Source: an uncultured Selenomonadaceae bacterium (GTDB lineage Bacteria; Bacillota; Negativicutes; Selenomonadales; Selenomonadaceae). From it: DNA of 33,850 bases. The stretch covers positions 1 to 33,850 of the forward strand of contig CAJOIA010000029.1 of NCBI GenBank assembly GCA_905234505.1, written 5' to 3'. Positions 1 through 33,850 of the stretch are shown in pieces. The translations under genes and the position numbers were made by a program. Within the stretch, counting starts at the first letter, position 1; each line of letters begins with the position of its first letter. The notes beneath the pieces were generated by a model, which made no database searches, was not told the origin of the DNA, and was given only the letters and a program-made list of their open reading frames with translations.

Positions 1-120
1 CAAGAGTTTCAAATTCCGCTCCTTGATTATGCAAATTTGTTTACCAATTCTATCGTACGCTAATTTGACACTCGGCTTCAAAATGTCAATCGTCTCATAA
101 ATATTATCTAGCGGATTCAC
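1..120 (-). CDS. Protein kinase-like N-lobe, partial (runs off the window edge)
   Basis: Reading leftwards from a GTG at 120, the frame stays open to the window edge, giving 40 residues that begin V-N-P-L-D-N-I-Y-E. The pattern LAYDRIGKQICIIKER resembles strands 2 and 3 of a protein kinase N-lobe, with IIK in place of the VAIK lysine motif, but no glycine-rich loop is visible before it. An AAAGGA ribosome-binding site lies about 12 bases upstream. From memory, XRE proteins like the neighbouring one are found beside kinase-like genes in Firmicutes, which supports the reading. The two genes are divergent with only 44 bases between them. Only the N-terminus is seen, so catalytic activity cannot be judged, and the start could be wrong. 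Confidence 0.5.
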   Translation of the reverse strand, partial: MNPLDNIYETIDILKPSVKLAYDRIGKQICIIKERNLKLL

Positions 121-164
121 TGCATTGGCGCATCCTTTCTAAAAATAAAGTTGGAGGTATCACT

Positions 165-590
165 ATGAAGGAAAAAGACACTGGCGAACTTTTTAATGAA
201 TTGAAGACCGACCCTGATGTTAAAAATTTTATCAAAAGCAACAAATCAGAATTTACCAAGCCATTCAACGAATATTTAAGTGAACTTATGTGCGAAAGAA
301 ATTTGACGTGTAGCGATATTGCCTTTAAAATGCGGCTGGACCTCAGCTATATTGATCATATTTTTTCCGGCACGAAGGGCATTTCTCGCAAAAGATTGAT
401 AGGTATTACTCGCGTTTTGAATTTGGATTTGGAACAAACTCAATATCTTTTGCGATATGGCGGCTATGCGATTCTCTATCCAAGAAATTCTTGGGACGCC
501 GTGATTATTTCGGCAATTGAACACAATATGACTTTTCTTGATATGAATGAATATCTTCAAAAGCTCGGCGAAACTCCGATTGTTAAATGA
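165..590 (+). CDS. XRE-like helix-turn-helix protein
   Basis: A 141-residue protein. Residues about 35-90 read as a Cro/C1-type helix-turn-helix (LTCSDIAFKMRLDLSYIDHI, then a recognition-like segment around SGTKGISRKRL). The C-terminal part (TQYLLRYGGYAILYPRNSWD and the following NEYLQKLGETP) is typical of an XRE subfamily in Firmicutes that, as I recall it, is often paired with an atypical protein kinase. The start is well supported by TTGGAGG about 8 bases upstream. It probably binds DNA, or acts as the cytoplasmic partner of the divergent kinase-like gene. Its target is unknown. The gene ends convergently with the HEPN/STAND operon. Confidence 0.8.
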   Translation: MKEKDTGELFNELKTDPDVKNFIKSNKSEFTKPFNEYLSELMCERNLTCSDIAFKMRLDLSYIDHIFSGTKGISRKRLIGITRVLNLDLEQTQYLLRYGGYAILYPRNSWDAVIISAIEHNMTFLDMNEYLQKLGETPIVK

Positions 591-599
591 GTTTAACAT

Positions 600-630
600 A
601 AAAAAATCCCGCCGTGTTGTTACAGCAGGA
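600..630 (-). terminator. Intrinsic terminator of the STAND/HEPN operon
   Basis: On the minus strand TCCTGC pairs with GCGGGA (6 bp including one T-G wobble, 12-base loop) and is followed by seven T. On the plus strand the wobble becomes an A-C mismatch, so the hairpin is best for the minus-strand operon that ends at 679. Confidence 0.55.
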
Positions 631-639
631 CATTTTTTA

Positions 640-670
640 GGGGTTAGTGGGTAGGGGTTAGGGGCTAGGG
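640..670 (+). other. G-quadruplex-capable G-run tract
   Basis: Five runs of three or four G (640-643, 649-651, 654-657, 661-664, 668-670) are separated by loops of 2-5 bases, with a TTAGGGG-like periodicity. The tract lies between the convergent XRE and HEPN genes. The G-rich strand is the XRE coding strand, so the complementary transcript would be C-rich. This meets the usual G3+N1-7 pattern for a quadruplex; folding is not shown. Confidence 0.6.
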
Positions 671-678
671 TATGTTAA

Positions 679-1761
679 TCAGTCAGCAAATAAAAAAATT
701 TTTTCCATCTGATTTAAATCGATAATTTTTAAGTGCGAAAGGTCATTTCTGGCACTGTAGGCAAGTTCCAATTTTTCCCAGTCGCCATACTGGAATAGCA
801 TTTTTTTGCCGCCATAATAATGCAAATGCCTCAATTCCATGTCATAAGGGTCGTCAAGCGTTTTTCCAAATTCATCTGTCACGTGCATTATATTTTTCAG
901 CTTGTCGTAATTTTTTTCAATGAGTCGCCCGCGAATTTGCTCCAATATCGACAATAAAAATTGCGTCTGACATTCCCACACTGCGCGATTAAAAATTTTT
1001 TCGTCGAAATGCGGCAGGACAGTTTTAACAAATTCTAATCCATGCGTGTATAATTCGGTCTTCGCGAAATTTTTTGCTAGTATTGCCGATTGTCCCGAAA
1101 GTTTCGCCGCCAATGTCGAAGTATAGAGTTTACCCTGCGTTGTCAACCGCGTATTTTCAAGCAAATTCAGCGCGAAAAATTGTATATCGTACGGCGTTAA
1201 ATAATCGGAAAGGCGCGTTAAACTCGGCGGAGGATTTTCTTCATTCGTCACAAAAATTAATGAGCTACCCATATTCGCGGTATTCTTGTTAAAATCTGTA
1301 ACAGCGGTTGTAAGCCAGTCGAATTTATTTTTCAGCAAAACTATAATGACGTAGCCATTCAGCGAATTTTGCCGCGCCAAATCAATCATCGGCGAATCTT
1401 CATTAAAATCGCGCAGAAAATCCGGCGCAAATTTTTCCGTTAACGCGTCAACAAAATCTTCAACATCAGCCTTGCCGCCATATTCAAAAATCTCAACCAA
1501 CAATGAAACATGCCGCCGCTGAATTTTTTCCCGCAGAATCTGAATAAAGCCCGCCGTGTCAATTTCCGGCAAATGAGTTGCAACTGCGCAATGTTTATCA
1601 ACCGCGTCAATCGCCACTTTCATAAAACGCCGCGCGCCTGGTACTGTTCGCCACCATGAATCTAAATCGTCGCTGTCAAGCTCTTGCAACCGGCTGAAGT
1701 CTATCTTTTTTTCTGAAATTGTATATGAATTTGTTAGTGATATCCTTGAATTTTTTGCCAT
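679..1761 (-). CDS. HEPN-like putative RNase effector, partner of the STAND ATPase
   Basis: A 360-residue soluble protein with no signal peptide or membrane segment, 13 bases downstream of the giant ATPase gene and so in its operon. The start has GAGGT upstream. The C-terminus carries ARNDLSH (R338, H343), matching the R-x4-H signature with N after the arginine that marks HEPN ribonucleases. It sits in a helical region that ends the protein, which is a usual place for the motif. The N-terminal half has a WWRTVPGARRF segment (36-46) and alternating hydrophobic stretches that I cannot assign. HEPN domains paired with STAND NTPases are a known toxin/sensor arrangement in bacterial conflict systems, so a nuclease effector released on activation is the likely role. 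The HEPN call rests on one short motif and could be coincidental. Confidence 0.6.
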   Translation of the reverse strand: MAKNSRISLTNSYTISEKKIDFSRLQELDSDDLDSWWRTVPGARRFMKVAIDAVDKHCAVATHLPEIDTAGFIQILREKIQRRHVSLLVEIFEYGGKADVEDFVDALTEKFAPDFLRDFNEDSPMIDLARQNSLNGYVIIVLLKNKFDWLTTAVTDFNKNTANMGSSLIFVTNEENPPPSLTRLSDYLTPYDIQFFALNLLENTRLTTQGKLYTSTLAAKLSGQSAILAKNFAKTELYTHGLEFVKTVLPHFDEKIFNRAVWECQTQFLLSILEQIRGRLIEKNYDKLKNIMHVTDEFGKTLDDPYDMELRHLHYYGGKKMLFQYGDWEKLELAYSARNDLSHLKIIDLNQMEKIFLFAD

Positions 1762-1774
1762 TTAAATTACCTCG

Positions 1775-4700
1775 TCATTCGGCATTCAGTCCGTACGAAT
1801 CCAGCTTTTCATTGACTTCAGCTTCCGTGCCCATCATATGCCAAAAAGCGTAGCGATTAAATTCAAATTTGCCGTCGACGCGGCGCAAAAGATTAAGCGC
1901 GACCATTTCGTCAAGCAAGCTCAAAAGTTCCGCGTCAGTAAGTTTGGTAATTTTATCAACGCCGCACATCACGCAATTATCTCTGATTTTTGAAACATCC
2001 ACGCTCACCGGACGATTATTCTCGTAATATTCCATTGCGATTGACAACGCTAAAATTTCATAGTAATTGTCATTGTCCAGCGTCAAAGTTTCCTGGAAGC
2101 GCGCGTTAATTTCTTTCTGAAAATCGTTGTTGCTGAGCATATTTTTCAAATAATCATCGTCCAGCGTGTACGGCGGATTTTTCGTCACGTTAAAATTCTG
2201 TTTCGTGTAATTATTTCCGACAGCGTCAACCAACATATTGCAATAATACTGAATCAAGCCAGGATAATAATTCGTGCGGCTGAAAATGGCGCTAATCAAA
2301 CTGTCGTCAGATACGCTGAAGCCAAGATAGCTCATCGGCTTAACGAGCAATTCCATTGCGTCGGACGGGCGGAAAGGCAAAACTGAAATGTGGCTAAGAT
2401 TGCCAAAACTAGAATTTTGTTCAAAGCGGATAACTTTATGCACGCCCGCCAGAACAAATTTAAATTGCCCGCTAAACGCCACAAGCAACTCGCGCAGAAC
2501 ATTTATTGCACTTTCAGAATCGGGGCTACTCAAAAATGTATCGCTTTCGTCGAAGAGCAGGAAAAGTTTTTTGGGTTTAGCAATGCCGCGAAGTTGCCCA
2601 TTCAAAAGTTTGTGCATTTCGAAAGAAAATTCCTGCCAAGTTTCGACCTCGCCAATAAGTTTAGCCGAGGTAAGCTCCAGAACAATTTTTTTCAGCGTTT
2701 CAGTTGTGTTATAGCCCTTCAAATCGATAAAAAATGCGTAATTCAACTGCGCGGGATTGTGCTCAAGACTTCTAACTTGCCTGAGGAGCGCAGATTTACC
2801 AAGTTGCCGCCCGCCATAAACAAAAACCGGACCGGACATATCGCGAATTTTATCAAGTTCCTCAGAGCGCCCAATAAACATTTCCGGAGCAACAACGCCC
2901 TTGCCTTTGGAAGTGTAAGGCTGAACACGCGCGAAAGGTAAAGCTACCTGCAGCATTTTTTTACCGCGATTCGCTTCGTCAAAGCGCGTCAAATACAGCA
3001 TCATAACTTTATCAATCACGATAATATTTTTCAAATTAGCGTCGGTTTTAATGGATTTGGCAAGACTGCGGCGCACCGGCAAAGTCATTGCGTGATCCAT
3101 AAAACAAATTGTGCCGCGCTCGGAAGTCATATCGCCCAAAACTTTAGCAATGTTGTCAGCAGAATCACGATTTGCGCCAAGATAAATAATTTCAAGCCCC
3201 TTAGTAAAGCGCTCCGTGCCGAAAATTGCGAAAGGGTGCGGATAACTATTTCGGGTTTTAACAGGCTCAGGGAAATTGACTGTGTAAGATTTTTGGTTAA
3301 TGGCGTCCATATTTTGCGCGGTAATTTCGCCGCCAGTAAAGCCAAGATGATTCAGCAAATCGATAATTGATCCTCGAATAGCGGGATTTTGTCCAGAATG
3401 AATACCCTGCCACGCGCGCGCAAATTCCAACGCATTTTGAGTTTCGCGGTTAAGTCGATTAATATTACTGCCGACGTGAGCGCGTTGACGATAAGCGCCG
3501 TCAATTGAGCCATTGGCACTTTGAATAGCGCGCAAAAGTCCCTCATATTCGACAAGAAAATCTTTCAGCGTGCGTAAATCGGTGCCGGTAACGTCAAGCT
3601 CTGTCAAAAGGCTAATGCCTTCAGTTTCAAGGCGATTCATATAATCTTCGGCGACAGTCAAATTCATAAGCTCGATTTGGCGGCGTACATTTTCCAAAAC
3701 AGGGTAGCGCGTTTCAAGCTTTTCGTCGTCATTAAGCGTAGTTTTAAGATTTTCTTCAAGTTTTTCAAGGCGTTTAATCAAGGCGTTTTTCTGCGGCAAT
3801 GACGCCTGATTAATCGAATCATAGCAAGCATTTATAAAGCGCTGGAAAAGTCCGGCGTTTTTAGTTTCGTTAAAATGCTCTTTCGCTCTGACAACCGCGT
3901 TAATGTAGGCGTCAATTTTTTCTTGGTCGGTAATGCGTGAATAATTGCGCGCCAGTTCCAAATCATTCAGAAAATCGTTATAAATGCGCTCAATCTGCTT
4001 GTCAATTTGGCGTTCAAGTCCCGCGATTTTTCGGTTAATATCCTCTTCAGAAATTTTGAGCTGCGGCAGAAAATGTTTAGCTAAATCCTGCAAAATTCCG
4101 CAGTCATAATTTTTCAGCGCCGCTTCATACGCCGCCTTTAAATTTTCTTCAAAAGTTTTATCGCGCAGACTTTCTTCAAATTCAGCCGTGCGACTTTTCA
4201 ACGAAAATTCTTCAACGCCGAAAGATTCCATAACCGGCAAATCATTTTCCAGTTCAATGTAACGCGCGCCAAGCAAACATTCATTGTAATTCAGCGCGAC
4301 ATTTTCGCCACTGAGCCGATCAATCAAATTATCCACAAACGCGCGGAAAACTAATTGTCCGAGATTTGCCCGCTTATCCATTCGCGAAATTTGCTTTTTG
4401 AGGTCATTTAAAATATCAAGAGCCTTATCAACCGGCGCGCTTTGTTTGTCATTAACGCTGAAAACTCCAAGATTTTTTTTCGCGTGTACGTAACTTAAAA
4501 GAGTTATCAAAAGTTGCGCCATTATCGTTGTAGCTTTTTTGCGATTTGGACCTTGAAATGGTTCGTGTTTGCGACGCACAAGCTGAACATTCGGATTATC
4601 CCAAACATAATCAAGAAATTCACCAATTTTATCTTCTGAAAAGAGCTCGGCTTTAATTGCGGCGTTGCTGTTATTTACAATTTCGCGCAGGTCAACTTCT

Positions 4701-7180
4701 TCAAAGCGGCAGCAGAAATCTAAAATCTCGTCGATTGTAAAATTTTCCACGTCAAGATATTTTCGCGCTAAACCGGTATTTTTAAAAATCTGCTGAATGA
4801 CGTCACGAACGCGGCGGTGATTGACATCCGAGCGCAAAAAATTATCAATAACATTTTTCATTGATTCGATCTGCGCGAGTACCGTGTCAAATTTATTCTC
4901 GCCGCTTCTGCCGTCCTCATTCAAACAATCGGCAAAAGCGCGATGAGTTTTTTCAGTGAAAATATTAAACAAGCTGATTAAATTTTTTGCAGCGGGACAA
5001 GCCTTCAAAGCGGTATTAGCTTTATCGTCGTTAATTTGTTTCCAGAGCTTTTGAAGTTGATAGCTGGTTGGATTAATAGGCGCAAAGAAATTTTTAATAG
5101 ACGCGGCAAGATTTAAATAGTCGAAAGAATTACCAAGATTCGCTTTGGGAATTTCCGCGCCGCCCGCCCAAAAACTAAATGTATCAAAACTATGCAAATT
5201 GCTAACTGTAAGCGGGTCGTCAAGAATAAAGCCAATTTCTTTCGTGAGATATTCAGCCGCTAATTCGCTATCATCCTCATTAGCAAAATAATCTTTCAAC
5301 GCGTGCAGTGCCAACATACCGCGACCATTTGCGCTGATTTTAAACAAATTCACCACGCTAGACAAAATATCCGCCGTGACAATATCATCATTGGAAGTTT
5401 TTTCGGGTTCAATAACCGGCTCGGGTTCGAATTTAATTTCGGGTATCGGCTCAGGCGCAGGTTCAATTACAACTTCCGGCTCAGTTTCAATGAAATTTTT
5501 AGGTTGGCTCTCGATTTCAACTTCAGTTTCTTCAAAGCCAGGCAGCGTCATTTTGCCTTCTGCGCGATTAACGAAAATATCATCAACGTCATCAATTTTT
5601 TCAAATTCCACTTTGGATTTAGTATTTATGGGATTAGTTTTAGGCGGCGGAGTAAATTTTGGCTTTTCAAAAGGTACGGCAATTTCGCAAATATCTTTCC
5701 ATTCGTCTAAATCAAGTTCATTGCCATCTTGATCTAAAAGACCATCCCAAGTCAGCATAAAGAATTTGATTTTCTTGAAATCTGATGTGTCAAAAAGTTT
5801 TACCCACGCTAAATCTTTTTCAGAGAGTGCAAATAAAAAGACTGCCTTTAATTTGGCAGGCGCTTCCATTTCATGTTTGATTAAAAGTCTGAAACGCGCC
5901 ACTTGATACGCCCAATTTTCACCAAGCAAAATCAGCGAAAACATTAAAATTACGTTGATTGAAGCGTCTTTGCCGAGCATAAGCGCGCGTGCCGCCGGTA
6001 CAGTTGGATTGTAATTGAATTTAATCTTAAGGTCGCCTTTAAGCCGCGCTTCCGACATCAACATAATCGAAAATTGCAAAGAGCTTACCATTTCAGCAAA
6101 ATAATCTTCACTGGGCGAAGGCGGCTGAGTATGCGTAAATGAGCGAATGCAAAGGTCTAATCCAAAATCATTAAGAAAATAAAATTCGCGCCCGCGCCAA
6201 GTGATTTTGTCAACAATACCCCAGCTGAAAAGTTTGCTAAAAATGCGGGGAACAAGCGCGGCAATTTTTTTAGTAAGTTTGCCAGAAACTAAAATATCTT
6301 TCGGGTCGTCGCTAAAAAATATCCTGGTCTTAATTAAAACTTTGAAAATCGGCATTGGGTCAACCGCGTCAAAAAGTTCATGAACTCTGTTATTGAAAGC
6401 TTTGATGGTGAGTTGCTTTTTAACAATCGCCCTGTCGATAACAAAATTTTTTTCGTCAACAAGAACAAGAGAATAATCCAAATCAAGTTTTTCCGCTTTG
6501 CGAAGCACGGCAACCACTCTCTGTTTGGTCGGCTCGGTAGAAATTTTGTCCTTTGTTTCAGAAGCCGGCGTTTCTTCAACTTCCTCAAATTCAACCGGCT
6601 CAGGAAAATGCAAAATGTGACTGGTAAGAATCATACCGATTAGCGGATTGTCAGGAAAACTGGCGGCGATTTTCAAAAATTCATTGGACGAAAAACCTTC
6701 CGCGTTGTCAATAATTTCAACCAACAAAATAAATCTCTCGGCTTGCTTGTCGAATTGCGCGGCGTCGAATTTGTCAGCGCGGTTTCTAAGGTGTTCAGCT
6801 TGCTTTTTAACTCGCGTCACAGCATCCAAAATCGCTTGATCTTCAGAATCCACAACTAAAGTGGAAATTCGCGCAAGAGTACTGTTAATTTCGTCGCGTT
6901 TACAATTTTGCTCCAATACACTAAGACTTTTGTCAATCTGCTCAAGTTTTCTGGAATTTGCAGCGCGCTTAAGCTGTTCAACACCAGCAAGCTTTTCTTG
7001 AACTTCCAAAATTTTCTTCAGAAGGAAATTTACTTCTTCTGAATCGGCGTCAATGAAAAAACCTTTGTCAATCGACGCGGCAATTTCAGATAGAATTGGG
7101 CGTAAATGACGTCGCGATTCTATCATTTGCCCAAATAAACCTCGAAGCTGATCAATCATTTCTGAGCTTAGATTATCCAT
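1775..7180 (-). CDS. Giant STAND-type P-loop ATPase (candidate sensor)
   Basis: A 1801-residue protein. The P-loop lies near residue 1455 (GGRQLGKSALL) and the Walker B near 1543 (LFLLFDESD), preceded by a typical FIGRSEEL entry motif and followed by GVH and a helical lid region. The C-terminal ~70 residues look like a winged helix (ELLSLLDEMVALNLLRRV). The N-terminal ~150 residues are coiled coil, an acidic Pro/Glu-rich linker lies around 550-640, and long coiled-coil stretches fill roughly 1000-1300. A start at ATG 7180 is supported by AAGGAGGG. STAND ATPases are oligomerising switches in immunity and signalling; the large, unfamiliar N-terminal 1400 residues would be the sensing part. No nuclease motif was recognised here, and the downstream HEPN-like protein is the likely effector. 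The operon stands alone, with the divergent 7354 gene upstream. Confidence 0.75.
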   Translation of the reverse strand: MDNLSSEMIDQLRGLFGQMIESRRHLRPILSEIAASIDKGFFIDADSEEVNFLLKKILEVQEKLAGVEQLKRAANSRKLEQIDKSLSVLEQNCKRDEINSTLARISTLVVDSEDQAILDAVTRVKKQAEHLRNRADKFDAAQFDKQAERFILLVEIIDNAEGFSSNEFLKIAASFPDNPLIGMILTSHILHFPEPVEFEEVEETPASETKDKISTEPTKQRVVAVLRKAEKLDLDYSLVLVDEKNFVIDRAIVKKQLTIKAFNNRVHELFDAVDPMPIFKVLIKTRIFFSDDPKDILVSGKLTKKIAALVPRIFSKLFSWGIVDKITWRGREFYFLNDFGLDLCIRSFTHTQPPSPSEDYFAEMVSSLQFSIMLMSEARLKGDLKIKFNYNPTVPAARALMLGKDASINVILMFSLILLGENWAYQVARFRLLIKHEMEAPAKLKAVFLFALSEKDLAWVKLFDTSDFKKIKFFMLTWDGLLDQDGNELDLDEWKDICEIAVPFEKPKFTPPPKTNPINTKSKVEFEKIDDVDDIFVNRAEGKMTLPGFEETEVEIESQPKNFIETEPEVVIEPAPEPIPEIKFEPEPVIEPEKTSNDDIVTADILSSVVNLFKISANGRGMLALHALKDYFANEDDSELAAEYLTKEIGFILDDPLTVSNLHSFDTFSFWAGGAEIPKANLGNSFDYLNLAASIKNFFAPINPTSYQLQKLWKQINDDKANTALKACPAAKNLISLFNIFTEKTHRAFADCLNEDGRSGENKFDTVLAQIESMKNVIDNFLRSDVNHRRVRDVIQQIFKNTGLARKYLDVENFTIDEILDFCCRFEEVDLREIVNNSNAAIKAELFSEDKIGEFLDYVWDNPNVQLVRRKHEPFQGPNRKKATTIMAQLLITLLSYVHAKKNLGVFSVNDKQSAPVDKALDILNDLKKQISRMDKRANLGQLVFRAFVDNLIDRLSGENVALNYNECLLGARYIELENDLPVMESFGVEEFSLKSRTAEFEESLRDKTFEENLKAAYEAALKNYDCGILQDLAKHFLPQLKISEEDINRKIAGLERQIDKQIERIYNDFLNDLELARNYSRITDQEKIDAYINAVVRAKEHFNETKNAGLFQRFINACYDSINQASLPQKNALIKRLEKLEENLKTTLNDDEKLETRYPVLENVRRQIELMNLTVAEDYMNRLETEGISLLTELDVTGTDLRTLKDFLVEYEGLLRAIQSANGSIDGAYRQRAHVGSNINRLNRETQNALEFARAWQGIHSGQNPAIRGSIIDLLNHLGFTGGEITAQNMDAINQKSYTVNFPEPVKTRNSYPHPFAIFGTERFTKGLEIIYLGANRDSADNIAKVLGDMTSERGTICFMDHAMTLPVRRSLAKSIKTDANLKNIIVIDKVMMLYLTRFDEANRGKKMLQVALPFARVQPYTSKGKGVVAPEMFIGRSEELDKIRDMSGPVFVYGGRQLGKSALLRQVRSLEHNPAQLNYAFFIDLKGYNTTETLKKIVLELTSAKLIGEVETWQEFSFEMHKLLNGQLRGIAKPKKLFLLFDESDTFLSSPDSESAINVLRELLVAFSGQFKFVLAGVHKVIRFEQNSSFGNLSHISVLPFRPSDAMELLVKPMSYLGFSVSDDSLISAIFSRTNYYPGLIQYYCNMLVDAVGNNYTKQNFNVTKNPPYTLDDDYLKNMLSNNDFQKEINARFQETLTLDNDNYYEILALSIAMEYYENNRPVSVDVSKIRDNCVMCGVDKITKLTDAELLSLLDEMVALNLLRRVDGKFEFNRYAFWHMMGTEAEVNEKLDSYGLNAE

Positions 7181-7276
7181 AGGAATCCCTCCTTAAAAAA
7201 ATTAATAATCTGCCTTAAAGCATTGCAAAGTAATTTGACGCCCGCTGAAAAAAATCCTGCCGCGCCCGCGTAAATC

Positions 7277-7326
7277 ACCTCACTTGATTTAAATTGCCAA
7301 TCGGTATATACTAGGTGAGGTATACC
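7277..7326 (+). promoter_or_regulatory. Promoter with nested inverted repeats
   Basis: A sigma70-type promoter, TTGATT (7284-7289), 17-base spacer, TATACT (7307-7312), lies before the 7354 gene. It is bracketed by ACCTCAC (7277-7283) and its complement GTGAGGT (7315-7321). A second repeat, GGTATA (7303-7308) and TATACC (7321-7326), overlaps the -10. Repeats across and just after the -10 are what an operator for a repressor would look like; the regulator is unknown. Confidence 0.5.
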
Positions 7327-7353
7327 AAAAAATTACTGGGAGGGATTTTATAA

Positions 7354-7731
7354 ATGAGGACAAACATTATTGACGACGACGAAGTGTATATTCCGGATAT
7401 TGGCGACACTGACGAGGAAATTGATATTCATGGACAATATCCGCGCTCAAATGTTGGAATTGCGCTTGGTTGGTCGCCTTTGGAACAACAAATGTTCGAT
7501 TTGCTGTTAATGAATCGTTTTGCGAAATATGACGGTGAAGTTATTGAAGAAAGCGCGAAGGCAATTATTCACTTGGTGAAAACTTTTCCATCGCACGAAA
7601 TTTCCCGCATTGCCGCTATTGCGCTCATGTCTTTTCAGCTTAGCGCAACAGAGGATAAAACTTTCGAGGACGAATATAATAAATACGTCGAATACATCAG
7701 AAAACATCCCGAAGACGCGGAAATTTATTAA
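7354..7731 (+). CDS. Acidic hypothetical protein
   Basis: A 125-residue protein that I do not recognise. The first 30 residues are very rich in Asp, Glu and Ile. Residues 40-100 look helical, including MFDLLLMNRFAKY and an Ala/Ile-rich ISRIAAIALMSF segment, and the tail is charged. There is no signal peptide. GGGAGGG precedes the ATG. It is divergent from the giant ATPase gene, with 173 bases between, and its stop lies in the ribosome-binding site of the rhamnose gene, so the two are probably co-transcribed. It could belong functionally to either neighbour. Confidence 0.7.
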   Translation: MRTNIIDDDEVYIPDIGDTDEEIDIHGQYPRSNVGIALGWSPLEQQMFDLLLMNRFAKYDGEVIEESAKAIIHLVKTFPSHEISRIAAIALMSFQLSATEDKTFEDEYNKYVEYIRKHPEDAEIY

Positions 7732-7749
7732 GAGGTGAACAAACCTAAT

Positions 7750-8601
7750 ATGATTTTGGTTACAGGAATTACCGGACAACTCGGTCACGACGTGATTAAG
7801 GAACTTGAGCGGCGCGGTGAAGATTTTATCGGCACAACCAGAAACGAAATTGATTTGACAACAGAGGAAGGCGCAAAAAGTTTTATTATAGAAAAAAAGC
7901 CGGACATAGTGATTCATTGCGCGGCTTATACCGCCGTTGACAAAGCAGAAGCAGAAGCTGAACTTGCTTTAACTGTCAATGGAATGGGCACGCGCCGCAT
8001 TGCTGAAGCTTGCCGCGAAATTGGCGCGAAAATGCTTTATATCAGTACCGATTATGTTTTTGGCGGCGAAGGATCGGAGCCTTACGAAATTAACGCTGAA
8101 AAAAATCCAATTAACATTTACGGCACAAGCAAACTTTTGGGCGAAAATTCGGTTGCGGCAATTCTGCGCGATTATTTTATAGTGAGAATAAGCTGGGTTT
8201 TCGGCGCTAATGGGAAAAATTTCGTCAAAACGATGCTGGAACTTGCTAAACGTCGCCGCAAACTTCAAATTGTCGACGATCAAATTGGTAGCCCGACATA
8301 TACAGCTGACCTTGCGCCGCTTTTGGTTGATATGATTCACAGCGATAAATACGGCATTTATCACGCCACGAACGAAGGCTTTTGCAGTTGGGCAGAATTT
8401 GCGGAAGAAATTTTTAAACAAATCGGCAAAAAGATTAACGTTGAAAAAATTCCCTCTGAAAATTATCCCACGCCCGCGAAACGTCCGTTAAATTCCAGAC
8501 TTAGTAAGAAAAGTTTGGACGACGCCGGTTTTAATCGCTTGCCAGATTGGCAGGACGCCGTCCGCAGATTTTTAATTGAGATTGACGGTATTAAAAAATA
8601 A
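7750..8601 (+). CDS. rfbD: dTDP-4-dehydrorhamnose reductase
   Basis: About 283 residues, the usual length. It catalyses the NAD(P)H-dependent last step of dTDP-L-rhamnose synthesis in the cytoplasm. The N-terminus has the Rossmann motif GITGQLG, then CAAYTAVDKAE, STDYVFGG and the catalytic YGTSK (Tyr/Lys). The C-terminus has the family's GSPTYTADLA and PLNSRL. I chose ATG 7750 rather than the in-frame GTG 7735, because the GTG lies inside the AGAGGTG ribosome-binding site. The other rhamnose genes (rfbA, B, C) are not in the window. Confidence 0.9.
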   Translation: MILVTGITGQLGHDVIKELERRGEDFIGTTRNEIDLTTEEGAKSFIIEKKPDIVIHCAAYTAVDKAEAEAELALTVNGMGTRRIAEACREIGAKMLYISTDYVFGGEGSEPYEINAEKNPINIYGTSKLLGENSVAAILRDYFIVRISWVFGANGKNFVKTMLELAKRRRKLQIVDDQIGSPTYTADLAPLLVDMIHSDKYGIYHATNEGFCSWAEFAEEIFKQIGKKINVEKIPSENYPTPAKRPLNSRLSKKSLDDAGFNRLPDWQDAVRRFLIEIDGIKK

Positions 8602-8615
8602 TTGGGGGGAAATTT

Positions 8616-8969
8616 ATGCCGCTGATTAAAAGCGAAACCATTTCTGCGAAAAATAGAGCAGGCGGTAATGGCGAAATTCAAATCACACACCTTTTAACGC
8701 CCGCTGAAATGCTCGGACAATGCAAGATGTTTGCTAAAGTCACAATACCGCCTGGCGCGTCTATTGGCGCTCATTACCATTACGGCGATTCTGAAACCTA
8801 TCACATTTTGCAGGGCAAGGCAAAATACAACGATAATGATAAATTTTATGAAGTCAACGCCGGCGAAACGCTTTTTTGTCCGGACGGCTCAATGCACGGT
8901 ATTGAAAACATTGGCACTGAAAATTTAATTTTTATCGCCATTATAATTACAACTCCTGCGCATAATTAA
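8616..8969 (+). CDS. Small cupin-domain protein
   Basis: A 117-residue single cupin barrel. Motif 1 is visible as G-A-H-Y-H-Y-G-D-S-E-T-Y, with two His and a Glu that would bind metal, and motif 2 as FCPDGSMHGIEN, with the third His. GGGGGGA precedes the ATG, 14 bases after rfbD, so it is probably in the same operon. Such stand-alone cupins may be isomerases, dioxygenases or sugar-binding proteins, and the substrate cannot be read from the sequence. A role in nucleotide-sugar metabolism is a guess from context only. Confidence 0.85.
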   Translation: MPLIKSETISAKNRAGGNGEIQITHLLTPAEMLGQCKMFAKVTIPPGASIGAHYHYGDSETYHILQGKAKYNDNDKFYEVNAGETLFCPDGSMHGIENIGTENLIFIAIIITTPAHN

Positions 8970-8990
8970 TTTTTTTCCAAAGAAACAGTG

Positions 8991-9044
8991 CGCCATCAAC
9001 CGAAAATTTCTCAGTAAAAAAAGTTGGTGGCGTATTTATTTTAG
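8991..9044 (+). terminator. Terminator after the cupin gene
   Basis: CGCCATCAAC (8991-9000) pairs with GTTGGTGGCG (9023-9032), 10 bp with one wobble and a 22-base loop, followed by TATTTATTTTAG. It closes the plus-strand operon ending at 8969. Confidence 0.55.
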
Positions 9045-9045
9045 T

Positions 9046-9074
9046 TTGTAGCTCATTAATTTTTCAGTTAAATA
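9046..9074 (+). promoter_or_regulatory. Possible promoter for the PIN/TRAM gene
   Basis: TTGTAG (9046-9051), 17-base spacer, TAAATA (9069-9074), about 30 bases before the ATG and right after the preceding terminator. The match is moderate. Confidence 0.35.
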
Positions 9075-9104
9075 TGTTAAATTTATTTTGAGGAGGTGTA
9101 GCTT

Positions 9105-10334
9105 ATGCTCGATAAAGTTATAAGATTTTTTATAATGTTAACATTGGTCATAGCAGGCGGCGCGCTTTGCAGGTTTGCCAGTCCGCTAATGGCAGATTTA
9201 ATCTCCACAGAAATTTTCTCGGTCGATTTGGGAATTTTTCAGTTAACGTTCGCCAGTTTGATATGTATATCGATTGGCGCGATTTTGGGCGGTGTTTGCG
9301 GCTGGTTTATTTCGCCGTTTTTAATTCGTCGGCTAGGAAATTTCACTGCATTTGTCGAAAAACAGCTTAACAAAATGCCAATTCACGACGTAATTGCGGG
9401 CGCTGTTGGTTTGGCGATAGGACTTATTATTGCGGATTTATTGGGCAATGCTTTTTCGCGCATTCCCGTTGTTGGAAATTATATACCGATTGTTTTTAGT
9501 ATTGTGCTTGGTACTCTGGGTATTCGCATAACGATTAAAAAGCGCCACGAATTGGCAGGAAGTTTTGCATTTGTACCGCGAATACTGAAGGAAATTTTAC
9601 GCAGTCGCGAGGCTAAGACTAAAGAAATTGAAGCAGCTGAAGTTCAACCCGAAACTCAAACTGAAAACGAAAAGCCGATTGAAACCGCGCCCTCTGAAGA
9701 AAATTCTCATCCGAAGGTTAATCTTGTTAAGGCTGACAAAAATAAAAATTATAAATTGCTGGATACGAACGTGATAATTGACGGGCGCATTGCCGACATT
9801 TGCAAAACTGGATTTTTAGAAGGCACGCTGTTAATTCCGGTTTTCGTACTTGAGGAAGTTCAACACATTGCCGATTCGCCCGATAGTTTGCGTCGCGTTC
9901 GCGGAAGGCGTGGGCTTGATGTTCTGCAAAAAATTCAAGATAACCCGTCGCTTGAAGTTGAAGTAATGAATATTGACTTTGAAGACATTCACGAAGTTGA
10001 TTCAAAATTGGTAAGGCTTGCGCAGAAAGTCAATGGCAAAATCATTACCAACGATTTTAATTTGAACAAGGTAGCACAGTTGCGCGGCGTCGAAGTGCTG
10101 AATATCAATGATTTGTCAAACGCTGTGAAGGCTGTGGTAATTCCAGGTGAAACAATGAAGGTACAAGTAGTTCGTGATGGCAAAGAGCCAGGTCAAGGCG
10201 TGGCGTATTTGGACGACGGCACAATGATTGTTATTGAAAATGGGCACAGATATTTAAGTCGCACTATTTCAGTTGAAGTTACGAGTGCGTTGCAAACTTC
10301 GGCGGGGCGTATGATTTTTGCTAAACCGCGTTAA
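9105..10334 (+). CDS. Membrane-anchored PIN/TRAM-domain protein (YacL-like)
   Basis: A 409-residue protein. The first ~150 residues hold about four transmembrane helices. A charged Glu-rich linker (about 165-210) leads to a PIN domain beginning LLDTNVIIDGR, with its first acidic residue in DTN and further acids in VLEEV and ITNDFNLNK. The C-terminal ~60 residues form a TRAM domain (MKVQVVRDGKEPGQGVAYLDDGTMIVIENG). The length and order match the YacL family of Firmicutes, predicted membrane-tethered ribonucleases or RNA-binding proteins. GAGGAGGTG precedes the ATG. It is followed after 23 bases by cheB and probably co-transcribed with it. The nuclease role is inferred from the family. Confidence 0.9.
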   Translation: MLDKVIRFFIMLTLVIAGGALCRFASPLMADLISTEIFSVDLGIFQLTFASLICISIGAILGGVCGWFISPFLIRRLGNFTAFVEKQLNKMPIHDVIAGAVGLAIGLIIADLLGNAFSRIPVVGNYIPIVFSIVLGTLGIRITIKKRHELAGSFAFVPRILKEILRSREAKTKEIEAAEVQPETQTENEKPIETAPSEENSHPKVNLVKADKNKNYKLLDTNVIIDGRIADICKTGFLEGTLLIPVFVLEEVQHIADSPDSLRRVRGRRGLDVLQKIQDNPSLEVEVMNIDFEDIHEVDSKLVRLAQKVNGKIITNDFNLNKVAQLRGVEVLNINDLSNAVKAVVIPGETMKVQVVRDGKEPGQGVAYLDDGTMIVIENGHRYLSRTISVEVTSALQTSAGRMIFAKPR

Positions 10335-10357
10335 AAAATTGCGAGGTGGTGAGATTG

Positions 10358-10942
10358 GTGAACAGAATAAATTTGATAGCGATAGGATCATCAACAGGCG
10401 GTGTGGAGGCGCTTGCAACGATCTTGCCGCGATTGCTTCCGCCGCTCCCACCAATAGTAATTGTGCAGCACATACCAGCTGGATTTTCGCGAATGTTCGC
10501 CAACCGCATGGATAAAGAATGCGTTTTGACAGTTAAGGAAGGCGAAGATGGCGAAATAATCAAGGAAAATTGCGTTTATATAGCGCCAGGCGGTATTCAT
10601 ATGAAACTTTGTCGTCGCAGTGCAGGTTTACAAATCAGCTGTTTTATGGCGCCGCCGGTACATTCTTGTCGTCCAGCAGTTGACATATTGTTTAAATCGG
10701 TGGCTGAATTGGTTGGAGCGACCGCATTGGGCGTCATTTTAACTGGAATAGGACATGATGGAGCGGAAGGTTTATTGCAAATGAAAAATCGGGGTGCGCT
10801 AACATTGGGGCAAGATGAAAGGAGTTGCATAGTTTACGGTATGCCGAAATCTGCGTATGAATGCGGCGCAGTTGATCGGCAAATACCGCTTGAAGGTATG
10901 GCTTTGGCAATTAGTTCAATAGTCCACAAAAGAAATAGATAA
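10358..10942 (+). CDS. Stand-alone CheB-type protein-glutamate methylesterase
   Basis: A 194-residue catalytic domain only. Full-length CheB is about 350 residues with an N-terminal receiver, which is absent here. The serine-hydrolase triad is complete: Ser12 in GSSTGG, His38 in VQHIP and Asp134 in TGIGHDG. I placed the start at GTG 10358, 9 bases after GAGGTG, rather than the in-frame GTG at 10346 inside that site. CheB removes methyl groups from chemoreceptor glutamates. Without a receiver it would not be controlled by CheA phosphorylation, and no chemotaxis gene is nearby, so its substrate may not be a classical receptor. Confidence 0.85.
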   Translation: MNRINLIAIGSSTGGVEALATILPRLLPPLPPIVIVQHIPAGFSRMFANRMDKECVLTVKEGEDGEIIKENCVYIAPGGIHMKLCRRSAGLQISCFMAPPVHSCRPAVDILFKSVAELVGATALGVILTGIGHDGAEGLLQMKNRGALTLGQDERSCIVYGMPKSAYECGAVDRQIPLEGMALAISSIVHKRNR

Positions 10943-10960
10943 TCCGCAATAACATTTTTA

Positions 10961-10998
10961 GATGCTACAGCTTTTTAAGTTTGTAGCATTTTTTATTT
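10961..10998 (+). terminator. Intrinsic terminator after cheB-like gene
   Basis: ATGCTACA (10962-10969) and TGTAGCAT (10982-10989) form a perfect 8-bp stem, followed by five T and ATTT. Confidence 0.8.
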
Positions 10999-11024
10999 AA
11001 TAAATCAACAGAAACACAAGAAAA

Positions 11025-11046
11025 GAGCGCGCAGGGACGCGCGCTC
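11025..11046. repeat. GC-rich perfect hairpin
   Basis: GAGCGCGC and GCGCGCTC form a perfect 8-bp stem around a six-base loop (AGGGAC), in the 250-base gap between the convergent cheB-like gene and dnaE. No T tract follows, so it is not an obvious terminator. Confidence 0.5.
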
Positions 11047-11153
11047 CCGCGCCATTTTCAGGATTGAAAATCTGCGCGGTTGTATGTTATTTTTTAATCA
11101 CTCGTGTCTGATCTCGCATGATCGATCCTACTTTTGTTTTTCTTTCTTTGCTT

Positions 11154-11189
11154 GGCGTTTCTTTATTTTTACAAAAAGAAAGAAATGCC
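11154..11189. repeat. Inverted repeat at the dnaE 3' end
   Basis: GGCGTTTCTTT pairs with AAAGAAATGCC (11 bp with one wobble), extended inward by a mismatch and further T/A pairs. It lies 3 bases past the dnaE stop. The flank on the dnaE strand is A-rich, not T-rich, so it may stabilise the mRNA 3' end rather than act as a classic terminator. The rest of the 10943-11192 gap holds nothing else that I can identify. Confidence 0.45.
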
Positions 11190-11192
11190 TAT

Positions 11193-14100
11193 TTAATAAG
11201 CTCTGAAATTTTTTTCACCGATAAGATTTTTTATTTCTGCGCGAAGGATGGGATTATCCTCAACTTTCAAATCTGATTGACGCTGCCATTTGCCTGATTT
11301 TTTGAAGTAAACCTCATTTGAGCCGGAATATTTTTTTAGAATTTCGCGCAGTGGTTCTTCGAGCTCAGCATTTGGCAAAGTCAAATAAATTGCCGGAATA
11401 TAATCTTTCGCCGTGATAATATTTTTCGCCACCAACTGAGAATTTTCAAGCACACCTTCAATAACGACAATTTCATCAATCAAAATAAAATTTATGCAGC
11501 TTGTAAAAACATTTGGAAAAACCGTCACGCTCATTTTGCCGCTTAAATCTTCAATCGTTATGTAAGCCATCATTGAACCTTTTTTCGTGGTGATTTGCCG
11601 CAAATCTGTTATAAGCCCGCCAATTTTAATATTCTTGCCAATAAAATTTTTGTTGTGCTTAATTTGCTCAATTTTAAAGAGACCAGAAAATTTATCAATA
11701 AATTCTTCAAGAGGATTGCCCGACATATAGAAACCAAGAGCATCTTTTTCATCGCGCAAGATTTCAATTTTCGGCTTTTCTGGAATATCCGGAACGCTGT
11801 AATTTGACACGGAAAAAGTTTCGTCATTGAAAAGGCTAATTTGCCCGCTCGCCTTGTTGGCTTGGCTAATCGTACCTTCACGAAAAGCTTCATTTAATGA
11901 CGCAAGTACAGCAGTTCTGCGCGAATCAATGCAGTCAAACGCGCCGCATTTTATCAGATTTTCAAGTGAACGCTTATTAAAATCTTTCAAATCCACGCGC
12001 TGGCAAAAATCTAACAGCGATTTAAATTTGCCGCCGCTCTCACGGACTTTAACCAAGCCGCTAATCGTCGCCTCGCCAATGTTTTTAATCGCCGATAACG
12101 CAAACCTAATCGCGCCGTCCTCAACCTGAAAATGCACACCGCTCAAATTTATATCCGGTGGCAAAATTTTTATTCCAAGATTTTTAGCCACGTCAATATA
12201 GCTGTTAACCTTGTCAGAATCCATAACGCTTGAAAGCATCGCCGCCATAAATTCAACCGGATAATGCGCCTTCAGATAAGCCGTTTGCCACGCGATTAAT
12301 CCATATGCCGCTGAATGAGATTTATTAAATCCATAATCAGCAAAGTGCAAAAGCAGTTCAAAAATTTTCTCAGCAAGATTTATATCAATATTATTCGACA
12401 CACAGCCGCGCAAAAAACTTTCTTTCTGAGCTAAAAGAATTTCGGCTTTCTTCTTGCCCATAGCCCGCCGCAATAAATCCGCTTGCCCCAATGTAAAGCC
12501 CGCCAGCGCCTGAACAATTTGCATAACTTGCTCTTGATATAAAATCACGCCGAAAGTTTCGCGCAATATCGGCTCAAGTTTCGGGTGCAAGTATTCAACT
12601 TTTTTCACGCCGTGCTTGCCATTTATAAAATCGTCCACCATTCCGCTGCCCAATGGTCCAGGTCGATACAAAGCAACCGTCGGTATCAAATCTGCAAAAC
12701 CTTCAGGCTTCAAATCTTTAACCAGCTTTGTCATGCCCGCAGATTCCATTTGAAATACCGCTCCCGTTTCGCCCGCTGATAACATTTGAGCCGTTAATTT
12801 GTCGCGCAGCGGTATTCGCGTTATATCAATTTTTTTGCCGCGCGTCTTTTTAACGTTCGCAATGGCTTCATCAATTATCGTCAGCGTTCTTAAGCCGAGA
12901 AAGTCCATTTTCAGCAAACCAAGTTCTTCGATTGTGTCCTTGTCGTACTGCGTCACGAGCGTATCATTTGAAATTTGCACCGGTACATATTCAGTTAGAG
13001 GCAATTTTGAAATAACAATTCCTGCGGCGTGCGTTGACGAATGACGCGGCAAACCCTCAAGCATTTTAGCAAAATCTATCACGCGCCGAACTTGAGCATT
13101 GTTTTCATATTCACGCGCCAAATCCCGCGAGGTTTGCAACGCCTTATCAAGTGTGATTTTTAATTCATTGGGTATCATCGCCACAATTCGCGAGCCTTCG
13201 ACGTAAGGAATATTAAGCGCCCGCACAACGTCACGCACAACCGCCTTTGCCGCCATAGTCCCAAATGTCACAATCTGCGCGACCCGCTCTTCACCATAAA
13301 AATTCTTGACGTATTCAATGACTTCATCGCGTCGAATATAGCAAAAATCCACGTCAATATCCGGCATCGTTACGCGCTCTGGATTCAAAAAACGCTCGAA
13401 CAGCAAATTAAATTCAAGCGGATCAATTTCAGTAATTCCCAAAATGTAAGCAACGATACTGCCCGCCGCACTGCCACGACCAGGACCAACCGCAATATTA
13501 TTTTTTTTCGCAAAGGCAATGAAATCCCACACAATTAAAAAATAGCCGTCGTAACCCATTTGATGGATAATTTTCAGCTCATAATTCAGCCGCGTCAAAA
13601 TTTCGTCCGTGAAAAGCAAATACCGCTCACCAAGCTTATCATAACAAAGCGCGCGTAAATATTCAGCGTCGCTCTTAAAATTTTTAGGCAAAGGATAAAC
13701 CGGCAAGTGCAACTTTCCAAATTCAAAAGTCACATTGCAACGCTCGGCAATTTTCAAAGTGTTATCGCAAGCCTCCGGAATTTCCGCAAAAAGAAGGCGC
13801 ATTTCCTCCGGCGACTTCAAATAATAATCGTCAGAGGAAAAGCGCAAACGTTTTGTATCGTCAACAGTCTTATTCATTTGAATGCAAAGCAACAAATCTT
13901 GAAATTCGCTATCTTCGCGGCGCACGTAATGACTGTCGTTAGTGGCAACAAGTGGAATATTCAATTCGCGCGAAATATTTATGAGGTTATCGCGAACAAT
14001 TTTTTCTTCGTCCAAGCCGTGATTCTGCAATTCCAGAAAAAAATTATCACGCCCAAAAATTTCAACGTACTCATTCACAAGTTCGACTGCGCGAGGAATA

Positions 14101-14558
14101 TCATTTTTAAGAATAGCGCGGGGGATTTCGCCGACAACGCATGCACTGAGCGCAATTAAACCGCTGTGATATTTTTTCAAAATTTCTTTGTCAACGCGCG
14201 GCTTGTAATAAAATCCTTCGGTCGCCGCAAGCGATACAAGCTTAACCAAATTTCTGTAGCCTTCATTATTTTCAGCCAGCAGCACCAAATGAAAATATTT
14301 TTCGCCGTCAACTTCAGCGCGAATTTTCCTATTCGCCGGAGCAACATAAACTTCGCAACCAATAATCGGCTTAATCCCGCGCTTCTTCGCCGCCTTGTAA
14401 AAATTAACCGCGCCGTACATATTGCCGTGATCTGTTATCGCCAGCGCGTCCATACCAAGATTTTTTGCCTGATCAAGTAAATCTTCAATCCGCGCTGCGC
14501 CGTCCAGCAAACTATATTCTGTGTGCGTGTGCAGGTGTACGAAGTTTTTATCAGTCAT
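11193..14558 (-). CDS. dnaE: DNA polymerase III alpha subunit
   Basis: A 1121-residue replicative or lesion-bypass C-family polymerase. The N-terminal PHP domain opens HLHTHTEYSLLDGA with ITDHGNMYG. The polymerase palm carries VGPGRGSAAGS and the catalytic PDIDVDF near residue 396. The helix-hairpin-helix region and an OB fold (IKIGGLITDLRQI, about 960) complete the DnaE1-type order. The length is normal and there is no 3'-5' exonuclease domain as in PolC. The ATG abuts the RNase J stop (TAAATG), with GGAGAT inside the upstream gene, so the two are translationally coupled. Confidence 0.95.
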   Translation of the reverse strand: MTDKNFVHLHTHTEYSLLDGAARIEDLLDQAKNLGMDALAITDHGNMYGAVNFYKAAKKRGIKPIIGCEVYVAPANRKIRAEVDGEKYFHLVLLAENNEGYRNLVKLVSLAATEGFYYKPRVDKEILKKYHSGLIALSACVVGEIPRAILKNDIPRAVELVNEYVEIFGRDNFFLELQNHGLDEEKIVRDNLINISRELNIPLVATNDSHYVRREDSEFQDLLLCIQMNKTVDDTKRLRFSSDDYYLKSPEEMRLLFAEIPEACDNTLKIAERCNVTFEFGKLHLPVYPLPKNFKSDAEYLRALCYDKLGERYLLFTDEILTRLNYELKIIHQMGYDGYFLIVWDFIAFAKKNNIAVGPGRGSAAGSIVAYILGITEIDPLEFNLLFERFLNPERVTMPDIDVDFCYIRRDEVIEYVKNFYGEERVAQIVTFGTMAAKAVVRDVVRALNIPYVEGSRIVAMIPNELKITLDKALQTSRDLAREYENNAQVRRVIDFAKMLEGLPRHSSTHAAGIVISKLPLTEYVPVQISNDTLVTQYDKDTIEELGLLKMDFLGLRTLTIIDEAIANVKKTRGKKIDITRIPLRDKLTAQMLSAGETGAVFQMESAGMTKLVKDLKPEGFADLIPTVALYRPGPLGSGMVDDFINGKHGVKKVEYLHPKLEPILRETFGVILYQEQVMQIVQALAGFTLGQADLLRRAMGKKKAEILLAQKESFLRGCVSNNIDINLAEKIFELLLHFADYGFNKSHSAAYGLIAWQTAYLKAHYPVEFMAAMLSSVMDSDKVNSYIDVAKNLGIKILPPDINLSGVHFQVEDGAIRFALSAIKNIGEATISGLVKVRESGGKFKSLLDFCQRVDLKDFNKRSLENLIKCGAFDCIDSRRTAVLASLNEAFREGTISQANKASGQISLFNDETFSVSNYSVPDIPEKPKIEILRDEKDALGFYMSGNPLEEFIDKFSGLFKIEQIKHNKNFIGKNIKIGGLITDLRQITTKKGSMMAYITIEDLSGKMSVTVFPNVFTSCINFILIDEIVVIEGVLENSQLVAKNIITAKDYIPAIYLTLPNAELEEPLREILKKYSGSNEVYFKKSGKWQRQSDLKVEDNPILRAEIKNLIGEKNFRAY

Positions 14559-16232
14559 TTAAATCTCCATGATAATCGGCAAAATCATCGGGCGGCGGCG
14601 GGTTTGGTCAAATAAAAACTGCGCGAGTGCGTCTTTAACATTAACTTTCATTGTCGACCAATCGGAAATTTTTTCTTCAGCACAACGTCTCAAAGCCTGG
14701 CAAACGCGCTGCTTAGCGTCCTCCATAAGCTCCTCAGATTCACGCACATAAACAAAGCCGCGCGAAACTATGTCCGGTCCAGCCACCACTTTGCCGGTTT
14801 CCTTATTCATAGTCACAACCACAATCAAAATTCCGTCCTGCGAAAGTTGCCGCCTGTCGCGCAGGACAATATTTCCAACGTCGCCCACGCCTAAGCCGTC
14901 AACCATAACAACGCCCCAGTTAATTCTGCCGACGATTTTTCCACGCTCCCGCGTAAATTCAAAGACATAGCCATTTTCACCAACAAAAATATGATCGCGC
15001 GGCATTCCAAGATCTTCAGCAAGTTTGGCGTGCGCGTGCAAATGGTGCAATTCGCCGTGAACCGGTATAAAAAATTTCGGCTTAATTAGATTGTGCATAA
15101 GCTTCAATTCTTCCTGCGACGCGTGACCAGAAACGTGAATGCCTTCATTTCTGCTGTAAATCACATTAGCGCCAAGCCGCAACAAATTATCAACAGTCTT
15201 GGCAACAACTTTTTCATTGCCAGGAATCGGCGTGGCGGAAATAATAACAGTGTCGCCCTGAACAATGTCAACCTGCCTGTGGTCGCTCATTGCCATTCGA
15301 GTTAGCGCGCTCATTGGTTCACCTTGACTGCCTGTCGTGATAATGACAACGCGATTTGCCGGATAATTTACAATGTCTTCAATATCGATAATGACGCCTT
15401 CGGGAGCGTGAATGTAGCCAAGTTCAAGCGAAATATTCACCACGTTAACCATACTGCGCCCCAAAATTGCAACGCGCCGCCGATATTTTACAGCCGTATC
15501 AATCACCTGCTGAATCCTGTGAACATTTGACGAAAAAGTCGCTACGATAATTCGCCCCTGCGCATTTTGAAATTCTCGATTAAACGCCAAGCCTACAGTT
15601 TTTTCGCTGAGCGTGTGCCCTTCCTTCTCAGAATTCGTTGAGTCAGCCATTAAAACCAAAACGCCTTTATTGCCCAAATCTGCAAAGCGGCGAAAATCAG
15701 TCATTTTACCATCAACCGGCGTATAATCAAATTTAAAATCGCCCGTGTGAACAATCATTCCGACCGGCGTTTTTATCGATAAACCAACCGAATCCGGAAT
15801 TGAATGATTGACGCGAATAAACCCCACACTAAAACAGCCGAGCATAATAATTTCGCCAGGCGTCACGGCGTGCAAATTTCCTGCATCAACGCCATTTTCT
15901 TTGAGCCGCCCTTCCAATATTCCAAGCGTTAATCTTGTGCCGTAAACTGGAACGGAAAGTTGCTTTAAAATGTACGGCAACGCTCCAATATGATCTTCGT
16001 GCCCGTGCGTTAGAACTATTGCCTTTAAACATTGCTGATTTTCTAGGACGTACGAAATATCCGGTATGACTAAATCTACGCCGAGCATGTCAGTTTCTGG
16101 GAACATTAGCCCCGAATCAATTAAAATCATTTCGTCGCCGCAACGAATCACTGTCATATTTTTTCCAATTTCGCCTAAGCCGCCCAATGGAATTATCTGC
16201 AACTTTTGTTCAACTCTCGCCTCATTTCTCAC
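14559..16232 (-). CDS. Ribonuclease J
   Basis: About 557 residues of the metallo-beta-lactamase/beta-CASP family, a cytoplasmic 5'-3' exo- and endoribonuclease for mRNA decay and rRNA maturation. The motifs are LTHGHEDHIG (zinc ligands), HTGDFKFD, MADSTNSEKEGHT, TTGSQGEPMSAL and SGHASQEELK. The start is best at GTG 16232, 9 bases after GCGAGG. An upstream TTG at 16241 touches the ribosome-binding site and is unlikely. Many Firmicutes have two paralogs, J1 and J2, and this window shows one, so I give no symbol. It leads the rnj-dnaE operon. Confidence 0.93.
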   Translation of the reverse strand: MRNEARVEQKLQIIPLGGLGEIGKNMTVIRCGDEMILIDSGLMFPETDMLGVDLVIPDISYVLENQQCLKAIVLTHGHEDHIGALPYILKQLSVPVYGTRLTLGILEGRLKENGVDAGNLHAVTPGEIIMLGCFSVGFIRVNHSIPDSVGLSIKTPVGMIVHTGDFKFDYTPVDGKMTDFRRFADLGNKGVLVLMADSTNSEKEGHTLSEKTVGLAFNREFQNAQGRIIVATFSSNVHRIQQVIDTAVKYRRRVAILGRSMVNVVNISLELGYIHAPEGVIIDIEDIVNYPANRVVIITTGSQGEPMSALTRMAMSDHRQVDIVQGDTVIISATPIPGNEKVVAKTVDNLLRLGANVIYSRNEGIHVSGHASQEELKLMHNLIKPKFFIPVHGELHHLHAHAKLAEDLGMPRDHIFVGENGYVFEFTRERGKIVGRINWGVVMVDGLGVGDVGNIVLRDRRQLSQDGILIVVVTMNKETGKVVAGPDIVSRGFVYVRESEELMEDAKQRVCQALRRCAEEKISDWSTMKVNVKDALAQFLFDQTRRRPMILPIIMEI

Positions 16233-16326
16233 TTTCAACAACCTCGCTTAAATTTTTCAATAAAAAAACCTCCCACAATTTTAAAAAAACAAACAGCTAA
16301 AAATCCGAACATTCATCGTCACTAAT

Positions 16327-16355
16327 ATTCTAACATTTAGCTTGAATCATTGCAA
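16327..16355 (-). promoter_or_regulatory. Promoter of the RNase J-dnaE operon
   Basis: On the minus strand TTGCAA (16355-16350), a 17-base spacer and TAGAAT (16332-16327) lie about 95 bases before the RNase J start. Confidence 0.5.
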
Positions 16356-16369
16356 TTTAAATTTGCGCA

Positions 16370-16396
16370 AAAAAATAAGCCCTCGTTCGAGAGCTT
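16370..16396 (-). terminator. Terminator of the fabH-like operon
   Basis: On the minus strand AAGC-TCTCG pairs with CGAG-GGCTT (8 bp with one mismatch, tight loop), followed by ATTTTTTT. It lies 12 bases past the stop at 16408. Confidence 0.65.
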
Positions 16397-16407
16397 AAGA
16401 AAATACT

Positions 16408-17049
16408 TTATTCAGTTTTTACGCCGTCGTCCAAATCGATAATTCCTACAGCATAAGCCGCAATTTCGCCTTGCTGGAAAATAAAATGCACGTGCGTGGC
16501 GTCGTCAAAATAAAATTCTTCCGGCACTGCGTTTAATTGTTGAAAATCATTGAACAACACGATATTATTTTTCTCGACATAAGCCCGAAGTCTGCGCGTG
16601 ATATTTCCTGGTGAATAATAATCTTCGCCGTTAACCGCAGGACCAATTTCTGTCAAACTGCTCGCCCAAATTCTTTCGCCGGTGCCGGAATTAAAATTCA
16701 GCGTACGATAATAGCGCGAAGGATGCGCCGAGCCTTCAAAATTTACGTACTGGTCAAGAATTATGCTCAAAAGTCCGCCGTCGTGGTTGCAGGGAATGCG
16801 ATAATCAATTTCCATTGCCACAGAAGTAAAATCGCCATTAGCCATACTTTCGTTCACAGTATTAACCAGCCGCTGAACTTCTGCGCGAATTTCCTTGTTA
16901 ATTTTCGCCGCCACTTCTTTATCGTCAAGAATAATCAGCGGATAAATTACGTTAGAATCGCCCAGATAAAGCACGCTGTCAATTTCCGCCGCCTCAGCGT
17001 TGGACAGGCTCATTAAAAAAATCGCCAGCGCTATAATAAATTTTTTCAT
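16408..17049 (-). CDS. Exported DUF3298/RsiV-like protein
   Basis: About 213 residues. The N-terminus MKKFIIALAIFLMSLSNAEA is a clear signal peptide with an A-x-A type cleavage site. The mature part has YPLIILDDKEVAAKINKEI and a central FEGSAHPSRYYRTLNFN segment, the pattern of the DUF4163/DUF3298 domain pair seen in RsiV-type anti-sigma and lysozyme-binding proteins. No membrane anchor remains after cleavage. I chose ATG 17049, 5 bases after AGGTGG; a GTG at 17058 lies inside that site. Its ribosome-binding site overlaps the stop of the upstream ketosynthase gene, so they form one operon. The function is unknown. Confidence 0.75.
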   Translation of the reverse strand: MKKFIIALAIFLMSLSNAEAAEIDSVLYLGDSNVIYPLIILDDKEVAAKINKEIRAEVQRLVNTVNESMANGDFTSVAMEIDYRIPCNHDGGLLSIILDQYVNFEGSAHPSRYYRTLNFNSGTGERIWASSLTEIGPAVNGEDYYSPGNITRRLRAYVEKNNIVLFNDFQQLNAVPEEFYFDDATHVHFIFQQGEIAAYAVGIIDLDDGVKTE

Positions 17050-17058
17050 AAAAACCAC

Positions 17059-18063
17059 CTATCTTTTAAAAATTTGAGACAAATCTACAATGCAACCCGC
17101 CCAGCTCAATCCTACACCAAAACCTGTCAGCAAAACTTTTTTCAATCGCGCAGGAGAAACCGACTTAATCACTTGCTCAATCGCATATGGCACGCTACCA
17201 GAAACTAAATTGCCGGATTTAGAAATATCGTTGAAGTACGGCACGTTTTCAAGTTCCGCCTTTTTCTGAAGATATTCCATTATCAATTTATTAGCCTGGT
17301 GAAAAATGCAATAATCCAAATCTGCGCGAGTGAGTTTAGCTTTGTTGAGTACGTCGTCAATCAGCTTTGGAATTTCATGCAAAGTAAAATAAGCCAGCGC
17401 GGCGCCGTCCATATGAATTTCGTAATTCGAATGAACATTGCCGCCTTCGTCAGTTTCAAAAACTTCAGGATTGTCACGCGGCATAAATTTACTACCGCCA
17501 ACCGGAATATAAAGTTTGTCGAAACGCGCGCCATCAGAGCCGAAAACAAAAGCGCGAATATTTTCAGTCGGTTCCTCAACCGCCTCAATCCACGTGGCAG
17601 TTGCGCCGTCGCCGAATAGCGGACGAATTGCCAAATCTTGCGCGTTAATGTATTTGGTGTAGACGCTGGAAGTTATGAGCAAAATATTTTTAACTGCGCC
17701 GGTTTCAATTAAACCTTTCGCCGTCGCCAAACCATAAATGTAGCCCGAACAGCCAAGCGAAATATCCATTGTGCCAATTTGCGGAAGTCCGAGCCTGCTT
17801 TGAATTTGCGCCGCCGTGTGTGGACCAAGATAATCTGGATGTTGCACGCACAGCAAAATAAATTCTGTTTCGTCGCGGCTGATTTTGTATTCGTCAAAAA
17901 GTTTTTCAGCCGCCTTGACTGCCAAATCTCCAGCAGATTCATTTTTAACGACGTGTCGCTCTTCGACGCCAATTTTTTTAATTACGCGCGCGTCAACCAA
18001 ATCAATATTCTTTTCAACAATTTCCGGCAAATATGATGATACCGCCCTAATTCTTGCAAACAA
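17059..18063 (-). CDS. 3-oxoacyl-ACP synthase III family protein (FabH-like)
   Basis: About 334 residues. It has the FabH triad: Cys in DISLGCSGY (about residue 105), His in IFHQANK and Asn in SGNLVSGSVP. The C-terminus LLTGFGVGLSWAG is standard. It would condense an acyl-CoA with malonyl-ACP, either in fatty-acid initiation or in a specialised pathway. There is no fab cluster around it, so a second, non-housekeeping paralog is possible. The start is TTG 18063, 9 bases after AAGGAG. This matches the family's M-x-A-x-I N-terminus better than the TTG at 18072, which touches the site. Its 5' end and promoter recur at 19732-19805 in the duplicated segment. Confidence 0.88.
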   Translation of the reverse strand: MFARIRAVSSYLPEIVEKNIDLVDARVIKKIGVEERHVVKNESAGDLAVKAAEKLFDEYKISRDETEFILLCVQHPDYLGPHTAAQIQSRLGLPQIGTMDISLGCSGYIYGLATAKGLIETGAVKNILLITSSVYTKYINAQDLAIRPLFGDGATATWIEAVEEPTENIRAFVFGSDGARFDKLYIPVGGSKFMPRDNPEVFETDEGGNVHSNYEIHMDGAALAYFTLHEIPKLIDDVLNKAKLTRADLDYCIFHQANKLIMEYLQKKAELENVPYFNDISKSGNLVSGSVPYAIEQVIKSVSPARLKKVLLTGFGVGLSWAGCIVDLSQIFKR

Positions 18064-18087
18064 ACTTTTCAACTCCTTGCCGCAAGT

Positions 18088-18116
18088 ATTGTAGACGATT
18101 TAACGCCTGTAAGCAA
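18088..18116 (-). promoter_or_regulatory. Promoter of the fabH-like operon
   Basis: On the minus strand TTGCTT (18116-18111), a 17-base spacer and TACAAT (18093-18088) lie 25 bases before the TTG start. An identical copy at 19777-19805 has no gene after it. Confidence 0.6.
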
Positions 18117-18131
18117 GCGCAAAAATTAAAA

Positions 18132-18166
18132 GAGCTTAGCCGATTGACTAAGCTCAATTTTTTTTT
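18132..18166. terminator. Bidirectional terminator, copy A
   Basis: GAGCTTAG (18132-18139) and CTAAGCTC (18148-18155) form a perfect 8-bp stem, with AATTTTTTTTT to the right and AAAATTAAAA to the left (T-rich on the minus strand). It insulates the fabH promoter from minus-strand transcription coming through the DUF1232 region. Confidence 0.7.
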
Positions 18167-18215
18167 AAAATTGTTCCCCCATAAAAAGTTTCGTGTTATT
18201 CTGTAGCAAACAAAA

Positions 18216-18243
18216 TTGACAAAAATTTTGAGGATGCTATATT
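18216..18243 (+). promoter_or_regulatory. Promoter of DUF1232 gene A
   Basis: A consensus TTGACA (18216-18221), 16-base spacer, TATATT (18238-18243), just before GAGGTGG and the ATG at 18263. Confidence 0.65.
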
Positions 18244-18262
18244 TAATAATGAGGTGGTAATT

Positions 18263-18640
18263 ATGGCTAATGACAAGTACGAAACCGACAAATATGCCGG
18301 TGATTATTCCGATTCGGGGCTTATGAGCAAGGTTAAAAATGCTGTTGCATCTGCCGGTTTAAGTTTGGTTTATAAGGCTCTCCAACTTTTTTACGTCGCC
18401 AAAAATCCAAATGTACCCATGCACATTCGCGCAGCTATTGCTGCGCCGCTGGGCTATTTTATTGTGCCATTTGATTTAATTCCAGACATTGTGCCTGTGG
18501 CTGGCTATACAGACGACGCTGCAGTCCTTATCAAGACCTTAGGTATGGTTCAATTTTACATCACCGACGATATTAAACAACAAGCAAAAGATACTATTCG
18601 TCAATTATTCGGCGATTCCGCAGTAAGAGATTTAGGTTAA
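18263..18640 (+). CDS. DUF1232 (YkvA-like) protein, copy A
   Basis: 125 residues. The first ~30 are polar (DKYETDKYAGDYSD). Then come a helix around GLSLVYKALQLFYVA and the DUF1232 core, Y-F-I-V-P-F-D-L-I-P-D-I-V-P-V, then GYTDDAAVL. This PxDxIPDxxPxxGxxDD signature is typical of small, weakly membrane-associated YkvA-type proteins of unknown function. I chose ATG 18263 because GAGGTGG precedes it by 7 bases; an in-frame GTG at 18254 is inside that site. Its stop overlaps the end of the convergent phosphatase remnant by 3 bases. See copy B for the unusual pattern of differences. Confidence 0.85.
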   Translation: MANDKYETDKYAGDYSDSGLMSKVKNAVASAGLSLVYKALQLFYVAKNPNVPMHIRAAIAAPLGYFIVPFDLIPDIVPVAGYTDDAAVLIKTLGMVQFYITDDIKQQAKDTIRQLFGDSAVRDLG

Positions 18641-18890
18641 AATATTTTCAACGCAACGATGGTAATGTCATCGGATTGAATATGATTTCCCGCGAACTGC
18701 GCGATGTCATTTCTTAATTCGCCGGTGACATTATCTTTTTTATTTGCAAGAAGCGCGCGCTTAACCGATTCAGCTAAACCTTGTTCTTGAAAAAAATCTT
18801 CCTGCTCATTCAAAGCTTCAGTCAGAATACAAAATCAAAATATCGCCCGCTGAAAGATTCGTTTCTAAAGCAGTGCAAATGCGCTTGACT
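18637..18890 (-). pseudogene. 3' remnant of a SpoIIE/RsbU-type phosphatase
   Basis: Minus-strand reading gives LETNLSAGDILILYSD then TGA. In the next frame comes EALNEQEDFF and, ending at 18637, HIQSDDITIVALKIF. These are the last strands of a PP2C-type phosphatase, including the QSDDIT metal motif. The GVT part of the expected YTDGVTEA is missing, which shifts the frame. The N-terminal 500 residues are absent: homology to the complete gene at 20.3-22.2 kb stops at 18865, after which the sequence runs into DUF4230 upstream DNA. It is a by-product of the duplication. Confidence 0.8.
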
Positions 18891-18929
18891 AATATAAATC
18901 ACTGTGTTAATTTTAAGGAGGTTAATATC

Positions 18930-19610
18930 TTGGCTAATGCATTTGGCTCAACTTTGGCAATGCTCTTAGTTTTAATTTTGACAATCATTGTAGCGGTATA
19001 TTTTTTCCAAAAATCACAGCAACCACAAGCCACTCAAGAAAGAGTTCCTTTTCCGGTACTGCGAACAATAATAGCTGAAAAAATTCAAGACGTAGCGGAA
19101 TTGGTGACATTGCGAAAAGCTTTTGATGCAACCATTAATTTTAATGACGCCACGAAAATTCCTTTCTTTGATGTCGGTATTCCAGGCACTAAACGAGATT
19201 TTGTAATAGATTATTCGGGGATGATTGTCAGCGGTTGCGATTTAAAGGCGATTCGTATTCTTCCGGACGGCTTTGACAATAACCGCGTTAAAATTATTGT
19301 TCCGCAAAGTTGCATAACTGATTTTTACGCTGATATAAAATCTTTCAAAATTCGTGGCAATAAGGCAGGAATATTCGCCGCCAATATCAAAATTGAAGAG
19401 CAAAACGAATGGATAAGAACCGACTTGGAAAGCCGCGTAAAACAGGCTATCGACGAAGGGATTTTGATTCGCTCCAATGATAATGTGCGGAAATATTTAA
19501 ATGCGATAGTTTCAGCGCAGGGCTTCACAGCAGATATTGAATTTATCGGCGACGGTTCTGATTCACATATAAAACTTTTAAATTCTGCTAATCAAAGTTT
19601 GTGGAGATGA
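18930..19610 (+). CDS. DUF4230-family membrane-anchored protein
   Basis: About 226 residues. One N-terminal transmembrane helix (TLAMLLVLILTIIVAVYFF) precedes an extracytoplasmic domain of ~195 residues. That domain has LRTIIAEKIQDVAELVTL near its start and later RDFVIDYSGMIVSGCDLKAI, the layout of DUF4230. The function is unknown. The start is TTG 18930, 8 bases after a full AAGGAGG; the frame is open further upstream but without a better site. It sits between the two duplicated segments and 21 bases before a truncated DUF1232 gene, which suggests a DUF4230-DUF1232 operon that the duplication broke. Confidence 0.75.
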   Translation: MANAFGSTLAMLLVLILTIIVAVYFFQKSQQPQATQERVPFPVLRTIIAEKIQDVAELVTLRKAFDATINFNDATKIPFFDVGIPGTKRDFVIDYSGMIVSGCDLKAIRILPDGFDNNRVKIIVPQSCITDFYADIKSFKIRGNKAGIFAANIKIEEQNEWIRTDLESRVKQAIDEGILIRSNDNVRKYLNAIVSAQGFTADIEFIGDGSDSHIKLLNSANQSLWR

Positions 19611-19631
19611 ACTTTAGAGGGGGTAGCCATT

Positions 19632-19739
19632 ATGAGCAATAACGATGTTGACAGATACGCCGGTGATTATTCTGATTCAAGGCTGATAAATAAAGTTAAG
19701 AATGTTGCAAAATCGGCGGGGCTCGGCGTTACGCCCTAA
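19632..19739 (+). pseudogene. Truncated third DUF1232 gene
   Basis: ATG 19632, with GAGGGGGT upstream, encodes 35 residues. They match the N-terminus of copies A and B (RYAGDYSDSRLINKVKN against KYAGDYSDSGLMSKVKN) and stop in TAA at 19737. The match ends at SAGLGV, exactly where copy B of the repeat begins with fabH 5' sequence (19732). The DUF1232 core is lost, so the gene was cut by the rearrangement. Confidence 0.85.
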
Positions 19740-19820
19740 TTCTTGCAAACAAACTTTTCAACTCCTTGCCGCAGGTATTGTAGACGATTTAACGCCTGTA
19801 AGCAAGCGCAAAAATTAAAA

Positions 19821-19855
19821 GAGCTTAGCCGATTGACTAAGCTCAATTTTTTTTT
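19821..19855. terminator. Bidirectional terminator, copy B
   Basis: The same 8-bp stem as at 18132-18155, with T9 to the right. On the minus strand it would stop readthrough from the phosphatase operon. Confidence 0.7.
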
Positions 19856-19898
19856 AAAATTGTTCCCCCATAATTCGTGTTATTCTACAGCAAACAAA

Positions 19899-19926
19899 TT
19901 GACAAAAATTTTGAGGATGCTACATT
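19899..19926 (+). promoter_or_regulatory. Promoter of DUF1232 gene B
   Basis: TTGACA (19899-19904), 16-base spacer, TACATT (19921-19926). The -10 differs from copy A by one base (TATATT there), so the two genes may be expressed at different strengths. Confidence 0.6.
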
Positions 19927-19945
19927 TAATAATGAGGTGATAATT

Positions 19946-20326
19946 ATGGCTAATGACAAGTACGAAACCGACAAATATGCCGGTGATTATTCCGATTCGG
20001 GGCTTATGAGCAAGGTTAAAAATGCTGTTAAATCTGCCGGTTTAAGTGTGGTTTATCAGGCTCTCCAACTTTTTTACATCGCCAAAAATCCAAATGTACC
20101 CATGCACATTCGCGCAGCTGTTGTTGCGCCGCTGGGCTATTTTATTTCGCCAGTTGATTTTATTCCAGACATTGTGCCTGTGACTGGCTATATAGACGAC
20201 GCTACAGTTTTGCGCAGTGCCTTAGGAGCTATGGCTCAATGGTACGCTACCGACGATATTAAACAACAAGCAAAAGATACACTTCGTCAATTATTCGGCG
20301 ATTCCGCAGTAAGAAATTTAGATTAA
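19946..20326 (+). CDS. DUF1232 (YkvA-like) protein, copy B
   Basis: 126 residues with the same architecture as copy A: core YFISPVDFIPDIVPV, then GYIDDATVL. The first 26 codons are identical in DNA to copy A. Beyond them I count about 21 codons that differ by amino acid, four silent differences and one extra codon near ALGAM. Most of the flanking DNA is nearly identical. The start is ATG 19946, 6 bases after GAGGTGA. Its stop overlaps the end of the frameshifted phosphatase reading by 3 bases. The function is unknown; the excess of replacements suggests diversifying selection or recombination with an unseen paralog. Confidence 0.85.
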   Translation: MANDKYETDKYAGDYSDSGLMSKVKNAVKSAGLSVVYQALQLFYIAKNPNVPMHIRAAVVAPLGYFISPVDFIPDIVPVTGYIDDATVLRSALGAMAQWYATDDIKQQAKDTLRQLFGDSAVRNLD

Positions 20327-22204
20327 AATATTTTCAACGCAACGATGGTAATGTCATCGGATTGAATATGATTTCCCGCGAACTGCGCGATGTCATTTCT
20401 TAATTCTCCGGTGACATTATCTTTTTTATTTGCAAGAAGCGCGCGCTTAACCGATTCAGCTAAACCTTGTTCTTGAAAAAAATCTTCCTGCTCATTCAAA
20501 GCTTCAATACAGAATTAAAATATCACCTGCCGAAAGATTCGTTTCAAGTTGCCGGAATTTAATATCTTCCACAGATCCAAGCATAGGTCCAGAGCGCTTT
20601 TTCAAAAATTCAAAAGTGCCATCGCCGTGCATAATCATCGGGCTGGTATGACCGGCGTTAACATAAATCAATTTGCCGCTGGAAATTTCATAGAGCGCGG
20701 CAACTGCGGTTGAAAACATTTCGGTATCGTTATTTTCGCAAAGCTGATTGTTCGTCTCATAAAAAATCTTAGTCAAATCAATATTTTTGTCTTTACTAAT
20801 TTTGTGATGAATAAGCGTGTAAGTTACCATCATAAAAAGTGCCGCCGGTATTCCCTTATCCGAAATGTCCGATACAACAAGCACAATGTGGTCGTCGTCA
20901 ATAATTTTCAAGTCGTAAAAATCTCCGCAAACCATAAGCGCGGGATTCATCAACGCTTCAACTTCTATCTGCGGAAATTTTTTATTTATATCGCTCGGCG
21001 AGGGCAGAATTGACGTTTGGATATGCATTCCGATTTCTAATTGCGTACGAGTGCGCTCGCGTTCCGAAAGAGTTTGCTTGAGGTTGTCAATATACTTGTA
21101 AATGCTCTCAAGCATTTTGTGTAAAGTTTTTGAGAGCAATTCAAGTTCGTCGCCGGACTTTATTATTTCAAAGGAAATTTTTTCAGTTTCAGGGTCGGAT
21201 TCAGTAAATTTCGCAGCGGTTTCTGTGATTTTGGTTAATGGCATTACAACTTTTTTTTCAATGTACCAAATCAAAATCAGCTGAATTGCAAGCGTGAAAT
21301 GCAGAACCAAAAAAGTTTTTTCATAAAATACAATCCAAATTTCATTTGAAGAATAATCGCCGCTCATGCTTAAAAATGTGTGCAATGATAAAATAATCGT
21401 CAGCCACGCCATAAATACGCAGAAACCTTTAGCAATGCGGTAATAAATCGGTTGCGGTATCAAAATTCTTTTTCGATGAATTTTCGGCAATGGACGCAAC
21501 AAATAGGCAAAAAATAAAACCGCGATTATGCGGCGAAAAATCACAATTTCATCAAATTCTGCGATTGGCATTGAAATTATTCCGGCGGAAACAATGCAGA
21601 GAATTAAAAGCAATGCGTCAAAGCGGCGCGGGTTATGGAATATCGGCTTTTTTAAATGTTGCTGATGAAATCGGTAGTGGCTGCTCATTAACATTAGCAA
21701 GATCGGCAATCCGATTAAAATATTTATATCCAAATTGTTCAGCATTATGATTGAAAAATATTGCCACGCCGAATCATACCACGCCGACAGCAAGCCAACC
21801 ATTGTAAAATACAAGCTGGTTATCGCCGTGACGATTAGCTGAATAAAGATATATCGCAGAATATTTTTCAGGCTGATTGCGAATGGATCTTCATTTTCGC
21901 GCAGAAAAACCGAATGCCACATCATAAAGCTTAGAAACGCCACCAGCGAATTTCCCATTGATCCAAGAATATAATTGAATAATTTATAGCCGAAGTGGAA
22001 ATTTGGAGAAAACATATCGGCGATAAAATTTCCAATACCGATTCCGACAGCTCCGGCAGAACCCCACATTATTCCAAGAATCGGAGCCAGAAATGAAGCA
22101 ATGCGAATATTTGTATCTTGAAGATTGAAGCCATATTGAAATAAAACTAAAAAAGTTGCGTATAGGGCGGCGGCGATACCTGCGCGAATCAGTGAGATTT
22201 TCAA
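20323..22204 (-). pseudogene. RsbU/SpoIIE-type membrane phosphatase, frameshifted near its C-terminus
   Basis: An open frame of 566 codons runs from TTG 22204 (8 bases after GGGAG) to a TGA at 20504. The first ~330 residues have several transmembrane helices. They are followed by a HAMP-like linker (KVVMPLTKITETAAKFTE), a coiled coil and a PP2C/SpoIIE domain with GDFYDLK and VSDISDKGIPAALFMM. The frame breaks at ILILY, where YTDGVTEA is expected. The next frame continues EALNEQEDFF to QSDDITIVALKIF, ending at 20323. The lesion removes the last ~60 residues with two metal-binding motifs. It follows rsbV- and rsbW-like genes and would dephosphorylate the STAS protein. It may be inactive, or rescued by +1 frameshifting. 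Confidence 0.8.
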
Positions 22205-22226
22205 GGGCAACACTCCCAAAAAAATT

Positions 22227-22676
22227 TTAATCGGTGGGCTGAGAAATTTTGTTGAATACCAAATGCAAATGATTAGCCGATTTACCAAAAAAATTTTCGC
22301 GCCTGTAAATTTCTTCAGCAAAAACTTTCTTCATAAAAGCAATACCGAAACCGCCGATTTTCCGATCCTCAATGGCAGATTTGTCAAGTGTGCGCGCGTC
22401 ATTTTTCTTTATCGGATTAAAAGGCGTGCCATAATCGACAATATCAAGGGAAAAAATTTTTTCGTCATTGGAACATCTGATAAAAATATCGCCCTCCGAT
22501 TCATATGCGTAGTTGATAACATTGATAATTACTTCCTCAAAACCAAGTTCAAGCTTCAATCTGCGTCGTGCGGAAATACCGGCTTGCTCGGCGGCGACAA
22601 TAATATAATCTTTGATCTGATCGTAATTTTCTATAGTGGCTGGGAATTTTTGCCAATCCGCAACATTTTTAGCCAA
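22227..22676 (-). CDS. RsbW/SpoIIAB-like serine kinase (HATPase_c)
   Basis: About 149 residues of the GHKL ATPase fold. The N box is ELGFEEVIINVINYAY, the G1 box DIVDYGTPFNP and the G2 box GGFGIAFMKK. Such proteins phosphorylate a STAS anti-anti-sigma partner and hold a sigma factor or other client. I favour TTG 22676, 6 bases after AGGCGGTG; GTG 22685 would overlap that site. It lies between the STAS gene (12 bases) and the phosphatase (22 bases), a complete partner-switching set. No sigma factor gene is adjacent, so the client is unknown and may be non-sigma. Confidence 0.88.
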   Translation of the reverse strand: MAKNVADWQKFPATIENYDQIKDYIIVAAEQAGISARRRLKLELGFEEVIINVINYAYESEGDIFIRCSNDEKIFSLDIVDYGTPFNPIKKNDARTLDKSAIEDRKIGGFGIAFMKKVFAEEIYRRENFFGKSANHLHLVFNKISQPTD

Positions 22677-22688
22677 TGAAAACACCGC

Positions 22689-23021
22689 CTATTTTAAATC
22701 TGCGGCAGAATTATAAACCTCAAAAAGCATATCAGTACCGGAATCTTCCAGAATTTCTTTAACCATTCCAATGACGCCGCACAGTACAAATTTTTTGGCG
22801 TCTTTCTTAGCTTTTTTGCCAAGACTCAAAAGCACGCGCAAACCGGCGCTTGAAATATATTCTAAATGCGACATATCCAACGCCAATTGATTAGTATTGT
22901 CCATTGCTGCGGAAGCTGCAGTTTGGGCAGCAGCGGCGTTTGTTGCGTCAATTCTTCCAATCGCCTGCAAAATGTGCCAGTTCCCTTGAATTAAATTTTT
23001 AAACTCAACCTTTGCGCTCAT
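22689..23021 (-). CDS. STAS-domain anti-sigma factor antagonist (RsbV/SpoIIAA-like)
   Basis: A 110-residue single STAS domain. The phosphorylation motif is Y-I-S-S-A-G-L-R, with Ser58 aligning with the phosphoserine of SpoIIAA. AIGRIDATNA near residue 22 is the typical first loop. ATG 23021 follows AAGGAGGAA; the frame extends upstream but includes that site. It is the first gene of the rsbV-W-U-like operon. A terminator ends only about 20 bases upstream, leaving little room for a separate promoter. Confidence 0.9.
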   Translation of the reverse strand: MSAKVEFKNLIQGNWHILQAIGRIDATNAAAAQTAASAAMDNTNQLALDMSHLEYISSAGLRVLLSLGKKAKKDAKKFVLCGVIGMVKEILEDSGTDMLFEVYNSAADLK

Positions 23022-23040
23022 TAAAAATTCCTCCTTAAAC

Positions 23041-23076
23041 AAAAAAAAATCGAGCGAGGCGTTTGAACCTTACTCG
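23041..23076 (-). terminator. Terminator between the ChW gene and the Rsb operon
   Basis: On the minus strand CGAGTAAGG pairs with CCTCGCTCG (9 bp with one mismatch and one wobble, 8-base loop), followed by A and nine T. Confidence 0.75.
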
Positions 23077-23097
23077 TTTTTAATAATCACGCTATTT

Positions 23098-23697
23098 TTA
23101 AAAAGAGTTTCTGCCGTGCCTACGATAGTGCGTGTCATTATCCCAATCGTCGCTATCATTGTCTTCGTTCCAGTTGTATCTATTTCTGCGATTATTATTT
23201 CTGTCGTTTGAATTGCTACTATTTTTAGCTACGAGTTTAATTTGAATAGCTTCAATTCTCAAGCTCTTACCAGTGGTCCCAGCGGTTTCGCCATTTTTAA
23301 CCCATTGAAGCCAGCCACTTTTTTCAACGTGCACTCTGTAGTAAATATCGTAAGTATCTGCATAACTACCGGATAATTTAATTTTGATAGCTTCCATTCT
23401 CAAGCTTTTATCGGTTGTTCCGGCAACTTGCCCATCACGTTTCCAACCTTGCCAGCCTTCTTTTTCAACGTGAGCACAATATTGAATACTGTTACTGCTG
23501 TCCAACGAAATTCTGATAGCTTCAAGCCTTCTGCCTTTGTCCACAGTTCCGGCAACATCATTATCGCCTACAACAGACAACCAACCGCTTTTTTCAATAT
23601 AAGCTTGATAGCGTAAAGGGGATTGAGCCGCGCTTACAATTGACAACTGCGCGATAGTAAAAAATGCGAAGAACAAAGCCGCAAAAAATTTATTCAA
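23098..23697 (-). CDS. Secreted ChW-repeat protein
   Basis: About 199 residues. A signal peptide (NKFFAALFFAFFTIAQLSIVSAA) leads to three ~45-residue repeats. Each has (K/E)xGW, a central AGT and a closing EAI-x-I (EKSGWLSVV, EKEGWQGWK, EKSGWLQWV). These are clostridial hydrophobic-with-conserved-W (ChW) domains, thought to mediate surface or carbohydrate interactions. The tail is a low-complexity Asn/Asp/Arg-rich stretch (about 165-195). The start is TTG 23697, 10 bases after AAAGGG; ATG 23706 is only one base from that site. It follows tRNA-Pro on the same strand and may share its promoter. Confidence 0.82.
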   Translation of the reverse strand: MNKFFAALFFAFFTIAQLSIVSAAQSPLRYQAYIEKSGWLSVVGDNDVAGTVDKGRRLEAIRISLDSSNSIQYCAHVEKEGWQGWKRDGQVAGTTDKSLRMEAIKIKLSGSYADTYDIYYRVHVEKSGWLQWVKNGETAGTTGKSLRIEAIQIKLVAKNSSNSNDRNNNRRNRYNWNEDNDSDDWDNDTHYRRHGRNSF

Positions 23698-23724
23698 GCT
23701 AATCATACCCTTTAAAAAAAACAA

Positions 23725-23799
23725 TCGGAGTTGTGAGATTTGAACTCACGACCTTCTGCTCCCAAGGCAGACGCGCTAACCAAACTGCGCTAAACCCCG
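23725..23799 (-). tRNA. tRNA-Pro (UGG)
   Basis: A 75-nt cloverleaf. The acceptor is CGGGGTT/AACTCCG with one G-U pair, the D stem GCGC/GCGC, the anticodon stem TCTGC/GCAGA with loop CTTGGGA (anticodon TGG) and the T stem GTGAG/CTCAC with TTCAAAT. The discriminator is A. CCA is not encoded; TTGTTTTTTTT follows. Confidence 0.97.
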
Positions 23800-23807
23800 A
23801 TGCTTGA

Positions 23808-23835
23808 ATTATACCACAGTAAAAAATTTTGGCAA
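23808..23835 (-). promoter_or_regulatory. Promoter of tRNA-Pro
   Basis: On the minus strand TTGCCA (23835-23830), a 16-base spacer and a perfect TATAAT (23813-23808), 8 bases before the tRNA 5' end. Confidence 0.8.
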
Positions 23836-23845
23836 GAATTTAATT

Positions 23846-23872
23846 AAAAAAAAATGCCCACATTAGCGAGCA
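23846..23872 (-). terminator. Terminator of the beta-fructosidase gene
   Basis: On the minus strand TGCTCGC pairs with GTGGGCA (7 bp with two wobbles, loop TAAT), followed by eight T. Confidence 0.7.
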
Positions 23873-23902
23873 ACTGAAAATTTATTTAAACAAACGAGGA
23901 GG

Positions 23903-25429
23903 TCAATCGAATTTGTAATAATCGACAGATTTAATTTCAATTGGTGCGTCAACCGGCGCGAAAACAATATCATCAGAAGTTGTACGCGGATAGACGCGCG
24001 TGGACATAGCGTATTCGCCGCCATTAACGAAAAGTTCAATCGAAGAGCGGTCAAGGTAGAAACGCCATTCCATAGTGTCGCAAGGATCAATCTCGAACTC
24101 GCGAACGCCCTTGCCACCTGCGCCGGCAAAGTCGCGGTTGAGCGCAATAACTCTTTCATTGGGCTCATAGCTGAAGATAGTTTTTTCGGGTTGTTCAGAG
24201 TCGCTGCCTTCACCAACGCGCAATTCGATTTTGAAAGCCTGTTTCGGGTCAATTTCAACAATAAGTTCACCGACGCTGCCTTTTACGCCGTCAAGTTTTG
24301 TAGGCTTATCAATTTTAACATTTTGATAGCCGACGTGTTCTTTGCGCAGACCTTTAAGTTCTTCCGGCGGAACTGTAAGAACTTTGCCATCTTCGCGCAT
24401 TTTGAGTTCACGCGGAATAGTGAGCAAAGTTGCCCAGCCGTCAGCTTGTTCTGGGAAAGGACTTTGCCACGCAGCCATCCAAGCGATAATGAAGTAACGT
24501 CCAGTATCCGGATGTTTCATCATTGTGGTTGCGTAGAAGTCGAAGCCATAATCGAAAGTATAAAAATCGCCGTGAGTGAATACGCCTTGATCGTAATCGA
24601 GCGAGCCAACCATATAACCGGCTTGGTGAATATTGTGGAAGAGGCGACCTTGCGGCGGTACATGTTGCGGAGAAATTATCATAACATACTTGTCGCCGAA
24701 ATGCGCAAAGCCTGGACATTCCCACATCGTGCCTTCTGAATAGTCAGGTTTAGAAATGGCAACAACAGATTTATACGTCCAGTTAAAGAAATCGCTGGAT
24801 TCGAACATAACAATTTGCGTGCGAGAACGGTCGCGGATTCTGTTACCTATTACGCAGTAATATTTGCCGTTGTGCTCCCAAATTTTTGGATCTCTGAAGT
24901 CAATGTTTGCGATAATCGGGTGATCGTTTGGAATGTCAATGACAGGGTTTTTCTCGTATTTCGTGAAATGGATACCGTCTTCAGAATAAGCATAGCACTG
25001 ACGTTCGGTAACGTTACCGCCACCTGAGCTTCCGGACGGATTATAAGCGGAAGGGTTGGCGGAAGAATTAACGCCGCCAGGACCATTGAAGCGCTGGCTG
25101 GTGTACATAAGCCAAAGCTTGCCTTCAAATTCTATGCCGCAACCGCTGAAGCAACCGTCCCAGTCGTACCATTCATGACCTTCTGAAAACGCGCCAGGCG
25201 CAATTGCAATGGGTTGATGTGTCCAATGGCAGAAATCTTTACTTGTGGAATGTCCCCAATGCATTGGTCCCCAATCGACTGAAAAGGGATGATGCTGATA
25301 GAAAATGTGATATTCGCCCTTGTACCAGCAGAAACCGTTAGGATCGTTGAGCCAGCCAACTGGCGGAGCAGTGTGATAGAAAGGATACCATTTTGAAGCC
25401 TGTGCAACTTCAGGGGGTGGAAGAGCCAT
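23903..25429 (-). CDS. GH32 beta-fructosidase (sucrose/fructan hydrolase)
   Basis: A 508-residue retaining glycosidase that cleaves beta-fructosides such as sucrose, sucrose-6-phosphate or fructans. The five-blade propeller carries GWLNDPNG (nucleophile Asp29), then IDFRDPK (transition-state Asp) and WECPGF (acid/base Glu). The C-terminal beta-sandwich has FYLDRSSIELFVN. No signal peptide, so it should be cytoplasmic and act on imported sugar. A Ser/Gly/Asn-rich insertion of about 25 residues (around 125-150) sits where the family usually runs straight from LMYTG to QCxAYS. GGAGGTATCAAC precedes the ATG. It is a single-gene unit with no PTS, permease or LacI regulator beside it. Confidence 0.93.
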   Translation of the reverse strand: MALPPPEVAQASKWYPFYHTAPPVGWLNDPNGFCWYKGEYHIFYQHHPFSVDWGPMHWGHSTSKDFCHWTHQPIAIAPGAFSEGHEWYDWDGCFSGCGIEFEGKLWLMYTSQRFNGPGGVNSSANPSAYNPSGSSGGGNVTERQCYAYSEDGIHFTKYEKNPVIDIPNDHPIIANIDFRDPKIWEHNGKYYCVIGNRIRDRSRTQIVMFESSDFFNWTYKSVVAISKPDYSEGTMWECPGFAHFGDKYVMIISPQHVPPQGRLFHNIHQAGYMVGSLDYDQGVFTHGDFYTFDYGFDFYATTMMKHPDTGRYFIIAWMAAWQSPFPEQADGWATLLTIPRELKMREDGKVLTVPPEELKGLRKEHVGYQNVKIDKPTKLDGVKGSVGELIVEIDPKQAFKIELRVGEGSDSEQPEKTIFSYEPNERVIALNRDFAGAGGKGVREFEIDPCDTMEWRFYLDRSSIELFVNGGEYAMSTRVYPRTTSDDIVFAPVDAPIEIKSVDYYKFD

Positions 25430-25467
25430 GTTGATACCTCCAATACTTTTATTAGGAAATTTTAATT

Positions 25468-25496
25468 ATTTTAAGGCGATACCAGAAAAAAATCAA
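25468..25496 (-). promoter_or_regulatory. Promoter of the beta-fructosidase gene
   Basis: On the minus strand TTGATT (25496-25491), a 17-base spacer and TAAAAT (25473-25468), about 40 bases before the ATG. No obvious operator or cre site was seen. Confidence 0.5.
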
Positions 25497-25510
25497 GCAG
25501 GCTTAAGTAT

Positions 25511-25972
25511 TTAATTAAATTTTTTTGGGATTAAATCGTCTCCGTCCTGCCAAATAACTTTCATAATCGCAGGCACGCATTTATCAATGATATCACTGAC
25601 AAGATAAATCATTGTTTCAACTTGCTTATCGGCGACTGTCGCGCTCCCAAAAATTGTAAAATCATACGATGCCAAAACATCGCCGTCTGAATCCAGCGAA
25701 ACCGTTATGAAACGATAATTGCTATTTAGGGTATTTATCACTTCTAAAATTGCCGCGCGTTTGCTGTAGTGCGTATTTCGCGTCAGATAACAACGAATTT
25801 TGCAATCTCCTATGGAATTGACAATAAATTTTACATCAAGCATAGGCAAATATTTTGAAGCCATTGGAACATTAAAAAGCGTTTCTTTTTCACGGTCTTT
25901 CGTGGTAAAATTCCAATTGTTATTTATGAAAACTTGTTTAATGATTTCAACATAATTGAGATTTTCATCCAT
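25511..25972 (-). CDS. YbjN-like protein
   Basis: 153 residues, no signal peptide. The layout is an N-terminal helix, DVKFIVNSIGDCKIRCYL, a Lys/Arg-rich helix (SKRAAILEVINTLNSNYRF) and then VSLDSDGDVLASYDF with a long C-terminal helix. This matches the YbjN / type III chaperone-like fold, in which the LN..NNR(F/W)-type motif precedes a beta hairpin. The family role is poorly defined (sensory transduction, chaperone-like). GAGGAG precedes the ATG. It follows ecfA2 by 71 bases, in the place where ecfT often sits, but is not similar to EcfT. Confidence 0.7.
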   Translation of the reverse strand: MDENLNYVEIIKQVFINNNWNFTTKDREKETLFNVPMASKYLPMLDVKFIVNSIGDCKIRCYLTRNTHYSKRAAILEVINTLNSNYRFITVSLDSDGDVLASYDFTIFGSATVADKQVETMIYLVSDIIDKCVPAIMKVIWQDGDDLIPKKFN

Positions 25973-26043
25973 AACGAATCACTCCTCTTTGGCTATATTC
26001 AATGCGGAGGTGATTATTCCTGCGCGAAAGATTGGAATTTGTT

Positions 26044-26865
26044 TCATAATAACCGCGATAATTCTCGCTCGGCTTCGTCCAAAGTTAAAATTTCTGTGGA
26101 GACGTTCAAACCTGCGCGACGAAGTTCCAACATTAATTGAGTGACAGGCGGCGGCATTAAACCTGCGCGATTTAAAATTTCGGTTTGACTGAAAAGTTTT
26201 CGCGGTGTTCCCTCGAATAAAATTTCCCCCTGCGCCAAAACTATTACGCGATTTGCCAAAGTGGCGATATCTTCCATTGCGTGCGACACAAAAATTATCG
26301 TGACGCCTGCGCGATGGAGTTTTTTTATTTCGGCTAAGAGATTTTTTTTAGCTTTGGGGTCTAAGCCAGCGGTTGGTTCGTCCAAGATTAAATATTTCGG
26401 TTTGAGCGCCAAAATTCCCGCAATGGCTACGCGGCGTTTTTGCCCGCCCGATAATTCAAATGGCGAAGAATTTTTTATATCAGCGTCAAGCCCAACAAGT
26501 TTCATTGCCTCGTCAACTCGCGCCGCAATTTCCGCTTCACTCAAGCCAAAATTTTTCGGTCCAAACGCAATATCTTTTTCAACAGTCTCTTCAAAAAGTT
26601 GGTACTCTGGATATTGAAAGACAATCCCAATTTTACGTCGCGCAGTTTTGCTTTTAATATCTTCGCCGTCGATTTCCACCGCGCCAATTTTCAAATCAAT
26701 AAGCCCAGCAACAATCTGAATGAGCGTCGATTTGCCGCTGCCAGTGTGTCCGGCTACTGCAAGAAAATCTCCCTCTTTAACGTTAAAATTAATTTCGCGC
26801 AGTGCAGTTTTCTCAAAGGGCGTCCCTTGCATATAAGTATAACTGATATTTTTAACTTCAATCAT
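26044..26865 (-). CDS. ecfA2: Energy-coupling factor transporter ATPase EcfA2
   Basis: 273 residues, one of the two ABC ATPases that power an ECF vitamin or metal importer. Walker A is GHTGSGKST, the Q loop FQYPEYQLF, the signature LSGGQKRR, Walker B LILDEPTAGLD and the H switch VSHAMED. The C-terminal extension matches EcfA2 proteins. ATG 26865 follows GGAGC within the degraded upstream gene. EcfA1 lies upstream, separated by a ~500-base glycosyltransferase remnant. No EcfT or S component is visible in the window. Confidence 0.9.
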   Translation of the reverse strand: MIEVKNISYTYMQGTPFEKTALREINFNVKEGDFLAVAGHTGSGKSTLIQIVAGLIDLKIGAVEIDGEDIKSKTARRKIGIVFQYPEYQLFEETVEKDIAFGPKNFGLSEAEIAARVDEAMKLVGLDADIKNSSPFELSGGQKRRVAIAGILALKPKYLILDEPTAGLDPKAKKNLLAEIKKLHRAGVTIIFVSHAMEDIATLANRVIVLAQGEILFEGTPRKLFSQTEILNRAGLMPPPVTQLMLELRRAGLNVSTEILTLDEAERELSRLL

Positions 26866-27403
26866 TTTCTCAAGCTCCGCAAAATTTCAGATTCAGCTAA
26901 TAATCTTTCGACAGATTTTTTCATTGTGCAATTTCTTCACGCAAATTTTCATTCGCTAAATAAAACTCAATTTTTTTTAGCAAATCTTCAACGCCGCTGA
27001 AAGTTGCAAGGTCTGTTTCCAAATTCATAAGCCCATGCGAATTTTGCCCGCCATTCATTAGCTGAAAACTTTTCGTCGCGCAGATTTCAAAAGTTCGTGG
27101 GCTTAAACTGTGATGAATCGTTGTATTGATATTCACGCCCAAAGGCAGATACCGCACAAATTTATTCTTCGCCGCCAAATATTTTAAATCCAAAGACGCC
27201 ACTAAATTTTTGTCGTAAATTTTTTCAGAGGCACGATAACCCAATTTGTAAAGCCGCTTCTGAAAATATGTGCACTTAAGATAAAAAATATTCAATTCGA
27301 CCATTTCAATTTGACAGCCGCCGTGATTTTTTATTTCGTCAAAAATGCTATTGGAAATCGGACGCAGTTGCTCATTTTCGGGCGCTATGATTAAAATTTT
27401 CAT
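26862..27403 (-). pseudogene. Internally deleted, frameshifted CgeB-like glycosyltransferase
   Basis: A 160-codon frame starts at ATG 27403 (GAGG upstream), overlapping the ecfA1 end by 32 bases. The first ~68 residues ([20 protein letters not shown] and on) look like the N-terminus of a CgeB/spore-protein glycosyltransferase. Residues ~88-160 (HHSLSPRTFEICATKSFQLM and ENLREEIAQ) look like its C-terminal domain. The ~200 residues usually between are missing. The frame stops at 26921, but the next frame reads KKSVERLLAESEIL and ends at 26862, overlapping the ecfA2 ATG as ATGA. It was probably once an intact member of this operon; it could also be a short functional derivative. Confidence 0.65.
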
Positions 27404-28193
27404 TGTTAATTGCCTCTGCCAATTCTGCCGCAGTCAAAATTCCCGCCGGTAATTTCAAACGCGCCGCCAATTCTGCTGCAACTGGTACGTCTAAGCCTAA
27501 CCGTTTCATTTCCCGCACATTGGAAAATATTTCGCGCGGCGTCCCGATTTTTAAAATTTTGCCGCTTTCCATTACAACGACTCTATCAGCTTGCGCCGCC
27601 TCTGCCATAAAATGCGTTATTAAAATTATCGTCAAACCTTGCGCGTGCAATTTTTTTATCGTGCTCAAAACTTCGAGGCGTCCTTGCGGATCTAACATTG
27701 CCGTCGGTTCGTCGAATACAATTATTTTCGTGAGCATTGCAACCGCGCCCGCTATTGCTATTCGTTGTTTTTGCCCGCCGCTTAATTTGCTCGGCGAAAA
27801 TTTTTTATAATCTGCCATATTCACAGTATCCAGCGCCAAATCTACGCGCCGCCGAATTTCCGCCGGTTCAATTCCAAGATTTTCAGGACCAAATGCAATA
27901 TCATCTTCGACAATCGCCGCAACTATTTCATTATCCGGATTTTGAAAAACCATACCGACATTTTCACGCACGCGCCATAAATTTTCTTCGTCAGCCGTAT
28001 CAATTCCATTGACAAAAACTTTTCCCGCAGTCGGTTTCAAAAGCGCGTTGAAATGTTTAGCCAACGTCGATTTACCGCTGCCGTTCGTGCCGATAACTGC
28101 AATAAATTCACCGTCGCCAATTTCAAGATTAATATCGTCAAGCGCAACTTTCCCGTTCGCGTAAACGTGCCGCAAATTTTCAACCTTAATCAT
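27372..28193 (-). CDS. ecfA1: Energy-coupling factor transporter ATPase EcfA1
   Basis: 273 residues, the partner of EcfA2. Walker A is GTNGSGKST, the Q loop FQNPDNEIV (the N-P-D-N-Q/E type usual in EcfA1), the signature LSGGQKQR, Walker [13 protein letters not shown] and the H switch LITHFM. The start overlaps the hemA stop by 8 bases (ATGATTAA), so translation is coupled to hemA. A heterodimer with the 26044-26865 product would energise an EcfT plus a substrate-binding S component encoded elsewhere. Confidence 0.9.
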
Positions 28194-29433
28194 TGAACAA
28201 CGCCCTCATTGCCGCCGCGTAAAAATTTTCTTCGTTAGTACCGGCAGAAGCATTTAATTTCATCATTGGCAAGCGCAAAAGTTTTCGCACAATCATTCGC
28301 GACATTTGATCCACTGCGCGACGTTCTTCTTCGGTTAAATCTGGCAATTTGTTTGACGCGCGCTTTAATTCGCGCTCACGAATTTTTTCAGCCCGCGCCG
28401 ATAAATCCGCCATTAGCGGCTGGAACTTCAAATATCTAAACCGCTCAAGCATTGCAGTTACGTCCGTTTCTATTATTTTTCGCGCAGATTTAGCTTCTTC
28501 CTGTCGCGCCTTGATGTGCGATTCCACAACGGATTCTAAATCGTCAATGTTGTAAAGCGTCACGCCTTTAATTTTTCCAACTTCGGGGTCAACGTCTCGC
28601 GGCACTGCTATATCAATAAAAAAAATCCCCCGCCCTGCGCGACGAGCCATTAATTGCTGGGTTTGCCAAGATTTAACGACATAATGAGGCGCGCCCGTCG
28701 AAGTTATGATTATGTCAACGTCCACTGCGCTGAGCATCGCATTTTCCCACGAAACCGCTTCGCCGCCAATTTTTTCAGCCATTTCAAGCGCCCGCTCCAA
28801 ATGATGATTAGCTACCAAAATTTTATTGACGCCGTGCGCTTTTAAATGTTGAGCTGTAAGCTGCGCCATTTTGCCCGCGCCGAATATCAATGCAGATTTA
28901 TTTTCAAGTCCATTCAATTTTTCCGCCGCCAATTCGACAGCCGCCGAACTTACCGATACCGAATTATACGCAATTTTAGTTTCAGTGCGAACATTTTTGC
29001 CCGACGCTATCGCCTTGTGAAAAAGCGTGTTCAAAATCGTGTGAGTCGCGCCGATATTTTTTGCCAATGTGTATGCGTCCTTGACTTGCGAAAGAATTTG
29101 CCCTTCGCCCAAAATCAGCGAATCTAAACTTGCCGACACTTCGAATAAATGACGCACGCACGCCTCGCCGCTGTATTCGTACAAATTATTTTCCACAGCG
29201 CCGCCGCCGATTAAATCATTCATAAAAATCTTCAAGCTATTCGCGCAGGCGTCAGCAGTCACCGCGTAGATTTCAGTCCGGTTGCACGTAGACAAAATCA
29301 CCGCCTCATTCAAGCCGTCGTATTCCTCGAGATTTTCAAGCGCGCGCCGAATCGTCTCTTTGCTAAATGAAAATTTTTCGCGAATCTCTATCGGCGCAGT
29401 TTTATAATTTAAGCCCAGCACTTGTAACTGCAT
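28186..29433 (-). CDS. hemA: Glutamyl-tRNA reductase
   Basis: 415 residues, the family's normal length. It reduces glutamyl-tRNA(Glu) to glutamate-1-semialdehyde, the first committed step of C5 tetrapyrrole synthesis. The catalytic Cys50 lies in [25 protein letters not shown], the NADPH-binding [14 protein letters not shown]-like segment (here [14 protein letters not shown]) and [13 protein letters not shown] are all present. The C-terminal dimerisation helix ends at RALFND. GGAGG lies 12 bases before the ATG. The gene overlaps the upstream precorrin-2 dehydrogenase gene by 32 bases. hemC/hemD do not follow; ecfA1 does. Confidence 0.96.
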
Positions 29434-30019
29434 TTTTAATTTTTGCCTCCAAATTTTTTAAGTCGCCGCGTTTTATGATTTGCCAAACTTCCGGCGTCAA
29501 AACTTCGCGCCAAAATTTTATCCGCGCTTGGTGAGTTGGTAGTTGCGGCTGAATTTCTGCGCGATACTTTGAAATGATTTCAACCGCTGCGCCAAAATTA
29601 CTGTCAAACTCATTTTCAAGCATCTTCCGAACAAAACGCGAAAATGCCGGTGAACTGCCGCCCGTACTTATCGCCAATAAAAAATCGCCGCGCCTTATCC
29701 GCGACGGCACAATAAAATCACCGGCAAAATCGTCAACAATATTAACCAAAAAATGTTTAGCGCGTGCGTCCTGCGCGATACGCTGATTCAATTCGTGGTC
29801 ATTCGTCGCCGCAATTAAAATCACGCCGCTGGTAAGCTTATCGGCTGAATAATTTTCGCGAATCAAATTAACGTCAAGCGCCTCAATTTCGGGGCAAATT
29901 TCCGGAGCGAGCGCACCCGCTTCTAAAAGCCCAATAATTTTGTCGTAAGCAATTTTGCCGCCGCCCACAACTACGCATTTTTTGTTTTGAACATTGATAT
30001 TAACCGGATAAAAATTCAT
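29402..30019 (-). CDS. Precorrin-2 dehydrogenase / sirohydrochlorin ferrochelatase (Met8/CysG-N type)
   Basis: 205 residues. The N-terminal NAD-binding motif VVVGGGKIAYDKIIGLLEAG, ILIAATNDHELNQRI and VNIVDDFAGDFIVPSRIRRG are hallmarks of the Met8p/CysG N-terminal domain. FLLAISTGGSSPAFSRFVR is the family's substrate-site block. It oxidises precorrin-2 to sirohydrochlorin and may insert iron to give siroheme; in corrin producers it supplies the early cobalt route. It sits directly before hemA, as is common in Firmicutes. The start is ATG 30019, 3 bases after the secretin stop. Confidence 0.92.
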   Translation of the reverse strand: MNFYPVNINVQNKKCVVVGGGKIAYDKIIGLLEAGALAPEICPEIEALDVNLIRENYSADKLTSGVILIAATNDHELNQRIAQDARAKHFLVNIVDDFAGDFIVPSRIRRGDFLLAISTGGSSPAFSRFVRKMLENEFDSNFGAAVEIISKYRAEIQPQLPTHQARIKFWREVLTPEVWQIIKRGDLKNLEAKIKNAVTSAGLKL

Positions 30020-30022
30020 AGC

Positions 30023-31330
30023 TTAACCTCCCGCCGGTGTACTGTATCTAACATTTTGCGGCACGCCAACGCCCGCGCCATTAATCACGTGAGCCGTAAT
30101 AAAAATCAGCAACTCGGATTCAGATTTATTTTTCTTGTGACTACGAAAGAGCGCGCCCAAAATTGGCAAATCGCCTAGAAATGGAATTTTGCTGATGTTT
30201 TTGCCGTCCTCCGCGCCAATAAGCCCGCCAATTACCATAGGCTCGCCATCTCGCACAGTGACAGTTGTATCAGCCGAGCGCGTATTGAATTGATAAGCCT
30301 TCAAATCTTCAATGTACTGAGGAGTGCTGACTTCAGTGTGAATCGTGGCGGTAATTGTGCCATCTGCATTGACGCGCGGCGTATATTTCAAAATAATTCC
30401 AGCGTCGCGATATTCAAATGAAGTGGTTGTTGTCGAATTTGTAACGGATTCTTTCGGCACGGGTACTGAACTGCCAATATTTATCACAGCCTCTTTGCCC
30501 TGAATTGTTGTGATATTCGGGCGAGAAAGAATTTTAGCTTTGCCGTCGGTCACCAGCGCATTAATCCTCGCGCCATAATAAAATTCAAAAGGATAACCTT
30601 CTGGACCGCGTCCAAACCGAATAATGCCATAACCGGTATCATCGCTGTAATTCCTGGTAATGGAATTATTATTTCGATCGGGATACTGCGGCGCTGTAGA
30701 CCAAAACCAATCAACGCCCAAATTTTTGCTGGCGCTCTTGTCAATCGCTAAAATCTGCGCCTCAACCGAAACTTGCTTAAGCTCTACGTCTAATTGCGCT
30801 AAAAGATTTCGCGCTCGCTCATATTCAGTTTCAGTGCAGAAAAGTATCAGTGAATTATTCTCAGGACTGAATACAAATTTCTCACCAATAATCATTTTGA
30901 TGGCAGCTTTAACAGTTTCTGTCTCGTTATAGTTAATTGGAAGAATATAAGTTTTTCTATCATCAACAGCTTTTGAAACAGGTTTACTGACAATATTATC
31001 AGGCGCGTCAATTTTCGCAGCGTCATTCTTCAATGGTGGAGTTTCAATATCTTTTGTACTCATAATATAAATTGAGCCGTCTCGAACCAGATTTAAACCC
31101 TTTGTTTTAGCGATAATCTCAAGAATTTTTTCCGGCTCAGTTTCATTCAGCGTCATTGAAATTTTACCGTCAACTGAATCGTCGACAGAAATATTCAAAC
31201 CGCCTGCGCGAGCCACCATGATAATTGTTGAGCGCAAATCCGAATTGTGGACGTTCAAAGTCATAGGCGCGGCATAAACATTTGACGCAATAAAAAAAGC
31301 TGCCGCAGTAGCTGACAGCAACTTTCTCAT
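30023..31330 (-). CDS. Secretin-family outer-membrane protein (PilQ/GspD-like)
   Basis: About 435 residues. A signal peptide (MRKLLSATAAAFFIASNVYA) is followed by an STN-like domain (VDGKISMTLNETEPEKILEII). Next comes an N-domain (TYILPINYNETETVKAAI), then the secretin beta-barrel (INALVTDGKAKILSRPNI, then MVIGGLIGAEDGKNISKIPF and LPILGALF). It should form a gated outer-membrane pore for type IV pilus, type II or competence export, so the cell is diderm. It is short for the family, with few N domains. No other pilus or secretion gene is adjacent. ATG 31330 follows GGAGGA; the gene starts 15 bases after GH84. Confidence 0.9.
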   Translation of the reverse strand: MRKLLSATAAAFFIASNVYAAPMTLNVHNSDLRSTIIMVARAGGLNISVDDSVDGKISMTLNETEPEKILEIIAKTKGLNLVRDGSIYIMSTKDIETPPLKNDAAKIDAPDNIVSKPVSKAVDDRKTYILPINYNETETVKAAIKMIIGEKFVFSPENNSLILFCTETEYERARNLLAQLDVELKQVSVEAQILAIDKSASKNLGVDWFWSTAPQYPDRNNNSITRNYSDDTGYGIIRFGRGPEGYPFEFYYGARINALVTDGKAKILSRPNITTIQGKEAVINIGSSVPVPKESVTNSTTTTSFEYRDAGIILKYTPRVNADGTITATIHTEVSTPQYIEDLKAYQFNTRSADTTVTVRDGEPMVIGGLIGAEDGKNISKIPFLGDLPILGALFRSHKKNKSESELLIFITAHVINGAGVGVPQNVRYSTPAGG

Positions 31331-31345
31331 TAATAATTCCTCCAA

Positions 31346-32737
31346 TCAGTTTAGTAGATAAATCGTATCGTCAATAAATTTTAGCGCCGCTTTTTCTGAA
31401 AGTATCGCATTTGGCTCTTCTAGTCTTATTTCTTCGCGCAGAGCTTTTAATTGCGGGGCTAGCGTTTGGCGTGACAATGACTGCAACGCTAATCTGCTGG
31501 CTTGCGCCAATCTTTGAAATTGTTCAAGTTGCGGTTTGCATTCGATTAAAATTTCTGGCGGTAAATTTTTTAGCAACGTCGCCGCCGATTTTTCCATTTC
31601 CGCGATTAAAACTGAAAGCTGATAAGAGTCTAATTTTTTGCCTTCGAGAAAATTTGAGATAACCGCATTAGCCGCCGCTTCAAATTCCGGCGCGTCAGCT
31701 GCTCCAACTTTTGCCCAAGAATTTTCCATATGCCGCGAATGACTTGCAAAAATTTTCATAGCGGGCGCCAGTTTGCCGAATTGAGCAATTAAAGCAGCGT
31801 CCCAAGATTTTTCAGCGTCATAAGTTTCTGGCGAATTGGAATAATCCGCGCCTGTCGCCAAAGCAATTTTCGAAAGTTCATATTGTCCCATTGGATTAAA
31901 AAAAATCGCCTGCACATTTGTAGTTGGCAGTTTTTCAATTGCGCCGAGTGCCAATTTCGAATTTTTATTGCCGCCGGTCGTCAATGCGTAATCGTTCACT
32001 GGATAATTCCACCAAATACCCAAATCTCGCTCGTAAATTTTGCAGGCAGCTTGAAAATCTTCGTTAGTAATACCGTCGCAAACAACGCCGTCGCCCGTGT
32101 ACAGCACAACAATTCGCTTATTCAACGTTTGGGCAAAATCGACAGTGTAATTATTCGCGTTCTGAATCATATCAAGGCGGTAATATTCTGTCGGCACGGT
32201 GATTAGCGGCTCAATGTCATAATGTTTTTCGCGCAGAGCCGCTTGCAATTTGTTCAGAAATTCGGCTTGAAGTTTGCCGTCTTCGTGGTGAACGCCATTT
32301 TCGTCTTTCAAATCGTCAAAGAAAATCGCGAAATTACGCACGCCGATATCATAAACAGAATCTAATTTGCGCAAAATCTTATTGAAATCTTCGTCGCCCT
32401 TTTCGCCGATGTAATTCAAAGTTTGCCCTGGCGAAATTGCAAAAATAAATCGCACGCCATTTTTATTAGCTGTCTCAACTAAATTTTTCAGCTCGGCAAG
32501 CTTGGATTTTGGATAGGAAACGCGCCATTTTTCGCGATGGTAAGGATCATCTTTCGGCGCGTAAATGTAGGCGTTTAAATTATTCAGCCGACAAAAATTC
32601 ATTAAGTCCAGCCGATTTTTATTTGTCCACAATTCGCCATAAAAGCCTTCAATCACGCCGCGCATTGGTATAGGCGTTGCAAAACTCGTTCCTGAAATCA
32701 AAAGCGCAATTAACACTGTCAATAAAAATTTTTTCAT
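31346..32737 (-). CDS. GH84 beta-N-acetylglucosaminidase
   Basis: 463 residues with a signal peptide ([20 protein letters not shown]), so periplasmic or secreted. It begins [13 protein letters not shown], the GH84/O-GlcNAcase hallmark. The catalytic pair is Asp141-Asp142 in [11 protein letters not shown], and [16 protein letters not shown] and WWNYPVND line the active site. It would release terminal GlcNAc from glycans or glycoproteins by substrate-assisted catalysis. The C-terminal ~130 residues are helical. The ATG (AGGAAA upstream) overlaps the stop of the gene before it as ATGA. Confidence 0.92.
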
Positions 32738-33390
32738 TGTTGGCTTTCCTGGTATTGGCGGAAATTTTTCAAAATGCAAATTGGGCGTTTCTCTGAAGCG
32801 TTGCCAAATGGATTATCTAAGAGCAAATCGCTTGCAAGTTGCGCGTTCATTCCTGGAGTTGCTCCGACAATTCGCGAGCGTTTCAAATCGTTAACATCGG
32901 CAATCATAGCGCCAAAACAACCGAGCCGGTCTTTAAGCGCCTGGCAAACTTGATCGGGATTTTCCGGACCATAAACAACGCATTTGTCGAAAGGCGGCAT
33001 TGTACCGGTAACATCGTCAATAAGCGCCGCTTGACGTCCGCCCCATTTATAAAACAGACCGCGTTGCCCAATGACCTTGCCCAAAAATCCGGCGAACAAT
33101 GCAAATGCTACGCGCCATTCGCCTTCTTTGCGCATTAAAGCCTGCATACCGTGCGGCGTTGCCAAAGAGCCATAATCCGGAATAAACCGGCAACAAAAAC
33201 GCGCCAGCAAACTAATCTGCATTTCGTCGGGGCGAACAATATTGCCCTGCGTTATCGCAACAACGCTTTCTGCCACCGTCACAACATCATCTGGTCCAAT
33301 GCGGTTTTTCGTGTACTTTTCAATCGCGTCAACAATATTATCTTTCGGCGTCAAAATGCGCGTCGATACCGGAATTGTTTCTACTGCCAT
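32734..33390 (-). CDS. Coenzyme F420:L-glutamate ligase-like protein
   Basis: 218 residues. [20 protein letters not shown], then [19 protein letters not shown], matches the N-terminal part of CofE/FbiB-type ligases. [21 protein letters not shown] and [12 protein letters not shown] follow the family's metal- and substrate-site order. True CofE adds glutamates to F420-0. Many bacteria without F420 carry this paralog, and no F420 gene is seen here, so the substrate is probably another acid or peptide. AAGGAG ends the preceding gene and serves as its ribosome-binding site; it overlaps GH84 by 4 bases. Confidence 0.75.
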
Positions 33391-33396
33391 AAATTT

Positions 33397-33850
33397 TTAC
33401 TCCTTTACTAATTTCACACCAATTAATTTAGCAAGTTCTTCAGCTGTCAAGAAAAAGCGCGCTATCGAAAAATGCATCGGTGTCCGCCCAACTTCGCGGT
33501 AAATAAATTCTATCGGGAAATCTACCATATGACTAATCGCCTCATTGAGCGACATATTTTTTCGCGCAGTCAACGTAACTTTTGCAACTAGATTAACGCT
33601 CTGCTGATGTTCCAAAACAAGAGCTTCAAAATAATCATCTTCACGCGGTTTGCCTTCACGTTCAGCCTTGCCGCGCACTGCAATTCCATCGTACTGTTCA
33701 AATGGCAGTTGCGGCTTGCAAATTGCGTCAACAATCATTGCGCTTTGCTGTCCCTCGTTGCGAAATTCTATCGTTGTGGAAAGTGTAACGGATTTATCAT
33801 CGCGCGATTCGATTTTGAACGGCGTCCGACTTTCAAGTTTCGGTACAACT
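33397..33850 (-). CDS. Hypothetical protein, 5' end outside the window
   Basis: Open from the window edge, at least 150 residues. The visible part starts in VVPKLESRTPFKIES and includes QPQLPFEQYDG-like (KPQLPFEQYDG), EALVLEHQQSVNLVAKVTLTARK and a C-terminal helix ending GVKLVKE. It has alternating beta-strand-like segments and no membrane helix. I do not recognise the family. It is the first visible gene of the minus-strand operon and provides the ribosome-binding site of the F420-ligase-like gene. Confidence 0.7.
   Translation of the reverse strand, partial: VVPKLESRTPFKIESRDDKSVTLSTTIEFRNEGQQSAMIVDAICKPQLPFEQYDGIAVRGKAEREGKPREDDYFEALVLEHQQSVNLVAKVTLTARKNMSLNEAISHMVDFPIEFIYREVGRTPMHFSIARFFLTAEELAKLIGVKLVKE

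Follow-up and report, generated by a model that had tools for sequence, protein, structure and literature searches.

The window analysed here covers bases 1-33,850 of a contig of 48,018 bases, which belongs to the 1.79-Mb assembly of a rumen bacterium. Its named relatives, 15 in all, are ruminant-derived genomes of Selenomonadaceae. An initial annotation of this DNA had proposed a two-gene pair, and this was confirmed: two open reading frames (ORFs) of 1801 and 360 residues (gene 1 and gene 2) follow one another on the minus strand, 13 bases apart (Table 1). The pair had also been credited with its own terminator. A hairpin with a T-run does lie after gene 2, but 10 terminator-like hairpins were found in positions 1-8000 of the window as compared to 11.3 expected from shuffled sequences. 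The neighboring XRE gene (165-590, plus strand) could be recovered through a match to HTH_3, albeit at 22.0 bits, just under the cut-off of 23, and the kinase-like neighbor is a 40-residue open-ended fragment (1-120) that is cut off by the contig start. The proposal that the pair sits in an accessory conflict island was not borne out in the window. Pfam matches at E ≤ 0.001 were obtained for 24 of the 26 other ORFs scanned in the window, mostly to housekeeping or metabolic families, and no defence family was among these scanned genes. Gene 1 and gene 2 themselves matched no family in the PADLOC (2023) models and nothing in NCBIfam at E ≤ 1.

Table 1. Features of the gene pair and its surroundings, in window coordinates
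Feature	Position	Strand	Basis
Gene 1, giant STAND-type P-loop ATPase, 1801 aa, presumed sensor/switch	1775..7180	-	ORF and profile match
Gene 1 residues 1-200, N-terminal helical/coiled-coil-like region	6581..7180	-	Read from sequence
Gene 1 residues 254-352, winged-helix-like domain	6125..6421	-	
Gene 1 residues 367-503, alpha/beta, REase-like topology, without conserved PD-(D/E)xK	5672..6082	-	
Gene 1 residues 504-603, disordered acidic linker	5372..5671	-	pLDDT under 50
Gene 1 residues 604-1278, mainly helical middle region	3347..5371	-	Predicted structure
Gene 1 residues 1285-1420, conserved alpha/beta domain ahead of ATPase	2921..3328	-	
Gene 1 residues 1433-1640, STAND/ORC-type ATPase core	2261..2884	-	AAA_22 and conserved columns
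Walker A, GGRQLGKS, gene 1 residues 1456-1463	2792..2815	-	Conserved columns
Walker B, D1544-E1545, gene 1	2546..2551	-	Conserved columns
Gene 2, inactive STAND fused to HEPN-like domain, 360 aa	679..1761	-	ORF, alignment, predicted fold
Gene 2 residues 25-252, inactive STAND/ORC-Cdc6 fold without P-loop	1006..1689	-	Predicted fold
Gene 2 residues 254-360, helical HEPN-like domain	682..1002	-	Predicted helices; sub-threshold HEPN families in relatives
RNDLSH, R338-H343, predicted RNase motif	733..750	-	Alignment conservation
Ribosome-binding site AAGGAGG, gene 1	7188..7194	-	By eye from sequence
Ribosome-binding site GAGG, gene 2, inside the 13-base gap	1770..1773	-	By eye from sequence
Terminator-like hairpin and T-run, after gene 2	606..631	-	Hits of this sort not above chance frequency

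The C-terminal P-loop module that had been assigned to gene 1 was verified by profile search. AAA_22 matched residues 1450-1582 above its cut-off (E = 1.7e-6), and ATPase_2, AAA_14 and AAA_16 also matched the ATPase core, each below its own cut-off. The Walker A string was present in 49 of 50 rows of the gene 1 alignment, and G1456, R1458, G1461 and K1462 were conserved in all 49 rows with letters at these positions. Similarly, the Walker B residues D1544 and E1545 were conserved in 49/49 and 46/49 rows, respectively, and R1585, a candidate arginine finger position, was conserved as well. A GxP-type motif and a winged helix would be expected to follow a STAND ATPase; a TNYxPGL-like stretch is conserved around P1640. 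An active REase in gene 1 was considered on the topology of residues 367-503 and was dropped, the PD-(D/E)xK residues not being conserved. A PDB profile search with gene 1 gave 0 hits at E ≤ 0.01, and Foldseek gave no match at E ≤ 0.001 for residues 221-1420.

According to its predicted structure, gene 2 is an inactive STAND protein fused to a HEPN-like domain. The STAND/ORC-Cdc6 fold of residues 25-252, which the initial annotation had missed, rests on predicted structure together with structure matches. When the 30 rows of one alignment (A1) were inspected by eye, the P-loop was absent after strand 1. A G4GK[ST] string was found in 10 of 55 gene 2 rows, those within A1 carrying it in later loops, and arginine was absent among the residues conserved at ≥95% in the N-terminal half. 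For the C-terminal half, the R-x4-H motif noticed earlier proved to be highly conserved: in the alignment of 55 gene 2 relatives, R338, N339 and H343 did not vary in any of the 54 rows that have letters there, the one remaining row being cut by a contig end. RxxxxH turns up by chance in 35% of shuffles of the gene 2 protein, and at the level of sequence a single occurrence is weak evidence by itself, whereas conservation across relatives is not. Among 29 sequences that include 8 plasmid relatives from Rhodothermota, Actinomycetota and Pseudomonadota, the sole invariant columns were E309, R338 and H343; the R/H invariance in the plasmid rows is partly by choice, because these rows were cut around the motif. 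The Thiodictyon motif was aligned by the gene 2 profile without such cutting.

Evidence for the fold of the gene 2 C-terminus was less direct. Sub-threshold Pfam matches were obtained for the C-termini of the 29 members, including HEPN_Swt1 in 6 (best 0.0028), Abi_2 in 3, and HepT-like, HEPN_RiboL-PSP and HEPN_MAE_28990 in 1 each, in a list that also contained unrelated families. HEPN_Swt1 was matched by 2 of 30 members when the whole protein was scanned. For the gene 2 C-terminus of the window itself, Pfam returned two DUFs (0.095 and 0.14) and no HEPN family. This region is predicted to be helical (254-283, 285-289, 310-319, 325-342 and 349-359). No HEPN domain was listed among the structure matches of gene 2, which lie mainly in residues 25-252. 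PDB profile searches gave 4 unconvincing hits for the whole protein and 5 for the HEPN part, with no HEPN domain among the latter. The putative HEPN assignment is thus one by motif, not by fold. A prediction that clearly lacks a HEPN fold, named in the initial annotation as a refuting outcome, was not encountered in these indirect tests. It could be argued from the lack of a structural match and from the sub-threshold rank of every Pfam HEPN match that the gene 2 C-terminus has no catalytic function and is a structural or adaptor domain, and that the pair works only through ATP-driven binding of DNA or RNA. However, invariance of E309, R338 and H343 is what catalysis predicts, and we regard a dead domain as highly improbable.

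To describe the pairing of the two genes, we applied a gene 1 profile (E ≤ 1e-10) and a gene 2 profile (E ≤ 1e-3) to 189 genomes of the family. Gene 1 was detected in 64 genomes and gene 2 in 61; both were present in 60, gene 1 only in 4, gene 2 only in 1 and neither in 124 (Fisher test, 3e-43, for genomes that are not independent). Three of the cases with gene 1 only (G013, G023 and G038) stop at a contig edge and the fourth (G081) is a fragment, as is the case with gene 2 only (G115). The alternative raised in the initial annotation, that the ATPase occurs mostly without its partner, was therefore refuted. Outside the genus (n = 123), both genes were found in 8 genomes, gene 1 alone in 1, gene 2 alone in 1 and neither in 113. 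The genes shared a contig in 54 of the 60 genomes and lay on different contigs in 6 (G008, G010, G028, G041, G109 and G113); in G028 and G008 they are truly apart, because other ORFs come after gene 1 there. At two loci (L107 and L121), gene 2 lies beside a gene that looks TsaE-like by eye, gene 1 being on another contig of the same genome. The gap between the genes was -110 to 137 bases in 47 of 49 measured loci, with the exception of L118, where gene 1 is in two pieces, and L108. At L108 (genome G012), gene 1 is separated from a broken gene 2 by a HEC-05-like gene (3349-5205; DUF262/GmrSD-like by eye). Pairwise distances of the two proteins correlated across 47 loci with r 0.97, a value uncorrected for shared ancestry.

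Strict pairing, along with the plasmid-borne relatives described below, might also be expected of a toxin-antitoxin-like pair, in which gene 1 keeps a HEPN toxin encoded by gene 2 inactive and which serves stabilisation or stress control, not invader sensing. HEPN domains are common toxins (see also PMC3710099). On the other hand, gene 2 and gene 1 are on separate contigs in 6 of 60 genomes. In addition, a multi-domain ATPase of 1801 residues is far larger than antitoxins are known to be, and we consider this arrangement improbable.

The distribution of the pair is uneven. Within the genus, gene 1 was found in 55 of 66 genomes and gene 2 in 52, while each gene was found in 9 of the 123 genomes from the rest of the family. 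The gene 2 profile matched 32 of 300 genomes of the class and 3 of 398 in a draw from the phylum, namely the genome of the window and 2 of the 397 others, one of these being a weak C-terminal match. In seven loci, gene 1 is flanked by the same RmlD, cupin, PIN-TRAM and CheB genes. In 17 loci of a distant subclade with approximately 20% identity to the window protein, the same conserved gene, which looks CBS-domain-like by eye, lies close to the pair. In many loci of this subclade (L067-L094), gene 1 is preceded by several ORFs in a row that belong to a single cluster (c0) and by eye resemble hexapeptide acetyltransferases. As compared to one relative (L105), dN/dS was ~0.13 for gene 1 and ~0.08 for gene 2, and 0.05, 0.04 and 0.10 for the flanking RmlD, PIN-TRAM and CheB genes, with dS similar to that of the pair. 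These results show that the gene pair is locally vertically inherited and under purifying selection. Near-fixation of this sort in a genus is not what a defence system usually shows, and it weighs most heavily against a defence reading.

Presence of gene 1 in most genomes of the genus, stable neighbors and purifying selection would all be consistent with a domesticated housekeeping complex for RNA processing or stress response, in which the ATPase remodels or loads a HEPN RNase on cellular rather than invader RNA. In contrast to this expectation, gene 1 is missing from 11 of the 66 genus genomes, some of which are incomplete assemblies, and apparently broken copies, which may be assembly errors, were seen in G012, G113, G173, G182 and G081. 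The broken copies and the genus genomes without gene 1 suggest that the pair is dispensable. Its patchiness outside the genus, and plasmid relatives that lie near defence genes and are fused to pPIWI-RE domains, also argue against a housekeeping complex, which we hold to be unlikely. Carriage by phages or prophages was also considered: no match to the pair was found among 50,697 phage records, and a viral-contig scan confirmed 0 of 8 candidate stretches, weak evidence in that one short pattern was used.

Distant relatives were found on plasmids. In a tblastn search of 72,556 plasmids, the ATPase half of gene 1 was found on 24, and a Thiodictyon query identified 27, its own plasmid included. 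The same search with gene 2 found none, and with the Thiodictyon gene 2 relative it found that protein itself only; because of this, plasmid partners of gene 1 were found by profile only. We examined 20 plasmid loci. The gene 1 profile matched 19 of these, in two pieces in L171 and L173 and not at all in L174. A gene 2 relative lay directly downstream in 9 of the 20, and all nine carried RxxxxH (RN in 7, RR in 2). Five of the nine had an extra C-terminal domain; AAA_33 was matched by both of the two extra domains scanned (L160, 7.8e-15; L162, 5.4e-4, below the cut-off). In the remaining 11 loci, a recognised gene 2 partner was missing; the second gene encoded a protein of ~925 residues in L165 and L166, a TPR protein in L161 and a PLD-helicase in L157, and elsewhere none was recognised. 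On plasmids of Microvirga, Bradyrhizobium and Azospirillum oryzae, the N-terminus of the gene 1 relative is fused to pPIWI-RE X, MID and RNaseH domains, and in A. ramasamyi this arrangement is split over two ORFs. Window gene 1 had no pPIWI-RE match in Pfam. Each of the three fused giants (L168:282-10463, L169:1182-10481 and L175:765-10532) precedes an iSTAND-HEPN protein that continues into an additional C-terminal domain.

Eight proteins from these and related loci, hand-picked by eye and mostly for a defence-like look, were scanned with PADLOC, and 5 of the 8 matched models. These were DruH3 adjoining the Methylocystis pair, an E1-E2/JAB protein near the Agrobacterium pair, which we take to be a CBASS gene, a type I methyltransferase near the Streptomyces pair, PDC-S37/Hhe near the Salinibacter pair, and HEC-05 in L108. 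A patatin-like neighbor and two gene 2 relatives gave no PADLOC match, and four plasmid giants gave weak ones (best 0.00088). The context in the window is housekeeping; some plasmid pairs are near known defence genes. The Druantia DruH3 match beside the Methylocystis pair (L164:10491-13955) is near full-length, and a DEAD/DEAH helicase gene comes after it.

The pair had been put forward as a candidate undescribed system. However, a mobile operon of this layout was predicted in 2021 as the nSTAND2 two-gene system, in which one gene encodes an active STAND NTPase and the other an eroded STAND that carries GT4 or HEPN as a fusion (Kaur et al. eLife 2021, PMC8195603, section 15, Fig. 6C). As described there, the system resembles the pair in being a two-gene operon with a STAND module in each protein (in gene 2 by predicted fold only), in the eroded NTP-binding motifs of one partner, here gene 2, in having the effector on the eroded partner, most commonly GT4 or HEPN and here HEPN by motif, and in being mobile and a predicted counter-invader system. 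The description also places a conserved arginine finger in both STANDs; here R1585 is conserved in gene 1, and no arginine is among the residues of the gene 2 N-terminal half at ≥95% conservation. Section 15 makes no mention of the size or N-terminal architecture of the active partner, of pPIWI-RE fusion or of an extra kinase, and the near-fixation in one genus is a point of difference from the system as described in that section. nSTAND2 is a family near CR-ATPases, S29/Dap3 and RNA12, no nSTAND2 model was among the Pfam matches, and the pair is likened to nSTAND2 by description, not by alignment. By this analogy, the pair is not undescribed in kind and belongs to a kind already predicted. 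Our literature search found no experimental test of such a two-gene system of active and inactive STANDs.

Other known systems share parts of this architecture. The iSTANDs of BREX (BrxB, BrxF and the PglW C-terminus) and of MoxR-vWA systems are described in parts of PMC12839542 and PMC8195603 as having a STAND/ORC-Cdc6 fold, having lost the Walker motifs and working with an effector; unlike these, the iSTAND of gene 2 is fused to a HEPN-like domain. BREX was rejected as an identification, with no PglZ, BrxC or methyltransferase among 28 window ORFs scanned with Pfam. In DUF499-HEPN systems (Hma / Type-1 BR), HEPN is likewise linked to a STAND/ORC-type AAA+ ATPase, but, according to portions of PMC12839542 and PMC3710099, the active ATPase itself carries the HEPN domain there, and the operon also encodes a methyltransferase along with a helicase. 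This identification was also rejected: gene 1 had no DUF499 match, and no methyltransferase or helicase was among the neighbors scanned. pPIWI-RE systems are alike in the domains that are fused to giant gene 1 relatives on alphaproteobacterial plasmids, and the operon described in the pPIWI-RE paper (PMC3702460) has three genes, including those for a REase and a DinG helicase. The main text of that paper contains no word starting with HEPN, and no print record of a pPIWI-RE/STAND/HEPN system was found in open PMC papers, searched partly as titles and the beginnings of abstracts.

We consider it likely that the pair is a two-gene, NTPase-gated RNase system that acts abortively, most likely against phages or plasmids. 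The defence role and the combination of HEPN with STAND, both proposed initially, are supported by the invariant motifs, the strict pairing, the plasmid relatives and some of the neighbors of these relatives. Paired active and eroded STAND proteins have been suggested to form a toroidal hetero-multimer, and inactive STANDs to serve possibly as nucleic-acid receptors (both in parts of Kaur et al., PMC8195603). In the RNase system favored here, the active STAND domain of gene 1 and the inactive one of gene 2 would pack as neighboring AAA+ subunits. The wHTH-like, REase-like and helical parts of gene 1 would serve to sense a nucleic acid or protein that derives from an invader, and ATP binding or hydrolysis would then re-arrange the complex. 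HEPN domains that are brought together (dimerise) in this way might cut tRNA, rRNA or mRNA, and the resulting growth arrest would stop the cell in an infection-triggered self-shutdown. The pair is conserved, probably immune and of an already predicted kind.

If this is correct, the pair offers a concrete, well-sampled example of a system type that is otherwise known as a 2021 prediction, and the residues for mutation would be K1462, D1544, E309, R338 and H343. It would also bear on whether an inactive STAND acts as an adaptor or as a sensor in coupling an active ATPase to an effector. The less expected parts are the pPIWI-RE-fused relatives, which suggest a route by which an Argonaute-like protein triggers cell shutdown, and the near-fixation in one genus, which raises the question of why a presumed defence system becomes almost core. 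As a tentative and rather doubtful extension, the pair might represent one version of a modular switch in immunity, with exchangeable inputs feeding into a giant STAND ATPase and an iSTAND adaptor relaying them to exchangeable outputs. Inputs would be a coiled coil/wHTH in this genus and a pPIWI-RE Argonaute-like module in alphaproteobacteria; outputs would be HEPN, HEPN and kinase, or other partners. The pPIWI-RE form would then be a nucleic-acid-guided Argonaute that sets off a suicide RNase of the HEPN type under STAND control, and the version in the rumen would be one nearly fixed in a whole genus.

Two minor observations were made during the scans. An RNA family scan of 4 loci returned one tRNA, and further along the window lie a GH32 glycosidase gene (23903-25429) and a beta-N-acetylglucosaminidase (NAGidase) gene (31346-32779).
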